The translations under genes and the position numbers were made by a program. Below, one piece after another: positions 1-64,000 of a stretch of DNA of 64,000 nt. The number at the start of each line of letters is the position of its first letter. Position 1 is the stretch's first letter. The notes under the pieces were generated by a model, which saw only the letters and a list, made by a program, of their open reading frames with translations, did no database searches and was not told the origin of the DNA. The DNA comes from a virus. The DNA lies in IMG/VR virus record IMGVR_UViG_3300032893_000018, positions 1-64,000 of that record, one strand, 5' to 3'.

Positions 1-1152
1 TGGCACCAGGGCGACACGGGGGTGCAGGGCGCCCAAGGATCGATTGGCGTCCAGGGATCTCAGGGATCCACCGGCGCGCAGGGGTCGCAGGGCCTTCAGG
101 GCGCGACCGGCGGAACCGGGGCGCAGGGCGCGCAGGGCGCCCCGGGGACGGGCGCGCAGGGCGCGCAGGGCGCGCAGGGTGCGGCGGGTTCCCCGGGCGC
201 GCAGGGCGCCGCCGGGAGCCAAGGCGCGCAGGGTGACGCGGGCAACGCGGGCGCGCAGGGCAACCAAGGGGCACAAGGTCGGCAGGGCGACGCGGGCGCG
301 CAGGGGGACGCGGGCGCGCAGGGCGCGGCGGGCACGCCGGGCGCGCAAGGGTCGCAGGGCGCGGCCGGCGGGACCGGCGCGCAAGGAGCTCCGGGTGGAA
401 CCGGGGCGCAGGGGTCGCAGGGCGCGGCCGGCGGGACCGGCGCGCAAGGCGCGCAAGGCGCGCCCGGAGCGCAGGGCAACCAAGGTCGGCAGGGGTCGCA
501 GGGCGCGACGGGAGGCGCAACGCTGCTGTACACGTGGAACGGCAGCTCCCCGCCGGCCGGGTCGGGCCAGATCCGCTACGACAACGCGGCGACCCTGTCG
601 GTCAACTACACCGACCGCAACGGCAACGACCTCACGGACGTGCTCGCGACGATCAACGGCGGCGCGCTGCTCTACATCTTCCAGGAGTCGGACCCGAGCA
701 TCTTCTTCTCGTTCACCGTCGTCTCGGCTGTCGCTGGGCCCAGCTACTACACGTTCACGGTCACCCCGCTCTCCGGCCCCGGCGGGATCGTCAACGGGAC
801 GCCGATCGGGCTCGGGATCGCGTACGCCGGGGTCGGGATCGTCAACGAGATCAACGACGGCAACAGCGGCACCGCCGACACGATCGACTTCACGCAGGGC
901 CCGAACCATCTGTCGACGGTCACCGGCAACTGCACCTACACGTTCGTGTCTCCTTCGAACTCGCGGCATGTGCAGCTCCGCCTCGTGAACGGGGCGCCCG
1001 GCGGCTTCTCGTTCGTGTGGCCCGCAAGCGTGAAGTGGACCGGTGGCGCCGAGCCCGTGTGGAACACGGCGCCAGGGGCCTGCAACATCGTCTCGTTCTT
1101 CTACGACGGCACCAACTTCCGAGGCACCCTCGGCTGGCAGGGCACGTCCTGA
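1..1152 (+). CDS. Collagen-like tail fibre protein, 5' end outside window
   Basis: The reading frame is open to base 1, so the start is missing. Residues 1 to about 170 are Gly-X-Y triplets dominated by GAQ, GSQ, GAA and GDA, as in collagen-like phage fibres that form triple helices. The last ~210 residues are a non-repetitive, Thr/Asn/Gly-rich domain, probably the trimerising or receptor-binding tip. It heads a run of virion-surface genes (1178-3904). The same GAQ repeats recur in the genes at 48277 and 56151. The role as a fibre is inferred from the repeat type and context. Confidence 0.85.
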   Translation, partial: WHQGDTGVQGAQGSIGVQGSQGSTGAQGSQGLQGATGGTGAQGAQGAPGTGAQGAQGAQGAAGSPGAQGAAGSQGAQGDAGNAGAQGNQGAQGRQGDAGAQGDAGAQGAAGTPGAQGSQGAAGGTGAQGAPGGTGAQGSQGAAGGTGAQGAQGAPGAQGNQGRQGSQGATGGATLLYTWNGSSPPAGSGQIRYDNAATLSVNYTDRNGNDLTDVLATINGGALLYIFQESDPSIFFSFTVVSAVAGPSYYTFTVTPLSGPGGIVNGTPIGLGIAYAGVGIVNEINDGNSGTADTIDFTQGPNHLSTVTGNCTYTFVSPSNSRHVQLRLVNGAPGGFSFVWPASVKWTGGAEPVWNTAPGACNIVSFFYDGTNFRGTLGWQGTS

Positions 1153-1177
1153 TACAGTCTCCCGAAAGGACCACCAC

Positions 1178-1600
1178 ATGATCGCATCCCTCGCGCTCCG
1201 TACGACCACGTTCACCACGACCACGTCCGCCTGCTGGGAGATGCGCACCCCGTCGTCGCTGCGCCCGCGCGTGCTCGAGCTCTCGTACATTATCTCGGGA
1301 TCAGCCCAATCCATCGGGCTCGGTCGTCCGCAGGCGATCGGCACCACGCCGGTGAACGTGCTCTTCCAGGTCGACGACCCCGCCGATCAGCCGTCTCTGA
1401 TGAACGCCTCGCTGTCGTGGGGGACGTCACCGACGGTGCCGCTGATCTACCACCGCCGGTGGAACGGCGCGGCGACCGCGGGCACTGGCATTGTGTGGAC
1501 GTTCCCGCGCGGGCTCGTGGTCCCGGTGTCGAGCTCGATTGTGCTGTGGAACATCACGACGACGGCCGCGAGCGACGTGAACTGTGTCGAAGACGAGTGA
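1178..1600 (+). CDS. Putative tail-associated protein, 140 aa
   Basis: I do not recognise the family. The chosen ATG has AAGGA seven bases upstream; the frame is also open further upstream, but that part overlaps the fibre gene. The protein is beta-rich in appearance, with Thr/Ser runs and no membrane segment. It lies 25 bases after the collagen-like fibre gene and before other small structural-type proteins, so a role in the tail tip or baseplate periphery is likely by position only. Confidence 0.6.
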   Translation: MIASLALRTTTFTTTTSACWEMRTPSSLRPRVLELSYIISGSAQSIGLGRPQAIGTTPVNVLFQVDDPADQPSLMNASLSWGTSPTVPLIYHRRWNGAATAGTGIVWTFPRGLVVPVSSSIVLWNITTTAASDVNCVEDE

Positions 1601-1615
1601 AAGGGCCCCCGAACC

Positions 1616-1795
1616 ATGTCCAACCCCGATTACCCCTCATTCTCCAGCGAGACGTTCTCGTCGCACGAAGACCTAGTTTCGTTCGTGAACGACTTCGAGA
1701 CGAACGACGTGAACACGATCGTCGCAATTGTGTTCACCAGCTCGGGTCCCGAAGGCGCGAACCCCTGGGTTCTCTTCTACTCCAAGAGCACGTGA
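1616..1795 (+). CDS. Small acidic protein, 59 aa
   Basis: A short ORF that fills the gap between two structural genes. It begins with ATG after a weak AAGGG and ends four bases before the next start. The product is rich in Ser, Asp and Glu, with a hydrophobic VAIVFTSS-type strand and an aromatic C-terminus. No family recognised. Packing between coupled neighbours supports its being real. Confidence 0.5.
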   Translation: MSNPDYPSFSSETFSSHEDLVSFVNDFETNDVNTIVAIVFTSSGPEGANPWVLFYSKST

Positions 1796-1799
1796 TCCG

Positions 1800-2297
1800 G
1801 TGACGCTCGCCATCCTCCGCACCGAGGACGTGGTCGCGTCGATCTCGATCCTCTTCCACGCGCCGAGCTACGAGCAGTCGACATCGGGCAATGTCGGCGA
1901 CAAGCCGCTCGCGCTCGCGCTGGTCGATCTCGCCGCCGATGCGATCAAGAACCGGAAGTTCTCGCCGTCGAAGGCGCCGATCCTCATCCCGAGCCGCGAC
2001 GTGGTCGCGAAGCAGTCCGACGTGATGTCGACGCTCGCGTTCGGCGACATGAGCCCGGAGGAGCGCGGCGACCAGCAGCGGAGGCTCCGCGCGCAGCGCG
2101 GCCAGGCGGACGTGTACGCCTGGGTCTCCGTGGAGCTCCGGTCGAACGGCGACGTGCTCGTCTCGTATGACTCGGGGATGGAGCCGACGCAGTTCGTGCT
2201 CGACATGCTGCGCGACGCGCGCGCCGCGATCGAGAAGCGGAACTTCGTGCCCGACCCGGCGCAACTGGAGGCCGCTCGACTGCGGCGCGTGAAGTGA
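1800..2297 (+). CDS. Hypothetical tail-region protein, 165 aa
   Basis: The GTG start at 1800 lies four bases after the preceding stop. The frame is open further upstream but would then overlap the small gene. The protein is mixed alpha/beta with an acidic/basic central segment (MSPEERGDQQRRLRAQRG) and no signal peptide or TM segment. Its stop overlaps the next GTG start by four bases, so the two are translationally coupled. Family not recognised. Confidence 0.6.
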   Translation: MTLAILRTEDVVASISILFHAPSYEQSTSGNVGDKPLALALVDLAADAIKNRKFSPSKAPILIPSRDVVAKQSDVMSTLAFGDMSPEERGDQQRRLRAQRGQADVYAWVSVELRSNGDVLVSYDSGMEPTQFVLDMLRDARAAIEKRNFVPDPAQLEAARLRRVK

Positions 2298-2788
2298 GCC
2301 AGCTACTCGGCGCCGTCTCGATCCTCGACCAGGTCATCCAGGCGGATGACCGTCGTCACGCGCGCATGGTCGATCAGTTCAAGGCGGAGGCGTACGCACC
2401 GCCGAACCCGTTCCTGAAGGCCGAGTACCGGACGCAGTTCTGGCCCGGCGCGCGCGGGCTCGGCGGCGGGGCGCTGCTCGGCGACGGCGGCGACGTGAAC
2501 GTGATGAACCCGGCGTACTGGGAGCCGCCGGAGGTCACGCGCGGCTGTTCGTCCAGGTGGGGCGTGATCGGCGTCGCGCGCGACCAGTACGGATCGATCA
2601 TCGTCGGCATGACGATGAAGCTCTACCGCACGAGCACGGACGAGATGGTCTCGACCATCGTCAGCGACGGCAACGGCGCCTACCTCCTCACGACGCCGTA
2701 CTACCCCGACGCGCACTACATCGTCGGTTACAAGGCGGGGTTCCCGGACATCTACGGGACGACAGTCAACACCATCGTCGCAGCGTGA
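2294..2788 (+). CDS. Structural protein with carboxypeptidase-regulatory-like domain
   Basis: 164 aa, GTG start overlapping the previous stop. The last ~75 residues (DQYGSIIVGMTMKLYR through DGNGAYLLTTPYY to the C-terminus) match the pattern of CarboxypepD_reg/Cna-B-like beta sandwiches, with the typical 'DGNGxY' turn followed by 'YIVGYKAGFPDIYGTT'. Such domains decorate phage tails and fibres. The N-terminal half is helical and Pro/Gly-rich. The role is inferred from the fold pattern and location. Confidence 0.6.
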   Translation: MSQLLGAVSILDQVIQADDRRHARMVDQFKAEAYAPPNPFLKAEYRTQFWPGARGLGGGALLGDGGDVNVMNPAYWEPPEVTRGCSSRWGVIGVARDQYGSIIVGMTMKLYRTSTDEMVSTIVSDGNGAYLLTTPYYPDAHYIVGYKAGFPDIYGTTVNTIVAA

Positions 2789-2791
2789 GCC

Positions 2792-3904
2792 ATGGCGATC
2801 TCCTGCGTCGGCACGAGCACGGCGTCGGGCACGGGGTCCGTCTCGCCGACCATCCTGAACGACCCGGGCGTCGCGGGCGCGTTCCTTCTCGTGGTGTGCT
2901 CGTGCGACGGCGGCGACACGTGGTCGGCGCCCGACAACACGTGGACGCAGATCCGCACCGACTTCGTCTCGCCGAACGGAAACCAGGTCGCGCTGTTCTA
3001 CAAGCGCTCGGCGGTCGGCTCGGGCACGTACACCTTCAACATCACCGGCAACCCGCGGGCGATGGGCGCGGTGCTCGCGGCCTACACGGGCGTGACGGCG
3101 CTCGCGTCGATCGTGCCGGTGCAGGAGCAGGTCATGAACGCGGACAGCACGGCGCAGACATCGCCGTACGTGCTGACCACCGCTCAGCTCACGACGGCGA
3201 CGAACCTCGTGCAGCTCGTCGTCGCTTTCGCGATCTCGCCGAACAGCGGCGTCGGCACCGACTCGTTCGCCGTGCCGCAGGGCTACACGCGACAGGTCCA
3301 GTTCACGGACGCGAGCGGCAAGAATCCCCTATGCATCTGCGACGCTCCTTTCTCGCCCCGCGGCGTGACGCCGCCCGCCACGGCGATCGACACGCGCGCG
3401 GGCGGGCCGACAGCGGGATACGCCGCGTACACGCTCGCGCTCGTCGCGGCGGGTCCCGTGTTCTCCGCGCAGCCGCAGAACGTGGTCGTGCAGGCGGGCG
3501 CGTCGACGACGTTCTCGGTGTCGGCGACGGGGAGCGGCGGGCTCTCGTACCAGTGGTACCTGAACGGCTCCGCGATCTCGGGCGCGACGTCGTCGACGTA
3601 CACGACGCCCGCGCTCGGGTTGTGGAACAGTGGCGACGACTACTACTGCGCCGTCACCGACTCCGACTCGACGATCGCGACCGACCCGGCGACGGTGACC
3701 GTGCTCGGGACACAGACGACCGTCGCGAAGCGGTCGCCGTGGGCGCGCGAGAATCTGTACGTGGCGTCGGGGTTCGACGGCGCATCGCCGACGGACGTGT
3801 ACGCGGTGCGCGCGACGAACAGCCTCGCGGACGTGATCGCGCAGGGGTCGCAGTCGCAGGACAACCAGCGGTCACTCTACTTCGGCTCGGGCACGATGCA
3901 GTAA
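2792..3904 (+). CDS. Virion protein with C-terminal Ig-like domain
   Basis: 370 aa. The N-terminal ~225 residues are a Thr/Ser/Gly-rich beta domain. Residues about 227-308 form an Ig-like domain, with the 'FSAQPQNVVVQAGASTTFSV', 'LSYQWYLNG' and 'DDYYCAVTDSD' signature, including the core Trp and Cys of I-set-like domains. Ig-like domains on tailed phages bind host surface carbohydrates weakly. The last ~60 residues carry a separate tail. Position after two structural genes supports a tail or fibre accessory. Confidence 0.75.
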   Translation: MAISCVGTSTASGTGSVSPTILNDPGVAGAFLLVVCSCDGGDTWSAPDNTWTQIRTDFVSPNGNQVALFYKRSAVGSGTYTFNITGNPRAMGAVLAAYTGVTALASIVPVQEQVMNADSTAQTSPYVLTTAQLTTATNLVQLVVAFAISPNSGVGTDSFAVPQGYTRQVQFTDASGKNPLCICDAPFSPRGVTPPATAIDTRAGGPTAGYAAYTLALVAAGPVFSAQPQNVVVQAGASTTFSVSATGSGGLSYQWYLNGSAISGATSSTYTTPALGLWNSGDDYYCAVTDSDSTIATDPATVTVLGTQTTVAKRSPWARENLYVASGFDGASPTDVYAVRATNSLADVIAQGSQSQDNQRSLYFGSGTMQ

Positions 3905-3923
3905 GCGCGGCATCCTGGATCCC

Positions 3924-4244
3924 ATGCAGTTCATCAAGTGCCCGGAGTGCGACCAAGGGTCGCAGGACCCGGTGAAGTTCCCGATCTTCCACGCGCCGAC
4001 GTGCTCGAAGTTCGACGGCGCGAAGGTGCCGGTGCGACCGCTCCCGCTGTTCGCGAACGACGAGGAGCTCGAGACGTTCGGCGCCGGGTTCCGGTCCGCG
4101 CTCGCCGGGCACTGCGCGTTCCGAGTGAAGTGCAGCGAGGAGCAGCTCGCGGAGTTCCGCGCGTTCGCCGCCTCGCACCGGAGCAACCTGGAGCTCGCGC
4201 GCGCCGTGCTCGACGTGCTACGCGCCGAGGGTTCCCAGGTCTAG
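3924..4244 (+). CDS. Small protein with N-terminal CxxC pair, 106 aa
   Basis: Starts MQFIKCPECDQG, with further Cys at about residues 27, 63 and 70, so metal binding is possible but no standard ribbon is complete. A GGCATCCT element sits ten bases before the ATG, one of the start-proximal -10-like sites discussed in findings. The gene ends opposite the convergent glycosyltransferase gene with a 4-base overlap. Function unknown. Confidence 0.55.
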   Translation: MQFIKCPECDQGSQDPVKFPIFHAPTCSKFDGAKVPVRPLPLFANDEELETFGAGFRSALAGHCAFRVKCSEEQLAEFRAFAASHRSNLELARAVLDVLRAEGSQV

Positions 4245-5632
4245 ATCATCCGCTGGCCGGGCAGTCGCCCGTCGTCGTCCTTGAGCGACACGAGCGCGGC
4301 GTGCACGTACGGCACCTTCCCGCGCTCGGTGAGGAGCCGCGCGGCCATGAATCGCTCCGTGGTGTTGTCGATGTACCGCGCGAGGCGCTGCTCGGTGTAG
4401 TAGCGGAACGAGTCCTCGACCCAGTAGGAGCAGTGCGTCGGGTCCTGATGCGCACCGGGCCCGCACCCGTCGGGCGTCGACGACAGGAGCCAGCCGCCGG
4501 GCGCGAGGCAGCGGTGGAGCTCGCTCATCGTGTGGAGCTTGTTCGGCAGGTGCTCGAGGAAGTCGACGGCGCGGAAGGCGCCGATCGACGAGTCGGGAAA
4601 CGGCCACGGCGTGCCATGCACGCCGAGCTGTCCGAGAGGGATCCCGGCATCGCGCCACGCCTTGTCGGCGAGCTCCAGGGTTTCGGGTGGCGCCCTGGTA
4701 CACGCGATCCATGCAGGCCACGGTAGCGCTGCGTCGACGGGGATCCACGGCGCGCCGGGCGTCCCGTGCGCGCCGCCGAGGTCGAGGCACGGCAGGCCGC
4801 GGAGCGACATCTCGCGCTCGACGAGGGCCTGGAGCCGTCGCGCCTGCATCTCGGCGCTCGCCGCCTGGATGTTCGGGATCTGCTTCGCCCACGTGTTCGC
4901 GCCGGGCGCGACCCGGTAGAAGTACAGCACCTCGGGGATCTTCCGCATGCGCCCGGCGAGGTACGTGCGCTGCAGCAGATCGAGGTCGTCGCACACCTTC
5001 AGCGACGCGTCATGCCCGCCGATGCGCTCGTAGAACGAGCGGCGCCACGCGCGGAGGTGGTTCGGCGCGTAGCTGATGAGCGAGACCGAGAGCGCGGACG
5101 GCTCGAACGTGATCGGGTACACGAGCCGCTCGGCGCCGACGTGCGCGCGGAGGTTCTCCGGCACGTCGCAGTCGGCGAAGCTCCAGTTGCACGTGAGCCA
5201 CGACGCCTTCACCGCGGGGTCGTGGTACGTGACGCGGAGCCCCGGCGGGTCGGAGAAGTCCGCGCAGTCGGAGTAGACGAAGTCCACGCCGGGGTCGACG
5301 AACGCCTCCGCGACGCGCGCGAGCGCATGCGGGTGCAGCATGTCGTCGTGGTCGAGCTCGAGCACGACGTCGCCCCCGGCGAGGCCGAACGCCACGCCCT
5401 TCACGGCGCCGACCGAGCCGCCCGTGCGCAGCATGGAGCGGTGCACGATCACGCGGTCGTCGACGTCCGCCAGGCCGAGGTTTCGATCCGACGGCGCCGG
5501 GGGGCCGTCGGGGTCGATGTTGTTCAGGAACACGCGCCATTCGAAGTCCGCGTGCGATTGCGCGCGGAGCGAGTCCCACGCCTGCTGCAGCCACCGCAGA
5601 TCGTGCGTGGGCGTGATGACGCTGATCTTCAC
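4241..5632 (-). CDS. Glycosyltransferase family 2 fused to SAM-methyltransferase-like domain
   Basis: 463 aa. Residues 1-~240 are GT-A family 2: the VITPTHD nucleotide-binding strand (5-11), the DHDD metal/nucleotide motif (94-97) and an acidic DDLDLL region (215-220). Residues ~280-463 look like a class I methyltransferase: LDLGGAHG (283-290), DFLEHL (357-362) and LAPGGWL (376-382). The GTG start overlaps the upstream oxygenase stop by four bases. The pair is the only minus-strand block beside the fibre genes, so glycosylation of a hydroxylated virion component or sugar is plausible. The substrate is unknown. Confidence 0.8.
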   Translation of the reverse strand: MKISVITPTHDLRWLQQAWDSLRAQSHADFEWRVFLNNIDPDGPPAPSDRNLGLADVDDRVIVHRSMLRTGGSVGAVKGVAFGLAGGDVVLELDHDDMLHPHALARVAEAFVDPGVDFVYSDCADFSDPPGLRVTYHDPAVKASWLTCNWSFADCDVPENLRAHVGAERLVYPITFEPSALSVSLISYAPNHLRAWRRSFYERIGGHDASLKVCDDLDLLQRTYLAGRMRKIPEVLYFYRVAPGANTWAKQIPNIQAASAEMQARRLQALVEREMSLRGLPCLDLGGAHGTPGAPWIPVDAALPWPAWIACTRAPPETLELADKAWRDAGIPLGQLGVHGTPWPFPDSSIGAFRAVDFLEHLPNKLHTMSELHRCLAPGGWLLSSTPDGCGPGAHQDPTHCSYWVEDSFRYYTEQRLARYIDNTTERFMAARLLTERGKVPYVHAALVSLKDDDGRLPGQRMI

Positions 5633-6258
5633 GAGCCGAGCATCCTCGGCGACGGCTTGGCGCTTGCGGCTGTTTGGGAGGGGCCCGCGATCGGTGCCGC
5701 GTCGAAGAAGAACATCTGAAACAGCCGCCCGTTGCCGCCGTCCGTCCCGAAGTACTCGGTCGCGCTGTGGATCATGCGCGCGTCCCACACCACGAGCCGA
5801 TTGAATACGTTGCCGACGCGGTCGACCTCGTCCCACTTCGTGCGGTCGAGGAGGTGCGCGCCGCCCGCACCGTACACGATCGCCTCCTCGGCGCCGTCGC
5901 GAACGTCGGTCGCCGAGCGCGCGCCGAGCTCCTTGTCGGCGAAGAACGAGATCCCCGACTCGAACGGCGCGTTCGGCGTGAGATACACGCACGCGGCCCA
6001 GCGCTGGCCGTCGGAGTGGTACACGCGCTGCGTGCCGGCGACGCAGAGCTGGAAGCACCAGTAGCCCTTCCCGACGCGGTGGCGGATGAGCTCGACCATC
6101 GCGACGGCGAACCCAGGCGCGATATCCATTTCCGGACCGCGCAGGCCCTTGTGCCGGTCAGGATGCTCCTCGACGTTGGTCTTGAGCGCCGCTTCTCGGA
6201 CCTCCATCGGGTTCGGGTAAAAGTCGTCGACGACCACGATCCGGGGGGTGATGTTCAT
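5629..6258 (-). CDS. 2-oxoglutarate/Fe(II) dioxygenase-like protein (DUF6445-like)
   Basis: 209 aa. A likely metal-binding facial triad can be read: H81 and D83 in 'YHSDGQRWA', and H164 in 'WDARMIHSA', followed by R178 ('GRLFQMFFF'), which would bind 2-oxoglutarate. The spacing fits double-stranded beta-helix oxygenases. It is the first gene of a two-gene minus operon, coupled by a GTGA overlap to the glycosyltransferase. A hydroxylase that makes acceptor sites for the transferase is the simplest reading. The target could be collagen-like fibre residues or another polymer. Confidence 0.65.
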   Translation of the reverse strand: MNITPRIVVVDDFYPNPMEVREAALKTNVEEHPDRHKGLRGPEMDIAPGFAVAMVELIRHRVGKGYWCFQLCVAGTQRVYHSDGQRWAACVYLTPNAPFESGISFFADKELGARSATDVRDGAEEAIVYGAGGAHLLDRTKWDEVDRVGNVFNRLVVWDARMIHSATEYFGTDGGNGRLFQMFFFDAAPIAGPSQTAASAKPSPRMLGS

Positions 6259-6427
6259 GGCCGGGAGTCATGCCGCACGCGCGCGATGCCGCGGAGCGTA
6301 GGCGCCGCGGTGGTGAGTGCCCGTGGGGCAACCTGGGGCGGCGTGGGAGTCACGCCCGCGGCACTCGGGGAACGGTTGGTTCGACGGCACTCGCGACGCC
6401 CGACTTCGGCCTGTTAGACTCCCTTCC

Positions 6428-6895
6428 ATGACGTTCCTCGCGCACCTCCGAGAACAGCTGAACGCGATACAACCCGGGCTCTTCAACGCGCTGCTCGCGC
6501 TCGTCTTGATGCTCTTGATCTGGGTGTGGCGAAAGGCGTCGCCCGCGACGTTCGACAAGCTGCCGCCGTCACTGCAGGCATGGCCCGCGCTCGCCGGGGG
6601 CGCCGTGCTCGCGGCGCTGTCGACGAACATAAGCGTGCCGCCGTTGCAGGTCGCGGTCGCCGCGCTCGCGCAGTCGCTCGGCGGCATCGTGTCGGGCATT
6701 GCCGCGGTGGGCACGCACCGCGTGCTGAAGGAGTCGCCGTTCCCGTACGGCGGGAAGTCGCAGCCGCCGAAGAGCGGTGGCGGTGGCGGCCCGGTGATGT
6801 CGATCCGGCAAGACTTCCGCGATCACGACCCGGACCGCATCGCGAAGCAGTTTCGAGACGACCTGATGAGGGTGCTCGGCCGGGGGCCGGCGTGA
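6428..6895 (+). CDS. Putative membrane protein, holin-like
   Basis: 155 aa. The ATG is preceded by TAGACT at seven bases, a -10-like box that would give a leaderless mRNA. A clear TM helix spans about residues 17-34, followed by hydrophobic segments at ~51-66 and ~73-94 and then a Gly-rich, charged C-terminus. It overlaps the next gene by four bases. A short hydrophobic protein followed by a coiled-coil and a C-terminally anchored protein suggests a lysis or membrane module. The true endolysin is far away (45896), so this is tentative. Confidence 0.5.
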   Translation: MTFLAHLREQLNAIQPGLFNALLALVLMLLIWVWRKASPATFDKLPPSLQAWPALAGGAVLAALSTNISVPPLQVAVAALAQSLGGIVSGIAAVGTHRVLKESPFPYGGKSQPPKSGGGGGPVMSIRQDFRDHDPDRIAKQFRDDLMRVLGRGPA

Positions 6896-7176
6896 GCGAG
6901 GAAGCGACCACGATACCGCCCGGTTCTGCGCGCACGCCGCGGCGCCGCATGCTGCGCGCAATCGCGTACCAGGGCGGGGCGATCCGCGCGCTCCGCGATC
7001 AGGTGGTCGGGTCGATCAAGGGGCTACACGGCGCCATCCAGGAAGGCGATGCCGACATCGGGCAGAAGCTCGACGACATCAGCCAAAAGCTCGACAAGCT
7101 CCTCGGGCTGAAGGACCGCATCGAGAAGATCGAGGCGCACGTGGGGCTCCATGTCGACGAGACGCAACGGATCTAA
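6892..7176 (+). CDS. Small coiled-coil protein, 94 aa
   Basis: GTG start in a GTGA overlap with the membrane protein gene. The C-terminal half (DIGQKLDDISQKLDKLLGLKDRIEKIE) is a regular heptad coiled coil. The N-terminus is basic with Pro and Arg. No signal peptide or TM. It overlaps the next ORF by 26 bases. It probably acts with its membrane-protein neighbours, since the three genes form one transcription unit. Family unknown. Confidence 0.55.
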   Translation: MSEEATTIPPGSARTPRRRMLRAIAYQGGAIRALRDQVVGSIKGLHGAIQEGDADIGQKLDDISQKLDKLLGLKDRIEKIEAHVGLHVDETQRI

Positions 7177-7510
7177 CGGCGAGCGGCCCCACGGCGGACG
7201 CGACGCCGTCGACGACTTGCTCGCCCGCGCTGACGCGGAGCTCGAGCAGGCGGCGGCGGAGGAGCCCGGCGTCGACGAGGAGATCACGGGGCTCCACGAC
7301 CGGCTGAAGCTCATCGAGGCGGGCCGCGCCCCGATGGCGTCGCAGCCCGAGGTGCACATTCACTTTGACAAGCCGGAACCGCCCGCCGACTCGCTCGACC
7401 CCGAGAAGCTCCGCCCGACGCGGTGGGGCAAGCTCGTCGCGTCGATGATCCTCGCGGGCGCGTCCGTCGCCGCCGCGATCAAGGCGGCGTGGGCGCTCTT
7501 CCACGGGTGA
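7151..7510 (+). CDS. C-terminally membrane-anchored protein, 119 aa
   Basis: The start lies inside the previous gene. Residues 1-~90 are charged and helical. Residues ~92-118 (WGKLVASMILAGASVAAAIKAAWALFH) form a single C-terminal TM segment of moderate hydrophobicity. The layout of a soluble helical domain plus a TM tail would suit a phage lysis regulator or pinholin-type protein, but nothing specific is visible. Confidence 0.5.
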   Translation: MSTRRNGSNGERPHGGRDAVDDLLARADAELEQAAAEEPGVDEEITGLHDRLKLIEAGRAPMASQPEVHIHFDKPEPPADSLDPEKLRPTRWGKLVASMILAGASVAAAIKAAWALFHG

Positions 7511-7514
7511 GCCG

Positions 7515-7796
7515 ATGCCGGGGGCGAAGCGACGGAGCAGCAGCGGCGCGATCAGGCTCGCGGCTCGCGACGCGCTGCCGAGCGAGGACCGGTCGACGCT
7601 CGTGCCGTGCCCGGTGTGCGACGGCGCGAAGATGGTGCCGAAGCTCGTGAAGGGAACGACGCGCTACCGCGCGGCGAAGTGCCGATGGTGCGACGGGCAC
7701 GGGTGCGTCGACGCGGAGCAGATGATGGCGTGGGTGCGGTGGCAGCGCATGTCGAACCGCGCGAAGGCGGCGGGGCGCGTGTGCATGCTCAGGTGA
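7515..7796 (+). CDS. Zinc-knuckle protein, DnaJ-type CxxCxGxG pair
   Basis: 93 aa. Two Cys pairs, 'CPVCDGAKM' and 'CRWCDGHGC', resemble half of a DnaJ/HSP40 zinc-binding region, flanked by basic sequence. It is followed directly by convergent minus-strand genes. Similar CxxCxG pairs appear in the minus-strand gene at 8021. Probably an RNA- or protein-binding adaptor; role unknown. Confidence 0.6.
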   Translation: MPGAKRRSSSGAIRLAARDALPSEDRSTLVPCPVCDGAKMVPKLVKGTTRYRAAKCRWCDGHGCVDAEQMMAWVRWQRMSNRAKAAGRVCMLR

Positions 7797-7806
7797 GGCT
7801 CGCGAC

Positions 7807-8007
7807 CTACTCCGGAACGCTGCCGCGCCAAGCCGGGAGCGTCTCACCGAATGAGTACGTCGCGCTCTCGATCGCGAAAGCATGATCGCCGGGACACCGA
7901 AGGAGCGCTCTGCCCAGGAGCTGCATGAAGACGTGGCGAGTGTCCGACTCGCTGAGCGGGACGGGATCCGCGCGAGCTGCCGGCGGCGACTGCTTCAGGG
8001 ATGCCAC
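7807..8007 (-). CDS. Small hypothetical protein, 66 aa
   Basis: GTG start with GGAG seven bases upstream, 13 bases after the stop of the 8021-8521 gene on the same strand, so it is the last gene of a small minus-strand operon. No motif recognised. The good ribosome binding site is the main support. Confidence 0.5.
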   Translation of the reverse strand: MASLKQSPPAARADPVPLSESDTRHVFMQLLGRALLRCPGDHAFAIESATYSFGETLPAWRGSVPE

Positions 8008-8020
8008 GGGAATGCTCCAC

Positions 8021-8521
8021 CTAGGAATGGCAGTCCACGACGACGCATCGGCCGGGCTGCGCGAGCATCATTCGGACCGTCGCCTCGTGCTCGGGATTCG
8101 CAACGAAGGTTTTCCCGTTCCACGACTCGCTCACCGAGCTTTTCCCTTTCGCGGCGATTGCGTGCGGGATGCGGTCCGGAGTGAGGCTTGCCAGCGCTTC
8201 GGCCGTTGTGAGCACGTCGCCTTCATGCGGAGCGCGGTCCGTTGACCACACCGCGGCTCTTCCTTTGCCCTGGCAGCCGTTGCATCCGTTCGCGACGCTC
8301 ATATCGCGGCGCCTCCCGGTGCCGCCGCATAGGTCACACGTCTTGATGTTCTTCGGATCCGTGTCCGGGTCGTAGCCGTCGAACAGCCCCGTCCACCGAC
8401 CTCCGATCTGGAACCAATCCCAGTCGAGCTCCGACTTGACGGCGCGCTGGCTCATGACGGCGTCCACGTGCTTCGCGACGTCTCCGTTCTCCGGTATCAC
8501 GACGAGTGTTAGGTAGTGCAT
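8021..8521 (-). CDS. Hypothetical protein with CxxCxGxG zinc motif, 166 aa
   Basis: ATG start preceded by GAGAGGAG. The N-terminal segment 'MHYLTLVVIPENGD' begins a beta strand; 'DWDWFQIGGRWTGLF' follows. The centre holds CDLCGGTGRRR and CNGCQGKG, the two halves of a DnaJ-like zinc site. The WFQIGGRWTG phrase is shared with a family of phage proteins of unknown function. Same operon as 7807-8007 and 8596-9828. Confidence 0.65.
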   Translation of the reverse strand: MHYLTLVVIPENGDVAKHVDAVMSQRAVKSELDWDWFQIGGRWTGLFDGYDPDTDPKNIKTCDLCGGTGRRRDMSVANGCNGCQGKGRAAVWSTDRAPHEGDVLTTAEALASLTPDRIPHAIAAKGKSSVSESWNGKTFVANPEHEATVRMMLAQPGRCVVVDCHS

Positions 8522-8595
8522 GATTCAGGTAGCTCCTCTCAAAAGATTCAGACGTTCACGAGACGCGGTCTCACGGACAGCCGTTACCCACTGCT

Positions 8596-8934
8596 TCACG
8601 GTTGCACCGCAGATGTTTTCGGCTTGAGCAACGTGGTCCCGCTCACCGTCGCGAGTCCCATCTGAAGCGCCCACGCCGGATAGCCGCGGAGATGGTCGCC
8701 CGTGTGTTCCCAGCCGCCGCACAACTCTACCGCCACAAGCTCAACGAACCCGACCGGTTCTAGTTGCAGCGCCGCACACACTGAACAGTAGCCGAACGAG
8801 ACGGCGCCATAGGGACTGCTCGCGACCATGACGAGCGGGCGCAGCTCGCAGACCTGACAGAGCGATTCTATAGGTGGAGGGTTTGCCCCCTCCGTGACGG
8901 GTTGCTCTTGGTTTGCCATGTTCTGATGCTTCAC
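8596..8934 (-). CDS. Small zinc-binding protein, 112 aa
   Basis: GTG start in a GTGA overlap with the upstream gene at 8931. 'CQVCELRP' and 'CSVCAALQ' give a four-Cys site. The rest has no recognised motif. The ~75 bases between this stop and the 8521 start hold the ribosome binding site of the next gene and nothing else I can identify. Confidence 0.55.
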   Translation of the reverse strand: MKHQNMANQEQPVTEGANPPPIESLCQVCELRPLVMVASSPYGAVSFGYCSVCAALQLEPVGFVELVAVELCGGWEHTGDHLRGYPAWALQMGLATVSGTTLLKPKTSAVQP

Positions 8935-9176
8935 GAGTGCCGGTCCTTTCCGAGCTCTTGCATCTTGCGCACCAACGGGTCGTCCTTTCCGTATCGGTGC
9001 TTGCCGCGATGATCGAGGCGCAGCATGCAGTCACGCTCGGGACACGGCTTCGTGTCGTCGTGGTCGATGTCTGCCATCTCCAGCGGAGACGGGCGCCTAC
9101 CAATGCGGAACAAGTCCCACAAGGTCCAGCGAATAAAAACTGACCGCGCGTAGATTGAGAGCAGCCACTGCTTCAT
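8931..9176 (-). CDS. Small protein, 81 aa
   Basis: The ATG is 34 bases after the J-domain gene stop. The N-terminal ~25 residues (MKQWLLSIYARSVFIRWTLWDLF) are amphipathic/hydrophobic. The C-terminal part (DTKPCPERDCMLRLDHRGKHRYG) has a CPERDC metal-like pattern. It is coupled by overlap to 8596-8934. Family unknown; possibly membrane-associated. Confidence 0.5.
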   Translation of the reverse strand: MKQWLLSIYARSVFIRWTLWDLFRIGRRPSPLEMADIDHDDTKPCPERDCMLRLDHRGKHRYGKDDPLVRKMQELGKDRHS

Positions 9177-9210
9177 TGCCGAACGGCTGCTCGCGCGGAT
9201 CCCGTCCCGC

Positions 9211-9828
9211 TCACTCACCGCCGAGCTCCTTGCGCGCGGCGGAACGCGCAGCGCTGATCTCCGCCATGCGCGCGGTGTCACCGCCCTTGTCTGGGTGGTG
9301 GATCTTCGCGAGCTCGATGAACGCGCGCTCGACTTGGTCGAGCGTTGCCGCGATGTGTGGATCGCCGAACAAGACCTCGCGCCACCCGCGCGCGGACCCG
9401 GCGGCGGGCAGCGCCGCGAACCCGGCGAACGCGCGCTCGAGAACCTGGCTCGCGCCGTGTCGGTCAAGCGCGCGCATCGCGGCGATCGTGAGACCGATCG
9501 CGCGGAGGTTTTCCCAGACCTTCGTCCATGCGTCGCACGCGATGACGCGGGGCGCGCCCTTCTGCACCCAGTAGATCGCGACGCCGGGGTCCTTCGGTTC
9601 CGCGAAGTCCGCCTTCGGCAGGCCGTCGTTTCGAAGGGGGATGTTCGACGAGATGATGACTTCGCGCGAACCGAGCCGGCGCATCTCGGCGAGCACGAAG
9701 TCGCGGCAGCCCGCGAAGGAGTTGTTCCGGTGGTAGGCCGATCGCCTGCGGTGGTTCGCGCGCTTCCACCCTTCGGGCCAGTACAGCGGGTATCGCGTCA
9801 CTCCTTCGAAGGCCATGCCGGCGGTCAT
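9211..9828 (-). CDS. J-domain (DnaJ-like) protein
   Basis: 205 aa from the ATG at 9828; longer upstream translation is GC-rich shadow. The C-terminal region has the HPD loop ('AKIHHPDKGGD', about residues 174-181) with the helix-II/III pattern of J domains ('LDQVERAFIELAKIHHPDKGGDTARMAEISAA'). The N-terminal part has no recognised domain. Phage J-proteins recruit or redirect host DnaK. It is the first gene of the minus-strand set running to 7807. Confidence 0.7.
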   Translation of the reverse strand: MTAGMAFEGVTRYPLYWPEGWKRANHRRRSAYHRNNSFAGCRDFVLAEMRRLGSREVIISSNIPLRNDGLPKADFAEPKDPGVAIYWVQKGAPRVIACDAWTKVWENLRAIGLTIAAMRALDRHGASQVLERAFAGFAALPAAGSARGWREVLFGDPHIAATLDQVERAFIELAKIHHPDKGGDTARMAEISAARSAARKELGGE

Positions 9829-10534
9829 GCCACCGATCCGCCTTCGATCCAGTCCCCACCCAACCCCCGTGGGGTAAACCCGCGGGGCGCCTCGATCGCA
9901 CGAGCGGCGATCAAGGGGACGAGAAGGACGGATCCGTGCTCGACGCGCGCGGGGTTTCCCCTGCGAACGAGAACCGCCCGCGCGCGGACGTCGAGGCGTC
10001 CTCCGCGCGGTGCGCCACTTGGGCGCGCGCCTTTGCACGGTATGTGATCGCCGACGTCGGGGACGTTACCCGCCCGTCTTCGCCCAGCCACCAGCGGGTG
10101 GGTGCCGGCCGACGGATTACCGTAATCCGTGGCGCGGTCGGGGATGCCGGATCGCTCCTCAGCGTTTTCGGTCTGGGCGTGACGATGTTCTCCCCCCGGG
10201 CCTTGGGAGCGCCAAGGGGGGGCCGGCCGCTTCGGCTGTCGCCGTGCACCCGTCGACGGTTGGGTGCGGTTGGGCGCCACCGGGAGCGCTTGCGGGGGTC
10301 TCGCCGTGGGGCGTCGTCGACCCGCGTCGTGAAGGCGGTGGGAGCAAGGGGCGAGGAGCGGGCGGGCGCTTGTTGCGCGCGCGGGGCTGCCGTGACACCT
10401 TGGGCGTCGCGTTTCATGACGTTCGCGGGTCATACCGCGGGAGCGCACCCGTCGGCAACGGCGGACACGGCGGCGATCGTTTGGGATCGACCGCCGTCCG
10501 TGTTTTCCGGGATCGGTGGCATCATCGTCGAGCG
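9829..10534. other. ~700-base intergenic region between divergent units
   Basis: It separates the minus J-domain gene from the plus sigma-R4-like gene. Open frames cross it but look like GC-rich shadows (Arg/Gly/Pro runs, no ribosome binding sites). It contains one copy of the 19-bp palindrome (10112-10130) and, at its right end, GGCATCAT twelve bases before the 10535 ATG. It is the longest gene-free stretch before the CRISPR array and a candidate regulatory or origin region. Confidence 0.5.
10112..10130. repeat. Dispersed palindrome, copy 1 of 4
   Basis: ACGGATTACCGTAATCCGT: 9-bp perfect arms around one C. Copies 3 and 4 are identical; copy 2 has GGAATCC in the right arm. No T-run follows, so an intrinsic terminator is less likely than a protein-binding site. 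Confidence 0.85.
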
Positions 10535-11044
10535 ATGAAGGGCGCCGAGTCAGTGGACGAGCGCGAGCCGACGCGCGACCAAGTGCGATCGCGGAGGAAG
10601 CGCGGCGTGCGCGCCGTCACGATCGGGCTTCGACGGATCACGAAGAAGTCGATCGAGCTCGGGCTCGCGATGTACCCGCCGACGGACCACGGGCGGCCGA
10701 GGACGCGGGGCGAGTGCGAGGACGGCGCGCGTCCGTGCCCGTTCGTGTCGTGCCGGTACCACCTGTATCTCGACGTCACGCGGACGGGCATCAAGTTGAA
10801 CTTCCCGGACCTCGAACCGGACCAGCTGCCGGAGACGTGCGCGCTCGACGTCGCGGAGCACGGCGGCGAGCCGCTCGAGGTGGTGGGGGAGCTCGTGAAC
10901 GTGACGCGCGAGCGGTGCCGGCAGATCGAGGTGCGCGCGTTCGCGAAGGTGCAGGCGGCGACGGATCTCGTCGCGCTCGCCGACGTGGAGCAGCGCACGC
11001 CGTGCAGGGCGCATCATCACGACGACGAGGAGCCCGGCGAATGA
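10535..11044 (+). CDS. Sigma-70 region-4-like DNA-binding protein
   Basis: 169 aa. The C-terminal '[39 protein letters not shown]' matches the region-4 helix-turn-helix of sigma factors (pattern E.G..L..TRERvRQIE.rA..K). The central '[14 protein letters not shown]' segment adds Cys residues that may bind metal. I know this architecture from small HTH proteins of Myxococcota-type genomes. It has no region 2, so it would act as a regulator or anti/co-sigma rather than a full sigma. Coupled by ATGA to the next gene. Confidence 0.7.
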
Positions 11045-11586
11045 TCCGCATCTACCTGAAGTGCCCGTCGACCTCGATCGTGGAGTGCGACACGCCGGAG
11101 GAGGCGGTCGAGTTCCTCCGGCGCGTGGAGCTGCAGGAGCCGCCGCCGAAGGACGTCGCCGCGGTGCGCCGAGCGATCGCGACGGTGCGCCAGGACCCGC
11201 CGCCCGAGCCCGGCGTCACCGGCAAGCCCGAGCGCACGCCCGACGGCCGCGTGCGCGGGCACTTCGACATCCAACGGCCGCCGCCCGACGTCGAGGAGCC
11301 CGCGCAGGACGAGGACGACAAGGGGCGGCGGTACATGTCGAACGGCAGGCTGATCGGCGCGTCCGATCGCATCGTGGACGCGTTCGCCGCCGACTATCAG
11401 TACTCGCTCGCGCGACTCGCGGTCGAGCTCTACGACGACGCGAACGCGCACAACATCCGCCGGCTGAAGCGCATGATCGTCAAGCTGTGCTCATCGGGGC
11501 GGCTGCGGCGCGTGGGAGCGGCCGCGTGGAAGCCGATGCGGCATGACGGCGGGAATGCAACAGACGAAGCCGGTGGGACTGGGTGA
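11041..11586 (+). CDS. Hypothetical protein, possible winged-helix C-terminus, 181 aa
   Basis: ATGA overlap with the sigma-R4-like gene. The N-terminus begins [27 protein letters not shown] Pro-rich linker follows. Residues ~100-165 (GASDRIVDAFAADYQYSLARLAVELYDDANAHNIRRLKRMIVKLCSSGRLRRVG) have the helix-helix-basic-wing pattern of winged helices. Likely DNA-binding and regulatory together with its upstream partner. Confidence 0.6.
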   Translation: MIRIYLKCPSTSIVECDTPEEAVEFLRRVELQEPPPKDVAAVRRAIATVRQDPPPEPGVTGKPERTPDGRVRGHFDIQRPPPDVEEPAQDEDDKGRRYMSNGRLIGASDRIVDAFAADYQYSLARLAVELYDDANAHNIRRLKRMIVKLCSSGRLRRVGAAAWKPMRHDGGNATDEAGGTG

Positions 11587-11791
11587 CGTCGTCCGGCTCG
11601 TGTCGGGCGGCCCGCACATGACGATCATCGCGTTCCGCGCGCCGGGTGAAGACGACAAGTACCCGGCGGTGATGTGCGGATGGTTCGACGAGCGGAGCAG
11701 CGCGTACTACCGCGACACGTTCTACCTGTTCTCGCTCGTGGCGGCGGCGCCGCCGCACGCGCGGGTTCAGTGGTCGTCGGCGACTGACTAG
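11543..11791 (+). CDS. DUF2158-like small protein, copy 1
   Basis: 82 aa. 'GLGDVVRLVSGGPHMTIIAF....VMCGWFDE....RDTFYLFSLVA' has the DUF2158/YodC pattern (GDxVxLxSGGPxMTV, CxWFD). ATG 11543 or 11555 can serve; both lie inside the end of the previous gene. A second family member is at 14456, so the phage carries two copies. The family is small, SH3-barrel-like, and of uncertain role. Confidence 0.75.
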   Translation: MTAGMQQTKPVGLGDVVRLVSGGPHMTIIAFRAPGEDDKYPAVMCGWFDERSSAYYRDTFYLFSLVAAAPPHARVQWSSATD

Positions 11792-12183
11792 CGGACCTCG
11801 CCGCCCTGGATCCACCCGTGCCAGCACGACGGGTCGCCGACGTCGACGGACGGGTGCACGGTCAGGTCGGCGAGCCCGGTGCCCGACATCACCCACCGCG
11901 GGCGCGGCGCGTCGTGGTTTCCCTTCTGCAGCATGCCGTGGTTCTCCGGGCACGGTGGCGCGTTGCGGGGGTTCCGAAACGGGATCATCAGCATGTGGGG
12001 GCGGCCGCCGCTGAGCGGGTATCGCGGATCGCCGTAGCCGCACGGGCACCAGAGCTGCACGCCCTGCGCGCCGTCGATGGACGGGATCTCCTGGCGCGAG
12101 CGGTCGTCGGCGGAGACGTTGCCGTAGAAGGTCGCGGCGAACCACGGGTCGGTGAGGAGCGGCATCCGGCGAGGGTGGGACAT
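11788..12183 (-). CDS. Hypothetical protein, DUF6527-like
   Basis: 131 aa on the minus strand, ending by a 4-base overlap with the convergent DUF2158 gene. Motifs: 'LWCPCGYGDPRYPL', 'PPCPENHG' and C-terminal 'LTVHPSVDVGDPSCWHGWIQGGEV'. The Cys/His-rich end resembles DUF6527 zinc proteins that often accompany phage or plasmid modification systems. Identity is tentative. Confidence 0.55.
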   Translation of the reverse strand: MSHPRRMPLLTDPWFAATFYGNVSADDRSRQEIPSIDGAQGVQLWCPCGYGDPRYPLSGGRPHMLMIPFRNPRNAPPCPENHGMLQKGNHDAPRPRWVMSGTGLADLTVHPSVDVGDPSCWHGWIQGGEVR

Positions 12184-12209
12184 GGACGTGCGGGCGGCAA
12201 TACCGGGGC

Positions 12210-13820
12210 ATGATGTCCCGCGGAATGAAGTTCGTTTCGAGGACCGCTGGGATCCGGGGGCGGACCCGCGGACGCGGGCGACGCGACGGCGCGTTCGAAT
12301 ACGTGCATCAGTCGGAGGTGCCGCGGCTCAAGTGGATCTCGCGGCGCGCGCTCGAGATCGTGACGGCCGACGTCGCGAAGGCGCGCGAGCTCATCATGGC
12401 GGGCGAGAAGATCGCCGAGCACGGTTACGAGGAAGACATCAAGCAAGTGCTCGCGGAGATGGCGGCGGCGGGCGTCGACATGGCGAGCGAGAAGGGGCTC
12501 GCGTGGCGTGGGCAGATCCTGCGGTCGCTCGGCTTCGCGCTCGATCTCGTGAAGGGCGAGCTGCAGTCGAGGCTGGAGGTGGACTGGTGGGCGACCGTGC
12601 TCGCGGAGATGGGGAACGACCCCGACCCGTCGTACACCGAGGACCAACGCGCGCTCATCGCGATCATCCGGAAGGAGCTCGACACGGCGCGCGCTACGGC
12701 GAACAACACTGTCGGGAGCGGGCAAGGCGTCGTCGACAAGTTCGTCGCGGTGAGCACGCAGCGCACGGGGGTGACGCCACACACGGTCGAGCGGCTCGAC
12801 ATGTACCAGCGCATGGGGGTCTACACGGAGCCCGCGCCGGACGACGACGAGGAGATGACGCACGAGAAGCTCGCAACGATGGCGGCCGAGTTTCCGGCGC
12901 TGAAGGCGGACGTCGCGCGGATCGCGCGCGAGGTGCCGACGCCGCCGCTCACGTCAGCGCAGAACGTGGAGGCCGCGCTGCAGGGGTTCGCGCACTTCTT
13001 CGGTTCGCTCGACGGGTTCGCGACCACGGATCGGCTCGGTAGCGTGCTCGCGGCGCTCGACAGCATGCAGGCGGCGGCCCGCGTGCGCACGTGCTTCGAG
13101 GAGCTCCTCGGGAAGAAGCTCGCGCACGGCGACAACCCGTCGCGCGACGCCGTGGTCTTCTCGCTCGCGTGGCGCGAGTGCGGGTTCGCGAAGCTCGAGA
13201 TCGGGCACAAGCTCGCCGCGAACCTGTGCCTGACCGACATCCCGGGCGACATGATGGTGCGGCACCCGTGGAAGGCGTGGTCGCTCGTCGTGCCCGACGG
13301 TCTCCTCGGCGACGTCGCGCGCGTGTGGGTGTGCGCCGAGCTCGACGCGAGGGACGTGATCGTCATCGACCGGCGCGGCGATCGCATGCGCGTCGACAAG
13401 GACTCGGAGCTCGCGAACATGATCACATCGCTCGTGCAGGGCGCCGCGCTCGCGCTCTCGAACCCGGACGACTTCAAGCGCGAGGTGCAGCACGGCGGTG
13501 GGGGTGTGCCGGGCACGTCACGGCGTCGCAAAGGCGGCGAGCCGGACTTCAATCAGGCGCGCTACATGCTGTCGGCGCCGGTGAAGATCGACATGCGTGA
13601 GCACGTGCACGCCGCGCTCGCGGGGCAACGTCGCGGCGGCGCACCGACGGTGCAGTTCCTCGTGCGCGGGCATTGGCGGAACCAGGCGCACGGCCCGAGG
13701 ATGTCACTCCGCCGGCAGCAGTGGATCCAGGCGTTTTGGAAGGGCCCGGAGGAGTCGGCGATCCTCCTCAGGAAGCACACGGTGGAAGATGAAAAAGAAG
13801 AAGACCCGAAGAAGGATTGA
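12210..13820 (+). CDS. Large hypothetical phage protein, 536 aa
   Basis: Helical N-terminal two thirds with no catalytic motif that I recognise. The C-terminal ~45 residues (VRGHWRNQAHGPRMSLRRQQWIQAFWKGPEE) match a conserved tail found in phage and mobile-element proteins of unknown function (pattern VRGHWR.Q..G.....R...I.P.W.GP). The start is ATG-ATG after a GGCAATAC element. It precedes the replication cluster and may be a regulator or nucleoid-type protein. Confidence 0.6.
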   Translation: MMSRGMKFVSRTAGIRGRTRGRGRRDGAFEYVHQSEVPRLKWISRRALEIVTADVAKARELIMAGEKIAEHGYEEDIKQVLAEMAAAGVDMASEKGLAWRGQILRSLGFALDLVKGELQSRLEVDWWATVLAEMGNDPDPSYTEDQRALIAIIRKELDTARATANNTVGSGQGVVDKFVAVSTQRTGVTPHTVERLDMYQRMGVYTEPAPDDDEEMTHEKLATMAAEFPALKADVARIAREVPTPPLTSAQNVEAALQGFAHFFGSLDGFATTDRLGSVLAALDSMQAAARVRTCFEELLGKKLAHGDNPSRDAVVFSLAWRECGFAKLEIGHKLAANLCLTDIPGDMMVRHPWKAWSLVVPDGLLGDVARVWVCAELDARDVIVIDRRGDRMRVDKDSELANMITSLVQGAALALSNPDDFKREVQHGGGGVPGTSRRRKGGEPDFNQARYMLSAPVKIDMREHVHAALAGQRRGGAPTVQFLVRGHWRNQAHGPRMSLRRQQWIQAFWKGPEESAILLRKHTVEDEKEEDPKKD

Positions 13821-14133
13821 ACCGATCGTCACGACGGCACCACCTGTGAGGGACGCGCTCCACGTCGGCATCGAGGTGACGCGGCGATCGCGCGGCGGCG
13901 TCGTGACGGACACGCTCGGGTGGAGCGGCGACGAGCTCTATCGCGCGGACGCGGAAGACCACGCCGAGCTGTCGGCGAAGCTGATGGACCTGTCGAACAT
14001 GTTCGACGGCATGATGCGGCGCGAACCGATGCGCGCGAAGGTGTTCGTGCTGCTCGTCCGCGACGACAACCCGCTGCGTCAAGACATGACCGACTTCCTG
14101 CCGCCGAACCTGTTCCGAGGGAAGCGACGCTGA
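13789..14133 (+). CDS. Small basic-N-terminus protein, 114 aa
   Basis: ATG inside the end of the preceding gene, with MKKKKTRRR as a basic start. The remainder contains 'ALHVGIEVTRRSRGGVVTDTLGW' and an acidic helix. Stop and next start overlap as TGATG. No family recognised. Could bind nucleic acid through the Lys/Arg head. Confidence 0.5.
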   Translation: MKKKKTRRRIEPIVTTAPPVRDALHVGIEVTRRSRGGVVTDTLGWSGDELYRADAEDHAELSAKLMDLSNMFDGMMRREPMRAKVFVLLVRDDNPLRQDMTDFLPPNLFRGKRR

Positions 14134-14438
14134 TGCCGACGCTCCGCGACGATCAGGTCGGGTGGGCGTCGTCGACGGTGACGTCGCGCGTGTTCAAGGA
14201 CCCGTCGCCGCGGGTGGAGTGCCCGCTCTGCGACAAGCCGATGAACCCCGCGGGCAACATCGGCACGCACACGGTCGCGCATCCGTCGGGGCGATTCGTC
14301 GCGTACTACCGCACGCACAAGAGCTGCGCGCAGGAGGCGCTGCCGACGGAGCGCGCCGACCTCGACGCGCAGGCGATCGCGTTGCTCGACGCCGAGCTCG
14401 AGCGTCACCGCGGGCTCGAAGTGCTGCGCCCGCACTGA
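14133..14438 (+). CDS. Small protein with CxxC near N-terminus, 101 aa
   Basis: ATG overlaps the upstream stop. 'VECPLCDKPMNPAGNIGTHTVAHPSGRFVAYYRTHKSC' has two Cys plus several His/Cys, a possible zinc site. Mixed alpha/beta. Function unknown. Tightly packed between other small genes. Confidence 0.55.
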   Translation: MPTLRDDQVGWASSTVTSRVFKDPSPRVECPLCDKPMNPAGNIGTHTVAHPSGRFVAYYRTHKSCAQEALPTERADLDAQAIALLDAELERHRGLEVLRPH

Positions 14439-14455
14439 CGCGGCATCACGCCGGC

Positions 14456-14710
14456 ATGGCGAACAAGAAGCGAAGCGCTCCGCGCCCCGACTACGTCGTC
14501 GGCGACCTCGTGATGCTGACGAGCGGCGGTCCGATCATGGTGGTCGAGAAGCTCGTGCCGCCCGCCGAGGACCCCGAGTGGGGCGTGAAGTGCGCGTGGT
14601 TCGACAAGAAGGGCCGCGAGCACGATTCGATCTTCTACCCGAAGACGATCGCGAAGCTGACGGCCGCCGAGGTGTTGCGGTACGCGGCGCTGCTCGTCCG
14701 CGGGGCATGA
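14456..14710 (+). CDS. DUF2158-like small protein, copy 2
   Basis: 84 aa. 'VVGDLVMLTSGGPIMVVEKL....VKCAWFDKKGREHDSIFYPKTIAKL' is the same fold pattern as 11543-11791. The basic MANKKRSAPRP start also recalls the KRSEA peptides of the replication proteins. The ATG is preceded by GGCATCAC, a start-proximal -10-like element. Function of the family uncertain. Confidence 0.75.
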   Translation: MANKKRSAPRPDYVVGDLVMLTSGGPIMVVEKLVPPAEDPEWGVKCAWFDKKGREHDSIFYPKTIAKLTAAEVLRYAALLVRGA

Positions 14711-14714
14711 TCGC

Positions 14715-17018
14715 GTGCCGGTCCGGCTCGTCGTCGACAACCGCGTGCGCGTCGTCGGCAAGATCCCCGACGACGCGTCGGAGAAGCTTCGCGAGGAGTT
14801 CGAGCACGACAACCCGGACTTCTGGAAGAAGAAGCGGTTCAACCTCCGAGGGCACTTCCCGAGGAAGGCGCCGACGTGGACGTCGGTCGGTGGCGAGCTG
14901 TCGTTCCCTCGCGGCGGGTTCGACCGCGTGCGCGACGCGCTGAACACCGCGGGCGTGTCGTGGGAGATCGACGACCAGCGGCTCTCGGTGCCGGCGGAGA
15001 TCCCGCCGCACCGGGTCGAGCCGTGGCCGTTCCAGCGCGACGTGGTCGAGCGCGCGCGGCTGCACCAGTCCGGGATCCTGCGGAGCCCGGCGGGATGCTT
15101 GGTGGGCGACACGGTGATCGGCACGAACAGAGCGACTCTCGGCCGACCGATGAAGCTGGCCCACGTGGTGAGGATGTACAACGGAGGCAGTGCCAGCGGG
15201 CGGACCTGGGACACGCGGATCGAGACGAGGGTCCGGGCGCCGCACCAGGATGGGGCCGTCAGGCTGTCGCGTGTTCTCGGCGCGACGGCCAGCGGTGTGC
15301 GGCCCGTGTACGAGTTGAAGTTGGAATGCGGCCTGCGCGTCGAGGGGACGGCAGACCATCGCGTGATGACCCCGTTCGGTTGGGTCGCGATCGGGGACCT
15401 GGTTCCCGGCGCCGATTACGTGATGTTCGATGACACGCGGGGACGGCGTCCGATCAAGAGGGTTCTGAAGAAGTCGAAGCCGTCGTACCTGATGCGACAC
15501 TGCCCCGGGCATCCGCAGGCGGTGGCGAGGGGCAAGGGGTGCTTCTCGGTCGTTCTCCATCGGCTCGTCGTCGAGGCGCAGATGAACGGGCTGCCGCTCG
15601 AGGAGTTCATCAAGCGGGTGAGAGCCGGGGCGCGCGGGCTTCGATTCTTGAGCCCGGATTTGGTGGTGCACCACGATGACCGGGACACGAGGAACAACGA
15701 GCTCTCGAACCTGATCGTGATGACGGAGGCCGAGCACAAGCAGGTGCACGCGGCTGACTGCACGAGGAACTTCCAAGCCAGGTTGGCGCCGTCTCGAGTG
15801 GTTTCGGTCGAGTACTCCGGGGAGAAGGAGACCTACGATCTGGAGGTCGAGGACGCGGGGGCGTTCATGGCGAACGGGATCGCCGTGCACAACAGCGGCA
15901 AGTCGACCGCGCTCCTCCGGCTCATCTCGCAGCTCGGGCAGCGGACGCTCGTCGTCGTGTGGGCGGGCGGGCTCCTCCGCCAGTGGGTGCGCCGCGTGGC
16001 GAAGGAGCTCGGCGTGCCCGAGTCGTGGGTCGGGGTCGTCGACGGCAAGACGAAGCGGCTCGGGCCGATCACGATCGGGATGCAGCGCACGCTGCTGAAC
16101 CGCGTGGACGAGTACGCGGGCGAGTTCGGGCTCGTCGCCGCGGACGAGGTGCACCGCGCCGCCGCCGACGGGCTCTATCGACTCGTCGACGCGATGCCGG
16201 CGAAGTACCGCATCGGCGTGTCGGACGACGAGCGCCGCCGCGACCGGAAGGAGTTCCTGATCTACGACCTCTTCGGCCCGGTCGTCGCGGACGTCGACCA
16301 CAAGATGCTCGTCGACGAGGGCTACATCCTCGACGTCGATGTGCGCGTCGTGCCGACCGAGTTCGACGCGCCATGGTATCGCGACATCGACGCGCGCCAC
16401 GACGCGATCGACGGCGACGACGAGCAGGCGCAGAAGGCGCGCGCCCGGCTCAAGCGCGAGAAGGGCGAGCGGTTCGACGAACTCCTCGCCGCGATGCTCG
16501 CGGACGAGCGCCGCAACGCCCTGATCGCGCGGCTCGCCGTCGACGAGAAGCGCGCCGGCGAGCAGGTGATCCTAATGTCGCACCGGATCGACCACGTGCG
16601 CATGTACGACCGCCTGCTCGGCGAGCTCGGCCTGCGGTGCGGGTTCGTGATCGGCGGCGAGGAGAATCGCGTCGAGTACGAGAGCACGGTCGCGCGGCTA
16701 GCCGCCGGCAGGCTCGACGCGGCCGTCGGCACGTACCAGGCGATCGGTACGGGCATCGATCTCCCGAAGGTCGCCGCCGGGATCTTGACGACGCCGATCG
16801 CGAACAGCCAGGACGGGCGCTCGCAGTTCAAGCAGTTCCGCGGGCGGTTCGCGCGCACCGCCGACGGCAAGGACGGCGCGCGGCTCTACTACCCGTGGGA
16901 CGTGAGGGTCTACGGCGCGCGCCCGCTCGAGAACCTCTGCCGGTGGTCGCGCCGCGTCGTCGTGTGGTGGCATGACGCATGGACGCCCGGGCGGGCCGTG
17001 CTGAAGGAGATGAGCTGA
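14715..17018 (+). CDS. UvsW/XPB-type SF2 helicase precursor with intein
   Basis: 767 aa precursor; 501 aa after removal of the 266-aa intein (15096-15893). The intein interrupts Walker A: 'RSPAG' before and 'SGKSTALL' after, giving SPAGSGKST when spliced. Other motifs: ADEVH box (motif II), GVSDDERRRD in place of the GLTATPxR of many relatives, and C-terminal QFRGRFAR (motif VI). Such helicases unwind branched DNA in phage recombination-dependent replication (T4 UvsW). Activity depends on splicing. GTG start five bases after the previous stop. Confidence 0.85.
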   Translation: MPVRLVVDNRVRVVGKIPDDASEKLREEFEHDNPDFWKKKRFNLRGHFPRKAPTWTSVGGELSFPRGGFDRVRDALNTAGVSWEIDDQRLSVPAEIPPHRVEPWPFQRDVVERARLHQSGILRSPAGCLVGDTVIGTNRATLGRPMKLAHVVRMYNGGSASGRTWDTRIETRVRAPHQDGAVRLSRVLGATASGVRPVYELKLECGLRVEGTADHRVMTPFGWVAIGDLVPGADYVMFDDTRGRRPIKRVLKKSKPSYLMRHCPGHPQAVARGKGCFSVVLHRLVVEAQMNGLPLEEFIKRVRAGARGLRFLSPDLVVHHDDRDTRNNELSNLIVMTEAEHKQVHAADCTRNFQARLAPSRVVSVEYSGEKETYDLEVEDAGAFMANGIAVHNSGKSTALLRLISQLGQRTLVVVWAGGLLRQWVRRVAKELGVPESWVGVVDGKTKRLGPITIGMQRTLLNRVDEYAGEFGLVAADEVHRAAADGLYRLVDAMPAKYRIGVSDDERRRDRKEFLIYDLFGPVVADVDHKMLVDEGYILDVDVRVVPTEFDAPWYRDIDARHDAIDGDDEQAQKARARLKREKGERFDELLAAMLADERRNALIARLAVDEKRAGEQVILMSHRIDHVRMYDRLLGELGLRCGFVIGGEENRVEYESTVARLAAGRLDAAVGTYQAIGTGIDLPKVAAGILTTPIANSQDGRSQFKQFRGRFARTADGKDGARLYYPWDVRVYGARPLENLCRWSRRVVVWWHDAWTPGRAVLKEMS
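15096..15893 (+). mobile_element. Intein with HNH homing endonuclease in helicase Walker A
   Basis: 266 aa. Block A CLVGDTVIGT at the N-end, block B 'GLRVEGTADHRVMTPFGWVAIGDL', block F 'YDLEVEDAGAFMANGIA' and C-terminal VHN followed by Ser. The middle contains an HNH nuclease signature: a His in 'VVLHRLVVEA', then 'VVHHDDRDTRNNELSNLIVMTEAEHKQVH'. Ends are set by Cys1 (TGC at 15096) and Asn (AAC 15891-15893). A full-length homing intein. All splice residues are intact. Confidence 0.92.
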
Positions 17019-17485
17019 TGAAGAAGAGAAGCGAGGCGATGGCGGCGACAGAGCAGGCGGCGGCGCCGCGGAAGCGCAGCGAGGCGGGGCCCGCGCCCGA
17101 CGCGCCGCTGCCGCAGGTGCGCGACGCCGAGGCGATCGCGGACAAGGCGAAGGTCGACATGACGGAGGGGCTCGGCGGCACGTCGACGGCGTCCGACATG
17201 GCGCGAGGCATGCGCGTGAAGCTGAAGGACGCGCGCATCGACGCGGCCGACCCGGGCGACGTGATCACGGTGACGCGCGGCGCCGAGCGCTATTGCCCGG
17301 TGAAGTACAACGGCTTCGACGTCGGGCCCGTGTCGGTGACCGTCACGGTGCGCGAGGGCGAGTCACACGCCGAAGCCTACATGCGCGCGACCGCGACGTG
17401 CGACGTGCTGATGCAGGTCGAGTTTGACATCAAGCTGAAGGAGTTCCGCGACCGGTTGGAGAAGGGGCGCGCGGCGGGGCTGTGA
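17018..17485 (+). CDS. Replication-cluster protein with KRSEA motifs, 155 aa
   Basis: TGATG overlap with the helicase. The N-terminal tail carries the short peptide KRSEA twice (MKKRSEAMAA and RKRSEAGPAP) in a disordered Ala/Pro stretch. The folded part starts near 'MTEGLGGTSTASDMARGMRVKLKDARIDAADPGDVITVTRGAERYCPVKYNGF' and ends in a helix (VEFDIKLKEFRDRLEKG). Family unknown. The shared peptide with 18407, 23835 and 27459 suggests common docking. Confidence 0.6.
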   Translation: MKKRSEAMAATEQAAAPRKRSEAGPAPDAPLPQVRDAEAIADKAKVDMTEGLGGTSTASDMARGMRVKLKDARIDAADPGDVITVTRGAERYCPVKYNGFDVGPVSVTVTVREGESHAEAYMRATATCDVLMQVEFDIKLKEFRDRLEKGRAAGL

Positions 17486-17997
17486 GGTTCAGCAAGCCGA
17501 AGAAGTCGATCGAGGCGCCGCCGCCGACCCGCGGCGCCCGGTCGCTCGCCGAGCTCGTCGGCCCCGAGCCGAAGAAGCGGAAGGGGGTCGTCGCGGCGAA
17601 GCCCGCCGCGATCGCCGCGACGATGGGCGAGGCCGCGCTGATGAAGGCCGCGGACGACTTCTCGGAGGCGGAGCCGCGGCACGTCGTCGCGCTCTACGCG
17701 CTCCTCCACCGCGCCGTGTACGGCGTCGAGCCGGCGGAGCTGCGCGCAGCGGAGTGGACGCTCGCGGTGATGGCGGTGCGGCGGCTCGTCGACAGGGAGT
17801 TCGACGGCTCGGTGCCGAAGCTCGTCGAGCTCCTCCGGTGGACGTGGCGCCGGGAGATCCGAGCGCACGCGCGCGCGAACGGGTCGGAGCGGCGGCGGAT
17901 CGGGTGGCGGCTCCAGTTCTCGCCGTCGCTCGTCACCGACTACCGCGTGCACATGGTCTTGGGCAGGAGCGCGAAGGCGAAGGGAAGCGGCTCATGA
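17482..17997 (+). CDS. Hypothetical protein in replication cluster, 171 aa
   Basis: GTG start overlapping the previous stop by four bases. Basic, Pro-rich N-terminus (VRFSKPKKSIEAPPPTRG, then EPKKRKG) and a helical core (ALYALLHRAVYGVEPAELRAAEWTLAVMAVRRLVDREFDG) ending in a basic tail. No motif recognised. Expected to work with the flanking replication genes by context. Confidence 0.55.
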   Translation: MRFSKPKKSIEAPPPTRGARSLAELVGPEPKKRKGVVAAKPAAIAATMGEAALMKAADDFSEAEPRHVVALYALLHRAVYGVEPAELRAAEWTLAVMAVRRLVDREFDGSVPKLVELLRWTWRREIRAHARANGSERRRIGWRLQFSPSLVTDYRVHMVLGRSAKAKGSGS

Positions 17998-18230
17998 ACA
18001 CCAAGGAATTGATCGAGGAGGCCGACGCGCTCGAGAAGCGCGCGCGCGTTCTGCGCGTGCTCGCTGACACGCAGAAGCTGGAGCAGGAGCTGGCGGTGGC
18101 GCGCGAGGCGCTGAGACAGATCGCGATCGCGCTCGGGTTACCGCCCGACGCAAAGAGCGGTGCGATCGTCGAGAGCGTGCGCTCGTTCGTCCGTGACTTC
18201 GGCGAGGCCGTCAAGTGCGCGACGGGATGA
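17994..18230 (+). CDS. Small coiled-coil protein, 78 aa
   Basis: ATGA overlap. 'MNTKELIEEADALEKRARVLRVLADTQKLEQELAVAREALRQIAIAL' is one long helix with heptad spacing, followed by a short second helix. Likely an oligomerisation or adaptor protein. Family unknown. Confidence 0.55.
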   Translation: MNTKELIEEADALEKRARVLRVLADTQKLEQELAVAREALRQIAIALGLPPDAKSGAIVESVRSFVRDFGEAVKCATG

Positions 18231-18388
18231 TGACCGGCAACGAGCACGGGCAGCTCGTGCGCGTGTTCGCGCCGCCGTGGTGGAAGGTGTGGCGGTGGGC
18301 GGCGTGGCCGTTCACGAAGCGGCGCACGACGGTGCGGGTGCGGCACCTCGGCAAGATCGTGACGGTGCGCGCCGTGTTCGTTCGTTGA
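18227..18388 (+). CDS. Very small basic Trp-rich protein, 53 aa
   Basis: ATGA overlap with the previous gene (ATG at 18227). The sequence has many Trp and Arg/Lys residues (PPWWKVWRWAAWPFTKRR) and beta-like ends. Possibly membrane-surface or nucleic-acid binding. It ends 18 bases before the DnaB-like gene, whose ATG is preceded by GGCATTAC. Confidence 0.5.
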   Translation: MMTGNEHGQLVRVFAPPWWKVWRWAAWPFTKRRTTVRVRHLGKIVTVRAVFVR

Positions 18389-18406
18389 CGGCATTACGCT
18401 CGACCC

Positions 18407-19852
18407 ATGGCGCGCAAGCGGAGCGAGGCGAACGAGGCGCCGAAGGACGTCGTTCGTGTCCCGATCGATCCGATCAACGAGCAGGTGATCATCGCGGCCG
18501 CATGCTGCAGCAAGGAGGCGGCCGACGCGCTCCTGCCGGCCTACCCGCCCGACTTCTTCTTCGCGAAGGGTCACGCGCGCATGTGGGAGGTGCTGCGCGC
18601 GATGCACGCGCAAAAGCTCTACTACGACCCGGCGACCGTCGCGCAGATGTCGGGCGGCGACGTCGACGTGAAGTACCTGGAGGAGCTCGTGCGCGAGCGC
18701 CCCGCACCGCCGCCGAACCTCCGCCACCACGTCGGCAACCTCCGGTGGGATCGCGCGCGCGTGGAGGCGACGCGGGGCCCGCTGTCGGCGCTCCACGAGG
18801 CGCTGAAGGACGTGACGTCGAAGCCCGACCGCGTGCGCGCGCTGTCGCGCCAGCTCGCCGACGCGCTCGACGGCTACGGGTCCGACGGGTACCTGCGCAG
18901 CGGCGCCGCGATCGCGCGCGAGCACGCGGCGGAGCTCGAGCGGCGCCGCGCGGGCGAGGCGTGCTTCCCGTACGGGATCCCGGGGCTCGACGTGTACACG
19001 GAGGGCGTCAAGCAGGGGCAGCCGCGCATGGTGCCCGGCGCGGCGCCGAAGAAGACCACGCTGTTCACGGGCGTGTCGGGGTCGTGCAAATCGACGATGG
19101 CCGCCTTCGTCGCGCTCGCGCAGGCGGGCATGCGGCGCCGCGTGCTCTTCGGATCGTGGGAGGAGGAGGAGGCGATCTCGCTCGAGCTGATCGCGTGCAT
19201 CGACCTCGGGTACTCGCGCGCGGACATCAGCGCGGGCAGGTTCAACGCGGACGACCAGCGCCAGATCCTCCAGCGCATGGAGGAGCTCGGGGAGTTCATC
19301 CAGTTTTTCGTGCTGCCGTTCGGGCGCGCGCGCGGCGAGCGGCAGTACAACGACAAGGCGCTCGACCTCGTGCACCAGGTGGTCGCCGACGCGCGCGCCG
19401 ACATCTTCATCGCGGACCTGATGCGGCGCGCGCTGAAGGAGACCGACCCGGACGACGAGGAGCAGGCGCTGTTTCGGCTCCAGCAGATGGGCAAGGAGTT
19501 GAACGTCCATCAGCTGTGGCTGCACCAGCAGCGGCTGAAGGACGTCGAGGCACGCACCGACCGGCGCCCGACGCGCGAGGGGATGAAGGGGTCCTCCGCG
19601 TGGGTCGAGGTGCCCGACTCGATCATCGGGTTCCACCGCCCCGCGTTGTGGAAGTCGGTTCCCGACGATCGGTTGGAGATGATCATCCTGAAGCAGCGCC
19701 GCGGCGCGTGGCCGCAGGCGATCGAGTTCGACTGGGATCCGGAGTACGTGACGGTCGAGAACGGCCGCACGATCGACTACCTGCGACCGGGCGAGGAGTC
19801 CGACGTCGACGGGTTCCTCGCGTCGCCGAAGAAGGGAAAGGGCGGGTGGTGA
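18407..19852 (+). CDS. DnaB-like replicative helicase
   Basis: 481 aa. Residues ~20-170 match the DnaB N-terminal domain layout ('NEQVIIAAACCSKEAADALLPAYPPDFFFAKGHARMWEVLRAM'). The RecA-like C-domain has Walker A GVSGSCKST (about residues 223-231), Walker B DIFIADLM (~332-339) and a conserved 'EVPDSIIGFHRP' stretch. The N-terminus is MARKRSEANEAP, one of four proteins with a KRSEA peptide. It unwinds the fork ahead of the polymerase at 24930 and pairs with the primase downstream. Confidence 0.85.
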   Translation: MARKRSEANEAPKDVVRVPIDPINEQVIIAAACCSKEAADALLPAYPPDFFFAKGHARMWEVLRAMHAQKLYYDPATVAQMSGGDVDVKYLEELVRERPAPPPNLRHHVGNLRWDRARVEATRGPLSALHEALKDVTSKPDRVRALSRQLADALDGYGSDGYLRSGAAIAREHAAELERRRAGEACFPYGIPGLDVYTEGVKQGQPRMVPGAAPKKTTLFTGVSGSCKSTMAAFVALAQAGMRRRVLFGSWEEEEAISLELIACIDLGYSRADISAGRFNADDQRQILQRMEELGEFIQFFVLPFGRARGERQYNDKALDLVHQVVADARADIFIADLMRRALKETDPDDEEQALFRLQQMGKELNVHQLWLHQQRLKDVEARTDRRPTREGMKGSSAWVEVPDSIIGFHRPALWKSVPDDRLEMIILKQRRGAWPQAIEFDWDPEYVTVENGRTIDYLRPGEESDVDGFLASPKKGKGGW

Positions 19853-19930
19853 TCGGCGGCATGACCCGAGCGTGGTGGTTCGCTGCTGGCTCTACCTTCC
19901 GCCGCGACGCGCGACGAGAGTCGGCGTGGT

Positions 19931-20938
19931 GTGGGGAGGGCAAGCAGCGTCGAGGTGGTGCCGCGTGCTGACGTGGGTGATCGTTTGATCGGCCTGCCCG
20001 AGGTGCTGCGCGGACTCGGCATCCATTCCCAGCGGAGGGGGCATCGACTCGTCGCGCACTGCCCGCACCCGGACCACGCCGATCGATCGCCGTCGTGGGC
20101 GATCTGGGTGCACGACGACGGGTCGATCCGCCACAAGTGCCTGTCGTGCGGGTGGGGCGGCGGCGTGGGGCGCCTCGTGATGACCGTGCTCGGGTGCACG
20201 TGGGAAGAGGCGCGCGAGTGGCTACGCGGCGCGGAGGTGGCGGGGCCCGGCACGCCGCTCGAAGCGGAGGTCGAGATCCGCGGGGTGAAGGATCCCGTCG
20301 ACGCCGCGTCGACGCCGTTCGGCGTCGAGCACGCGCCGCTCGCCGACTGGCCGACGCCCGCTCGCCGCTACCTCGAAGATCGCGCCATCACGCCCGAGCA
20401 GGTCGACCGGTTCGGGATCGGGTTCGCCGTCGGCGGCGACTTGATCGGGCGCGTGTGGATCCCGGTGCGCGACCGCGAGCTCCGGCTGCTCGCGTGGACG
20501 GCGCGCGCGTTCGACGGCCGGCCGCCGAAGTACCGCGAGCCGGGCGCCGACGTGAAGATCGATCCGGGCGCGCTCATGGGCCAGCAGGAGTGGCCCGCCG
20601 AGCCCGACATCGTCGTCGTCGTCGAGGGGCCGTTCGACGGACTCGCCATCGACTCGCTCGGGATGTCGTTCGCCGTGCTGCGCGGTTCCGACATGCATCC
20701 GCTGAAGGCGTCGCGGCTCGCGCGGTTCCCGATCGTGATCGTCGCGACAGATGCCGACGCAGCGGGCGACAAGGCGGCGGCGCTCGTATCTGGGATCGGG
20801 AGATGGTCGGCCGTCGTGCGCGCCGACCTACAGCCCGGCGTCGATCCGGCGGAGCTCCGAGTGCGGGACGCGTCAGCGCTTCGATCGATCATCATGGAGG
20901 CGGCCCGCCGTGGCTTACGTCTGGTCCGCGATCGGTGA
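19931..20938 (+). CDS. DnaG-type primase (CHC2 + TOPRIM)
   Basis: 335 aa. The zinc site starts near residue 43: CPHPDH...CLSC. TOPRIM motifs are VVEGPFDG (~230-237) and ATDADAAGD (~272-280). No C-terminal helicase-binding domain is visible, so it is shorter than cellular DnaG. The GTG start is not certain; GTG at 19955 is also possible, and GGGAGG lies between them. The 78 bases before it may hold a 36-aa ORF (19861-19971), which I do not call. Confidence 0.85.
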   Translation: MGRASSVEVVPRADVGDRLIGLPEVLRGLGIHSQRRGHRLVAHCPHPDHADRSPSWAIWVHDDGSIRHKCLSCGWGGGVGRLVMTVLGCTWEEAREWLRGAEVAGPGTPLEAEVEIRGVKDPVDAASTPFGVEHAPLADWPTPARRYLEDRAITPEQVDRFGIGFAVGGDLIGRVWIPVRDRELRLLAWTARAFDGRPPKYREPGADVKIDPGALMGQQEWPAEPDIVVVVEGPFDGLAIDSLGMSFAVLRGSDMHPLKASRLARFPIVIVATDADAAGDKAAALVSGIGRWSAVVRADLQPGVDPAELRVRDASALRSIIMEAARRGLRLVRDR

Positions 20939-21209
20939 GCTCGTGCGCACGAACCCGCCGCGCGCGCGGCGGGCGATCGTGGAGGCGCTCGAGCTGTCGG
21001 GGGGCAACGTGCGCCGCGCCGCGCACGTGCTCGTCATCGAGCGTCGGACGTTGCAGCGATGGCTGTGGCGGCTTAGCCTGTGGTCGGAAGTCGATCGCAT
21101 CCGAGCGGCCGCGGCGGCGGCTTACGCGGAGCGGCGACGGGCGCAGACAGGAAGAGACGATGGACGAGCTAGACCAGGTTTTCGAGGCGTGCGCAGGGAT
21201 GTCGCCTGA
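20910..21209 (+). CDS. Fis/HTH_8-type DNA-binding protein, copy 1
   Basis: 99 aa. GTG with GGAGG nine bases upstream, starting inside the primase end. 'RAIVEALELSGGNVRRAAHVLVIERRTLQRWLWRLSLW' is the Fis/NtrC-type HTH (pattern aL...gGN...AA..L.I.RrTL.R.L). The C-terminal helix is basic. Probably a transcription or nucleoid regulator. A second protein of the same type is at 21337. Confidence 0.7.
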   Translation: MAYVWSAIGELVRTNPPRARRAIVEALELSGGNVRRAAHVLVIERRTLQRWLWRLSLWSEVDRIRAAAAAAYAERRRAQTGRDDGRARPGFRGVRRDVA

Positions 21210-21300
21210 CGACATCATGTCGGCGATCGAAGAGTCCGGCGTGCAGGTGGACGACGCCGCGCAGCTCGCGGCCTACCTCGCATCGCGCGCTGAAGCGTGA
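21160..21300 (+). CDS. Small acidic protein, 46 aa
   Basis: ATG after CAGGAAGAG. Highly acidic, helical (MDELDQVFEACAGMSPDDIMSAIEESGVQVDDAAQLAAYL). Overlaps the end of the HTH gene. It could be a DNA mimic or a partner for its basic neighbour. No family known. Confidence 0.5.
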   Translation: MDELDQVFEACAGMSPDDIMSAIEESGVQVDDAAQLAAYLASRAEA

Positions 21301-21336
21301 AGTCGCGCGCGCAAGGCGCGGCATGAAAGGACGGCC

Positions 21337-21600
21337 GTGGCGTTCCAACATCAACCGCTCGGGATGCTCGTCGCGACGAACCCGGACGAGGCAGCGCGGA
21401 AGATCAACGCGGCGCTCGCTCGCGAGGGCGGGCTCGTGCTTCGCGCGGCGACGCGGCTCGGCGTCGGGCACACGTCGCTGAAGCGGTGGATCGCCAAGCT
21501 CGGCACGCGCATCCGGGCGCGAGCCCCCCGCGGGGGCGTGCCGGGCAACCGGGCGCGCGCGCGGAAACCGCAGAAAACCCGCCAGCTCGCCGCCGACTGA
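21337..21600 (+). CDS. Fis/HTH_8-type DNA-binding protein, copy 2
   Basis: 87 aa, GTG start. 'AARKINAALAREGGLVLRAATRLGVGHTSLKRWIAKLG' is a Fis-like HTH; the C-terminus is a basic Arg/Pro tail. GGCATGAA lies 12 bases before the start. Followed immediately by the promoter of the DUF932 gene, so it may be a local regulator, though that is only position. Confidence 0.65.
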   Translation: MAFQHQPLGMLVATNPDEAARKINAALAREGGLVLRAATRLGVGHTSLKRWIAKLGTRIRARAPRGGVPGNRARARKPQKTRQLAAD

Positions 21601-21609
21601 AAAAAGGTT

Positions 21610-21638
21610 TGCACGGTGGGCCATGTTGGCCTATCTAT
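21610..21638 (+). promoter_or_regulatory. Sigma70-like promoter with internal palindrome (DUF932 gene)
   Basis: TTGCAC, 17 bases, TATCTA. The spacer carries the palindrome GGCCATGTTGGCC (21620-21632), a likely operator. The same layout precedes the Cas12 gene at 34230. Confidence 0.65.
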
Positions 21639-21705
21639 CGGGTGTCACCGCGACAGGCCGGCAATCAAGCCGGATGCGTCGGTGAAAACCGAAAGACAGG
21701 CCACC

Positions 21706-22839
21706 GTGAAATCAGGAAAGTCGCTTCAGGAGCTCGCGCAGGAACTCGACCGTCAAGCCACCGCCCGCAAGGATTACATCGCGCCGCAGGGCAAGGTCGT
21801 CGCGCGTGCCGTCACGCCGGGCGAGGGCGACGCGCTCGCGCCCGACGTCGTGCTCGACGGGTTCAACGGCAACGCGCTCGCGATCAACGGGCACGCGCAC
21901 AAGCAGCTCGCCGACGTGCTCGGCATCCCGACCCGGTACTACGACCGCATGCGCACGGAGCAGCCGGCGCTCCTCGCGCAGAACATCAACACGTGGCTTC
22001 ACGACGAACCGAACGCGAAGCGGATGATCCGCACGCTCGACGGCAAGGTGCGCGCGGTGCTGTCGCCGAAGTACCGGCCGCTCGACAACTTCGAGCTCGC
22101 GCAGGCGGTGCTCCCGAAGCTCGTGAACCTCGGCGTGCAGATCATGTCGAGCGAGCTCACGGAGACACGCATGTACATCAAAGCGATCCTCCCGGAGCTA
22201 TCGGACGAGCTCCCGGCGGGGCTCTCATGGGGCAGCGGTCACAACCGCGTCGCGGAGTACGAGGGCAACCGCGCGGGCCGCGTCGTCGCAGCCATCGTGA
22301 TCTCGAACAGCGAGGTCGGCGCGGGCACGCTCCGGATCGAGCCGTCGGTGTTCACGACGTGGTGCACGAACCTCGCGGTGATGAAGTCCGCCGCGATGAA
22401 GAAGTACCACGTGGGCCGCGCGTCGGAGGCGTCAGACAACTGGGAGGTGTTCCGCGACGAGACGCGCGCCGCGGACGACCGCGCGTTCTTCCTCAAGGTC
22501 GCCGACGTCACCGACGCGGCCTTCGACCGCAAGGTGTTCGCGGCGGCGATCGACCAGATCCGCCAGGCGGGCGCGGACCCGATCGAGTCGAAGGACTTGT
22601 CGAAGGTCGTCGAGGCGACGGTGAAGGAGCTCGCGCTGCCGGTGTCGACGCAGGGTTCGATCCTGACGTACCTCGCGCAGGGCGGCGACCTGACGCGGTG
22701 GGGCTTGTCGTCCGCGGTCACGGCCACGGCGAACGGGTTCGACGACTACGAGGGCGCGACCGAGCTCGAACGCGCGGGCGGTGAGATCCTCGCGATGGAC
22801 CAGGGGCGGTGGAAGACCATCGCCCGGGTCGCCGCCTGA
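21706..22839 (+). CDS. DUF932 phage/plasmid-like protein
   Basis: 377 aa from the GTG at 21706, which has an AGG five bases upstream. Longer in-frame translation to 21616 would run into the promoter, so it is rejected. Characteristic phrases: 'INGHAHKQLADVLGIPTRYYDRM', 'RTLDGKVRAVLSPKYRPLDNFELAQAVLPKL' and 'GRVVAAIVISNSEVGAGTLRIEPSVF'. DUF932 proteins are common in phage and plasmid early regions; their activity is not established. It has its own promoter and is followed by a strong hairpin, so it is a single-gene transcript. Confidence 0.8.
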   Translation: MKSGKSLQELAQELDRQATARKDYIAPQGKVVARAVTPGEGDALAPDVVLDGFNGNALAINGHAHKQLADVLGIPTRYYDRMRTEQPALLAQNINTWLHDEPNAKRMIRTLDGKVRAVLSPKYRPLDNFELAQAVLPKLVNLGVQIMSSELTETRMYIKAILPELSDELPAGLSWGSGHNRVAEYEGNRAGRVVAAIVISNSEVGAGTLRIEPSVFTTWCTNLAVMKSAAMKKYHVGRASEASDNWEVFRDETRAADDRAFFLKVADVTDAAFDRKVFAAAIDQIRQAGADPIESKDLSKVVEATVKELALPVSTQGSILTYLAQGGDLTRWGLSSAVTATANGFDDYEGATELERAGGEILAMDQGRWKTIARVAA

Positions 22840-22859
22840 GCGGCTCCGATGCGGGGTAC

Positions 22860-22896
22860 CCGCGCGCCACGGATTACCGGAATCCGTGGCGCGCGG
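22860..22896. repeat. Dispersed palindrome copy 2, extended hairpin
   Basis: 16-bp arms (22860-22875 and 22881-22896) with loop ACCGG. The core ACGGATTACCGGAATCCGT is the variant form of the dispersed palindrome. It lies 20 bases after the DUF932 stop, so it could end that transcript, but no T-run follows. Confidence 0.8.
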
Positions 22897-22930
22897 ACCC
22901 CCGACGCGGAGCCGCGCGGGAGAAAAGGAC

Positions 22931-23176
22931 ATGGGAGAAATGGCAATCACAACGACGTTCGATTCGTTGGCGGTGAGGCATCAGCGAGATAAGTGGGTCG
23001 TGGTCGCGTTCGGCCACGTGCTCGCGTACTGCGACACCGAGATGGAAGCGGTTGGGTTCGCGAAGGCGGTGGAAGAAGCGGCCGACGGTGCCGCCGCGTT
23101 CGCGGCCGAAGCGGACGACCAGGAGGACTACACGCTGACGAACCCGGATCGCGAGCGCTTCGGGGGGCTCGGGTGA
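22931..23176 (+). CDS. Small acidic protein, 81 aa
   Basis: ATG 22931, or ATG 22940 three codons later, which is better spaced from AAAAGGA. Sequence: a beta-rich 'HQRDKWVVVAFGHVLAYCDTEMEAVGFAKAVEEAADG' followed by a very acidic tail. No family recognised. Overlaps the sigma-like gene by four bases, so it is co-expressed with it. Confidence 0.55.
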   Translation: MGEMAITTTFDSLAVRHQRDKWVVVAFGHVLAYCDTEMEAVGFAKAVEEAADGAAAFAAEADDQEDYTLTNPDRERFGGLG

Positions 23177-23838
23177 GCTCGTTCGCGGATGAGCTCATGG
23201 CCTGCCGCTCGGGGGCGATCGACGTCCCCGAGCTTCTCCGCCGCACGGCGCCCGTGTGGCGGCGGTTCGCCCGATATCTCCTTCGCAAGTGGCGCGCCCC
23301 GCTCGGCGTCGACGAGGAGGACGTGGTGCAGGAGGTGCTCGCCGCGGGCATCCCGGCGATCAAGGCGTGGGACCCGTCACGCGGGCCCGCGATCGACGCA
23401 TACGTGCAGTTCCAGGCGCTCGACAAGGCGAAGAAGTGGCTGCACACGCAGCGCAAGGCGAAGCGGCGCGACGACTCGGCGCCGTCGCGCGCGCCGCTCA
23501 CGTACACGCAGCTCGGGCTCGAAACGGCGGCGGACATCGAGCGCGTGGAGTCGTTTCGCACGCCGTGGTCGGCGACGCCCGAGGAGGTGGCGACCGAGCG
23601 GGAGGCGATTGCCCGCGTGGCCGAGCAGCTCAGGGCGGAGGCGCAGCGGTTCGTGGGCGAGGACCGCGGCATCCTGACGGCGCTGGCCGATGCCCGCTTG
23701 TGCGTGGACGATGCGGCGGAGTCGCTTCCGCTCGACGTCAGGATCGGACTGAGGCTATCCAACGTCGACGGCGCGCGCGCGGTCGTCCGACGTGCGATCG
23801 ATCGACTGCGCGCATCAACAGGAGGATCCGCATCATGA
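23173..23838 (+). CDS. Sigma-70-like factor (region 2)
   Basis: 221 aa, GTG start in an overlap. Residues ~25-95 resemble sigma region 2: 'VWRRFARYLLRKWRAPLGVDEEDVVQEVLAAGIPAIKAWDPSRGPAIDAYVQFQALDKAKKWLHTQ' (helices 2.1-2.4, with DxxDvvQev and YvqFqAL). The C-terminal region-4 part is weak. Placed among replication genes, it could redirect host RNA polymerase to phage promoters, for example the GGCATNA elements seen before many genes. That link is inference. Confidence 0.6.
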   Translation: MSSFADELMACRSGAIDVPELLRRTAPVWRRFARYLLRKWRAPLGVDEEDVVQEVLAAGIPAIKAWDPSRGPAIDAYVQFQALDKAKKWLHTQRKAKRRDDSAPSRAPLTYTQLGLETAADIERVESFRTPWSATPEEVATEREAIARVAEQLRAEAQRFVGEDRGILTALADARLCVDDAAESLPLDVRIGLRLSNVDGARAVVRRAIDRLRASTGGSAS

Positions 23839-24908
23839 ACGTGAACATCGAGAAGGTCAGCGAAACCGCCCTTGCGGGCTACTGCAAGTCGCGCGGGATC
23901 AAAGTCCCGCGGGGCATCACGCTCCGCGAGAAGGTGAAGCTCGTCGAGACGCACCAGGTGGAGACCGTGCCCGACGACAACCTGTCGGAGCCGTGCACGG
24001 TGTGCGGCGGCGAGTCCGACACGAAGCTCGCCGCGTGCCCGTTCTGTGGCGCGGCAGGTATCGACGGCATGGTCGACGGCAAGCCGGTCGAGGCCGAGGG
24101 GCACGTCGTGCCCGACACGGAAGGGCCGCCGAAGGAGGCGAAGAAGAGCAGGAAGAAGCGGTCGGAGGCGGGACCGCCGGAGGTCGAGTCGCCGCCGAGC
24201 ACGACGCTTGCCGCCGACCACCCGCTGGAAGTCGGCATCGCGCGCGTGTTCGAGGCGAAGCGGGCGGGCGCGAACTGCATGTGGGACCTCGGCCGCGCGC
24301 TGATCGGGATCTTCGAGCACAACCTGTGGAAGCACCGCGTCGACGCGAACGGGAAGCCCAAGTACCGCGGGTGGAACCAGTTCGTGCAGGAGGAGCTCGA
24401 GATCGTGCCGAGCTACTCCTACAGGGTGATGGACGTCGCCGCGAACTTCTCGCGCGAGCAGTTCGTGTCGATCGGCGTGAAGAAGCTCACGTACTTGCTC
24501 GGCATCGGCGATCAGGACCGCAAGGAATTGATCGCGCGCACGCGCGACGAGAAGCTTACGGCGGAGCAGCTCGCCGACATCGTTTCCAAGATGAATAAGA
24601 GCGGCAAGAAGCCGAAGGGTCGCACGGCGGCGGCGACGCAGGCGGCGGCGGACAAGGCGGCGAAGCGCAAGGAAGGGCAGGGCGTGACCGCGATCGTCGC
24701 GCTCGGTCGGCAGACCGTGCCGCTATTCGCGCGTCCGTCGAAGGCGAATGGCAAGGGCAAGGACGAGAAGCCGAAGCACGCGAAGAAGATCGCGGACGAC
24801 CCGCACGGCCAGCTCGAACTGCACAACGGCGTCGTGATGCACTTCCGCCTCATGATGGGCGCGAAGGGCTTGAACCTCGTCGTGGAGACGCGGCGCACCG
24901 AGTCCTGA
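23835..24908 (+). CDS. Zinc-ribbon DNA-associated protein with KRSEAG motif, 357 aa
   Basis: ATGA overlap with the sigma gene. Residues ~5-50 resemble a SAP-like/helical lead. 'CTVCGGESDTKLAACPFCG' (~52-70) is a zinc ribbon. A KKRSEAGPPE peptide sits in the linker. Residues ~130-250 (LEVGIARVFEAKRAGANCMWDLGRALIGIFEHNLWKHR...WNQFVQEELEIVPSYSYRVMDVA) resemble DUF3102-like DNA-binding helical domains of phages and plasmids. A long Lys/Ala linker leads to a C-terminal beta domain. Likely DNA-binding; function unknown. Confidence 0.55.
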   Translation: MNVNIEKVSETALAGYCKSRGIKVPRGITLREKVKLVETHQVETVPDDNLSEPCTVCGGESDTKLAACPFCGAAGIDGMVDGKPVEAEGHVVPDTEGPPKEAKKSRKKRSEAGPPEVESPPSTTLAADHPLEVGIARVFEAKRAGANCMWDLGRALIGIFEHNLWKHRVDANGKPKYRGWNQFVQEELEIVPSYSYRVMDVAANFSREQFVSIGVKKLTYLLGIGDQDRKELIARTRDEKLTAEQLADIVSKMNKSGKKPKGRTAAATQAAADKAAKRKEGQGVTAIVALGRQTVPLFARPSKANGKGKDEKPKHAKKIADDPHGQLELHNGVVMHFRLMMGAKGLNLVVETRRTES

Positions 24909-24929
24909 CCGCCGGCATTACCGCCGACC

Positions 24930-27434
24930 ATGGTCGAGGCGATCGGAGCGTTCTACGACGGCCGCGACGTCGTGTCGTGGACTCGGGACCCGGGCGGCAG
25001 GCGCGTGTGGCGCCGCGCCCGGGCCGAGCATTCTTGCTACCTGCGATCGGCGGACGTCGCGGCGAACGAGGAGGTGAAGCGGTGGCTGCGCAGTTCGCAG
25101 CTCGTGACGGGCGTCGCTGACGATGGCACGTGGACGCACGTATCGTTCAAGGACTCCGACGTGCTGTATCGCGCGTGCGCGCCCCGCGTGCGAGTGCCCG
25201 ACGGCGAGCCGCGCCCGGGGCTGTTCCCCGGCCTCAAGATCCAGTCGTTTGAGGGCGACCTCCGGCCGGTGCAGCGCTGGCTCCTGGAGAAGTCGGTGCG
25301 CATTGTGCCGGGCCGCCGGTGCTACCTCGACATCGAGGCCGACAGCCGCGTTCCGATCAGCAAGAAGGAGCAGGCCCGCATCCTGTCGTGGACGATCGGC
25401 GACGAGCAGGGCGAGATGGTCACGGGGATGCTCGCGGAGGACTCGAACGACGCCGAGCGCGAGCTCCTCCTCGACCTGTTCAACGAGCTGGAGGCGTACG
25501 ACCAGATCGTCGGCTGGTACCTCGACGGGTACGACAAGCCCGTGATCGCGGCGCGCACGGAGGCTCGGCGCGTGACGGTCGACCCGCGGTCGTGGGTGTG
25601 GACGGACTTCCTCCCGATCTTCGACCGCTACAACATGAACGCCAGCAAGAGCGGCGACGAGAAGCAGTCGCTGAAGCTCGACGACGTGGCGCGCGCGGTC
25701 GCGGGCGTCGGCAAGCTGGAGGGCGTCGACGGGTCGCAGAGCTACGCGCTGTGGTTGACGGATCGCCCGCGGCTCGGCCGGTACAACGTCCAGGACGTGT
25801 GGTGCATGATCAAGGTGAACGAGGCCACGGGGTACCTCGACGTGCACGACGCGATCGCGCAGGAGTGCGGCGTGCTGCCCGACACGAACGGCGCGAACCC
25901 GCTACGCTTCGTGGACGCGTTCATCCTCCGACTCGCGCGCGAGCGGGGCATGCGGCTCCCGTCGATGTTCGGCAAGGGCGAGGCGCCGACGAACCTCGGG
26001 CAGTTCGAGGGCGCGTACGTGCTCGACCCGGCCCGCACGGGGCTGATCGACGACGTGCACGTGTGCGACTTCGCCGGCATGTACCCGTCGATCATCCGCA
26101 CGTGGAACATGAGTGCGGAGACGTGGGCGCCCGACGTGCAGCTCACCGCGGGCGCGACGCCGACCTATCTCCGGCACCTGCCCGCGGACACGACGCGGAA
26201 ACCGATCCCCGACGGCCACTGCGCGGCGCCGAATGACACCGTCTTCAGGACGGAGCCCGAGGGGATCCTCTCGATCGCGTGCGGCCAGCTGATGGCGCGC
26301 CGCAAGCACTGGACCGAGCTCCAGGCGAGCTTCCCGCCGGGCACGCCCGAGGCGACGGACGCGGCGCGCCGCGCGGGCGGGTTCAAGATCGCGATCAACA
26401 GTTTCTACGGCGTGCAGGGTTGCCCGTTCTTCCGCGTGCACGAGCGCGACGTCGCGGAGGCCGTGTCGACGACGGGGTCGTGGCTGATCCGGCTCGTGCT
26501 CGCCGAGGCCGAGAAGCGCGGATGGAAGGCGGAGTACGGCGACACCGACTCGGCGTTCGTCAGCGGGTGCAGCGAGGAGCAGTTCCGAGAGTTCGTGCGG
26601 TGGTGCAACGACGTGCTGTTCCCGCGCGAGTGCGAGCGGATGAAGACGCCGCGCATGCTCCTCAAGCTCGAGTACGAGAAGGCGTTCGAGCGGCTCGTGA
26701 TGGTCGGGAAGAAGACGTACGCGGGCCGATACGCGCACTACAAGGGCAAGCGCGCCTCCGACGCGAGCGAGCCGGAGATCAAGGGGCTCGAGTACAAGCG
26801 CGGCGACGCGGTGAGGATGGCGCGCGCGATGCAGGCGGAGGTGCTCGACCTCCTCCTCGGCGGCGGCGTGAAGATCGACGGCGTCGCGAGCCCGCGCCGC
26901 GAGCGGTGCGAGGACGACCCGGCGGTGTTCGTCGCGCTCGTCGAGCGGTGGAAGGAGCGGATCATGCGCGGACCGCTCACCGTCGACGACGTGATCGTGT
27001 CCGTCGTCATGAACAAGGAACTCGACGACTACGCTTCTCGGAAAAAGAAGGACGGCAACTGGGCGGCGCAGCCGCCGCACGTCGAGATCGGCAAGCGGCT
27101 CCGCTCCGCTGGCGTGCCCGTCGGCGAGGGGACCAGGATCCGGTACTACGTGCGCGACGGCGCGACGTCGCCGCTCGGCGTCGCGCACGAGAGCGAGTGG
27201 AAGGACGACGTCGATCGCTACTACCTGTGGGACGAGAAAGTGTTCGAGCCGTCGCACCGCGTACTCGCGGCGGCGTTCCCCGGCATCCGGTGGAAGGACC
27301 ACCTCGAGCGGCAACGGGTGAAGTCCGCGCTAAAGGCGATCCAGGCGTTCGCCGCGAGCCTTTCGCGCGCGGCGAAGGTGGACGCGCGCGCGCCGAAGAA
27401 GAAAGACGCCGCCGGGCAGGGCCGCTTGTTCTGA
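24930..27434 (+). CDS. Family B DNA polymerase
   Basis: 834 aa. 3'-5' exonuclease: YLDIEADSR (ExoI, ~132-140) and 'IVGWYLDGYDKPV' (ExoII). Polymerase motif A CDFAGMYPSII (~379-389), motif B KIAINSFYG (~486-494), motif C YGDTDSAF (~535-542) and KxY-like 'MLLKLEYEKAF'. Domain order and length fit a proofreading phage replicase. The C-terminus ends in GQGRLF, a QxxLF-like end that could be a sliding-clamp peptide. The ATG is preceded by GGCATTAC at 11 bases. Confidence 0.93.
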   Translation: MVEAIGAFYDGRDVVSWTRDPGGRRVWRRARAEHSCYLRSADVAANEEVKRWLRSSQLVTGVADDGTWTHVSFKDSDVLYRACAPRVRVPDGEPRPGLFPGLKIQSFEGDLRPVQRWLLEKSVRIVPGRRCYLDIEADSRVPISKKEQARILSWTIGDEQGEMVTGMLAEDSNDAERELLLDLFNELEAYDQIVGWYLDGYDKPVIAARTEARRVTVDPRSWVWTDFLPIFDRYNMNASKSGDEKQSLKLDDVARAVAGVGKLEGVDGSQSYALWLTDRPRLGRYNVQDVWCMIKVNEATGYLDVHDAIAQECGVLPDTNGANPLRFVDAFILRLARERGMRLPSMFGKGEAPTNLGQFEGAYVLDPARTGLIDDVHVCDFAGMYPSIIRTWNMSAETWAPDVQLTAGATPTYLRHLPADTTRKPIPDGHCAAPNDTVFRTEPEGILSIACGQLMARRKHWTELQASFPPGTPEATDAARRAGGFKIAINSFYGVQGCPFFRVHERDVAEAVSTTGSWLIRLVLAEAEKRGWKAEYGDTDSAFVSGCSEEQFREFVRWCNDVLFPRECERMKTPRMLLKLEYEKAFERLVMVGKKTYAGRYAHYKGKRASDASEPEIKGLEYKRGDAVRMARAMQAEVLDLLLGGGVKIDGVASPRRERCEDDPAVFVALVERWKERIMRGPLTVDDVIVSVVMNKELDDYASRKKKDGNWAAQPPHVEIGKRLRSAGVPVGEGTRIRYYVRDGATSPLGVAHESEWKDDVDRYYLWDEKVFEPSHRVLAAAFPGIRWKDHLERQRVKSALKAIQAFAASLSRAAKVDARAPKKKDAAGQGRLF

Positions 27435-27458
27435 CGGGGGCGGCATAACCCCCGGCCC

Positions 27459-28082
27459 ATGGCCATGCGAAAACGCAGCGAGATCGGAACGTCACAACCC
27501 GAGGCGCAGGGTGAGCCCGCGCCCGAGCCCCCGGCGCGTGAGGTGCGCACGCCCGAACCCAAGGCGGCCGCGTCGCCGCCGGGCGCGCCGCGCCGAATGG
27601 CGTCGATGGACGAGTACGACGCGATCGTGTCGTCCGTGTTCAACCTCCCCGACCCGGGCGCGGTGCACGTGGAGCTCGAGCGCGCGCTGGAACTATCCAT
27701 GCAGCCGTCGCGCGCGCAGTACGGGATGATCGCCGACGAGCTCGACAAGGCTCAGAAGCGGTGGTGGCAGGCCGTGCGGCTCCATGCCGGCGCGAAGGTC
27801 GCGCTCGCGAACTTCGAGATCGACGCGGCCGTGACGATGGGCGCGATCCGGGAACACGCCATCGAGGTGCTGCAATCGGAGAAGGAGAAGGGGCTTCGCA
27901 GCAAGGCGATCACGGAGGCCGACGTCGAGCTGTGCTCGGCGAAGATGCACCCGGACGAGTACCGGCAGCTCCGGCAGGGCGAGGAGCGCGCGAAGCAGAT
28001 GGTCGCCGCGATGGCGACCTTCGCGGACATCTGGAAGCAGCGGTGCCGCGCGCTCGAGGTGATGGCGCAGGGCGCGCGCTGA
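27459..28082 (+). CDS. Recombination-cluster coiled-coil protein with KRSE motif, 207 aa
   Basis: Begins MAMRKRSEIGTSQ, then a ~50-residue Pro/Ala/Glu-rich linker, then a helical domain (~70-207) with long amphipathic helices. It sits between DNA polymerase and the putative ssDNA-binding protein/RecA pair, where T4-like phages keep mediator proteins (UvsY). I cannot show homology. GGCATAAC lies 12 bases before the ATG. Confidence 0.55.
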   Translation: MAMRKRSEIGTSQPEAQGEPAPEPPAREVRTPEPKAAASPPGAPRRMASMDEYDAIVSSVFNLPDPGAVHVELERALELSMQPSRAQYGMIADELDKAQKRWWQAVRLHAGAKVALANFEIDAAVTMGAIREHAIEVLQSEKEKGLRSKAITEADVELCSAKMHPDEYRQLRQGEERAKQMVAAMATFADIWKQRCRALEVMAQGAR

Positions 28083-28110
28083 AGTTTTCGACGCAACGAA
28101 AGGACGAACG

Positions 28111-29400
28111 ATGACCCGAGGATTCGACGACTTCCTGAAGCACACCGGCTCGCAGTCGAGCTCCGGCTACCTGAAGAACTGGCACGACGACGGCATGGTC
28201 GACGTGTGGCTCACGCCCGCGGGCGGGTGGGACGTGCGCTGGCCGCACGGCTTCTTCCAGCTCGGCAAGAAGCGCGACAAGAAGGGCAACGAGTACGACG
28301 GCGTCCGGTGGATGCGGTGGAACTGCCACGAGAAGGAGACGATCCTCAAGAAGCAGCGCAAGCGCGACGACTCCGATCGTCGGCTCGTGCCGCCCGCGGT
28401 GTGCCCGTTCGACATGGCGATCGAGCTCGTGCGCTCGATGATCGTCGCGGGGCGCATCTCGCCGACGCAGCCGCTCTTCAAGTTCGAGACGGACCAGGAG
28501 GACGAGGTCATCCTCGCCGGCGCGTGGACCGGCGCGTTCGGCAAGGACGACGACGACATGTTCCGGATCCTCAAGGTGTCGGACCGCGAGGCGCAGTCGA
28601 AGTTGATGAAGCAGCTTCGATCGGCGCAGGTCGACCGCACCGAGACGTTCAAGACGTCGGGCTTCCCGAAGATGGAGTACCTGTTCCGCGTCGTGCAGGT
28701 CGCGTCGCCGGACGACGGCTACCTCGTCGCGAACGTCCCCGACGCGCTCGGGTCGAAGGTGCGCAAGGGGATCAACGACCGCGTGATCCAGACGAAGGGC
28801 AAGTACAACCCGGCGCGCGATCCTCTCGCGATGCGCTGGGTCTACAACGAGCACGAGGAGTACTCGAAGAAGTACGACGTCGTGGTGCTCACCGAGGAGG
28901 TGGTCACGCCGGAGCTCGAGGACGCGTTCGCGATGGAACCGCCGAACATCGACGAGGACGTCGCCCCGGGGTCGATCGCGCTCCTCCGCTCGCTCTTCGA
29001 GAAGCACTGCCTGATCGACATGCCGTGGGACGACGTCTTCGGGCCGGCGGAGCGCGCCGGGCTCGGGGGCAACCGGTCGGCGACGCCCGAGCCGTGGGAC
29101 AAGGCGCGCGAGGCCGCGCAGTCGCCGAGGTCGTCGGCGAACGACGAACCGCCGGCACCGGCGAGCGACGCGGGCGACGACGACGCCGAGCCTGCCGACG
29201 GGTTCGAGTGCGACTGCTGCGACCAGATCCTGACGCCGAAGGATCTGAAGTGCCCGAAGTGCGGCGCCGAGTACGACCCGATCACGGGCAAGCTGACCTA
29301 CGACCCCCGGAAGGCCCCGGCGCCCGCGCAGGCGGCCCAGGGCGCCCCGGCCGCCGCCGCGGACGGGCCACCGGCCGCCCGCAAGCCGAAGGCGCGTTGA
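28111..29400 (+). CDS. Putative single-stranded DNA-binding protein
   Basis: 429 aa. An OB-like or mixed N-terminal domain with Trp/Lys-rich segments ('GWDVRWPHGFFQLGKKRDKKGNEYDGVRWMRWNC'), then an acidic Asp/Glu/Ala tail (~340-370), then a zinc ribbon 'CDCCDQILTPKDLKCPKCGAEYD'. The acidic C-terminal region and position directly before the RecA-like recombinase are as in gp32-type proteins. The call rests on layout and context, not on clear homology. AAAGGA precedes the ATG. Confidence 0.55.
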   Translation: MTRGFDDFLKHTGSQSSSGYLKNWHDDGMVDVWLTPAGGWDVRWPHGFFQLGKKRDKKGNEYDGVRWMRWNCHEKETILKKQRKRDDSDRRLVPPAVCPFDMAIELVRSMIVAGRISPTQPLFKFETDQEDEVILAGAWTGAFGKDDDDMFRILKVSDREAQSKLMKQLRSAQVDRTETFKTSGFPKMEYLFRVVQVASPDDGYLVANVPDALGSKVRKGINDRVIQTKGKYNPARDPLAMRWVYNEHEEYSKKYDVVVLTEEVVTPELEDAFAMEPPNIDEDVAPGSIALLRSLFEKHCLIDMPWDDVFGPAERAGLGGNRSATPEPWDKAREAAQSPRSSANDEPPAPASDAGDDDAEPADGFECDCCDQILTPKDLKCPKCGAEYDPITGKLTYDPRKAPAPAQAAQGAPAAAADGPPAARKPKAR

Positions 29401-29407
29401 GGGGCAC

Positions 29408-30568
29408 GTGAGGGCATCGAAGGCGAAGGCGTCCCCCCCGGCGAGCCCGGGGGGGAACCGGGCGCGGATGCGGCAGCTGGAGGCCGTGGCCGGCCGGATC
29501 AAGGGGTGGCGGCCGGCGCGGGAAGTGCTCCGGGAGGTGCGCGCCGTGCCGACCCGGTTCCTGCAGTACGACGTCGCGACCGGCGTCGGCGGGCACCCGC
29601 TCGATCGTATCGCGCTGATCCACGGTCCTTCGAACGAGGGGAAGAGCGAGTTTGCGCTCGGGCTCGGCGCGTCGTTCGTGGAGCGCGGGCACTTCTTCGG
29701 CCTGCTCGACGCGGAGCGGACGACGCCGCCCGCGTGGGTGCGCACGCTCGCGGGCTCGCTGATGGAGCAGCCGAACTTCATGGCGCTGCCGGCGAGCACG
29801 TACGAGAAGGCGGTCGACGGCGTGCGCGGGTTCGCGACGACGATCGCCGACGCGCGCGCCGCGGGCGACCTGCCCGACGATTGCACCGGGCTCGTTGTCG
29901 TCGACTCGATCCGGAAGCTCGTGCCCGCTGACATCATGAAGCGCATCCTCGCGGACGGCATCGAGGGCGGCGGAAAGAAGGGGCGCCGCGGCAAGCCCGC
30001 CGGAGTCGACGGCATGGGCGGGCGCGCCGCGCAGATCAAGGCCGCGTTGAACGCCGCGTGGATGGATGAGCTTGTGCCGCTGATGGCCGACACCGGTTGC
30101 GCGATCCTGATCGTCGCGCGCGAGACGGACGACGATAGCTACGAGGGCGTGAAGGTCGGCGGCGGCAAGGCGCTCGTGTACGAGTCGTCGCTGCGGCTAC
30201 GCATCGTGCGCCAGCAGCTGTGGGTCGGGCCCGAGGGGAAAAAGAAGTACGTCGGCGAGAAGCACACCGTCGGGATCCACAAGACGAAGGTCGCGGGACG
30301 GATCGAGCCGGTGGTGTACGCGAGCTACTTCACGTCGAACGGCGTGCACGTGCCGGCGGGATTCTGGCCCGAGCGCGACGCGCTCGAGGTCGGGCAGGAG
30401 CTCGGCGTGGTCGACCTGAAGGGCAGCTGGTACGGGTTCGACGGCAAGCGGCTCGGCAATGGCGAGGAGGCCGCGGTACAGCGGCTCCTCGACGAGCCGG
30501 CGCTCCTCGCCGCCGTGCAGTCGGCGGTGCGTGAAGCAGCACGCCCGGCGGCATCACCGTCGACGTGA
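29408..30568 (+). CDS. RecA/UvsX-like recombinase
   Basis: 386 aa, GTG start eight bases after the previous stop. Walker A GPSNEGKS (~73-80), catalytic Glu region 'LLDAERTTP', Walker B LVVVDS (~161-166), and 'MGGRAAQIKAALNAAWMDELVPLMADTGCAILIVARE' around the L1/L2 region. It would form filaments on ssDNA and start recombination-dependent replication with the helicase at 14715. Coupled to the SbcD-like gene by overlap. Confidence 0.85.
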   Translation: MRASKAKASPPASPGGNRARMRQLEAVAGRIKGWRPAREVLREVRAVPTRFLQYDVATGVGGHPLDRIALIHGPSNEGKSEFALGLGASFVERGHFFGLLDAERTTPPAWVRTLAGSLMEQPNFMALPASTYEKAVDGVRGFATTIADARAAGDLPDDCTGLVVVDSIRKLVPADIMKRILADGIEGGGKKGRRGKPAGVDGMGGRAAQIKAALNAAWMDELVPLMADTGCAILIVARETDDDSYEGVKVGGGKALVYESSLRLRIVRQQLWVGPEGKKKYVGEKHTVGIHKTKVAGRIEPVVYASYFTSNGVHVPAGFWPERDALEVGQELGVVDLKGSWYGFDGKRLGNGEEAAVQRLLDEPALLAAVQSAVREAARPAASPST

Positions 30569-31281
30569 AGATAGTCGTCACGTCGGATCTGCATCTCGAC
30601 CACCGCACCGGCGGGTTCGAGCGGTTCGGGGAGATCAAGGTCGCACTGGAGCAGACGGTCGAATGCGCACTCGATGTGCACGCCGACGCTTGGGCGTTCC
30701 TCGGCGACCTGACCGACCCCGATCTCGATGAGGGGCTCACGCATCGCGCGATCGCGCTCGCGGTGCAAACCGACGGGCGGCTTCGCGAAGAAGGACTCGC
30801 GCCGTGGTGGCTCGTCGGGAACCACGACGTGATCGAGGATGGGCGCCTCAGTCACACGCTGCTGGCGCTCGCCGGCGCGGGTGCAAAGGTGTTCGATCGC
30901 CCCGACTTTTTCCAACGGGACGACGTGGGCGTGATCGCGCTGCCCTACGCTGCCCTCGCGTACCGGTATGACCCGGCGGCCTACGTCCGGTCGGTCACGG
31001 AGAAGCACGGCGATCTTCGCCAGTGGTTCGTGATGGGGCACATGACTCGCGTCGACGGTGTCGACGATGGGAGCGAGACGGTCGACATGGCGCGCGGCGG
31101 CGACATGCGGTTCCCAATCGAGGAGGCGCAAAAGCTGCCGCGCGCGGTGCTCGTCAATGGACACTACCACCGGCAGCGCATCGCTCGGCACGTCGGCGAC
31201 GTGAACATCCCCGGAAGCCTCGCACGATTGACGCACGGCGAGGAACAGAACGAGCCGGGCTTTTTGATCGTGGAGGTGTGA
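30565..31281 (+). CDS. SbcD/Mre11-like nuclease (metallophosphoesterase)
   Basis: 238 aa. The five metallophosphoesterase motifs can be read: SDLHLD (I), FLGDLTD (II), VGNHD (III), MGHM (IV, Gly-His) and NGHYHRQ (V, GHxH). It pairs with the Rad50-like ATPase downstream (31686), as gp47/gp46 of T4. Together they resect DNA ends to feed the recombinase at 29408. GTG start overlaps the recA-like stop. Confidence 0.88.
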   Translation: MKIVVTSDLHLDHRTGGFERFGEIKVALEQTVECALDVHADAWAFLGDLTDPDLDEGLTHRAIALAVQTDGRLREEGLAPWWLVGNHDVIEDGRLSHTLLALAGAGAKVFDRPDFFQRDDVGVIALPYAALAYRYDPAAYVRSVTEKHGDLRQWFVMGHMTRVDGVDDGSETVDMARGGDMRFPIEEAQKLPRAVLVNGHYHRQRIARHVGDVNIPGSLARLTHGEEQNEPGFLIVEV

Positions 31282-31284
31282 CGG

Positions 31285-31689
31285 ATGCGACGGTCGAAGG
31301 TGACGGCGCGAGCGCCGGTGGTAGATGGATCGATCGAGCGGGTGCCAGTGAAGGGCGCGATGCCGCTTGCGACGGTGACGATGGTTGAAGGCAAGGTGCC
31401 GGTGCCTGCGATGCTCGGGATCGTCCGTGTGATTCCCGAGCCGGGCACGACGACGGCGGCGCGAGCTGCGATCTTGAACGCGCTCAAGCAGGCGGGCGCC
31501 GTCCACGTGTGGTTCGCGCCGCCGTCCGCGGGCGCGCGCGTCGTGCTCGACGAGTCGGTCGCGCCGAGCGCTGCCCGCCGGGAAACCGCGCGCGAGGCAG
31601 TCACGGCGATGCTCAAGGAGGCGGCATCGAGGGATCCGGTGCGGCTCGCCGCCGTGCTGGAGAAGGCGCTCGCGAGGGCGGGGCTTTGA
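31285..31689 (+). CDS. Hypothetical protein between SbcD- and SbcC-like genes, 134 aa
   Basis: No family recognised. A beta-rich N-terminal half (APVVDGSIERVPVKGAMPLATVTMVEGKVPVPAMLGIVRVIPEPG) and a C-terminal helical half (AAILNALKQAGAVHVWFAP...ETAREAVTAMLKEAASRDP). Its stop overlaps the TTG start of the Rad50-like gene, so it may be a subunit or regulator of that complex. Confidence 0.6.
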   Translation: MRRSKVTARAPVVDGSIERVPVKGAMPLATVTMVEGKVPVPAMLGIVRVIPEPGTTTAARAAILNALKQAGAVHVWFAPPSAGARVVLDESVAPSAARRETAREAVTAMLKEAASRDPVRLAAVLEKALARAGL

Positions 31690-33641
31690 GCGGCGTCCAC
31701 TTGGTCGGCCTTCGGCTGACGAACTGGCGGTGCTTCCGTGGTGTGCACGAGCTCGAGCTCGGCCCGGGCGCGTACGCGATCCAGGCGCAGCACGACGACG
31801 ATCGCGACCGATCGAACTGGCTCGGCAAGTCGTCGCTCTTGTGGGCGATCCGGTTCCTGATGACGGGCGACCACCCGGACGCGACTGAGGATGAGTGGAT
31901 CGCCCGGGGCGAGACCGTCGGAGGCGTCGACGGGGAGTTCTCCGACGGGACGTTCGTCAGCCGTGAGCGGAAGCTCGGCGACGCCACGCGGCTCCTCGTG
32001 ACGCGCCCGATCGACGGTGGCGAGCGACGGCTCGACGGCGACGCGGCGCAGGCGGAGCTCGACGCCTGGCGGTGCATGAACAAGGACGAGGATCTCACCA
32101 CCTGGTGGATCGAGCAGAAGATGTCCGACCGCTTCGTGCGCGAGGACCCCGCGGTGCGCACGCGGATGATCGCGCGATGGCTGGAGCTCGGGCCGATCCA
32201 GGCGGCGCACGCGCACGCGGCCGAGTGGCTTCGGGACATCGTCAAGGAGCGCGACGCGATCGCGGCGGTGTGCGAGTCGACGGCGGCGCAGGCGGTCGAG
32301 CTGTGGCAGCAGCTGGACGTCGAACCGAAGGACGTCGGCGGGCTCGTTCTCGGGCGCGACGCGCTTCGCCGCGAGGTGAGCGCGCTTCGGGCCTCGGCGG
32401 AAACGGACGCCGAGACGCGCCGCGTGCTTGCGCGAGTGGAGCAGAACAGGCGCGATGCGGAGGAGCACGCGCGGCTGTCCGACGAGCTGGAGGAGGTGGA
32501 CGCGACGATCGCCGAGCTGCCGCCTCCCGTTGACGAGTTCCGAGTCGCGGCGGCGGAGCAGGCGGCGGCCGACGCCGCCGCGGTGCTCGCCGAGCGGGCC
32601 CGCGACGAGCAGAGCAAGCGGACGCTCGCGCGCGGTCGATTCGACGGGAAGTGTCCGGTCGGCGGCATCGCATGCCCCGCGACGGCGCAGCTGAACGCCG
32701 ACGTCGAGCGCAATGAGCAGCTGCTGCGCGATGCCGCGGAGGCGAAGGCGTTGGCGAGGAAGGCGGCGGACACCGCGCGCGAATCGGTCGCCGCGCTCGC
32801 CGCTGAGCGGAACCGTCTGTCGCAGCTGGAGTTCCGTCGCGAGAAGGTCGTCGTCGCGCTCGCGCGCGTGGAGGCTGGCGCGAAGGCGCACGCGCGCGCC
32901 GCGCAGGTGACGCGCGAGGATCCGGACGCGGCGACCAAGCTGTGGGAGGCGCAGCAGAAGCTCGACAAGCTCGAGAAGGACGCCGCGATGATCGAGCGGC
33001 TGCAGAAGACGCTGCTCGAGAAGAACGCGCGGCTGCAGGACATGGCGCCCGACGTGCAGGCGCACTGCGAGGCCGTCGCGATCCTCGGGCGCGCGGGCGT
33101 GCAGCGGCGGCTCGCCGAGGGTCTCCTCGCGTCGATTGCGGACGACGTGAACCGGTCGCTCGCCGACTGCGGCGTCGCGCTCCACGTGCGGTTCGAGTGG
33201 GCGCGCGAGACCGACAAGCTCGCCGACGCCTGCGGGCAATGCGGCGCGCCGTTCCCGGCCTCGCGCAAGGTGCGACTGTGTGCGACGTGCGGCGGCGCGC
33301 GCGGGAACAAGCTCGACGAGAAGCTCCGCGTGGTGATGTCGGATCGGTCGGGCGGCGCCGACGACCTCGTCGGGCTCGCGACGTGCCTCGCCGGGGGCGC
33401 GTGGCTCCGCGCGCGCCGCGGGTCGCCGTGGTCGATCGCGTGCATCGACGAGGCGTTCGCGCACGTCGACCTCGCGAACCGGCGCGCGATGGGCCGTCAC
33501 CTGCTGTCGCTGCTCTCCGGCGAGCACGGATACGACCAGGCGTTCGTCACGGCGCACGACACGGTGACGCTCGCGTCGCTCCCCCGTCGCATCCTGATCG
33601 AGGCGGGGGCTTCCGGATCGCGCGTCCGCGTGGTGGGGTAG
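31686..33641 (+). CDS. SbcC/Rad50-like ATPase
   Basis: 651 aa from a TTG in a TTGA overlap. Walker A in 'SNWLGKSSLLWAI' (~43-54), long coiled-coil arms, zinc hook KCPVGGIACP near residue 322, Walker B CIDEAF (~586-591) and the H-loop TAHD. Unusually, a second zinc ribbon (CGQCGAPFPASRKVRLCATCGG) lies just before the ABC signature region. It forms the ATP-gated clamp of the Mre11-Rad50-type nuclease with 30565-31281. Confidence 0.85.
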   Translation: MSGVHLVGLRLTNWRCFRGVHELELGPGAYAIQAQHDDDRDRSNWLGKSSLLWAIRFLMTGDHPDATEDEWIARGETVGGVDGEFSDGTFVSRERKLGDATRLLVTRPIDGGERRLDGDAAQAELDAWRCMNKDEDLTTWWIEQKMSDRFVREDPAVRTRMIARWLELGPIQAAHAHAAEWLRDIVKERDAIAAVCESTAAQAVELWQQLDVEPKDVGGLVLGRDALRREVSALRASAETDAETRRVLARVEQNRRDAEEHARLSDELEEVDATIAELPPPVDEFRVAAAEQAAADAAAVLAERARDEQSKRTLARGRFDGKCPVGGIACPATAQLNADVERNEQLLRDAAEAKALARKAADTARESVAALAAERNRLSQLEFRREKVVVALARVEAGAKAHARAAQVTREDPDAATKLWEAQQKLDKLEKDAAMIERLQKTLLEKNARLQDMAPDVQAHCEAVAILGRAGVQRRLAEGLLASIADDVNRSLADCGVALHVRFEWARETDKLADACGQCGAPFPASRKVRLCATCGGARGNKLDEKLRVVMSDRSGGADDLVGLATCLAGGAWLRARRGSPWSIACIDEAFAHVDLANRRAMGRHLLSLLSGEHGYDQAFVTAHDTVTLASLPRRILIEAGASGSRVRVVG

Positions 33642-33645
33642 CACC

Positions 33646-34197
33646 GTGCGCGCGCGGAAGCAGATCGACCCGTCGAAGGTGGTCGTGCTCGGCGTTGATC
33701 TGTCGCTCGCTGGCACAGGGCTCGTCGCGTTGCCCGCGACGTGGGGAGGCAAGTGGAAGCGCGTCGTAGTGCACACGGTGAAGATCCCGATCCCGACGCA
33801 TGCGACGGAGGGCGAGCGTGTCTCGCGGCTCGGCAAGATCGTGATGGAGGTGCTCGCGTTCGCACGCGACAACCGATGCACGCACGGCGTCGTGTTGAAC
33901 TACGCATTCAGCAAGTCGAACAAGGCGCACTGGCTCGGCGAGCTCGGCGGCGTCGTGAAGCTGATGATGCGCGACCACCGGGGACTGCTGCTGCAGCCGG
34001 TCGCCGAGAGCGCCGCTCGTTCGCTGATCGTCGGCAAGCTGCCCCGCGCCGACGTGAAGGTTCTCGTGCGCGCGGAGCTGACCCGGATGGGCATGCCCGC
34101 GGCGTGGTCGCTGGACGAGGGCGACGCGTTCGTCGCGGCGAACTGGGGGCTGTTCGAGTCGGGGGCCCCGGGGGCCCTGGTTCACGCCGCCGCGTGA
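33646..34197 (+). CDS. RuvC-like Holliday junction resolvase
   Basis: 183 aa, GTG start. An RNase H-like fold can be read: VVVLGVDLSLAGTG (first Asp, residue 17), 'GVVLNYAF', and C-terminal 'LDEGDAFVAANWG' (Asp). This is the RuvC/phage resolvase pattern, except that the second acidic residue (usually Glu at the end of strand 4) is not clear ('VVLNYAF'). Last gene of the recombination cluster. It would process junctions made by the recombinase. The promoter of the Cas12 gene starts 32 bases after it. Confidence 0.65.
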   Translation: MRARKQIDPSKVVVLGVDLSLAGTGLVALPATWGGKWKRVVVHTVKIPIPTHATEGERVSRLGKIVMEVLAFARDNRCTHGVVLNYAFSKSNKAHWLGELGGVVKLMMRDHRGLLLQPVAESAARSLIVGKLPRADVKVLVRAELTRMGMPAAWSLDEGDAFVAANWGLFESGAPGALVHAAA

Positions 34198-34229
34198 TTC
34201 CCGCGGGTTCGTGGCCCCGGCGGAAAAGG

Positions 34230-34259
34230 TTGCAATGATGGGCCATCATGGCCTATCCT
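34230..34259 (+). promoter_or_regulatory. Sigma70-like promoter with internal palindrome (Cas12 gene)
   Basis: TTGCAA, 18 bases, TATCCT. The spacer holds GGCCATCATGGCC (34241-34253), a perfect palindrome around one C. Same architecture as 21610-21638. An mRNA from here would start near 34266 and use the ATG at 34305. Confidence 0.65.
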
Positions 34260-34304
34260 TTGGGTGTCCGGTCGACGGTCGGCCGCAAAGGACATGGAGA
34301 TCAA

Positions 34305-35960
34305 ATGCTGACTCTTTCTCGACCAGCTCTGATCGAATCAGACGAAGAACGACTGTTGCGTGAGTGTGCCTCGGCGTGCTGGACCTATCACCGATTGCTC
34401 GACTTCGAGGAGCAGCACCAGCGTGTGCTCGACGAGGTCGCGAACACCATCGCCCCCGGCATCGTTAGAGTCGGTCGCATTCTTGCGCGGCTAGCGCGAC
34501 GAGCACGACGCGCGGAGCGCACGACGAAGGGGCAATGGGCGCCGAACCCGAGACCGGAACTCGCCGCCGGGTTGCGCCTGCGCTTGGACTCGATGCGCGC
34601 GGCGCGCAACGCAGATCCGCGTTGGGCCGTGGCGCTAGGCTGGGCCGACGAGCAAGTGGGAGAGCCGAAGTCCGTGCGTCGGCGTCGTGCGAAGCCCGTC
34701 GACAAGATCAAGCGTCGCAAGACGGAGACCGATGAAGCTTTTGCCAAGCGCCTCGCGCTGCTCTCGCAAGACGAGAGCGACGAGCACTACGCCAAAAAGC
34801 TCGAGGTCATTCCGCGAGACACTCGTCGCGACGCGTATCGCAAAGAGCTCTACGGGCAGCGCCGCATCTACTGGGGCACGTGGAACGCTCTCGTGCGGAG
34901 CGTCGACCAGGCGCGGAAGGACGTGATCGGCCAGCGTGCGCGAGGGATGCCGGCGGAGATCCGGCGCCCGAAGTTCCGCGACCCGGTTTCTCTTTCGGCG
35001 GACGCTGGCGGTTTCCGAATAGTCGAGCGCGGCTCGCCGTGGTGGACGCTGGAGCTCCGCATCGGGGTGAGCGACGGATGGGTCCGGTTCCGCGCAAAAT
35101 GCGGTAACTGGCACGCTGTCCCGGCGGACGCGGCGTTCCGCACGCTCAAGCTCACGCGGCGCAGGGATGGTGAGCGCTGGACGTATTCGGTGAGCCTAAC
35201 GATCGACATGGAAAAGTCGACGGCGCAGCGAGCAGAGTCGCGGGTCGTAGCGTTCGACTGGGGCCACCGTGAGCACGGGCATGACCGAGCATCCGATGGG
35301 ATCCGGGTTTTCACATGGCTCGGCGACGATGGCGAGCAAGGCGAAGTTCTGATCCCATCCGAGTGTCGCGCCGCCCTCGACGAGATCGACGGGCTGAAGA
35401 GCCGCCTGGACACGACCTACGATGCGAGACGGACGACGCTCGCTCGCCTTCATCGAAACAGGTACCTGTATCGGCGCGCGCTGATGCGGTCCGGCGTGCG
35501 GACCGCTGAGGAAACGGACTGGCTCCGATGGGAGATGCGGTACGAGCGTCGAATCATGGCGCGGCGAAAGAGGATCGTGAACCTCCGTCGAGAGATCTAC
35601 CTCACTGCCGTCCGGGAGCTGCGGGCCCGCTACGCGATCTTCGCGTTCGAGGCCGAGTCGGTACCGCAGATCAAGAAGAAGCAGAAGGACGAGGAGCGGA
35701 AACGTCGGCAGCGGAGCAACCGCGACCTCGCGGCGAGGTACGAGTTCACTTCGATTTGCGAGCGGTCAGGTGCCACGATTATCTCGGTACCCGCTCGCAA
35801 ATCGACGAAGGAGTGTCCAGATTGCGGGCAACTCACCGAAAACGGTCCTGAATTGCTCATTGCCTGCCCGGGTTGTGGGCGTATTCGGGACAAGGACCGA
35901 GGTGCGTCACGTGTCATCCTGGGCCGGGCGAAGGAGGCGCTCGCAAACCGTGCTGCATGA
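34305..35960 (+). CDS. Compact Cas12/TnpB-superfamily CRISPR nuclease
   Basis: 551 aa from ATG 34305 (GGAG five bases upstream). The in-frame ATG at 34248 lies inside the promoter. RuvC-I: D318 in VVAFDWGHREHG. RuvC-II: E449 in IFAFEAES. A Cys4 zinc finger (C504, C507, C521, C524: CPDCG...CPGCG) is followed by RuvC-III (D529/D531 in RDKDRGASRVIL, where most relatives have D.NAA). A Lys/Arg bridge (QIKKKQKDEERKRRQR) lies between. The segment after RuvC-I (DGIRVFTWLGDDG..GEVLIP) recalls small type V-U/Cas12m-like proteins, but I cannot assign a subtype. No Cas1, Cas2 or Cas4 nearby; a CRISPR array starts 32 bases downstream. Confidence 0.85.
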   Translation: MLTLSRPALIESDEERLLRECASACWTYHRLLDFEEQHQRVLDEVANTIAPGIVRVGRILARLARRARRAERTTKGQWAPNPRPELAAGLRLRLDSMRAARNADPRWAVALGWADEQVGEPKSVRRRRAKPVDKIKRRKTETDEAFAKRLALLSQDESDEHYAKKLEVIPRDTRRDAYRKELYGQRRIYWGTWNALVRSVDQARKDVIGQRARGMPAEIRRPKFRDPVSLSADAGGFRIVERGSPWWTLELRIGVSDGWVRFRAKCGNWHAVPADAAFRTLKLTRRRDGERWTYSVSLTIDMEKSTAQRAESRVVAFDWGHREHGHDRASDGIRVFTWLGDDGEQGEVLIPSECRAALDEIDGLKSRLDTTYDARRTTLARLHRNRYLYRRALMRSGVRTAEETDWLRWEMRYERRIMARRKRIVNLRREIYLTAVRELRARYAIFAFEAESVPQIKKKQKDEERKRRQRSNRDLAARYEFTSICERSGATIISVPARKSTKECPDCGQLTENGPELLIACPGCGRIRDKDRGASRVILGRAKEALANRAA

Positions 35961-35991
35961 ATCCGAGATCATTGGGGTCGTCCGGATGTCC

Positions 35992-37076
35992 CCATCAACA
36001 GCCGCGCGAGGCTTCGAGTATCGCGACAGCATGAACACCGACGGTGTTGCGACGTTCGAGCCGTCCATCAACAGCCGCGCGAGGCTTCGAGTATCGCGAC
36101 CCCGAGCACGACGAGAACTCGTCGGGCCATCAACAGCCGCGCGAGGCTTCGAGTATCGCGACGACCGATGACGGCGAGGCAGTTGTCGCGCCCGACGAAC
36201 CATCAACAGCCGCGCGAGGCTTCGAGTATCGCGACAGCTCTCCGAGTACCCCACGTCTTGGGACTTCTACGAATCCATCAACAGCCGCGCGAGGCTTCGA
36301 GTATCGCGACGCGTCGCTGCGGCGTCGGCGGGTCACGCGAGCTCCCCCATCAACAGCCGCGCGAGGCTTCGAGTATCGCGACAAGACCCGGCGAACCCCA
36401 CCGGCAACGACCTGTCCGCCATCAACAGCCGCGCGAGGCTTCGAGTATCGCGACAAGTAGAACACGATCGCTCCGACCACGGTCACGACGAGCTGCCATC
36501 AACAGCCGCGCGAGGCTTCGAGTATCGCGACGCATCAAAGAGCGTGAGTGGTACGGGGCCGTCGATCGCGGGCCATCAACAGCCGCGCGAGGCTTCGAGT
36601 ATCGCGACATGTTCTCGACCCTTTCGACCTGCTCGCGTCCCGCCCCATGCCGCCATCAACAGCCGCGCGAGGCTTCGAGTATCGCGACGCGGCACGCCTC
36701 CGGGACATCGCGGACCGCGCGCCGCCATCAACAGCCGCGCGAGGCTTCTTCGAGTATCGCGACGAGTCGGCACTGCACCGCGCGCCGCACGAGGTCGGCC
36801 ATCAACAGCCGCGAAGGGCTTCGAATACTTCGACCGTCGAGCACGCGGACCGGTCTCCCGCCATCAACAGCCGCGAAGGGCTTCGAATACTTCGACCATG
36901 GACGATCCGGGAGCGAGCGGCGGCGTACGCACACAAATAACAGCCGCGACGGGCTTCGAATACTTCGACCCCCACACGAGCAGCCATCAATAGCCGCGAA
37001 GGGCTTCGAATACTTCGACCGGTGGTAGCTGCCTGCCGCTTTATCAACAGCTGCTAGGGGCTTCGAGTACCTAGAC
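35992..37076 (+). CRISPR. CRISPR array, 16 repeats, 15 spacers
   Basis: 36-nt repeats begin CCATCAACAGCCGCG and end in a hairpin plus AC. Repeats start at 35992, 36065, 36127, 36200, 36275, 36347, 36419, 36496, 36573, 36653, 36725 (39 nt, TTC inserted in the loop), 36799, 36861, 36934, 36984 and 37041. The first 11 have stem CGCGA/TCGCG. Repeats 12, 13 and 15 have CGAAG/CTTCG. Repeat 14 has one mismatch. Repeat 16 has CTAGG/CCTAG. Spacers are 37, 26, 37, 39, 36, 36, 41, 41, 44, 36, 35, 26, 37, 14 and 21 nt. Conserved repeats lie next to the nuclease gene, so the leader side is probably there. Open frames through the array are repeat artefacts. Confidence 0.95.
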
Positions 37077-37146
37077 GAGAGGATGTAGATGCGCGGCAAT
37101 AACGGGCGATGGCAAAGCGAAAGCTCCGAGGCAAGCTGAAAAAACT

Positions 37147-37479
37147 TTGGACCACGAGCGGCAAGCACATCAATTCCAATTCGACGAGTTCTCCGAACGG
37201 GAGCGCAAGCTCAACGAGCTGCCCATGCACGTGAAGGTGCTGCAGAAGGCTCTCGGCGAAGCGCATCAGGAGATCGCGAAGCTTCGTCGTGTAGCGGACA
37301 AGAACAAATTCAGATTCGATGACGACGAGGACAGGGTGGGCGAAGTCGTGAACCAGGTCACGATGTATTTAGCGGCCATTGGTGCTCGCGTGAATTTGGA
37401 GGTCGAATTCGCCTCGGGGCGCAGGAACTCCTTCGAACTGCAAAACAGCCTCCTGCGCGATTTCTTGGGGATTCGATGA
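37147..37479 (+). CDS. Coiled-coil protein next to CRISPR array, 110 aa
   Basis: TTG start; no ATG or GTG is available in this frame. Residues ~1-50 form a charged helix (FSERERKLNELPMHVKVLQKALGEAHQEIAKLRRVADKN). The rest is helix-strand (VNQVTMYLAAIGARVNLEVEFASG). Not a known Cas protein. It lies between array end and orphan repeat. A 42-codon ORF (MAKRKLRGKLKKL, from 37109) overlaps in the +1 register upstream across AAAAAAC and could be its true N-terminus if a -1 slip or sequencing error exists. Confidence 0.5.
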   Translation: MDHERQAHQFQFDEFSERERKLNELPMHVKVLQKALGEAHQEIAKLRRVADKNKFRFDDDEDRVGEVVNQVTMYLAAIGARVNLEVEFASGRRNSFELQNSLLRDFLGIR

Positions 37480-37697
37480 GAGGATGCGCGAACGCCCAAC
37501 AGCCGCGAAGGGCTTCGAATACTTTGACGGTCGTGCTCTCCCCGAAGAACGCGGAGCCGGAGCTTCGCGCGGGCATCGACAACGCGCGGCGCGCGGCGCA
37601 GGCCGCGGCGGCGTCCGGGGACGTGCGCCGCGCGATCCGGTACCTCGCCGACGCCGAGTGCCTGGAGCGCGCGCTCGCCCGCGCGACCCGGAGATGA
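37476..37697 (+). CDS. Small protein whose 5' end contains a CRISPR repeat, 73 aa
   Basis: ATG 37476 overlaps the previous stop (ATGA). Codons ~7-18 are the orphan CRISPR repeat. Alternative starts TTG 37523 or GTG 37532 would place the repeat in the leader instead. The C-terminal 55 residues (VVLSPKNAEPELRAGIDNARRAAQAAAASGDVRRAIRYLADAECLERALARATRR) are an alpha-helical hairpin of TPR-like composition. Coupled by ATGA to the next gene. Function unknown. Confidence 0.5.
   Translation: MRGCANAQQPRRASNTLTVVLSPKNAEPELRAGIDNARRAAQAAAASGDVRRAIRYLADAECLERALARATRR
37493..37528 (+). repeat. Orphan CRISPR repeat
   Basis: Matches the CGAAG/CTTCG repeat version from CAACAGCCGCGAAGGGC onward, ending ACTTTGAC, so the stem closes with one G-U pair. 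416 bases beyond the last array repeat, separated from it by the 37147 gene. Confidence 0.85.
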
Positions 37698-37954
37698 CGC
37701 ACGCGGAGCGCCGGATGGCCCTGTGGCTCGCGCACCTGTACGAGGTCGAAGGCGACCGCTTCGAACACGGCGACGAACCGTGGTTGGTCCGATACGAGCG
37801 CGTCGTGCCCGACCTGCGCGAGGCGGGGCGCTGCTACGAGGCAGCGACGCGGATGAACGAGCGCGGGATGGGGGGGATCCCATTCGGGCACGATCTCGAA
37901 GAACTTCACGAGCGGGCGATGGACGCCTTCGCGCCAATGGACTGTGACGAGTAG
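37694..37954 (+). CDS. Hypothetical protein, 86 aa
   Basis: ATGA overlap. Helical, acidic (MTHAERRMALWLAHLYEVEGDRFEHGDEPWLVRYERVVPDLREAGRCYEAATRMNERG). No family recognised. Last of three coupled small genes after the CRISPR island. Confidence 0.55.
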   Translation: MTHAERRMALWLAHLYEVEGDRFEHGDEPWLVRYERVVPDLREAGRCYEAATRMNERGMGGIPFGHDLEELHERAMDAFAPMDCDE

Positions 37955-37988
37955 TGAATGGCATCCTCCTCGCCGGAGGATCTGATCG

Positions 37989-38690
37989 ATGACGAGGAAA
38001 ACGAAGGCGCCACTCCGCGCGCCTGATGCGTTCTTGGAGTATCCCACGGTGCTCCTCTCCCGGTTGAAGGAGGACCCGAAGAACCCGCGCGTGATCACGA
38101 ACGCGGAGCTCGAGATCCTGGAGCGGTCGATGTTCGAGTTCGGGTTCGTCGAACCGGTCGTCGCGAGACCGAGCGATGGCTTGATCATGGGAGGGCACCA
38201 GCGGCGCCGCGCGTACCTCGCGCTCTATCCGAAGTTGAAGCTGTTGATTCAGTTCACCGTCAGGATCAGCGGCGGCACTATCACCGACGAAGACTTCGGC
38301 GCTCCGCGCGCGCCGGTGATGTGGCGCGAACTCGACGACCAACGCGCGCGCATGTTGAACCTCGCCCTGAATCGGATCGGCGGGACATGGGACGCTGATA
38401 AGCTGCCGCAATTGATCGAGTCGCTCACGACGCAGATGCCGCTAGAGGCGTTGATGGTCACGGGGTTCACCGCTGCCGAGCTGACCGACTTCGCCGATCT
38501 CGCGAGTAACCCGGTGGTGACGACCGGTGACGCACCGGTCTCGACGCCGCGGGCGCCGCACTTGTCGTTTGACTTCAGCAGCGAGAAGAAGCGCGATGCC
38601 GTGAAGCGGTTCATCGCTGCGCGTGTCGAGAAAGGTAAGAAGACCGAGCTCGGTGGTGACCTGCTCGCGAAGCTCCTGGGTGTGCGATGA
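37989..38690 (+). CDS. ParB/sulfiredoxin-fold DNA-binding protein
   Basis: 233 aa. The ParB N-domain reads 'LLSRLKEDPKNPRVITNAELEILERSMFEFGFVEPVVARPSDGLIMGGHQRRRAYLAL': box I (NPR), and GGHQRR for the G-E/Q-R-R nucleotide-binding box. The central helical region (RMLNLALNRIGGTWDADKLPQLI) is as in phage ParB-like proteins. No ParA is in the window. It might bind the dispersed 19-bp palindromes, or act with the DNA methylase at 42253 as ParB-like proteins often do. Both are inference. Confidence 0.8.
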   Translation: MTRKTKAPLRAPDAFLEYPTVLLSRLKEDPKNPRVITNAELEILERSMFEFGFVEPVVARPSDGLIMGGHQRRRAYLALYPKLKLLIQFTVRISGGTITDEDFGAPRAPVMWRELDDQRARMLNLALNRIGGTWDADKLPQLIESLTTQMPLEALMVTGFTAAELTDFADLASNPVVTTGDAPVSTPRAPHLSFDFSSEKKRDAVKRFIAARVEKGKKTELGGDLLAKLLGVR

Positions 38691-39124
38691 CGCGCCTCGG
38701 TCGCATGTTCAGGAACCTGTTGGAGCGGTTCCTCGGTCGCTACCATGAAGGGCCCGAGCCGCCGCGCCGGCTCGCCGAGGAGGTGCGGATCTTCCGCCAC
38801 CTGTTCCCGCTTGCCGACGCCAGGCAGTGGGAGGAGCTCGCCGTCGAGCTCGCGGGGCGGTCGTACCGCGACGGGTTCACGCGCGGATTCGAATGGTGTG
38901 AGCGGAGCTGGGAGGGGCCCGCCGTGGAGCCCGAGCGGCTCGCCGAGGCGCAGGCCCACGACTGGTCGGCGGGCGACGCGAACCCCGTCGTGCGCGAGCT
39001 CCTCCTGCGCGAGCCCGACCCGCTCACGGCGCGACAGGTGCGCGACCTCGAAGAGGCGGCGGCCGACGCGATCGCGCGCGGGATCCCGTTCCGCGCGGCA
39101 CCCGGGCCGCGCCAGCGGTGGTAG
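38687..39124 (+). CDS. Hypothetical protein, 145 aa
   Basis: ATGA overlap with the ParB-like gene. Mostly helical and charged (EEVRIFRHLFPLADARQWEELAVELAGRSYRDGFTRGFEWCERSW), with a Pro/Arg-rich end. No known domain. Expression is coupled to the ParB-like protein. Confidence 0.55.
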   Translation: MTRLGRMFRNLLERFLGRYHEGPEPPRRLAEEVRIFRHLFPLADARQWEELAVELAGRSYRDGFTRGFEWCERSWEGPAVEPERLAEAQAHDWSAGDANPVVRELLLREPDPLTARQVRDLEEAAADAIARGIPFRAAPGPRQRW

Positions 39125-39200
39125 CCGCGGCATGATGGGGGAGGCGGCGTTCGGCGAGAACATTCCCCCCCATGTCCCCGGGCGCCGTCGCTTCTTCCTC

Positions 39201-39219
39201 ACGGATTACCGTAATCCGT
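39201..39219. repeat. Dispersed palindrome, copy 3 of 4
   Basis: ACGGATTACCGTAATCCGT, perfect. It ends nine bases before the ATG of 39228, covering the ribosome binding region, so a bound protein or RNA hairpin would block translation. Confidence 0.85.
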
Positions 39220-39227
39220 CGCAACCC

Positions 39228-39536
39228 ATGAACACCGCATCCCACGCCATCGCTTCCGTCGTCGCGTATTACTCGCAAGCGCTCGCCGAGGCCGAGGCCG
39301 GAAAGCAGCAGCTCGTGTCGATGCTCAAGGCGTCGACCGCGCCCGATCCGACGCGCGACGCGTTAGTCGCGGCGGCGCTCGTCGTCGCCGAGCTGAAGCT
39401 GCCGACCGACGCGATGATCGCCGCGCTCGAAACCCTCCGGAGGGAAGCCCATGCCTACCGAACCGCGCCCGGTCGAGTCGATCCCGCCCGGATGGCGCGA
39501 GTGGAGCCCGCCCGCGACACCCCACGTCAGGGCTAG
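39228..39536 (+). CDS. Helical hypothetical protein, 102 aa
   Basis: ATG directly after palindrome copy 3. Helical first 75 residues (SHAIASVVAYYSQALAEAEAGKQQLVSMLKAS....LVVAELKLPTDAMIAALETLRREA). The last ~25 residues overlap the next gene in another frame. Family unknown. Confidence 0.55.
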   Translation: MNTASHAIASVVAYYSQALAEAEAGKQQLVSMLKASTAPDPTRDALVAAALVVAELKLPTDAMIAALETLRREAHAYRTAPGRVDPARMARVEPARDTPRQG

Positions 39537-39684
39537 CTACGCGCCGCCGTCGCCGATGGGCCGCGTCGTGCGCATGCGATGCGAGCGGTGTGGGGCGTCG
39601 CGGGCGGTCGTGTGCACGTCGAACGCGCCGCGCTCCCACATCGTGAGGTTTGCGATCGAGCACGCCGGTTGCGCGGCGGCATGA
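39451..39684 (+). CDS. Small protein with CxxC, 77 aa
   Basis: The ATG has GGAGGGA upstream. Overlaps the previous gene by 86 bases. 'MRCERCGASRAVVCTSNAPRSHIVRFAIEHAGC' provides Cys/His ligands for a probable zinc site. Function unknown. Confidence 0.5.
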   Translation: MPTEPRPVESIPPGWREWSPPATPHVRASYAPPSPMGRVVRMRCERCGASRAVVCTSNAPRSHIVRFAIEHAGCAAA

Positions 39685-39691
39685 ACGCGCG

Positions 39692-41590
39692 ATGACCTAC
39701 GTCGCGGATGTCCTCGGGGACGGCGGGCTGATGGCGCGAGCGCGCAAGGATTACGCCGCGCGGCCCGGGCAGATCGAGATGGCGGAAGCGGTCGACGCGG
39801 CGATGCGCGATGGCGCGCGCCTGCTCGTCGAGGGACCGACGGGCACGGGCAAGTCGCTCGCGTACCTCGTGCCGGCGCTGTGGCGCGCGGTGCACGAGGG
39901 GAAGAAGTGCGTCGTCGTGACGGGGTCGATCCCGCTCCAGGAGCAGCTCAGCCGGAAGGACCTGCCGATGCTCGCCGCGGTGCTGCCGTGGAAGTTCGAG
40001 CACGCGATGCTGAAGGGGATCTCGAACTACCTGTGTCTGCTCGCGCAGGAGGAGGCCGGCACGGACGCCACCATGCTGCGCCCGCTCGACGCGCTGGCGT
40101 CGTGGGCGTCGTCGACGACGACGGGCGACTTCTCCGAGCTGGAGGAAGAGCTCGAGCCGGAGGTGCGGGGAAAGCTGACGACGACGTCGGAGGATTGCCT
40201 CGGGCAGCGCTGCCCGAGAGCGGCCGAGTGCCACGTGCTCAGGGGCCGCGCGATCGCTGCCCGCGCGCACGTCGTTGTGACGAACTACCATCTGTTCTTC
40301 GCTGACCTCGTGCTTCGCCGCGAGATCGGAAAGGGGATCCTCCCGGACTACTCGAACGTCGTGTTCGACGAGGGGCACCAGGCGGCGGAGATCGCGCGCG
40401 CGTTCTTCGGGTTCAAGCTGACGCCGTTTGCGATCCGGCGATGGTCGAAGCGGCTCATGCCGATCGACTCGCGCTTGCACGATCGACTCGTCGGCGCGTC
40501 CGATCGGTTCTTCGCGGCGCTCGCCGAGTACCGGGCGTCGGACTCGTACAAGGCGCGGCTCCTGGAGCACGACCCGGTCGACTGGGAGCCGCTGTGGCAC
40601 GACCTCCGCGCGGCGGAGAAGAAGCTCTCGGACGCCGCGAAGAACGAGCCGGATCCGGCGAGGTCGAAGAAGATCATGTCGGCGGCGGGCTCCGCCGCGA
40701 GCGCCGCTACGATCGTTTCCACGTCGATGCGTCAGACCGAGGACGGCATCGTGTATCACGTCGACGTGGAGGGTCAGGGCCGCGTCGCGCTGTGCGGGCA
40801 GCCGCTCGACGTGTCGCGGAAGCTCCGTGAGTGGATCTTCGCTCATCCCGCGGTCTCGTCCATGGTCGTCGCGTCCGCGACCCTGACGGCGGCCGGTAGC
40901 TTCGAGATGGTCGAGCGCGAGCTCGGCGCCGACGGCGCGCGAAAGCTCGAGGTCGAGTCCCCGTTCGACTGGGCATCGCAGTCGATGGTCGTTGTTCCTC
41001 CCGGCTTGCCGAACCCGACCGAGCGCACGTTCCAGGCGGCCGCGTGCGCCGCGTTCGTCGACGCTGTGCGCGCGGCGCGCGGGCGCACGCTCGGGCTGTT
41101 CACGAGCCGGCGGATGATGGAGGCGGCGGCGGCCGCGCTCCGCGAAGCGCGGCTCGGGTTCGCCGTCATGTGCCAGGGCGAAGCGCCGCGGATGAAACTC
41201 GTCGAGCGGTTCCGCGCCGACGTGAGCTCCGTCCTGATCGGCACGTCGTCCTTGTGGGAGGGCGTCGACGTGCCGGGCGAGGCGCTCTCGTGCGTCGTGA
41301 TCGACCGCCTGCCGTTCGATTCGCCCGACGATCCGATCTCGGACGCGATGAACGAGCGCCGCCGCGACGCGTTCAAGAAGTGGATGCTGCCGCGTGCGAT
41401 CCTCGGCTTTCGCCAGGGGACGGGGCGGCTCATCCGGTCGGTGACCGACCGGGGCGTCATCGTGGTGCTCGACCGCCGGCTCGTCGAGAAGCCCTACGGC
41501 AAGTCGTTCCTGCGCGGGCTGCCGCTCGGCGTGCCGCTCGTTCGGGGAGAGGCCGCGTGGGAGAAGACGATCGCGGACTTCCTCCGATGA
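39692..41590 (+). CDS. DinG/XPD-like SF2 helicase with Fe-S cluster domain
   Basis: 632 aa. Walker A EGPTGTGKS (~48-56), Cys set in 'EDCLGQRCPRAAECHVL' (~168-185), which fits the XPD/DinG 4Fe-4S domain (a fourth Cys is less clear), FDEGHQ as motif II (DEAH variant), 'GTSSLWEGVDVPG' (motif V) and QGTGRLIRS (motif VI). 5'-3' helicase acting on R-loops or damaged forks. The ATG follows GGCATGAA. It starts a unit with the two small genes downstream. Confidence 0.85.
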   Translation: MTYVADVLGDGGLMARARKDYAARPGQIEMAEAVDAAMRDGARLLVEGPTGTGKSLAYLVPALWRAVHEGKKCVVVTGSIPLQEQLSRKDLPMLAAVLPWKFEHAMLKGISNYLCLLAQEEAGTDATMLRPLDALASWASSTTTGDFSELEEELEPEVRGKLTTTSEDCLGQRCPRAAECHVLRGRAIAARAHVVVTNYHLFFADLVLRREIGKGILPDYSNVVFDEGHQAAEIARAFFGFKLTPFAIRRWSKRLMPIDSRLHDRLVGASDRFFAALAEYRASDSYKARLLEHDPVDWEPLWHDLRAAEKKLSDAAKNEPDPARSKKIMSAAGSAASAATIVSTSMRQTEDGIVYHVDVEGQGRVALCGQPLDVSRKLREWIFAHPAVSSMVVASATLTAAGSFEMVERELGADGARKLEVESPFDWASQSMVVVPPGLPNPTERTFQAAACAAFVDAVRAARGRTLGLFTSRRMMEAAAAALREARLGFAVMCQGEAPRMKLVERFRADVSSVLIGTSSLWEGVDVPGEALSCVVIDRLPFDSPDDPISDAMNERRRDAFKKWMLPRAILGFRQGTGRLIRSVTDRGVIVVLDRRLVEKPYGKSFLRGLPLGVPLVRGEAAWEKTIADFLR

Positions 41591-41949
41591 AGCGGCGCGT
41601 GCACCCGAACGTTCAAGCCGCGATCGACGAGATCGAGCGGCAGACGAAGGCGTTGAAGAAGCTCGCCGAGCTCGTCGACATGCTCGCGATCCCGACGTCG
41701 CGCGGCGGCGTGTATGTCACGGACTGGGAGCGCGAGTTCGTGCGGGGCCTCGCGATGAGGGTCGGCGAGGAATTGACCGACAAGCAGATCGAGAAGATCG
41801 ACCAAGTGCACGACGACCTGAGGAAGGGGCGCACGGCGCCGCAGGATCGCGACCCCGGCGCCGCGAACCTGTTCAGCAACATGGAGCCGGCGAAGCGGGC
41901 CGAGCAGTTCGCGCGGGCGAAGAAGGTGAAGCTGCCGTGGGAAAAGTAG
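41587..41949 (+). CDS. Hypothetical protein, 120 aa
   Basis: ATGA overlap with the DinG-like gene. Helical; 'HPNVQAAIDEIERQTKALKKLAELVDML' then 'LTDKQIEKIDQVHDDLRKG' and a basic C-terminus. No family recognised. Likely an accessory in the same transcript. Confidence 0.55.
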   Translation: MKRRVHPNVQAAIDEIERQTKALKKLAELVDMLAIPTSRGGVYVTDWEREFVRGLAMRVGEELTDKQIEKIDQVHDDLRKGRTAPQDRDPGAANLFSNMEPAKRAEQFARAKKVKLPWEK

Positions 41950-42263
41950 CGCGCAGGAAGGTCGAGCGTGAACGGCAACGGGTGCGCCGCCGTCGCGCGC
42001 GCTCGCACAAGCTGCAGCCGGGGCTGCACGCCCTGTCGGCGCTCCTCGGCGCCGATGCGTACGAGGAGGTTCGACAACGCCGCGCCGACGATCTGATGCG
42101 CGAGCTCGGGCGGAACTTCGGGCGGTTCCTCTTCCGAGACTCGATCCTGCTCACCGTGCTCCGGCGAATGAAGCCGCCGCTTGGGATGCGCATGGCGGTG
42201 AGGCGTGGCGAGGTGCAGTGGTCGCCCGATAGATTTTTCCCCGGGATGCACGATGCGCCGTAG
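41937..42263 (+). CDS. Basic hypothetical protein, 108 aa
   Basis: GTG start inside the previous gene end. Very Arg-rich N-terminus (KVARRKVERERQRVRRRRARSHKL), then a helical body. Probably binds nucleic acid. Overlaps the methylase start at 42253 by 11 bases. Confidence 0.55.
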   Translation: MGKVARRKVERERQRVRRRRARSHKLQPGLHALSALLGADAYEEVRQRRADDLMRELGRNFGRFLFRDSILLTVLRRMKPPLGMRMAVRRGEVQWSPDRFFPGMHDAP

Positions 42264-42942
42264 CAAGCCGCGCGAGCCGTTCCGCACCATCGTTGCCGAC
42301 CCACCATGGCCATACGCGGACAAGCTGCCGGGCGCGAAGCGCGGCGCCGAGAAGCACTACTCGACGTTGCCCATGAACCGCATCGAGTCGTTCCTTCGCG
42401 ACCGCGGGTTCCCGATCGCCGACGACGCGCTGCTCTTCCTGTGGCGCGTGGCGCCGATGCAGTCCGAAGCGCTCGGCGTGATGCGCGAGTGGAGGTTCCA
42501 GCAAAAGAGCGAGATCGTGTGGTGCAAGTCGGTACGGGACGACGAGGAACAGATCGCGCGCGTTGCCAAGTCGTTCGACAATAAGGGCCCGCGCGTGGAA
42601 GCGGTCATCGAGGCGTCGTTCGAAGCGGCGCGCCGCTTGAAGTTCGGCATGGGCCACTACGTGCGCAACGGGCACGAGGTCTGCCTGATCGGCCGCCGCG
42701 GTCGCGCAAAGGTGCTGCACCGGTCACAACGGTCCGTGTTCTTCGCCCCCGTCGGCGAGCACTCGGAGAAGCCCGACGAGTTTTACCGGATCGTCGAGGA
42801 GCTCGCGCCCGGGCCGTATCTCGATCTGTTCGCGCGGAAGGAGCGCCGCGGGTGGACGTCGATCGGAGACGAGATCAGCACGCCGCCGATCTTCACGCAC
42901 ACGCCGGAGGAGCTCGGCTGGGTGAAGGCTCCGGGTGGGTGA
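42253..42942 (+). CDS. MT-A70 family N6-adenine methyltransferase
   Basis: 229 aa. DPPW catalytic motif at residues ~16-19 (IVADPPWPYAD), the 'LLFLWRVAPM' strand, 'SEIVWCKS', and C-terminal 'EKPDEFYRIVEELAPGPYLDLFARKERRGWTSIGDE' with the SAM-binding strand. Typical of phage MT-A70 DNA methylases that protect against restriction. The GHYVRNGHEVCLIGRRG segment matches the family. Start chosen at ATG 42253 (M-R-R-S-K-P). Confidence 0.88.
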   Translation: MRRSKPREPFRTIVADPPWPYADKLPGAKRGAEKHYSTLPMNRIESFLRDRGFPIADDALLFLWRVAPMQSEALGVMREWRFQQKSEIVWCKSVRDDEEQIARVAKSFDNKGPRVEAVIEASFEAARRLKFGMGHYVRNGHEVCLIGRRGRAKVLHRSQRSVFFAPVGEHSEKPDEFYRIVEELAPGPYLDLFARKERRGWTSIGDEISTPPIFTHTPEELGWVKAPGG

Positions 42943-43002
42943 TCTTGCCGGCCGCGAGGCGAGCGTGGCACCTTTGGGTCGGAGGATCCGAAGACCGCTC
43001 GC

Positions 43003-43650
43003 ATGCGCCGAACACGCGCACCAAGGCCCCCCGCGCCGCCGCGGGCAGGGAAAAGCCCCGCCGTCGAAGGAGGCGAGGGGTCACGCGGCACACCGCCGTC
43101 GTCGCCGTTCGAGATGCAGCAGCGGCGCGAGTGGGCGCTCCGGCTCCTCCGCGGCGGCGCGACGCTCGACCACCTGATCGAGTTCGGTCGCCGCCACGAC
43201 CCGCCGCTCTCCGAGCATCAGGTTCGGACTGCGTACCACGGCGTGCTCGACGATCAGTCGGAGGCGTTCGCGGACCAGCGCGAGAAGTACCGCTCGCTCC
43301 AGATCGCGCGGCTGTCGAACGACCTCGTGAACCTCCGGTCGCTGCTCGCGCAGTACACGCCGCGCCCACCGTCGGTGCAGGAGCCCACGGGATACCCGGG
43401 GCAGCCGCGGCAGCTCGCGTGGGTGTACTCGGCGATCGCCCGGCATGAGCGAGAGTGGGCGCGCGTCGCCGGCACGCACGCGCCGATCCGCGTCGAGCTC
43501 GACGCGAACGTCGGGATCAGGATCCGCGGCGCCGTGATGCAGGTCGTCGGCTCGCTCAGCGACGAGCAGATGGACGACCTCGCAGCGCAGCAGCTCGAGA
43601 TCGAGCGACGCGCTGGCGTGATCGACGCCCACGGGGACGCGGTCGAATGA
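43003..43650 (+). CDS. Terminase small subunit-like protein
   Basis: 215 aa ending by ATGA overlap with the large terminase, the usual position. Residues ~38-80 (FEMQQRREWALRLLRGGATLDHLIEFGRRHDPPLSEHQVRTAYHGV) form a helical DNA-binding head. A long helix follows (ALEQ..EKYRSLQIARLSNDLVNLRSLL). The N-terminal Pro/Arg stretch may not be translated. Called on context and helical layout. Confidence 0.65.
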   Translation: MRRTRAPRPPAPPRAGKSPAVEGGEGSRGTPPSSPFEMQQRREWALRLLRGGATLDHLIEFGRRHDPPLSEHQVRTAYHGVLDDQSEAFADQREKYRSLQIARLSNDLVNLRSLLAQYTPRPPSVQEPTGYPGQPRQLAWVYSAIARHEREWARVAGTHAPIRVELDANVGIRIRGAVMQVVGSLSDEQMDDLAAQQLEIERRAGVIDAHGDAVE

Positions 43651-45296
43651 GCGAGGTTCCCCCGAAGAAGGTGCAGGCGGTGGTGAAGCGCTTGTTCGCG
43701 CAAGCGGCGCGCGCTCGCGTCGACCCGGCGGCGTTCTTCGAGTTCGTGATGGTCGAGGAGTTCACAGGCAAGCCGCTGAAGATCGCCCCGCACCAGCAGC
43801 TCTTCTTCGACTTCGTGACGGCCCACCCGCGGTGCGTCGTCCGCGCGTTCGCAGGCGCGTCGAAGACGTACATGGTGTCGGCGCTCACGCTGTTCAAGCT
43901 CGGCCAGGACTCGTCCGAGCGCGGCGTCATCCTGAGCGCCACCGTCGGGCAGGCGAAGAAGCCGGTCGGCATGGTGCGCCGGTACATCGAGGACGGCGGC
44001 CGGCTCGCGCTCGTGTTCCCCAAGCTGATGCGCTCGCCGCGGCCCGGCGACTCATGGACGCAGACGCAGCTCGTCATCGCCCGCGAGCGCGTGATCCGAG
44101 ACCCGTCGCTCACCGTGTGCGGCATCGGCGGCAAGCTGCCCGGCGCGCGCATCTCGTGGGCGAACGCCGACGACCTCCTGACGCTGGAGAACACGCTCGC
44201 CGAGGCGCAGCGCGAGCACACATTTACGTGGATGGGCAGCACGGTGATCCCGCGGCTCGACACCGACGACAGCCACATCGTCGTGACGAACACGCCGTGG
44301 TTCCCGACCGACCTCACCTACCAGCTTGAGAAGGGCATGGACGGCGCCGACCCGTGGCCGTCGCTCACGATGGAGGCGCACGGGGACGTGATCATCCGCA
44401 ACACGGAGTGGGACTCGCCGCTCGTGCGCCCCGCGATGACGGACGACCCGAGGCAGGAGCGGTGCCGACTCGTCGCGCACGATCACCCCCGCTACGCGAA
44501 GATGGTCGGGGTCCATGGGGCGAAGGCGGGGTGGGTCGACGAGGCGGATCGCGTGCCGCTGTGGCCCGAGAAGTGGAACTGGGAGCAGCTCGAGGCGCGC
44601 CGGAAGATCATGCCGGCGTCCGAGTACAACCGCACCATGCGCTGCATCGTCCGCGACAAGGACAGCGAGCGCGTCAAGACCGAGTGGATCGACGCGTGCA
44701 AGGACGCGGCGAAGAAGAACGGCGCCGACAAGCTCGTGTCGCAGTGGGGCGGCGACCACGTGTACACGGGCGTCGACCCCGCCTTCGGGCTGTCGGCGAA
44801 GCACGACCGCAGCTGCATCTTCACGTTCTGCGTTCTGCCGACCGGGCACCGTCGGATCCTCGACGTGAAGGTCGGGCGGTGGCGGTCGAGCGACATGGTC
44901 GACCGCATCATCCAGACGTCGCAGGCGTACGGCTCGCTGGTCTGCGTCGAGGGCAATTCAGCGCAGAAGCTCATCCGCGACTGGGCGCGCGAGAAGAACG
45001 TGAACGTGATGATCCGCGCGCGCGACACGACGGGGAAGAACAAGATGGACCCGCGCTTCGGCATCGAGTCGATCTTCCACGAGGTCGAGCGCGGCGCGTG
45101 GCTCATCCCGTCCGACGCGAAGGGGGCGATGCCCGCCGGGGTGGCGGACTGGGTGCAGGACCTCTTCGACTACGAGCCGGACCAGCACACGGGTGACGTG
45201 CTGATGGCGTCGTGGATCGCGCGCGAGCAGGCACGTCGCCGCGGTGCGTTCGCCCACGCGGACGCGGGCGGGCTCGCGGGGCTTTCGAGCCGGTGA
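43647..45296 (+). CDS. Terminase large subunit
   Basis: 549 aa. The ATPase P-loop is the deviant RAFAGASKTYM (~66-76). 'GARISWANADDLLTLEN' and 'HIVVTNTPW' lie in the ATPase domain. The RNase H-like nuclease domain begins VYTGVDPAFGLSAKHDRS (~373-390), with 'VCVEGNSAQ' and 'DVLMASWIA' as further acidic motifs. It pumps DNA into the prohead through the portal at 49587. No intein here, although terminases often carry them. Confidence 0.85.
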   Translation: MSEVPPKKVQAVVKRLFAQAARARVDPAAFFEFVMVEEFTGKPLKIAPHQQLFFDFVTAHPRCVVRAFAGASKTYMVSALTLFKLGQDSSERGVILSATVGQAKKPVGMVRRYIEDGGRLALVFPKLMRSPRPGDSWTQTQLVIARERVIRDPSLTVCGIGGKLPGARISWANADDLLTLENTLAEAQREHTFTWMGSTVIPRLDTDDSHIVVTNTPWFPTDLTYQLEKGMDGADPWPSLTMEAHGDVIIRNTEWDSPLVRPAMTDDPRQERCRLVAHDHPRYAKMVGVHGAKAGWVDEADRVPLWPEKWNWEQLEARRKIMPASEYNRTMRCIVRDKDSERVKTEWIDACKDAAKKNGADKLVSQWGGDHVYTGVDPAFGLSAKHDRSCIFTFCVLPTGHRRILDVKVGRWRSSDMVDRIIQTSQAYGSLVCVEGNSAQKLIRDWAREKNVNVMIRARDTTGKNKMDPRFGIESIFHEVERGAWLIPSDAKGAMPAGVADWVQDLFDYEPDQHTGDVLMASWIAREQARRRGAFAHADAGGLAGLSSR

Positions 45297-45319
45297 CCTG
45301 GGCGGCATGATCCGCAGCC

Positions 45320-45880
45320 ATGCGGTACGACGACGTCTCGAAGCTCATCAACGGCGCCTGCTCGCTCATGGAGTGCAGCGTGTGCGGCAGGGTGTTCGCG
45401 ATGCAGGCGCGGGAGGACCGGTGCCCGGGGTGCGGCGTGCGGTCGGAGACGGCCGGCTATCTGATGTCGATCCGCGTGTTCAAGTCGCGGCCGACCGGCG
45501 ACCCCGAGGAGGTCGTGCACTGCATCTTCAACTTCGAGATGTCGAACGTTCCGAAGAAGATTCGCGTGGACGACGAGGCGGGTCGGTGCCGGTTCGTCAT
45601 CGACGCTATGACGCGCGCATCTCGCGCGGCCGCCGCCGCCGTGGGGAGGGCGTTCGAGCTCGACGTCGTGGCGTGCACGCGCGCCGACCTGGCGTCGTTC
45701 ACGTCCTGGTCGTGCAGGGGATCCGAGCTCGTCCAGGTGGACGTGTCGACGATGGTCCCCGACGACGCGGAGAACCTCCGCGTGTACTGCTTCGTCGACG
45801 AGGCCGGGCGCCGGTACCTGTCGGGGGCGATCGGCGCGCTCGTGATGGGTCGCCGCGCCGCCACGCTCGGCGATGCCTGA
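45320..45880 (+). CDS. Hypothetical protein with zinc ribbon, 186 aa
   Basis: The ATG follows GGCATGAT at 11 bases. An N-terminal ribbon 'MECSVCGRVFAMQAREDRCPGCG' (two CxxC) is followed by a mixed alpha/beta domain. No family recognised. Lies between terminase and amidase. Confidence 0.6.
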   Translation: MRYDDVSKLINGACSLMECSVCGRVFAMQAREDRCPGCGVRSETAGYLMSIRVFKSRPTGDPEEVVHCIFNFEMSNVPKKIRVDDEAGRCRFVIDAMTRASRAAAAAVGRAFELDVVACTRADLASFTSWSCRGSELVQVDVSTMVPDDAENLRVYCFVDEAGRRYLSGAIGALVMGRRAATLGDA

Positions 45881-45895
45881 GCTATCCTGCTTGGC

Positions 45896-46594
45896 ATGGA
45901 TCACGTCGTTCTCGGCCCCGGCACGATTCCTCCCGCTCCGGTAGACAGCTCGTGCGCGCACGAGTTCAAGCAGGCGAGGTTTTACCGGCAGGGGCGCCGC
46001 GGGTTCGGCATCGTGTACGTCTTGCTGCACGTCGCGGAGTGCGCGGAGGTCAACAGCGCCGCGGACAATCTTTGCTCCTACTGCGCGTCGATGCCCGACG
46101 GCCGCGTCGCCAGCTGGACGTACGCGACCGACCGGTACTCGGTGACGCAGTCGGTGCGCGAGGCCGATACGGCGTTCCACGCGCCGCCGCTGAACGACTG
46201 CTCGATCGGCATCGAGTCGGCGGGGTTCTCTAGCCAGCTCGATGCGGACTGGGCCGACGACTACTCGCGCGACATGCTCGACCGGTTCGAGACGCTCGTC
46301 GCCGACGTGTGCAGGCGGCACGGGATCCCGGCCCGGGTCGTCCCCGATGACGCGCTCCTCGCGGCGCTGCCGCAACTGACCGCGCTCGCCGGGCGCGGGC
46401 ACATCTACGGCGGCCCGACCGAGCCCACGATCGCGGTCACGTGGGAGCAGGCCGCATCGATCTTCGGGGGGATCTTGACGCACGCGCAGGTCAGCCGGGT
46501 GTTCAAGAAGTCCGCGCACTACGACCCCGGTGCGCACTTCCCGCTTGATGACTTCGTGCGCAAGGTGGCCGCGCGAGTGGCTTCTGCGGCATGA
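45896..46594 (+). CDS. N-acetylmuramoyl-L-alanine amidase (endolysin)
   Basis: 232 aa. Amidase_2/PGRP pattern: first zinc His in 'VYVLLHVAE' (~44), the 'TAFHAPPLNDCSIGIESAGF' stretch, 'DVCRRHGIPARVV', second His in 'ILTHAQVS' (~195) and the terminal HYDPGAHF (~207-214), where family members have H.DPG. Cuts the peptide from glycan to lyse the host. TATCCT seven bases before the ATG suggests its own leaderless promoter. Coupled to 46591 by ATGA. Confidence 0.85.
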   Translation: MDHVVLGPGTIPPAPVDSSCAHEFKQARFYRQGRRGFGIVYVLLHVAECAEVNSAADNLCSYCASMPDGRVASWTYATDRYSVTQSVREADTAFHAPPLNDCSIGIESAGFSSQLDADWADDYSRDMLDRFETLVADVCRRHGIPARVVPDDALLAALPQLTALAGRGHIYGGPTEPTIAVTWEQAASIFGGILTHAQVSRVFKKSAHYDPGAHFPLDDFVRKVAARVASAA

Positions 46595-46920
46595 CCCCGG
46601 GCCCGGCCGCGGCATACAGCGGAGCAGCGGTGGTCGGATGCGACCCCGAGGAAGGAACTCCGGTGGAAGACGTGCGGCACTCGAAGAAGAAGGACACGGC
46701 CCGAGCAGTGATCCCCGACGAGCAACGCGAGGACGTCGCCGAGCTCGACGCCCGGCTAGAGGAGGTGATCCGGCTCGTCGACAACCTGGTCGACGCGCAG
46801 GTCATGGGAGCGAGCGACGACGAGCTCGTCGAGCACGCGAAACGGATCGGGAATGCGGGCGCGAAGAAGCGAATCGCGCTGCGCCGCGTCGCAGACCACG
46901 ACATCGCCCTCGGCGTGTAG
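46591..46920 (+). CDS. Hypothetical helical protein, 109 aa
   Basis: ATGA overlap with the amidase. A disordered N-terminus is followed by acidic helices (QREDVAELDARLEEVIRLVDNLVDAQVMGASDDELVEHAKRIGNAGAKKRI). No signal peptide. May be a structural accessory. Family unknown. Confidence 0.5.
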   Translation: MTPGPAAAYSGAAVVGCDPEEGTPVEDVRHSKKKDTARAVIPDEQREDVAELDARLEEVIRLVDNLVDAQVMGASDDELVEHAKRIGNAGAKKRIALRRVADHDIALGV

Positions 46921-46938
46921 CGGTGGCATAAACGGAGC

Positions 46939-47020
46939 GGCCCGGGCTCCCGCGAGGGTTGCCTCCGTTCTGACCCGTCTTCTTTGCAGTTGCGCGACGG
47001 GCCCGGGCCTTCAACCCGGG
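46939..47020 (+). promoter_or_regulatory. Leader with hairpin over the ribosome binding site of 47028
   Basis: CCCGGG (47002-47007), 7-base loop, CCCGGG (47015-47020). The 3' arm includes the GGG of the Shine-Dalgarno GGGAG (47018-47022), five bases before the ATG. A second GGCCCGGGC at 46939-46947 could pair with either arm and free the site. Confidence 0.45.
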
Positions 47021-47027
47021 AGATCCC

Positions 47028-47489
47028 ATGCTGGAAGTCATCGAGACGGCGCGGATGCAGGACGGGAGCGTGATGGCGCTCCTTCGGTCGGAGACGCCGG
47101 GCGAGGCCCAGAAGGTGAAGGACGGCGTCACGCTCATGTGCGGGGCCCGCGCGTTCCGGCCGACCAAGGTGTTCGCCGCGACCGACACGGGCCGCCGCGT
47201 GTCGGTCGCGTTCGAGCCGTCGACCCAGCTCGCGGTGCGGATGAAGTTCCGCGTCGCCGGCGAGCCGATGGATGACGAGGAGTTCGCGCACGCCACGAAG
47301 CTCCTCGCGATGGTCGGGCAGTCGATGCGCACGGTCGACGCGGCCGCGTTCCTGGAGCGGCTCCTGTCGATGCCTGGGTCGTCGGGCGCGGGCACCCTCG
47401 CCAGGATCGCCGCGGTGCTGATGGCGGCGCAGGAGTCGCTGCCGCCGAGCGACGACGTCGACGACCTGGCCGCGAGGTTGCGGTCGTGA
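47028..47489 (+). CDS. Hypothetical protein, 153 aa
   Basis: N-terminal beta-rich half (VIETARMQDGSVMALLRSETPGEAQKVKDGVTLMCGARAFRPTKVFAATD) and C-terminal helical half. No known domain. Its stop overlaps the GTG of the next gene. Translation may be controlled by the leader hairpin. Confidence 0.55.
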   Translation: MLEVIETARMQDGSVMALLRSETPGEAQKVKDGVTLMCGARAFRPTKVFAATDTGRRVSVAFEPSTQLAVRMKFRVAGEPMDDEEFAHATKLLAMVGQSMRTVDAAAFLERLLSMPGSSGAGTLARIAAVLMAAQESLPPSDDVDDLAARLRS

Positions 47490-47965
47490 CGGACGCGAAC
47501 GCGATCGCGCTGTGCGTCGTGATCTCGGTGTTCGGCGCGTACGCGGTCGCGTCGGTGCTCGGGAGGACGAAGCTCGGCGCCGCGGTGCTGGCCATGATGG
47601 CGGAGCAGAAGCGGGCGCGGAACCTCGCGAACTACGCCGCGGACGCGCGCGCGGCGACGAACCGCGCGATCGATGCCCGGCTTGAGGTCGCGTTGTCCGA
47701 GCTCGAGCTCTCCCGGATCGCGGCCGAGGTGCCGCCTGAGATGGCGCCCGCCGTCATCCAGGCCGCGCAGTACGGCTACCGCATGGAGCGGGCGGTGCTG
47801 CAGCAGGCGCGCGCCCTCGGGCTCCACGTGCCGCAGGACGTACTTCCCGACGTCACGGCGCCCGAGCCCCGGCCGGACGCCGAACCGGGCCCGCGGCTTG
47901 CCGTGGTGACCGCCGCCGACCCGATGGAGTACCGCGGCGGCTCGTTCGTGCCGCGGCGCCGCTGA
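47486..47965 (+). CDS. N-terminally anchored membrane protein, 159 aa
   Basis: GTG start in a GTGA overlap. TM segment at residues ~4-25 (ANAIALCVVISVFGAYAVASVLG), then a long helix and a Pro-rich tail ending RRR. A single N-anchor plus helical body, near the endolysin, would fit a spanin or lysis accessory, but there is no lipobox or clear match. Confidence 0.5.
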   Translation: MTDANAIALCVVISVFGAYAVASVLGRTKLGAAVLAMMAEQKRARNLANYAADARAATNRAIDARLEVALSELELSRIAAEVPPEMAPAVIQAAQYGYRMERAVLQQARALGLHVPQDVLPDVTAPEPRPDAEPGPRLAVVTAADPMEYRGGSFVPRRR

Positions 47966-48005
47966 CGCCGTGGCGGCATGACATCCGGTCGAAGGAAGGT
48001 GCGCT

Positions 48006-48194
48006 TTGCCCAACATCGGCCACAACATCCTGCTGACGCCCGAGGAGATCGAGCTCGCGCTGAAGGAGTGCGCGTTTGAGAAGCTCCGGGCGCGGGGCAA
48101 CTTCCCGAACTTGGAGCGCGGCGAGTTCATCCGCGCGGCGAGCACGCACCGGCTGGAGAACGGCTCGGTGTCGGTGGTGTTCGCCGAGGAGTGA
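48006..48194 (+). CDS. Small protein, 62 aa
   Basis: TTG start with AAGGAAGG seven bases upstream. 'LLTPEEIELALKECAFEKLRARGNFPNLERGEF' is helical; the end is a strand (NGSVSVVFAEE). No family known. GGCATGAC lies upstream of it at 47971. Confidence 0.5.
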   Translation: MPNIGHNILLTPEEIELALKECAFEKLRARGNFPNLERGEFIRAASTHRLENGSVSVVFAEE

Positions 48195-48276
48195 GCGCGG
48201 CTTGTGACCGAGCCCGGCGTCGCGTACGCTGACGGCGCGCCCTCCAAGTGCGGGGGCCCCACTCCCAGGAGAAGCG

Positions 48277-48663
48277 ATGGCCACGTACTACCTCATCAAC
48301 TGCGTCAAGGTCGGCGGGATCGAGCGATACGCCGGCGAGCTCGTCGACAGCGCGCAGGAAAGCACGACGGCGATCACCGACGCGGGCGGCGTGCTCGAGG
48401 CGAGCAGCAATGGCCAGGTCGCGGCGGCCGCGCTCGTCGCGCAGCAGCTCCGCCTGGACGGCGAGACGCAGACGCGCATGAACGGCGTCATGTGCGCGGC
48501 GCTCGCGCAGAGCGGCGGGACGGGCGCGCAAGGGGCGCAGGGCGACACGGGCGCCCAAGGTGACGCCGGGGCGCAGGGCGCGCAGGGTCATCAGGGCGCG
48601 GCCGGGTCGCAAGGCTCCCAAGGTTCACAGGGCGCGCAGGGCTCTCAAGGCGCGCAGGGCTGA
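48277..48663 (+). CDS. Short collagen-like virion protein, 128 aa
   Basis: Residues 1-~75 are a helical head (YYLINCVKVGGIERYAGELVDSAQESTTAITDAGGVLEASSNG). Residues ~80-128 are Gly-X-Y repeats of the same GAQ/GSQ type as the fibre at 1-1152. It could be a head decoration or a short fibre. Repeats this similar could recombine with the long fibre gene. Confidence 0.7.
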   Translation: MATYYLINCVKVGGIERYAGELVDSAQESTTAITDAGGVLEASSNGQVAAAALVAQQLRLDGETQTRMNGVMCAALAQSGGTGAQGAQGDTGAQGDAGAQGAQGHQGAAGSQGSQGSQGAQGSQGAQG

Positions 48664-48735
48664 GTCGCAGTCCGAGGGTTTGGCGCGCGGGGCGGACAGC
48701 TAGCTCCGCGCGTCGTTGTTTGATTGGAGGATCCG

Positions 48736-49266
48736 ATGCTGAATGCGATCGTCGTGCACGACCCGCGCCGCGAGGTGCCGGATGGTCAGATCATCAGGGG
48801 CGAGCTCGAAGTGGCGAAGGCAAAGTCGCACGGGCTTCTTCTCCTGCCCGTCGATCTCGACCACGCCGCGGACGGGCTTGGCGGTTACTTCCGCCGCGGG
48901 TGGGGTACTGGGTGGCTGATGAACCGCAACTCGGGCGAGCGCGCGTGTCCGATGGCGCTCGGCGCCGATCCCGAGTTCGGGTGGATCTACTGGGCGGCGT
49001 GGGTCGTCAGCTCGGGCGGCGATCCGCGGGGCTCGGTCCGGCTTGCGAGCGACACGACGGTGCCCGGCGTGATGCAGGCGGGCATCGGCGCGAGCGACGC
49101 GGCCGACCTCGGCGGAAACCCGGAGGGGTTCGCGATCGCCGGTAAGTGCCAGCTGACGGCCAAGCAACGCGGCCCGATCGCAGTGTCGCTGTGGGGCGTC
49201 GCGAAGCACTCGCTGATCGTCGTGTCCGCGGTGTCGACGACGCGCCGCGAAGTCGGCTACCCGTAG
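48736..49266 (+). CDS. Putative virion protein, 176 aa
   Basis: ATG with GGAGGA upstream. Beta-rich, with aromatic clusters (GWIYWAAWVVSSGG) and no helix-rich region. Sits between the short collagen-like gene and the portal, so it is a candidate decoration or fibre-attachment protein. Family unknown. Confidence 0.55.
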   Translation: MLNAIVVHDPRREVPDGQIIRGELEVAKAKSHGLLLLPVDLDHAADGLGGYFRRGWGTGWLMNRNSGERACPMALGADPEFGWIYWAAWVVSSGGDPRGSVRLASDTTVPGVMQAGIGASDAADLGGNPEGFAIAGKCQLTAKQRGPIAVSLWGVAKHSLIVVSAVSTTRREVGYP

Positions 49267-49293
49267 CCGGCGGGCGGCGTGTATCCTTCCCGC

Positions 49294-49590
49294 ATGCTTC
49301 GGGAGCTCACCGCCCGCGCGTTGTGGGTCGCTTCGAACAGCTGCGCACTGGCCGCGGACTTCCTGTCTCGGGCGGCGGATCGCGCGCTGGACGCCGCGCT
49401 GCTCATCGAACCCGCCGAGGAGCCCACGCACGAGGAGGTTGTGCGCGACGGTCCGGTGGTGTCGGACGAGGCGCGGCGGATGATCGCCGACCTGGAGGAG
49501 CGGCCACAACCGCTGCCTGTTGAAACCAAGCCGCTCGTCGGCTCGCTCGCCGATCGCGGGGCGATGGTCGGCAGGAAGTGGTCGCTGTGA
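49294..49590 (+). CDS. Hypothetical protein before portal, 98 aa
   Basis: ATG six bases after TATCCT, so probably leaderless; the longer 49279 start would lie inside the -10 box. Helical N-terminus, acidic middle. Ends in a GTGA overlap with the portal gene. Function unknown. Confidence 0.55.
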   Translation: MLRELTARALWVASNSCALAADFLSRAADRALDAALLIEPAEEPTHEEVVRDGPVVSDEARRMIADLEERPQPLPVETKPLVGSLADRGAMVGRKWSL

Positions 49591-52145
49591 CGGCCGTCGC
49601 GACGAACTACAAGTTCCCGACCGAGAAGAGCTCGGACGGATCGATCCGCGCCGTGTCGAGCTTCGGCCCCGACATGACGTCCTTCGGCCTGGACCCGTCG
49701 CACCTCGGGAAGGCCGGCTACGACGCGGAGGCGCTGTACAACAGCGAACGCGCCAAGGAGCTCGACTTCCGATCGAGCTTCTACCGGTGCACGAACCACA
49801 ATTGGAAGCCATTCAACATGGACGGCGGGCTGATTGGGCCGCAGGAGCGCAGCGCTCCGTTCGAGGGCGCTCAGCCCATGATGTCGACCATGTCGGGGCC
49901 GACGTCGTACGTGCCGCTGTCGGCGCGCCGCCCGCACGCGCCGGTTCGGATCGCGCGCACGATCGTGCGCGCGTTCACCGGGATGCTCTTCGGGCACAAT
50001 CGCTGGCCCGGGATCCGCAGCGACGACCCCGACACGCAGGCGTTCGGCGAGGCCGTGGCGAAGGCGGCGAACCTCCGGAACCGGTTCGTGCGGGCGCGGA
50101 ACCTCGCGGGCTCGTGCGGCACCGCGGCGCTCTCGTGGTTCTTCCGCCAGGGCTCGCCGCGCGTGCGGGTGCACACCGGGCGGTTCGTCCACGTGCTCGA
50201 GTGGGACGACGTCGACGACTACGTCGTGAGGCACGCGACGGAGCTCTACCAGAGCTGGGCGACGCGCGAGACCGAGGACGGGCCGCAGCGCTATCGCGTG
50301 TGGGTGCGTCGCGATTGGACGCCCGAGGCCGACGTCGTGTTCAAGCCGATCGAGGTGACGGGCGAGAGCCCCGAGCAGTGGGTGATCGATAAGGAGCGGA
50401 GCTTCGTTCATGGCGACGGGTTCGCCCACATCGTCTGGCTCACGAACTACCCGGACGACGACGAGCCGTCGGCGGTCGACGGGCAACCGGATTACGCCGA
50501 GCTGTACGACCCGATGGCGACGCTCGACGTGTCGAACTCCGTCGCCGTGCGCGGCGTGATGCGGAACCTCGACCCGACGCTCGTCGTGAAGATGGACCCG
50601 ATGGACGTCGGCGCGGCGATGATCAAGAAGGGCAGCGATAACGCCCTGGTCGTCGGCGAGCAGGGCGACGCGGATTACCTCACGATCGATGGAGATGTGG
50701 TGACGGCGGGCAAGGAGTTCGTCGGCACGCAGCGCGAGCAGATCCTGGAAGTCGCGCAGTGCGTGGTGCCCGATCCGAACGAGGTCGCCGCGGGCGGCAC
50801 GAGCTCGGTCGCGCAGAAGATGATGTACGCGCCGATGATCGGCACCGCCGACGTCCTTCGCGAGCCGTGCGGGCACGCGCTCGTCCAGCTGCTCGAACAG
50901 ATGAAGCTATCGGCTGCAAACGAGATGAGCCGACCGCCGGGCGAGGTGCAGGAGTACGACGTCGACCTGTCCGAGCCCGAGTCGGAGCCCGACGCGCTGG
51001 AGCAGGACGACGACGTTGAGAACTTCGAGGCCGAGGAGATGACAGCGGCGGACCAGGAGCAGCCGGCATCCGCGGTCGAGTACTACCTCGACCTCCCTCC
51101 GCGCGTAGTGATCGACGTCGTCGACGGTCAGAAGGTCGAGCGCAAGGTCGAGATCAAACCGGGCGAGGGGAAGTTCTGGCTGGAGTGGGGCGAGTACTTC
51201 CCGCCGACGTCACAGGACAAGCAGGCCGCCACCGAGGCGGTGTCGTCGGCGGCGGGCGGGAAGTCCGTGCTGTCGCAGCAGACCGCGGTCGAGCTCGCGT
51301 CATCGCTGTACAACAAGGACGCCACGGAGGAGTGGGCGCGCGTGCAGGCGGAGCGCGAGCAGGACGCACGCGAGACGGCGGGCATGTTCCCGGGCACGGG
51401 CGGCGAGGTCGATCCGAACGCGTCCGAGCCCGTCGACACCCCTGCGCCCGACGACGATCAGGAGACGTTGATCACGCCGACCGACATGAGCGTCGTCACG
51501 CTCGTGAACGAGGCGCGCGCGTCGGCAGGGCTCGGTCCGCTCCGCACGCCCGAGGGGCAGTCCGACCCCGACGGGTGGCTCACGGTCGAGGAGTTCCGCG
51601 CGAAGCGACAGGCGAAGGGCGAGCAGCAGGGCGCGGTCGAGGGCAAGGTCGCCGCGGGCGTCGACCCAGCGGATGCGGCAGCCGACGCGATCGATGCGCC
51701 GGCTGCCGATGCGCCGCCGACCGATGCTGCCGATCCGCCGACCGGCGGTGGCGACATCACGAACCAGGTCGACGGGATCCTGCAGGGCGATTTCCCCGAC
51801 GAGGCGTTCGACTGGGTGCACGACGCCAAGTGGACGGGCCCGACGAGCGTGCCGATTGACAAGATCGACACGTCGCAGCGCGACACGTGGCGCGCTAGCA
51901 AGGAGCCCGGCAAGGTCGCCGACTTCGCTGGCCTGATGCAGGCGGGCGGTGAGGACATCAAGCCGGTGATCCTCGTGCGATGGCCCGGTTCGAAGCAGCT
52001 GTTCGTCGCCGATGGTCACCACCGAGTGCTCGCGGCGGAGAAGGCGGGCGTGCCGGTGAAGGCGTTCATCGCCGACGTGCCGCAGCAGAACGGCCCGTGG
52101 ATGACGATGCACTCGAAGCAGATCCCGAAGGCGGCAGGGCAATGA
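49587..52145 (+). CDS. Portal protein with C-terminal ParB-like domain
   Basis: 852 aa. Residues 1-~620 look like a phage portal: 'RSSFYRCTNHNWKPFNMDGG', 'RPHAPVRIARTIVRAFTGMLFG', a wing/clip region and 'GTSSVAQKMMYAPMIGTADVLREPCG'. Acidic linkers follow. Residues ~750-830 form a ParB/sulfiredoxin-like domain ('VPIDKIDTSQRDTWRASKEPGKV.....IKPVILVRWPGSKQLFVADGHHRVLAAEKAG'), with VADGHHR in the place of the GxxRR box. The portal forms the 12-mer DNA gate. Why it carries a ParB-like domain is not known. GTG start chosen from the overlap. Confidence 0.75.
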   Translation: MTAVATNYKFPTEKSSDGSIRAVSSFGPDMTSFGLDPSHLGKAGYDAEALYNSERAKELDFRSSFYRCTNHNWKPFNMDGGLIGPQERSAPFEGAQPMMSTMSGPTSYVPLSARRPHAPVRIARTIVRAFTGMLFGHNRWPGIRSDDPDTQAFGEAVAKAANLRNRFVRARNLAGSCGTAALSWFFRQGSPRVRVHTGRFVHVLEWDDVDDYVVRHATELYQSWATRETEDGPQRYRVWVRRDWTPEADVVFKPIEVTGESPEQWVIDKERSFVHGDGFAHIVWLTNYPDDDEPSAVDGQPDYAELYDPMATLDVSNSVAVRGVMRNLDPTLVVKMDPMDVGAAMIKKGSDNALVVGEQGDADYLTIDGDVVTAGKEFVGTQREQILEVAQCVVPDPNEVAAGGTSSVAQKMMYAPMIGTADVLREPCGHALVQLLEQMKLSAANEMSRPPGEVQEYDVDLSEPESEPDALEQDDDVENFEAEEMTAADQEQPASAVEYYLDLPPRVVIDVVDGQKVERKVEIKPGEGKFWLEWGEYFPPTSQDKQAATEAVSSAAGGKSVLSQQTAVELASSLYNKDATEEWARVQAEREQDARETAGMFPGTGGEVDPNASEPVDTPAPDDDQETLITPTDMSVVTLVNEARASAGLGPLRTPEGQSDPDGWLTVEEFRAKRQAKGEQQGAVEGKVAAGVDPADAAADAIDAPAADAPPTDAADPPTGGGDITNQVDGILQGDFPDEAFDWVHDAKWTGPTSVPIDKIDTSQRDTWRASKEPGKVADFAGLMQAGGEDIKPVILVRWPGSKQLFVADGHHRVLAAEKAGVPVKAFIADVPQQNGPWMTMHSKQIPKAAGQ

Positions 52146-52273
52146 TCCGGAAGAAGGGATCGCAGTACCAGGTGCGCTCGAAGAGCGGGAAGAACCTCGG
52201 CACGTACAAGTCGAAGGCCGGCGCGAAGAAGCGCCTCGCTCAGGTCGAGTATTGGAAGCACAAGAAGAAGTGA
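52142..52273 (+). CDS. Small basic protein, 43 aa
   Basis: ATGA overlap with the portal. 'KKGSQYQVRSKSGKNLGTYKSKAGAKKRLAQVEYWKHKKK' matches a small family seen beside phage portals and head proteases (pattern G.Y.V.S..GK.LG.Y.S...A.KRL.QVEYFK). Role unknown; the family is real and recurrent as far as I recall. Confidence 0.65.
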   Translation: MIRKKGSQYQVRSKSGKNLGTYKSKAGAKKRLAQVEYWKHKKK

Positions 52274-52277
52274 GCGA

Positions 52278-54263
52278 ATGGCCGCGCGGAAACCGCCACC
52301 GCACGAGCTCGTCAAGGCGACGCGCGACGACGCGAACGCGTACAAGGGTCGCGCCGATCCCGTGCGCGTGCTCCGGGCGAACCGCGAGCAGGTGATCCGG
52401 CTTGCGCAGGGCAAGGGCGTCGGCCGCATGCGCGAGGTGCTGAAGCGCGCGGAGAAGGCGCTCGCGTCGCGCCTCGGCTCGGGCCCGCTTGCCGGTGGCA
52501 AGGAGGGGTTCTCCGCGGTGCAGCGCCGGCTCGCGCTTGCACAGATCCGCGCGGTGGTCGGCGACGTGGGCGATGGCGTGAAGGACGTCGTCGTCGATGG
52601 TGCGGGGCCTCTCGCGGAGGACGCGGGCGCGGGCGTGATCGACTACATGCGCGCGTCGGATCGGAAGTTCAGAGGCATCGTCGAGCGGCTACCGATCCGC
52701 GAGGCCGCGGTGCTCGACCGCGCGACGCAGGGCGCCGAGAGCAGCGTGCTTCACCGGCTGATGGGCGACCCGAGGAAGGGTCCGGGGATCCTCAAGCGGT
52801 ACGGCGACGGCGTCGTCGAGCGGTTCGAGCAGGCGCTGCAGCAGCGCTTCCTGCAGAAGACATCCTGGGAGGACACGCGCGCCGCGATCGTCGCCGAGTC
52901 GCCGTTCCTGCAGGGCGTGCCCGGGCACTGGGCGGAGCGCATCGTGCGCACCGAGTGCTTAGTCGGCGAGACGCCGGTTTCCGGAGCGGTGGTACGGGCA
53001 GCTTTTCGCCGGTGGTACGAGGGCCCGATCGTCGAGTTCATCACCGACAATGGCCGCCACTTCGCCACAACCCCGAATCACCCAATGCTGACGAGGCGCG
53101 GATGGGTCGCGGCGGCGGCTCTCAACGATGGTGACGATCTGGTCTGCTACCGAGGGCAGCAGCACGCGCGTGCGCCTGGCGACGAACACCGTGAGCACGC
53201 ACCATCCACGGTCGCTCAGATATTCGATTCGCTCACGGAGATACGGGTCCTTCAGCGGCGACGCGGTTCCAAGGACGACTTCCACGGCGACGGGATGCAG
53301 CGCGAGATCGAGATTGCGAGTGCCGACCGGGAGCTGGAGGTCGGGGTGTACGCCCCTCTCTTCAAGCCACTGTGCGATCAGATCCTCACCCCAACCCACG
53401 CGACGCGCCCTGCTTTTTGCCGCAATTGCGGACGCCTTCTGTCGATCGATGAGCAGGCGTGCTTCTGCAGAGCTCCGAATTTGTACTCCCTCCATACGCA
53501 AACGGTAGAGCACGCCGCGTTTATCGATGCCGAACTCGCGAGCGAGACTCTTGATGCTCTCGCCGGAGACGTAGCGTTTCGCAATCGCTTGCGTGGGCAC
53601 CTCGCCGCGGAACCTGGGTGGCACTCCGCCCCTGGTATGAAACGCAAGGCGAGCCGCCGATCGGGTGCGGGCCTTTCCGATCTTGCGCAGATGCTTGCGC
53701 AGAGTGTGGACGTTGGCTCCGGCTCGGGCGGCCGCGTCGCCGGTGCTCGCGCCTGCGACGTAGAGTTCGATGGCGTGGTCGAGGTTCGAATGCGCGAGTT
53801 TCGAGGACACGTCTACAACCTGACCACGTGGGACGGATACTTCTGCATTGCCGGAGCTTATACCGGAAACACGATGGGTGTGTATAACCGCGCGTCGCTC
53901 GACGCGTCCCGCGAGCTCGATGACCAGCTCGGCGACGTCGTGAAGATCCTGTGCGCCACGTTCGACGGTCGCACGGCGTGGGACAGCTACCTCGTGCACG
54001 GGCAGATCCGGCGCGTCGACGAGCCGTTCGAATGCCCCGAGTATAACGGGTCGGTGCATCGGTACATGCATCCGCCGAACCGCCCGAACGATCGCGAGGT
54101 GGTCGTGACGCACCGGGTGGCGTGGCCGATCCCCCCGGAGCTCCGCCCGCGGCCGAGGAGCGAGGCGGCGTCGCGGTGGGCCGACGCGGGGTACTCGCGG
54201 GCGATGCCGGCGACGCCGCGACAGACCACCGTGCCGCTTGAGCGGTTCGGCAGGGTCGCTTGA
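52278..54263 (+). CDS. MuF/SPP1 gp7-like minor head protein precursor with intein
   Basis: 661 aa precursor, 356 aa after removal of a 305-aa intein (52956-53870). The extein's helical head and the 'WEDTRAAIVAESPFLQGVPGHWAERIVRTE' followed after splicing by 'TMGVYNRASLDASRE' give the RTE...YN motif of phage head morphogenesis proteins. The intein sits exactly inside that motif. Such proteins join the portal inside the head and can be ejected with DNA. Downstream of portal and the 43-aa protein, as expected. Confidence 0.75.
   Translation: MAARKPPPHELVKATRDDANAYKGRADPVRVLRANREQVIRLAQGKGVGRMREVLKRAEKALASRLGSGPLAGGKEGFSAVQRRLALAQIRAVVGDVGDGVKDVVVDGAGPLAEDAGAGVIDYMRASDRKFRGIVERLPIREAAVLDRATQGAESSVLHRLMGDPRKGPGILKRYGDGVVERFEQALQQRFLQKTSWEDTRAAIVAESPFLQGVPGHWAERIVRTECLVGETPVSGAVVRAAFRRWYEGPIVEFITDNGRHFATTPNHPMLTRRGWVAAAALNDGDDLVCYRGQQHARAPGDEHREHAPSTVAQIFDSLTEIRVLQRRRGSKDDFHGDGMQREIEIASADRELEVGVYAPLFKPLCDQILTPTHATRPAFCRNCGRLLSIDEQACFCRAPNLYSLHTQTVEHAAFIDAELASETLDALAGDVAFRNRLRGHLAAEPGWHSAPGMKRKASRRSGAGLSDLAQMLAQSVDVGSGSGGRVAGARACDVEFDGVVEVRMREFRGHVYNLTTWDGYFCIAGAYTGNTMGVYNRASLDASRELDDQLGDVVKILCATFDGRTAWDSYLVHGQIRRVDEPFECPEYNGSVHRYMHPPNRPNDREVVVTHRVAWPIPPELRPRPRSEAASRWADAGYSRAMPATPRQTTVPLERFGRVA
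52956..53870 (+). mobile_element. Intein in minor head gene with endonuclease on opposite strand
   Basis: 305 aa. Block A CLVGETPVSG, block B 'NGRHFATTPNHPMLTRRGWVAAAALNDGDDLV', block F 'RGHVYNLTTWDGYFCIAGA', C-terminal TGN then Thr. Penultimate His is replaced by Gly. The ~200 residues between the splicing blocks do not resemble any sense-strand endonuclease; the complementary strand encodes one (52959-53810). Ends set by TGC 52956 and AAC 53868-53870. Confidence 0.85.
52959..53810 (-). CDS. Vsr-like (EDxHD-type) homing endonuclease, antisense inside intein
   Basis: 283 aa from the GTG at 53810; the frame is open further upstream, but that is shadow of the extein. Two HTH-type segments: 'LDHAIELYVAGASTGDAAARAGANVHTLRKHLRKIG' and 'AIAKRYVSGESIKSLAREFGIDKRGVLYRLRMEG'. 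Then a Vsr/PD-(D/E)XK-like core: 'GEDLIAQWLEERGVHPDLQLPVGTRNLDLALHPVAVEV' (Glu; Asp of NLDLAL; Glu of AVEV), 'RERIEYLSDRGWCVLTVFV'. Stop TAA (52961-52959) is the complement of intein codon 2 (TTA). Codons are in exact register with the sense frame. Confidence 0.8.
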   Translation of the reverse strand: MSSKLAHSNLDHAIELYVAGASTGDAAARAGANVHTLRKHLRKIGKARTRSAARLAFHTRGGVPPRFRGEVPTQAIAKRYVSGESIKSLAREFGIDKRGVLYRLRMEGVQIRSSAEARLLIDRQKASAIAAKSRARRVGWGEDLIAQWLEERGVHPDLQLPVGTRNLDLALHPVAVEVVLGTASPLKDPYLRERIEYLSDRGWCVLTVFVARRTRVLLPSVADQIVTIVESRRRDPSAPRQHWVIRGCGEVAAIVGDELDDRALVPPAKSCPYHRSGNRRLAD

Positions 54264-54291
54264 CCGCGCCCGGCGTGATACTGATCTCGTC

Positions 54292-54540
54292 ATGGCTCAG
54301 CGCCCGAACCGACCGATGAAGCTCGGCGTCACGAAGGCGCCCGCGGCGCGCGACAGCGCCGGGCGCTTCTCCGCGCTGCCCGACAACCCGATCGACGAGG
54401 TCGACGCGGGCAGGAAGGCGAGCGAGTGGGCCCCGGGCATCGGCCAGGGCACGGCGCGCACGTTCGATGAGCCGCTGCCGATGACGCCCGCCTTCATCCC
54501 CGAGAAGCGCCCCATGGGCGCCATGCGAAACGGACGCTGA
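54292..54540 (+). CDS. Small head-cluster protein, 82 aa
   Basis: ATG nine bases after GATACT. Pro/Arg/Gly-rich, low complexity and probably disordered (KLGVTKAPAARDSAGRFSALPDNPIDEVDAGRKASEW). The stop codon overlaps palindrome copy 4. Probably an internal head or linker protein. Family unknown. Confidence 0.5.
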   Translation: MAQRPNRPMKLGVTKAPAARDSAGRFSALPDNPIDEVDAGRKASEWAPGIGQGTARTFDEPLPMTPAFIPEKRPMGAMRNGR

Positions 54541-54558
54541 CGGATTACCGTAATCCGT
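54540..54558. repeat. Dispersed palindrome, copy 4 of 4
   Basis: ACGGATTACCGTAATCCGT. It begins on the last base of a TGA stop and ends 25 bases before the next ATG (54584). Confidence 0.85.
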
Positions 54559-54583
54559 CGACCCCACCCAGGAGACCCGACCC

Positions 54584-54805
54584 ATGCCGAACAACTTCGT
54601 CGAGAACCCCACCGTGAAGTCGCCCGCCGCGAAGAAGCCGCGCGACATCACCCAGGCGTTCACCAACCCGCAGAAGCCCGTCGCCGACAACGGCTCGACG
54701 GAGGACGCGGCGCGCACGCGGTTCGCGGTCGACGACGTGTCGCCCGGCGGCGGCGTCGGTTCGGTCGGCAACGGCTCGAAGCCCTTCCGCGTCGGCGGCG
54801 GCTGA
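54584..54805 (+). CDS. Small disordered head-cluster protein, 73 aa
   Basis: ATG after CAGGAGACC. Asn/Pro/Gly-rich (NNFVENPTVKSPAAKKPRDITQAFTNPQKPVADNGS) and without secondary-structure signals. Position suggests a minor virion or assembly protein. Confidence 0.5.
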   Translation: MPNNFVENPTVKSPAAKKPRDITQAFTNPQKPVADNGSTEDAARTRFAVDDVSPGGGVGSVGNGSKPFRVGGG

Positions 54806-54811
54806 TCTCCG

Positions 54812-55234
54812 ATGGGTCAGCTCGTTCTCAGCGGGACGCTGCAGGGCGGCCCCCCGAACGGCACGGACATCGGTCCGGGCCCGCGCATGTCGCTGAACGT
54901 CCCGCTGGCGTTCAAGGGCGGCAGCTGGGGCAAGTCGTACAACGCGGCGACCGGCATCCTTCAGCGCTCGGTGTCGACCGACGTCTACCTGCAGCTGGCG
55001 GGCGTGAGCAGCAGCGCGTCGGATCCCGTGACGAAGGGCGATACGCTCTACCTGCTCACGAACGGCCCCGTGTCGTTCCGGCTCACGACGGACGACGGGA
55101 GCGGCGGCAACGTCGTCGCGGTCGTCCCCGTCGACGGGTTCGCGATGTGGGAGTTCCCCGGCAACAAATTCCTCAAGCTGCTCGAGGTGCTCGGCTCCGC
55201 GAGCATCGAGTACTTCGTCAGTGGCCAGCAGTGA
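54812..55234 (+). CDS. Putative capsid decoration protein, 140 aa
   Basis: Beta-rich: 'LVLSGTLQGGPPNGTDIGPGPRMSLNVPLAFKGG' and 'TDVYLQLAGVSSSASDPVTKGDTLYLLTNGPVSFRLTTDDGSG'. No helix-rich region. It lies upstream of the scaffold and major capsid genes, where decoration proteins are usual. No family match by eye. Confidence 0.55.
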   Translation: MGQLVLSGTLQGGPPNGTDIGPGPRMSLNVPLAFKGGSWGKSYNAATGILQRSVSTDVYLQLAGVSSSASDPVTKGDTLYLLTNGPVSFRLTTDDGSGGNVVAVVPVDGFAMWEFPGNKFLKLLEVLGSASIEYFVSGQQ

Positions 55235-55385
55235 CGTGACTCGCCGCCGCGACCTGGGCTAAGCTCCTTCGCGGGCCGCGTCCCGGCGCGCGGCGGTCGT
55301 CGAACGGCACTCACGCGCGGACGGCGGCTAGGCGAACCACAACACCGGAGCCACCCCCTGAGAACGGGGAGAGACAGAGGCCACC
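55235..55385 (+). other. 150-base gap with possible promoter
   Basis: It contains a TAAGCT box near 55259, GC-rich sequence, and a GGGGAGAGA stretch just before the 55386 ATG. No gene visible. Confidence 0.35.
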
Positions 55386-56063
55386 ATGACCGTACGTGAA
55401 GACTTCAACCGCGCGCCGATCGGCGCGCTTCCCGACATGTTCCGCGTGCTCGCGCTCGGCGACTTCCTCGCCGGCAACGTGCCGCAGTTCTTGCGACACC
55501 AGGACCCCGTCGCGGTGGGTGGCTATGGCGTCGCGTCGACCGAGATGGTCTCGCTCGACTACTACAGCCGCGCGTCGAGCATCCAGCGCGCGACGAGTCG
55601 AGCGGGCACGTCGACGGGCGATCTCACGGTCGACGGTTACTCGGGCACGGCGCCCGCGGCGGCCCACATCGGCATCAGCCCGGACGGGAACCTGATGTTC
55701 GCGCCGTCGTCGGACGTGACGAACGTCGATGTGTACTACACGCCCGAGCGTGGCGTGCCTGTCGAGCTCGTTCGCCCCGTGTCGTCGAACGCGATCGCGT
55801 TGCCGTCATCCATCACGGATCTCGGCGCGGTCCTCCTGATGGAGGCCGAGTCGCTCGAAGGGACGCTCACCGGACTTCTCCGCGTGCAGCTCCCGTCGGG
55901 TTCGGCGGCGTCGAGCGGGTGCGCGAGGTTCGACCTTGCGAAGGCGAACGTGAAGTTCGCGGCGGCGAACGCGGTCACGCGCGCCCGCGTGCTCCTCCTC
56001 GTCTCGGTGTCGAGTGACGAGGACCTGCAGAAGCTCCTGCAGTCCGACTCGCAGTTCATCTGA
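55386..56063 (+). CDS. Putative virion protein, 225 aa
   Basis: Mostly beta, with 'YYTPERGVPVELVRPVSSNAIALPSSITDLGAVLLMEAESLEGTLTGLLRVQLPSG' and an Ala-rich helical end. Same apparent class as the 54812 product. Followed by a strong hairpin. Likely a head or neck component by context. Confidence 0.55.
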   Translation: MTVREDFNRAPIGALPDMFRVLALGDFLAGNVPQFLRHQDPVAVGGYGVASTEMVSLDYYSRASSIQRATSRAGTSTGDLTVDGYSGTAPAAAHIGISPDGNLMFAPSSDVTNVDVYYTPERGVPVELVRPVSSNAIALPSSITDLGAVLLMEAESLEGTLTGLLRVQLPSGSAASSGCARFDLAKANVKFAAANAVTRARVLLLVSVSSDEDLQKLLQSDSQFI

Positions 56064-56092
56064 AGACGGTGAGGCAGGGCTAAAAAAGAAAA

Positions 56093-56122
56093 GGGGGCGT
56101 CGGGCTCCAACCCGGCGCCCCC
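56093..56122 (+). terminator. Hairpin, possible terminator or attenuator
   Basis: 12-bp stem (56093-56104 with 56111-56122, one G-U pair) and 6-base loop. A purine-rich AAAAAAGAAAAG precedes it, and GAGTGTTTCG, only a weak U-run, follows. It sits between the 55386 gene and the scaffold gene. Confidence 0.55.
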
Positions 56123-56150
56123 GAGTGTTTCGACCAAGGAGGATCCGAGG

Positions 56151-57176
56151 ATGTTTGCAGCGTTCAGCAGGTGCGTGCTCGCACCATTTCTTTGCATCGA
56201 GGCGGGCGAGGGTGACGGGGGTGGAGGAGATGGCGGCGAAGGTGGCGACGAACCGCCGCCCCCGCCGGCAGGTGCTCAAGGCACCGCGGGTGCTCAAGGC
56301 ACCGCGGGTGCTCAAGGCGCCGCGGGTGCTGCGCCGGCCGCGCCACGCCGCACCGAGGTGTCGGAGACCGCGATCGCCGACGTGCGGCGCCGCGAGCGCC
56401 GGAAGCTCCTCCGGGAGGAGTACGGCACCGACAACGAGGAGGAGGTCGCGCGCATCAAGAAGCAGCGCGCCGAGGAGGCGGACCAGCGCAAGCGCGAGGC
56501 GGAGGAGCTCGCCACGTTCAAGGCGGCGGAGGACGAGCGCAAGCGCGCTTCGCAGACCGACCTCGAGCGCGTCACCGACGAGCTGACCAAGTCGAAGGAA
56601 CGCGTCCAGCAGCTGGAGCGCGAGCTAGCCGACACGAAGCGCCAGGTGATCGTGGTCAAGCAGGACGCGGTGCTGTCGCAGAAGATCGCGTCGCACCGGT
56701 TCAAGGCGAGCCGAGCGAAGTACGTGCTCCGCGACATGGCGGAGTACGTGCACGCGCTCCCGAAGAAGGAGCAGGAGAAGTTCGGCGACCGCGAGATCGA
56801 TCGCTGGCTCCGCAAGTACGCGGCGGAGAACCCCGACTTCCTCGAACCCGCGCCCGCCGCGCCAGCGGCCGCCGCCGGTGCGGGTGAAGCCGGCGAAGGT
56901 GGCGAGGGCACGCCCAAGCCGCGGCCCGCGGCGCCAGCCGCCCCCGCACGCCCGATCCGCCGCCCGGTCGGCGCCGACAAGCGCCCACCGCAGCAGCGCC
57001 CCGCGCCGGTGACGGACGTGAAGAAGACGTTCGCGCCGGGCAAGGCGAACTCGATGACTGACGCCGAGGTGAAGGCGGAGCTGAAGCGCCGCGGGATGTC
57101 GGGCTGGCCTGGCGCGGGTCGCGCGCCGCGGTCTCGCTACGAGGGCGGCGCGGGCCGCGACAGGAGCGGCAAGTGA
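56151..57176 (+). CDS. Scaffolding protein-like, coiled coil
   Basis: 341 aa. The N-terminus is Gly/Pro-rich with GAQGTAGAQGTAGAQG triplets like those of the fibre genes. Residues ~65-190 form a long charged coiled coil (RRRERRKLLREEYGTDNEEEVARIKKQRAEEADQRKREAEEL). A Pro/Ala-rich linker and a short basic C-terminal domain follow. Two genes upstream of the major capsid gene, it fits a prohead scaffold. No protease motif seen. Confidence 0.65.
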   Translation: MFAAFSRCVLAPFLCIEAGEGDGGGGDGGEGGDEPPPPPAGAQGTAGAQGTAGAQGAAGAAPAAPRRTEVSETAIADVRRRERRKLLREEYGTDNEEEVARIKKQRAEEADQRKREAEELATFKAAEDERKRASQTDLERVTDELTKSKERVQQLERELADTKRQVIVVKQDAVLSQKIASHRFKASRAKYVLRDMAEYVHALPKKEQEKFGDREIDRWLRKYAAENPDFLEPAPAAPAAAAGAGEAGEGGEGTPKPRPAAPAAPARPIRRPVGADKRPPQQRPAPVTDVKKTFAPGKANSMTDAEVKAELKRRGMSGWPGAGRAPRSRYEGGAGRDRSGK

Positions 57177-57835
57177 CGAACCAGCAGCTGAACCGCGGGC
57201 AGATCGCCATGGTCGCCCGCGCCGCGCACGAGGCGAATCGCGCCTACTGCCTGTGGATGGGCGACGAGACGGTGAAGCCGTGGGAGACCGCCGGCGATCA
57301 GCAGCACGAGTCGGCCATGCGAGGCGTGGAGGGCGTGCTCTCCGGCACGACGCCAGAGAAGAACCACGAGTCGTGGCTCGACTTCAAGCGGCGCCAGGGC
57401 TGGACGTGGGGCCCCGAGAAGGACGAGGCCGCGAAGAAGCATCCGTGCATGGTGCCGTACGACGAGCTGCCGCCCGAGCAGAAGCTGAAGGACGCGATGT
57501 TCATCGGCGTCGTGTCGGCGTGCGTGGCGGCGGCGTTCGGCGACGCGCACCTGTGGGTTGTGCCGTACGAGCGGCAGGAGCCCGAGCCGACGCTGGACGC
57601 GATGCGCCGCGAGCGCGACTCGCTCAAGGTGGCGAACGACGAGCTCGGGTCGCTGCTGGCGGTGCGCGGTGCGCAGCTCGACTCGCTCACCGTCCAGCTG
57701 ACGGGGACGCTGAAGAAGCTCGACGATGCGCTCGCGCAGCTCGACGCGAAGCCCGACAGCGAGGAGAAGGTGCCGACGTCGCCGAGCGGCGACCCGCCCC
57801 CGGCTCCACCGACGGAAGCGCCCCCCGCGCCCTGA
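57173..57835 (+). CDS. RyR-domain protein with coiled-coil C-terminus
   Basis: 220 aa. Residues ~16-105 match the RyR domain found in ryanodine receptors and some phage proteins: 'AHEANRAYCLWMGDETVKPWE', 'QHESAMRGVEGVL', 'NHESWLDFKRRQGWTWGPEKDEAAKKHPCMVPYDELPPEQKLKDA'. A coiled coil (~140-190) and Pro-rich tail follow. Phage RyR-domain function is not settled. GTG overlap with the scaffold gene places it in head assembly. Confidence 0.7.
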   Translation: MTNQQLNRGQIAMVARAAHEANRAYCLWMGDETVKPWETAGDQQHESAMRGVEGVLSGTTPEKNHESWLDFKRRQGWTWGPEKDEAAKKHPCMVPYDELPPEQKLKDAMFIGVVSACVAAAFGDAHLWVVPYERQEPEPTLDAMRRERDSLKVANDELGSLLAVRGAQLDSLTVQLTGTLKKLDDALAQLDAKPDSEEKVPTSPSGDPPPAPPTEAPPAP

Positions 57836-57856
57836 CCGCTTGCGCGACGCCGGGTC

Positions 57857-58024
57857 GGTCGGCTACTAATCAGGGGTGTAGCCGACCTCGGCTCACCGGC
57901 CCCGATCCCGCGCGCCACCCTCGCGGTCACAAATCACGGTGGACTCCAAGGAGGCAGGTTGAGCGCGGGAAGGCAAAGCGCCCCGCGAAGCGGACGCGCC
58001 CGCAACCCCTGAAGGAGTCCACCG
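57857..58024 (+). promoter_or_regulatory. Structured leader of the major capsid gene
   Basis: Hairpin 1: 10-bp arms 57857-57866 and 57878-57887. Long-range pair: 57937-57947 with 58014-58024 (11 bp, perfect); the 3' arm contains the GGAG ribosome site two bases before the ATG. Between them CGCGGG and CCCGCG can form an inner stem. The leader can therefore hide the start of 58026. Confidence 0.65.
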
Positions 58025-58025
58025 C

Positions 58026-59420
58026 ATGTCTCAGCAACTCGTCGTAGGCATCCCGCCTGCGGTCCTCAAGCTCCAGCAGGAAGGTCTGCTCGAGCGTTCG
58101 TTCCACGACGGCCTGTTCCCGGCTCTCCTCTTCCGCGGCGAAGCGGAGGTCGACACGTGGCCCGAGCACGCCGGCACCGAGATGCTCTTCACGCGGCCCG
58201 GCCTGATGGCGCCCGTGACGGAGCCGATCGCGCCCGGCACGGACCCGCAGAGCCAGACGGTGCCCTACGAGCAGTGGGTCGCGCAGCTCGTGCGGTACGC
58301 GAACAGCATCGACACGCACATCCCGACGTCGGTCACGGCGAACGGCGATCTGTTCCTCCGCAACATCCACCAGCTCGGCCTGAACGCCGGGCAGTCGGTG
58401 AACCGCATCGTGCGCAACGCGCTCTTCGTCCCGTACCTCTCGGGGTCGACGAACATGATCGCGGCGGGCGGCAGCACGGACGACACGATCCGCGTCGCCG
58501 CGCTGAACGGCTTCACGGACGTCGTGCTGACGGCGAACGTGCGACCGGTGCCGGTGAGCTCGTCCTCGCCGCTGCCGATCACGATCAAGAACTCGGGCGG
58601 CGACATCGCGGTGAACGTCGTCGGTTTCGAGGCGGACGACCCGACCGATCCGAACGGCCCGGGCACGCTCTTCCTCGACGCCGCGCTCGGCGCGACCGTG
58701 GCGATCCGCACGCCGGTGCTCTCGGCGAACCGGCCGATCATCATCCGCGCGGGCGGCGGCTTCTCGGTCGACGCGATCAGCTCGTCCGACGTGCTGCAGC
58801 TGCAGGACATCATCAACGCGGTCCAGAAGCTGCGTAAGCAGAACGTGATGCCCCACGAGGACGGGTTCTTCCACGACCACGTCCCGACGGAGGGCGAGGC
58901 CCAGCTGTTCACCGACCAGGTCGTGCAGCGCCTCAACACGTCCCGCCCCGACGACGTCTACTACCAGGAGGCGTTCATCGGGACGATGGCCGGGTGCGTG
59001 CACTACTCGAACAACGAGTGCCCGGACTCGGACAACAGCGGCACGCTCGTGTCGACGGGCACGAGCTCGTTCTACTCGCGCGGCATCGGCGCGGAGACGA
59101 TCAACGCGGCCGGCGTGCGCATCGGTCGCCTGATCATCACGGGCCGCGGCGTCCTCCAGGAGCGGTGGATGGACGAGAACAAGTACCTCACCGAGGCCGG
59201 CGTCACCGGCAAGGTCGGGGACTTCCAGATCGTCAACATGGGCATCCAGGTCGACACCGACCGCGTGCAGCTCAAGCTGCGCGCGCCGCTGAACAAGCTC
59301 ATGGACGAGGTGAGCGCGACGTGGGCGGCGACGACGTCGTTCGCCGCGCCGACCGACATCGCGTCGGGGGGCCCTCAGAGATATAAGAGGGCCATCTGCG
59401 TGGAATTCGCAATCGAATGA
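58026..59420 (+). CDS. Major capsid protein
   Basis: 464 aa, HK97-type layout as far as visible: N-terminal helical segment, 'LFRGEAEVDTWPEHAGTEMLFTRPGLMAPVTEPIAPGTDPQSQTVPYEQWVAQLVRYANSIDTHIPTS', beta-rich P-domain and E-loop-like stretches, and a central region with an inserted beta domain (SSPLPITIKNSGGDIAVNVVGFE). The pattern recalls N4 gp56-type capsid proteins. Scaffold upstream, connector genes downstream, and a long structured leader for strong or timed translation. Confidence 0.75.
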   Translation: MSQQLVVGIPPAVLKLQQEGLLERSFHDGLFPALLFRGEAEVDTWPEHAGTEMLFTRPGLMAPVTEPIAPGTDPQSQTVPYEQWVAQLVRYANSIDTHIPTSVTANGDLFLRNIHQLGLNAGQSVNRIVRNALFVPYLSGSTNMIAAGGSTDDTIRVAALNGFTDVVLTANVRPVPVSSSSPLPITIKNSGGDIAVNVVGFEADDPTDPNGPGTLFLDAALGATVAIRTPVLSANRPIIIRAGGGFSVDAISSSDVLQLQDIINAVQKLRKQNVMPHEDGFFHDHVPTEGEAQLFTDQVVQRLNTSRPDDVYYQEAFIGTMAGCVHYSNNECPDSDNSGTLVSTGTSSFYSRGIGAETINAAGVRIGRLIITGRGVLQERWMDENKYLTEAGVTGKVGDFQIVNMGIQVDTDRVQLKLRAPLNKLMDEVSATWAATTSFAAPTDIASGGPQRYKRAICVEFAIE

Positions 59421-59480
59421 TTCCGAGCACTTAGCTCGCCGCTTAAACCGCGGCGGGCCGAGTGCGGCATCATTCGGGGC

Positions 59481-60275
59481 GTGAAGCGCTGCACGATCTG
59501 CACTCGCGAGCATCACCGCAAAGACGGTCGGTGCTCCGAGTGCAGTCGCGCACGCAAGCGCGGCGAGCTCTACGGCCGCGCGATCGAGTGGGGGATGCGC
59601 GCCGCGACGGGTCTTCGAGCGTGCACGCACTGCGGGGCGATGAAGGACGTCGACGCCTTCAAGTGGCAGAAGCGGAAGCTCGGCAGGCATCGAACGTCTT
59701 GGTGCAGGGCGTGCCTCAACGAGCGCGCGAACGAGTCGATGAAGGTGCTCTGGCACTCGCCCGAGCGGAGGGCCTTGCGCGGGTTGCAGCGGGGGATGCG
59801 GTGGCTTTGCAGGCCGAAGCCGTTGACTCCGAACGAACGCGCGGCCAATTGGCGGAATGCGAACCGGGAGCGTTACCGAGAGATCACGCGGTCGTTTTGG
59901 CGCACGCCGAAGGGCAAAGCCTGGATCCGGAATAACCGGGACAAGTTGAGCGCAGCCCGCAAGCGCTTCGCCAGGACGCCGCACGGCCGCGAGGCGATCC
60001 GCCTGCAGGCGCAGAAGCGGCGGGTGCTCATCGCGCGGGCGGTGTGCACGCTCACGCGGGCCGAGTGGGAGGCGATCGTCGAGCGGCACCGCCACTGCTG
60101 CGCGTACTGCGGGAAGAAGCTCGTCGGCGCCGACCTGACGATGGACCACGTCGTGCCGATCTCGAAGGGCGGGCACCACACGGCGGCGAACGTCGTGCCC
60201 GCATGCGGCTCGTGCAACTCGAGGAAGCACGCGCTGGGCCTGGAGGACTTCCTCGCGCGCCTCCGGTCGTCGTAG
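59481..60275 (+). CDS. HNH homing endonuclease (free-standing)
   Basis: 264 aa. Three CxxC pairs in the N-terminal half (CTICTR...CSEC, CTHCG...CRAC) and a C-terminal HNH domain: 'HCCAYCGKKLVGADLTMDHVVPISKGGHHTAANVVPACGSCNSRKHALGLEDFL'. GTG start, GGCATCAT ten bases upstream. It stands alone after the capsid gene, like T4-type mobile HNH genes that cut intron- or gene-free homologues. It is not inside an intein or intron that I can see. Confidence 0.85.
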   Translation: MKRCTICTREHHRKDGRCSECSRARKRGELYGRAIEWGMRAATGLRACTHCGAMKDVDAFKWQKRKLGRHRTSWCRACLNERANESMKVLWHSPERRALRGLQRGMRWLCRPKPLTPNERAANWRNANRERYREITRSFWRTPKGKAWIRNNRDKLSAARKRFARTPHGREAIRLQAQKRRVLIARAVCTLTRAEWEAIVERHRHCCAYCGKKLVGADLTMDHVVPISKGGHHTAANVVPACGSCNSRKHALGLEDFLARLRSS

Positions 60276-60303
60276 TACCCTCCCGCCTGGAGGACCGAAA
60301 ACC

Positions 60304-60681
60304 ATGCGACACAACAGGCAGCAACGAACGCACGCGCCCGCCGCGCCGACCGCCAAGCAGGGTGGCACGACCGTGACCACGCTCGGCACCGGGCCGATCC
60401 CGAACGTCGACCCGCAGCTGATCGACCATTCCGGCAAGATCGGCGGCGACGCGACGGCGCACAACCCGCCACCGCCCGACGAGCCCGTGCCGCCGCCCGA
60501 GCAGTACGTCGTGCTCGTGGACAAGATGGCGACGGTGAACGGCTTCCGCACGATGATGCGGCGGGGCAAGGTCGTCGACCGCGCGAACTACGACGTGAAG
60601 TCGCTCGCCGCGCAGGGCGTGCGCATGAAGAAGCTCGCCGCGGGCGAGGAGCCGGGCGACGTTCTGCTCGAGACCGGCTGA
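60304..60681 (+). CDS. Hypothetical head-cluster protein, 125 aa
   Basis: Disordered N-terminus with Pro runs (NPPPPDEPVPPPEQY), then a short alpha/beta domain 'YVVLVDKMATVNGFRTMMRRGKVVDRANYDVKSLAAQGVRMKKLAAGEEPG'. Upstream of connector genes. Perhaps a capsid-associated or head-closure accessory. Confidence 0.5.
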   Translation: MRHNRQQRTHAPAAPTAKQGGTTVTTLGTGPIPNVDPQLIDHSGKIGGDATAHNPPPPDEPVPPPEQYVVLVDKMATVNGFRTMMRRGKVVDRANYDVKSLAAQGVRMKKLAAGEEPGDVLLETG

Positions 60682-60693
60682 AAGGAGTAGCCG

Positions 60694-61104
60694 GTGTCCG
60701 TCCCCGCGCCTCTCACGGACGACGAGAAGAGCCGCGTCCGGTACCACATGGGCTACCCGGAGGTGCGGGCGGCGGCGACGTTCGCGCTCGGCATGCCGGC
60801 GACGGTCGAGACGGCGTTCCTGATCGAGCTCGCGCTGAACCAGCTGACGGACCAGGGTCGGGCGCGGTGCAGGTACATCCTCTCCGTGCTCGATTCGCTC
60901 GACGCGCAGATGGTCGATAACGCGGAAAACCTCGCGGCGGAGGCGGTGGGCGACATCAAGATCAATCTGCGCGAGCAGAAGCACCTGAACTACAAGTACG
61001 ACCGGTGGGTCGCGTCGCTCTCGAACCTGCTCACCGTGCCGCGCAATCCCTTCGACCAGCGGCTCACGCAGTCGGGCGGGATCAACGTCGGCGTGATGGG
61101 GTGA
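60694..61104 (+). CDS. Head-tail connector-like protein, 136 aa
   Basis: Starts VSVPAPLTDDEKSRVRYHMGYPEVRAAATFALGMP. 'RYHMGYP' is common at the start of small phage connector proteins. All-helical. GGAG upstream of GTG. Sits between capsid and other connectors, so gp6/gp15-like head completion is probable. Confidence 0.6.
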   Translation: MSVPAPLTDDEKSRVRYHMGYPEVRAAATFALGMPATVETAFLIELALNQLTDQGRARCRYILSVLDSLDAQMVDNAENLAAEAVGDIKINLREQKHLNYKYDRWVASLSNLLTVPRNPFDQRLTQSGGINVGVMG

Positions 61105-61108
61105 GCCG

Positions 61109-61327
61109 GTGGCCCGCAAGTACGTCATTGCGACCGACCACCCGAGCGGGGATCTGATCTTCCCGGCGACGCAACGGTTCGACACTCGCGAGGAGGCAGA
61201 AGCGGAGCTCTCCACGCACACCGCGGAGTTCAGGGCAACGCACCGGATCGTGGAGGGTGACGAGGCGCCGGATGGCGTCCTCGACTTTGAGGGGTACCGC
61301 AGGCGTCGGCCAGGGGATCCGGTCTGA
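61109..61327 (+). CDS. Small protein, 72 aa
   Basis: GTG four bases after the previous stop. Strand-helix pattern (KYVIATDHPSGDLIFPATQRFDTREEAEAELSTHTAEF) like small KOW/DUF-type phage proteins. Its last base A is shared with the next ATG (TGATG). Function unknown. Confidence 0.5.
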   Translation: MARKYVIATDHPSGDLIFPATQRFDTREEAEAELSTHTAEFRATHRIVEGDEAPDGVLDFEGYRRRRPGDPV

Positions 61328-61965
61328 TGCCCGTCCCGAAGCCGCTGCCGTCCGGCCCGGTCGCGCGCACGAAGCTCGCCCACAAGCTCGCGCGCCGCGC
61401 CGATCGCATCCGGCAGATCGCGACGAAGTTCGGCGCGATGCCGTACCGCGTCTTCCTGACGTGGGAGCGGTGGTCGGGCGGCAGGGTCGGCGCGGGCGAC
61501 CCGGCCATCTACCGGCGCATCGAGCTCCTGCCGACGCCGCGCGTGGCCGACATGACGGCGATCACGCTGCGAACGACGCCGGTCGGGACGTTCCCCGAGG
61601 GGAGCCTGCGCGTCGACCGCGTGAGCTGCTTCGCGTACACGGAGGACGTCCTGCGCGGGCTCGCGATCCCGCCCGCCGCGCCGAACGAGCAGCCGCAGCT
61701 GCCGCCGATGATCGACCAGCGCGGGCCGGGCGCCGACGAGCGGTTCGGGCCGTCGATGGACTTCTACTACGAGGTGGTCGAAGACGGTCGCGGCGACGAC
61801 CCCGCCTATCGGAAGCGGTTCCGCATCATGGCGGGGCCGTGGAGGAACGCGACGGGCGTCGAGTGGGCGGTGGTGGTGCAGCGCGCGTCGCAGGACGACG
61901 ACCGCCGCGGACAGCCCGTCACGCCGGAGCAGGACGCGGCGCTCGCGCGGTTCTTCGGGCGGTGA
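61327..61965 (+). CDS. Neck/connector protein, 212 aa
   Basis: N-terminal helix rich in Arg/Lys (ARTKLAHKLARRADRIRQIATKFG). Then a beta-rich body (RVFLTWERWSGGRVGAGDPAIYRRIELLPTPRVADMTAITLRTTPVGTFPEGSLRVDRVSCFAYTEDVLRG). It matches the pattern of phage proteins between head and tail genes that I would place in the neck. Last gene of the connector run before three small early-type genes. Confidence 0.6.
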   Translation: MPVPKPLPSGPVARTKLAHKLARRADRIRQIATKFGAMPYRVFLTWERWSGGRVGAGDPAIYRRIELLPTPRVADMTAITLRTTPVGTFPEGSLRVDRVSCFAYTEDVLRGLAIPPAAPNEQPQLPPMIDQRGPGADERFGPSMDFYYEVVEDGRGDDPAYRKRFRIMAGPWRNATGVEWAVVVQRASQDDDRRGQPVTPEQDAALARFFGR

Positions 61966-61987
61966 CCGCGGCGGCATGATCGGATCG

Positions 61988-62161
61988 ATGGCCGATTGCT
62001 TGGTTTGCGCTGAGGCGAAACCCCTCAAGATTTGTGAGAAGTGCGGGTTGCAGATGGCCATCAGCATCTTGCAAAACGCGGTGCTGGACGATGGGCAGCA
62101 GCAGGAAGTGCTGAAGACCGCCGTCAAACGCGCGCTCGTACTGCTGGAAGCATTGGGTTGA
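61988..62161 (+). CDS. Small zinc-ribbon protein, 57 aa
   Basis: ATG seven bases after GGCATGAT. 'CLVCAEAKPLKICEKCGLQMAISILQ' is a CxxC...CxxC ribbon, followed by one helix. Likely a nucleic-acid or protein adaptor. Family unknown. Confidence 0.6.
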   Translation: MADCLVCAEAKPLKICEKCGLQMAISILQNAVLDDGQQQEVLKTAVKRALVLLEALG

Positions 62162-62184
62162 GTGCGGCATGACCTCCGAACGTG

Positions 62185-62197
62185 GGCCATCTTGACC
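62185..62197 (+). promoter_or_regulatory. Operator-like site related to the two palindromic promoters
   Basis: GGCCATCTTGACC in TGGGCCATCTTGACCC. Similar to the palindromes at 21620 and 34241 but with one changed half. It lies 20 bases before the ATG of 62218; no good -10 follows. Confidence 0.4.
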
Positions 62198-62217
62198 CAC
62201 CCAACAGGAGGCACGAC

Positions 62218-62892
62218 ATGACCAGGCAACCCAAGAAGGAATCGATCGACCGGGCGAAGGCGCTCATCACGGGCGGCGGGGAGGAGCGGGTGTCGCTCAA
62301 GGCGCCCGACCTGCGGGTGGCGACCTTCCACATCGTCGGCACCGCGCCGTACGTTCAGAACAAGTTTTCGAACAAGGCGCGCGAGATGATGAAGCAGACC
62401 CAGATGATGGGGTCGCAGGCGAAGACCCGGAAGGTGCGCGAGCCGAAGGACTTCGACGCCGTGTACCGGGGCGCGATGCACCTCACCGAGGACGGTAAGT
62501 ACGGGATCCCGGCGAACGCCTTCAGGTCGGCCTTGATCTCGGTGTGCCGCCTCATCGGGTTCAAGATGGTGCTCGCGAAGCTGTCGGTGTTCGTGCTGCC
62601 CGACGGGTTCGACGCGGACGATGGCACGCCGCTCGTGTTCATCAACGGCGAGCCGGTGGCGCACGAGACGGTCGGCAGGAACGACAACGGCAGCGCCGAC
62701 ATCCGCGTGCGCCCGATGTGGCGAGAGTGGTCGGCCGACGTGCGCGTGCGGTTCGATGCGGACCAGTTCTCGCACAAGGACGTCGCGAACCTGCTGATGC
62801 GCGTCGGCATGCAGGCGGGCGTCGGCGAGGGGCGGCCCGACTCGAAGAACAGCGGCGGCATCGGCTGGGGCACGTTCGAGTTGGAGGGCTGA
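62218..62892 (+). CDS. Conserved phage protein, first of a pair, 224 aa
   Basis: ATG after AACAGGAGG. Strongly patterned segments: 'APYVQNKFSNKAREMMKQTQ', 'YGIPANAFRSALISVCRLIGFKMVLAKLSVFVLPDGFD', 'MQAGVGEGRPDSKNSGGIGWGTFEL'. I recall this as a widespread phage family, usually followed by the partner found here at 62896. Activity is unknown. The ferredoxin-like and Gly-rich look is reminiscent of RAMP/Cas7 folds, but that is speculation. Possible operator in front. Confidence 0.65.
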   Translation: MTRQPKKESIDRAKALITGGGEERVSLKAPDLRVATFHIVGTAPYVQNKFSNKAREMMKQTQMMGSQAKTRKVREPKDFDAVYRGAMHLTEDGKYGIPANAFRSALISVCRLIGFKMVLAKLSVFVLPDGFDADDGTPLVFINGEPVAHETVGRNDNGSADIRVRPMWREWSADVRVRFDADQFSHKDVANLLMRVGMQAGVGEGRPDSKNSGGIGWGTFELEG

Positions 62893-62895
62893 GCG

Positions 62896-63339
62896 ATGGC
62901 CGAGATTACCGACAAGGTCATCGACAGGCTCGAGGCGCTGAGGAAGAAGGGAGGTGGCGTCCTCACGCCCGAGGCCGTGCTCGCCGACGCGAAGGCGAAG
63001 GCGAGCCCGCTCCACGCGCACTTCGACTGGGACGACACGGTAGCGGCGCACCGCTACCGGCTGATCCAGGCGGGGCAGCTCATCGTGCGCGTGAAGGTCA
63101 CCATCGAGCCGCGGACGCAGCGCGACGTGCAGGTCGACGTGCAGATGTACGAGCAGACCGGGCAGGAGCAGGGCGAACGCGTGTACCGGCACATCGCCGA
63201 CATCGCGACGAACGAGGAGTACTACGCCGAGCTGCTCGACTCGGCGAAGAAGGAGCTGCAGGCATTCCAAAGGAGGTATCAATCGCTCAAGGAGCTGCGG
63301 GCGCTCTTCGAGCAGATCGAGAAGTTGTTCGCGGCCTGA
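62896..63339 (+). CDS. Conserved phage protein, second of a pair, 147 aa
   Basis: ATG four bases after the partner stop. 'VLTPEAVLADAKAKASPLHAHFDWDDTVAAHRYRLIQAGQLIVRV' is the family signature (SPLH..F.WDD). A C-terminal helix follows (EEYYAELLDSAKKELQAFQRRYQSLKELRALFEQIEKLF). The pair occurs together in many phages as far as I recall. Likely DNA-metabolism or regulation. Unproven. Confidence 0.65.
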   Translation: MAEITDKVIDRLEALRKKGGGVLTPEAVLADAKAKASPLHAHFDWDDTVAAHRYRLIQAGQLIVRVKVTIEPRTQRDVQVDVQMYEQTGQEQGERVYRHIADIATNEEYYAELLDSAKKELQAFQRRYQSLKELRALFEQIEKLFAA

Positions 63340-63686
63340 CCACGCAGGCGCCGCATCTCTTCGCTCCGCGCCACAACACGGTCCTCCTCACCGCTCCGCA
63401 ACGCAGGCTACGCCACGCCCCGCTTCACGCAACCCCGCCGCACCAGCCATCGCAGGCTACGCACCGTTCCGCCGCGCTACGCCCCGCCCGTACTCCGCCG
63501 CCCACTTCATCGCAGGCTCCGCTCCGCTCCGCCACGCGTGTCAGCACAACGCACCGCCACGCTCATCAGCTCACCGCAGGCCTCGCTCGTCTCTCCGGTC
63601 CTGGCACGGCTCATCTGTGCTTCGCAGGCATCGCCACGCACCGTCACGCATCGCATCGGCCGGCAACGCTGGTTATCATCTGAACG
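63340..63686. repeat. C-rich non-coding region with six CGCAGGC elements
   Basis: 347 bases without a credible gene; the + frame gives a His/Pro/Thr/Ala low-complexity run and no start signal. CGCAGGC occurs at 63343, 63402, 63451, 63511, 63575 and 63623, spaced 48-64 bases, between stretches of CGC/CTC/CAC words. Strong strand asymmetry (C over G). At its right end, TATCAT precedes the 63687 GTG by seven bases. Confidence 0.6.
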
Positions 63687-64000
63687 GTGAAGGTCGACCT
63701 CCGGGACGCCGGGCGCGCGCTCGCGCAGCTCGGCATCGGCATGAACCGAGCCGCTGAGCGCGGGCTCCTCTCCGCGGCGATCCGCGGCGTGCAGATCATC
63801 CAAAGCCAGATCATCCCGTCGAAGGTCCCGCAGCCGGTCGACCGCGGGCTCTACCGCGCCGGGTGGAAGTGGGGGCCGGTGCCCGGCGGCGGCGAGCTGT
63901 GGAACTCGGAGCCGCACGCGCCGCTGATCGAGTTCGGCGTGCGCGCCGGGAACATCAAGGTCGGGCGCAAGATGATCGACGCGCTCACCGAGTGGGCGAT
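63687..64000 (+). CDS. HK97 gp10-like connector/tail completion protein, 3' end outside window
   Basis: 104 codons present. 'DLRDAGRALAQLGIGMNRAAERGLLSAAIRGVQIIQSQIIPSKVPQPVDRGLYRAGWKWGPVPGGGELWNSEPHAPLIEFGVRAG' has the HK97 gp10 pattern (N-terminal helix, G.yR..W, PhA..iEfG). GTG start seven bases after TATCAT. Resumes the neck/tail genes after the 62218-63686 insertion of non-structural genes. Confidence 0.75.
   Translation, partial: MKVDLRDAGRALAQLGIGMNRAAERGLLSAAIRGVQIIQSQIIPSKVPQPVDRGLYRAGWKWGPVPGGGELWNSEPHAPLIEFGVRAGNIKVGRKMIDALTEWA

Follow-up and report, generated by a model that had tools for sequence, protein, structure and literature searches.

Type V-M CRISPR systems, the pseudoknot handle of their crRNAs and their occurrence on plasmids and prophages are already known. 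Repeats within one CRISPR array are normally near-identical, so that selection on single repeats is invisible in them. Between organisms, compensatory changes and G-U pairs keep the stem within repeat families, and the repeats of one array are generally identical (Kunin et al. 2007, PMC1896005). The cryo-EM structure of Cas12m2 shows crRNA nucleotides C-22 to C-17 paired with G-8 to G-3, and G-23 with A-2 non-canonically (PMC10442227). The crRNA of GoCas12m combines a triplex with a pseudoknot, and the Cas12m of Meiothermus silvanus processes pre-crRNA and does not cut DNA (PMC11013384). In published tests Cas12m proteins with D-E-D, H-D-D or N-D-D triads gave no DNA cleavage, and interference is by binding.

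The window, by which we mean the whole 64,000-nt stretch of DNA that was analysed, is part of a 93,897-nt record of a virus that infects bacteria. Phage terminase, DNA helicase, SbcCD-like proteins and a RuvC-like resolvase are encoded near its CRISPR locus. A gene for a DinG-like DNA helicase also lies nearby (39650-41590) and is probably unrelated; DinG is also a component of type IV-A systems.

We assigned the effector gene upstream of the array by several routes. Its probable start is at 34305 (MLTLSRP...), a start common to three related phages, which gives a protein of 551 amino acids. The RuvC triad is D-E-D and intact in alignments (D337, E468 and D550 in the 570-aa numbering), and a zinc finger lies at the C-terminus. 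PADLOC assigns the protein to Cas12u1 (1.6e-35), and its Pfam match is Cas12f1-like_TNB (2.1e-7). With a profile of 17 relatives, the sequences of five Cas12m structures all ranked first (8.8e-114 to 1.5e-57), with near-full-length matches to 23vw (8.8e-114), 23vu, 8pm4, 8hio and 8hhl. An AlphaFold model from four sequences was poor (pLDDT 51), while 17 sequences made the C-terminal half usable. Foldseek and VIA-align searches with this model, which is confident in its C-terminal half only and low in its N-terminal half (mean pLDDT 62.6), gave Cas12m chains as the best four matches (8pm4, 8hhl, 8hhm and 8hio; Z 17.6-19.6). By sequence the effector is thus a Cas12m of subtype V-M, homologous over its length and nearest to Cas12m among the Cas12 subtypes, although the phage effectors share only about 20% identity with characterised Cas12m proteins. 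Cas12f and TnpB were considered and rejected, since both fell below Cas12m in profile, sequence and fold searches; for TnpB, the NCBIfam score of 31.5 stayed below the cut-off of 100.

The array starts 31 nt past the cas12m stop codon on the same strand (Table 1). Seventeen repeats lie at 35992-37528, 16 of them in the array (35992-37076) and one as an orphan 416 nt away from repeat 16. All are 36 nt long except repeat 11 (39 nt). Spacers 1-13 measure 26-44 nt; the next two are shorter, with 14 nt following repeat 14 and 21 nt following repeat 15. The ORF between repeat 16 and the orphan had no match in a family search and has no known relatives; its presence may have split the array. The repeats have a polarity, with identical copies adjoining cas12m and diverged copies at the far end. 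An Rfam search of 34000-38500 gave no matches.

Table 1. Coordinates of the V-M locus in the window and of features in related records (window coordinates unless a record is named).
Feature	Coordinates	Strand	Details	Basis
cas12m (type V-M effector)	34248..35960	+	570 codons	PADLOC, Pfam, profile and structure matches
Repeats 1-11	35992..36763	+	arms CGCGA/TCGCG; spacers 26-44 nt	sequence and register
S1 helix in repeat 1	36000-36003 (AGCC) with 36010-36013 (GGCT)	+	register identical in all repeats	
Pseudoknot helix in repeat 1	36005-36009 (CGCGA) with 36021-36025 (TCGCG)	+	the hairpin of the initial annotation	
Repeat 11			extra TTC (3 nt) in loop L3 only	
Repeats 12-15	36799..37019	+	arms CGAAG/CTTCG in 12, 13 and 15 (starts 36799, 36861, 36984)	
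Repeat 14	36934-36969	+	arms CGACG/CTTCG, one C.U mismatch; followed by the 14-nt spacer	
Repeat 16	37041..37076	+	arms CTAGG/CCTAG; first helix AGCU/GGCU with one U.G pair	
ORF, 110 aa	37147..37479	+	between repeat 16 and the orphan repeat	
Orphan repeat 17	37493..37528	+	arms CGAAG/CTTTG (RNA CUUUG), one G.U; both helices intact	
G002 (L003) repeats outside the array, 5' ends	3814, 49736, 49823, 49888, 52488, 69527	-	record coordinates	
G002 (L003) repeat outside the array, 5' end	12444	+	record coordinates	
D12-class DNA adenine methylase, L003	7832-8662			
D12-class DNA adenine methylase, L004	9302-10120			
D12-class DNA adenine methylase, L002	9723-10559			
D12-class DNA adenine methylase, L043	5511-6386			

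The initial annotation had described three matched arm types in the array, an orphan repeat that keeps pairing with one G-U and a 3-nt insertion confined to the loop of repeat 11. All of these are borne out by the sequence, except that the matched set passes over repeat 14, where one pair is broken by a mismatch. The annotation had also read the arms as a single hairpin. The helix of positions 14-18 with 30-34 is real, but a second helix, S1, pairs positions 9-12 with 19-22 (AGCC/GGCT), and since the two cross, the repeat forms an H-type pseudoknot with an AC tail. A stem and a pseudoknot that end in AC, with both helices co-varying, are as in V-M crRNAs. A plain hairpin is rejected because S1 crosses helix 14-18/30-34 and itself co-varies. 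We also discarded a hairpin of 23-27 with 31-35, which nearest-neighbour folding favours in repeats 12-15 but which is absent from repeat 1 and from the related array G003. A covariation of positions 27 and 31 was seen in the window only and did not recur elsewhere.

Within the window, any two arm versions differ by two to three double changes; taken over all versions, both sides change in four of the five pairs. When the 3' arms of the window array alone were shuffled as blocks, the result was modest (p = 0.034), because the array really has three arm types.

A scan of viral contigs for the effector yielded three related phages, 60-75% identical: G001 (L002), G002 (L003) and G003 (L004). A genome scan with the window protein as query found nothing. 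Among INPHARED phages the effector search gave no relative, and neither the window array nor the G003 array had a match. G001 carries two intact repeats and one truncated repeat. The array of G002 is near-uniform, lies about 25 kb from its own cas12m and has a mostly regular period of 71-75 nt. The single array of G003 has 37 recognisable repeats, and the 36 that are not truncated comprise 33 versions. G002 also carries seven repeats outside its main array, on both strands and all with pairable pseudoknots, one of which overlaps the cas12m stop codon; these may be solitary guide RNA units. In three phages and on a plasmid of A. silvanus, the V-M array is followed by a gene for a D12-class DNA adenine methylase; in one of the three phages a few genes intervene.

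Only once these relatives were added did the matched changes become overwhelming evidence. We combined 50 distinct repeats from the four phages, giving 450 cells. Standard pairs fill 98.9% of these cells against 90.2% after shuffling, and 54 cells are changed on both sides against a shuffled mean of 13.7; neither value was reached in any of 500 shuffles, where the counts are of sequences and not of independent events. Changes on both sides occur at six pairs, namely all five pseudoknot pairs and 12-19 of S1, which appears as C-G, U-A and U-G. The comparison with related phages' arrays that the initial annotation had proposed thus extends the co-variation to every pair of its helix. The pseudoknot helix is paired in 98.4% of cells and S1, whose positions are invariant or co-vary, in 99.5%. 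Sliding the arms by one to three columns lowers pairing to 30-46%. Mutual information calculated on the full set with no prior structure ranked 16-32, 17-31 and 15-33 at the top, with 12-19 and 18-30 close behind. In G003 alone, 33 repeats are 98.7% paired and 25 cells are double-changed against 6.6 in shuffles (0 of 500 reach this). A complete pseudoknot helix is kept in 31 of the 33 versions, compared with a shuffled mean of 21.3 and a maximum of 26.

The pairing was not imposed by the repeat search, since the search columns left out positions 15-19 and 28-33. Unrelated viral contigs with the same 21-nt motif, which make up most of the contigs bearing it, form no helix, so the motif does not carry the pairing along.

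These counts bear on the possibility that the distal repeats are simply dead, with random differences and with pairing by chance or as a leftover. The irregular distal spacers (14 and 21 nt), the broken repeat 14 and the truncated units in G001 and G003 would fit such decay. Changes on both sides nevertheless lie far above the shuffles, which refute decay as a general account, and in the window the helix changes are concentrated and matched, the loop is fixed and the orphan keeps both helices. We therefore consider plain decay very improbable, although it may apply to single units such as repeat 14, whose 14-nt spacer is shorter than the published 17-bp Cas12m2 heteroduplex. Base pairing alone cannot separate RNA from DNA, and the helices could instead reflect a cruciform or recombination signal at the DNA level. 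G-U and U-G pairs are repeatedly tolerated, as fits RNA, the same fold occurs in Cas12m crRNA structures, and a self-crossing fold is unlike a cruciform; a DNA-level structure is hardly credible.

We then considered where in the repeat the changes fall. With the array consensus as reference, the pseudoknot helix in the window has 0.20 changes per site, the loop at 23-29 has 0.048 and the first helix 0.021. Positions 1-6, the free 5' flank, are as variable as the pseudoknot helix (0.222). Unpaired sites that differ as often as paired ones, which the initial annotation had named as an argument against the hairpin, are thus found in the flank but not in the loop. Loop positions C24, G25 and A26 and the terminal A35 and C36 are near-fixed across the repeats. 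In the Cas12m2 structure the protein contacts the pseudoknot and stem through the sugar-phosphate backbone, and certain bases of the loop and the 3' end directly (PMC10442227), a division that fits the pattern of constraint in the phage repeats. Recognition by shape, as first suggested for the hairpin, is thereby supported, and the pseudoknot helix is probably recognised mainly in this way. The handle would then be read by shape in the pseudoknot helix and by sequence at AGC/GCT of the first helix, the CGA loop and the AC tail.

How the versions arose is clearest in G003. Of its changes, 25 are double and matched, 15 are single and leave the bases paired, with G-U intermediates seen, and four break a pair. 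The many versions, small steps and G-U intermediates clearly favour drift under selection in this array, in line with the drift under structural selection that had been proposed for the window. Selection is incomplete, since pairing is broken in repeat 14 and in a few repeats of G003. The window's own arm types are separated by jumps of two to three double changes with intermediates absent, so that stepwise drift is not directly shown there.

These jumps, and the arrangement of the versions in blocks (1-11, 12-15 and 16), would also be expected if recombination had built the window array from those of related phages or plasmids with V-M systems, the matched changes having arisen between lineages. 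Recombination does appear to act within arrays, since a 39-nt stretch of repeat and spacer occurs twice in G003. Assembly from related arrays had been offered at the outset, and it is possible for the three blocks of the window. Yet a search of the motif-bearing viral contigs and the three related phages turned up no donor repeat whose arms are CGAAG or CTAGG, and recombination leaves G003 unexplained, with its 33 versions, small steps and G-U intermediates. We regard such a patchwork origin as unlikely. The G003 duplication itself consists of a half-repeat and spacer (L004 7595-7633 and 8569-8607) beside a broken repeat and is a sign of in-array recombination.

The blocks could alternatively be a dated record, in which the cas12m-proximal repeat evolved slowly while structural selection acted on it, and whatever version it had reached was copied whenever spacers were acquired in a burst. 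The polarity of the window fits this, with identical copies beside cas12m and diverged ones at the far end, as does the near-uniform array of G002 with its mostly regular 71-75 nt period. G003 does not, because its versions are interleaved, and divergence neither rises nor falls along the array. This origin, too, seems doubtful to us.

We consider it probable, with good confidence, that in this phage V-M system stranded crRNA units drift singly in the absence of repeat-copying adaptation, while Cas12m binding keeps the fold. A Cas1 search gave no match in the four phage records, whereas 9 of 14 control genomes gave one; the phage records may not be complete, and an adaptation gene of the phage could lie outside them. 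If it has no adaptation genes of its own, the system would not refresh its repeats, which would drift under selection for Cas12m binding that keeps the two helices. In such a system cas12m and the array would probably be co-transcribed, with the pseudoknot as the handle gripped by Cas12m and each guide made of one repeat and its downstream spacer. Cas12m would trim the crRNA and block transcription at DNA that matches the guide. Without a phage cas1 the repeats would not be continually re-copied from one template and would drift individually. Mutations that break the handle would either be lost or be compensated by a second change at the partner position, often by way of a G-U pair, leaving the array as a set of guide RNAs that are each kept functional. 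The identical block of repeats 1-11 would represent recent acquisition, perhaps by host Cas1-Cas2 in trans, a route that has been described for type IV systems of plasmids (PMC11656645).

The spacers offer some hints of targets. Window spacers showed no convincing match to the four phage genomes. For two of them, viral contigs were searched for exact 20-mers; one spacer had no match and the other had one of 21 nt. This match spans 36383-36403, from the first nucleotide of the spacer that follows repeat 6, and corresponds to positions 12628-12648 of viral contig L069, where the frame reads KDPANPT; it could be due to chance. A G002 spacer (23553-23587 of the L029 record) matches the primase/helicase-like gene of its own phage (L028 9760-9794) at 32 of 35 nt. 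This match, with its three mismatches, suggests an origin in a related, competing phage.

We next turned to further V-M arrays, taken from Cas12m loci of plasmids and genomes and from additional viral contigs; the 14 bacterial loci were obtained with an alignment that took in plasmid Cas12m proteins. These arrays have the same architecture, with a first loop of 2 nt. Mixed repeats recur among them: all eight differ on A. silvanus pMESIL02 (L043), and there are five versions in eight repeats in a Nitrospirae MAG, three in five on a Methylomonas plasmid and three in three in a Deltaproteobacterial MAG, with further mixtures in viral contigs L066 and L067. The array of a Pelobacter plasmid has a uniform 28-nt core. 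Matched double changes within a single array were found in the window, G003, A. silvanus and Methylomonas. On the Methylomonas plasmid AACCC/GGGTT becomes AAGCC/GGCTT, and on the A. silvanus plasmid CTCAG/CTGAG becomes CCCGG/GCGGG. The A. silvanus mixture is not an assembly artefact, as the plasmid is a complete isolate sequence.

Tentatively, the V-M arrays of phages and plasmids might be seen less as a growing memory than as a small family of guide RNA genes, each selected on its own. Such units would drift, scatter over the genome as solitary copies of repeat and guide, like the seven outside the G002 array, and persist because the guide is used, for instance to silence genes of competing phages. 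Arrays with many versions amount to natural mutagenesis experiments on the handle and supply a list of natural Cas12m handle variants. Old crRNA units are apparently still under selection, which makes the use of old spacers in phage systems without adaptation testable.

In the open-access literature searched, we found no report of compensatory handle evolution inside single arrays. The closest structural parallel to the phage system is Cas12m2 (PDB 8hhl, 8hhm and 8hio; PMC10442227), which shares a compact effector, a single crRNA and a handle of 36 nt that derives from the repeat and stacks a pseudoknot on the stem. The two effectors are about 20% identical and differ in their triads (D-E-D in the phage, H-D-D in Cas12m2), and the phage system has a 5-bp pseudoknot helix, a first loop of 1 nt and many repeat versions per array. 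Meiothermus (Allomeiothermus) silvanus pMESIL02 resembles the phages in its V-M effector, its eight repeats, all different and with matched changes in both helices, and a DNA adenine methylase gene after the array. Unlike the phage loci, it is a plasmid of a cultured bacterium, and its first loop is 2 nt. The phage repeats differ from the families of Kunin et al. 2007 in folding as a pseudoknot and in changing within single arrays. Earlier examples of repeats that have diverged or stand alone away from a normal array, and that serve in regulation or competition, are CreTA and other ectopic degenerate repeats (PMC9458426) and the single repeat units and mini-arrays of phages (PMC11656645). In contrast to CreTA and the mini-arrays, the diverged phage repeats described here lie mainly in the array of their own effector and retain a complete handle.

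Follow-up and report, generated by a model that had tools for sequence, protein, structure and literature searches.

The MuF-type head gene and its intein

The window, a 64,000-nucleotide stretch taken from a 93,897-base virus record, carries a portal-like gene followed by the gene for a MuF-type minor head protein (Table 1). The MuF gene holds an in-frame intein at the motif RTE/TMG (a slash marks an insertion point throughout), and its sense frame stays open for all 305 intein codons. The original prediction, made from the DNA letters, had placed an intein with complete splicing blocks A, B, and F here, and its coordinates proved exact. The window extein has no match among annotated phages and a single match in IMG/VR.

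Table 1. Features of the MuF locus and of the two coding strands of its intein
Feature	Positions	Strand	Evidence or remark
MuF-type minor head protein gene with in-frame intein	52278–54263	+	PHROG head protein match 1e-30; intein-free homologue L127 46% identical
N-extein of MuF gene	52278–52955	+	
Intein, 305 codons, Cys1 to Asn305, inserted at RTE/T	52956–53870	+	Pfam PF14890 (Intein_splicing) 3e-7; empty site in L127
N-terminal splicing region, blocks A and B (CLVGETPV, TPNHP)	52956–53150	+	AlphaFold2 pLDDT 90–97 over about residues 1–60; Foldseek intein matches; sense-silent substitutions in relatives
C-terminal splicing region, block F GHVYNL; YTGN then Thr+1	53781–53870	+	pLDDT 89–98; C-block profile; sense-silent substitutions in last 20 codons
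C-extein of MuF gene	53871–54260	+	
Putative antisense homing endonuclease ORF, 283 aa	52959–53810	-	AlphaFold2 mean pLDDT 86.3
Likely antisense start, GTG	53808–53810	-	Opposite block-F His
First helix-turn-helix unit, residues 7–43	53682–53792	-	AlphaFold2 helices; family profile matches 2lvs 3e-9
Second helix-turn-helix unit, residues 73–106	53493–53594	-	HTH_28 9e-6; AlphaFold2
EDxHD/Vsr-like nuclease domain, residues 142–234	53109–53387	-	E142, D168, E177 invariant; 3r3p by sequence and fold
Shine-Dalgarno-like AGG upstream of GTG	53819–53821	-	GGAGG in 30/73 relatives
Candidate antisense -10 element, TATAAG	53857–53862	-	Perfect TATAAT in 26/73 relatives

The two ends of the intein are predicted to adopt a HINT fold, with Foldseek intein matches at probabilities of up to 1.00, and the profile of the A6 sub-group matches the solved inteins 2jmz (1.5e-11) and 2imz. 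C1, the block-B residues T39 and H42, and N305 are invariant in the 42 members of this sub-group. The nucleophile at position +1 is a threonine in the window intein. The penultimate residue is Gly304 rather than histidine, both here and in other members at the RTE site; all RTE-site relatives read GN/T or GN/C, while a penultimate histidine is common, without being universal, in the remaining members. This histidine is no absolute requirement in known inteins.

The middle of the intein had been described as unrecognisable on the sense strand, and it remains so. Profile searches find in it no recognisable domain and no known intein endonuclease or nuclease family, and sense residues 161–264 have an AlphaFold2 pLDDT below 50, which predicts disorder. 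A weak toxin-family match in one sense member (E 0.01) was taken as chance. PHROG_15127 matches sense residues 2–136, and a string, DFHGDG..EVEIV, is conserved in the sense middle; its DFHGDG portion is the mirror of the catalytic PVAVEV on the antisense strand.

A predicted endonuclease gene on the opposite strand

The minus strand, in exact codon register with the intein, is open for 303 codons from the intein end and closes with a TAA stop that pairs with sense codon 2 (TTA). The remaining four frames of the window intein contain 4–7 stops each. An AlphaFold2 model of the antisense protein, built with 60 relatives, places two helix-turn-helix units in front of a nuclease domain with the predicted topology alpha-beta-beta-beta-alpha-beta-alpha. 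Among solved structures it matches I-Bth0305I (3r3p) best, in the catalytic domain of that enzyme, both by profile (5e-5) and as the top Foldseek match (probability 1.00, E 0.018). The antisense family profile also matches the endonuclease-like 3hrl (3e-6), and 11 of 18 antisense proteins match the MTES_1575 family.

By sequence and fold, the antisense protein belongs to the EDxHD/Vsr-like nuclease family. E142, N166, D168, and E177 are identical in 60 of 60 antisense sequences. There is no literal EDxHD string: the catalytic residues are E142, D168, and E177, and the histidine position of the motif is occupied by histidine in 38 of 60 antisense sequences and by serine in the window copy. Profile searches and structure prediction of both translations otherwise bear out the layout proposed from the sequence, with splicing ends on the sense strand and two helix-turn-helix segments plus a Vsr-like nuclease core on the antisense strand, in exact register.

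A widespread class of inteins

A search for homologues of the antisense protein returned many, all of them antisense inside inteins. With tblastn, the protein is found in 37 phage records, nearly always antisense to head genes, in phages of Gordonia, Pseudomonas, Haemophilus/Aggregatibacter, Vibrio, Mycobacterium, and Cronobacter. Because the alignment of 18 members was too heterogeneous for pattern scanning, sub-groups were used instead; IMG/VR scans with three sub-families yielded 109 further loci, and two of these scans relied on patterns independent of the splicing blocks. In 125 of 125 loci the endonuclease lies antisense, in register, and inside an intein whose sense frame has 0 stops, and no free-standing or sense-oriented copy of the endonuclease occurs among them. 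No relative of the closest four antisense proteins was found in the 84,980 bacterial and archaeal genomes scanned.

Removal of near-duplicates leaves 89 non-redundant loci, with inteins of 267–370 codons and 39–69% GC. Host sites include (i) two MuF motifs (RTE/T; HPN/CRC and similar), (ii) phage minor capsid protein 2, (iii) dCMP deaminase, and (iv) a protease-like gene. Antisense-endonuclease inteins are an old, diversified class with their own antisense start, Shine-Dalgarno sequence, and -10 element, rather than a one-off invasion.

Several loci deserve separate mention. The gene at 616–1968 of L004 (KX853510.1) is annotated as a "putative head morphogenesis protein", yet it encodes a dCMP/cytidine deaminase (PF00383 6e-11); the annotated name probably came from its intein. 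In E. coli phage fEg-Eco06 (L131, PQ141284.1, 369–2306), the intein occupies another MuF site (TTC/.../RARDG); it carries the mirror motif DFYGDG...KIDIVRAD and is therefore probably of the same antisense type. In L027 (1378–5292, minus strand), a single open frame of a MuF gene contains both a NUDIX domain (4e-18) and an intein of the antisense-endonuclease type.

Selection on both strands

Both strands of the intein are under selection, in different parts. In codon-aligned relatives, the splicing ends vary at sense position 3, where changes leave the sense protein unaltered. The middle varies at sense position 1, the third position of the antisense codon, where changes leave the antisense protein unaltered. 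Across 12 independent pairs, the splicing ends show 150 sense-silent versus 31 antisense-silent changes and the middle 106 versus 340, respectively. Selection switches strand at about codon 65 and again about 30 codons before the intein end. The middles of L014 and LP31, which align without gaps as a close pair from Salmonella phages, differ in 24 codons, of which 20 changes are antisense-silent and 3 sense-silent.

The openness of the sense frame is itself actively kept by selection. Antisense leucine or serine codons that would create a sense stop number 0 versus 308 expected from local codon usage (about 500–2000 codons per locus). The sequences in all these tests are related, which inflates the statistics and makes P values indicative only. 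With TTA, CTA, and TCA avoided and both strands open in register, the inteins are ambigrammatic. The stops in the other four frames, the antisense-silent substitutions in the middle, and the identical layout in all 125 loci together place the antisense frame beyond chance.

Expression signals within the splicing domain

In 73 of 89 loci, the codon of the block-F histidine faces the antisense start, which is ATG in 63 and GTG in 10; the consensus that precedes this start is TGGAGGTTGTAAAC. Synonymous codon choice in the splicing domain follows these signals. The block-F histidine codon is CAT, the complement of an antisense ATG, in 63 of 73 cases (26 expected), the block-F leucine codon is CTC in 64 of 81 (22 expected), and the glutamine codon is CAA in 34 of 48 (14 expected). 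Leucine and histidine codons of the N-terminal splicing region, which served as controls, are unbiased in this respect, with counts near or below expectation.

A Shine-Dalgarno sequence of at least 4 bases is present in 51 of 73 relatives versus 18 ± 3 in synonymous shuffles. Opposite the last intein residues, a perfect TATAAT occurs in 26 of 73 versus 2.0 ± 1.3 in shuffles. The signals of the window copy (GTG, AGG, TATAAG) are weaker than those of most relatives. A scan of the window for a two-hexamer consensus promoter found none, and the family test brings out the -10 element alone. In loci without the block-F histidine, a new Shine-Dalgarno sequence and ATG often appear a few codons away, which suggests that the antisense start is re-made when lost. 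Loci L033, L055, L061, and L106 are of this kind, with the histidine lost or shifted and a Shine-Dalgarno sequence plus ATG at another nearby spot.

Mobility and descent

Intein-free forms of the host genes exist. L127, the MuF gene of another virus, has a contiguous empty site that reads RTE/LMG. Among Jerseyvirus (Jersey-type) phages, the intein is present in some genes, and many others, at identities of up to 95%, lack exactly its 816 bp; PBSE191 also has an empty site. Distances between splicing ends and between endonucleases are correlated (r 0.45, 0 of 999 permutations), and the splicing-end tree and the endonuclease tree both group the RTE-site inteins. These observations fit a single early invasion, after which splicing domain and endonuclease descended together and moved from site to site. 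The invasion of a mini-intein in reverse orientation, proposed at the outset, is supported overall, and neither of the two outcomes named beforehand as counting against it appeared: the antisense protein does have homologues, and the sense middle resembles no known intein endonuclease. The idea that the arrangement persisted because the reverse complement has no stops was too weak, since openness is selected.

Proposed mechanism and alternative explanations

In all likelihood the locus is an ambigrammatic homing intein, with a splicing domain on the plus strand and, on the minus strand, a separate endonuclease gene with its own expression signals. On the plus strand, translation of the host minor head gene would run on across the insert, which the HINT domain formed by the two intein ends would then excise, joining the exteins. 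On the minus strand, in exact register, the same DNA would serve as the gene for a site-specific endonuclease made of two helix-turn-helix units and an EDxHD/Vsr-like nuclease. The start codon of this gene would face block F, which also encodes the Shine-Dalgarno sequence ahead of it, and the gene probably carries a -10 promoter element of its own where the intein ends on the other strand; a separate antisense transcript would then give rise to the endonuclease. The enzyme is predicted to cut intein-free copies of the gene, with repair copying the intein in (homing), while the sense middle would act as a passive linker kept stop-free.

It could be argued that the antisense frame is a by-product of GC-rich DNA that mirrors a conserved gene, the real middle being an unknown sense domain. 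The 63% GC content of the window, the conserved DFHGDG..EVEIV string, and the PHROG_15127 match are in line with such a reading, but it is very improbable: the middle substitutions at sense position 1 are antisense-silent, the antisense ORF is also open in inteins of 39–50% GC whose other frames contain up to 37 stops, and the nuclease fold of the antisense protein is a known one, with invariant catalytic residues. In addition, no fold is predicted for the sense middle, and DFHGDG mirrors the catalytic PVAVEV. The substitution pattern in the present sample already refutes this reading.

Equally improbable is an intein dead on the sense strand, in which a free-standing endonuclease gene landed and the sense frame is open by chance. 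Against it stand the 125 loci without a sense stop, the lack of stop-making codons where 308 are expected, the dominance of sense-silent substitutions in the splicing ends, and the invariance of Cys1, the block-B threonine and histidine, and the terminal asparagine in A6; its attractions are the unstructured sense middle and the penultimate glycine, instead of histidine, of the window copy. An antisense gene that is real but no longer homing, having been taken over as, for example, a regulator or for phage exclusion, is unlikely. Phage homing enzymes can serve exclusion, the gene is found almost only in capsid-assembly genes, and its N-terminus is rich in helix-turn-helix units. However, its catalytic residues are invariant, near-identical phages have empty sites, and hosts and insertion sites are disjoint, as they are with homing elements.

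Relation to known systems

EDxHD homing endonucleases have reportedly been noted at split-intein loci and in introns (Dassa, 2009). Conventional inteins, with LAGLIDADG or HNH endonucleases on the sense strand, share with the present class the HINT ends, conserved host motifs, a nuclease core between blocks B and F, and empty sites. Here, instead, the endonuclease is a separate opposite-strand protein with its own start, and the sense middle is without a domain. EDxHD (Vsr-like) homing endonucleases such as I-Bth0305I are associated with introns and split-intein loci (review PMC3943268). The antisense protein resembles I-Bth0305I in the sequence and fold of its nuclease domain and in the DNA-binding modules in front of it; the known enzymes, however, are found in introns or free-standing, whereas this gene lies wholly within the reverse complement of an intact intein.

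The ShiLan element hides an HNH endonuclease in a same-strand shifted frame of an insertion (PMC11855218). In both systems, an insertion that leaves the host frame open contains an endonuclease in a different frame. ShiLan differs in that its endonuclease is on the same strand, is of the HNH type, and comes without splicing domains, the host frame being thought to stay as a loop; here, the opposite strand is used and a splicing domain is present. Ambigrammatic narnaviruses keep a reverse frame in codon register open through avoidance of TTA, CTA, and TCA (PMC6884476, PMC8155312), which is also the case here. They are RNA viruses in which a working reverse-ORF protein is disputed, whereas the protein here has a known fold and is under purifying selection.

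No antisense intein endonuclease was found in the literature compared, although a prior description is possible, as preprint 10.1101/2025.01.02.630785 (whose title concerns actinobacteriophage inteins and non-canonical architecture) and Dassa 2009 lie outside the comparison. On balance, we favor the view that these inteins are an undescribed, widespread class of mobile element, in which splicing domain and mobilizing enzyme occupy opposite strands, and the promoter, ribosome-binding site, and start codon of the enzyme are written in the synonymous codons of the splicing domain, so that endonuclease expression would be uncoupled from the late capsid gene.

If this is so, the inteins provide a clear natural case of two unrelated, known-fold proteins with different functions on opposite strands of one DNA, an arrangement maintained in about 90 distinct lineages, in which codon choice reveals the antisense expression signals. 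They would also (i) offer a route by which an endonuclease can enter an intein and yet stay separate from the intein polypeptide, (ii) explain phage head-gene inteins that seem endonuclease-less, and (iii) warn that gene callers miss such antisense genes. The origin and persistence of overlapping genes, as well as homing timed apart from host-gene expression, would become testable.

Other features of the window

A second, conventional intein is present in the same phage at 14715–17018 (plus strand), where it interrupts the Walker A motif of an SF2-like helicase (SAGC/LVGDT...AVHN/SGKST). It has an HNH motif on the sense strand and matches TIGR01443 (7e-8). The portal-like protein encoded at 49578–52145 (plus strand) ends, as judged by eye only, in a ParB-like stretch (VPIDKIDTSQR...VADGHHRVLAAEKAG).
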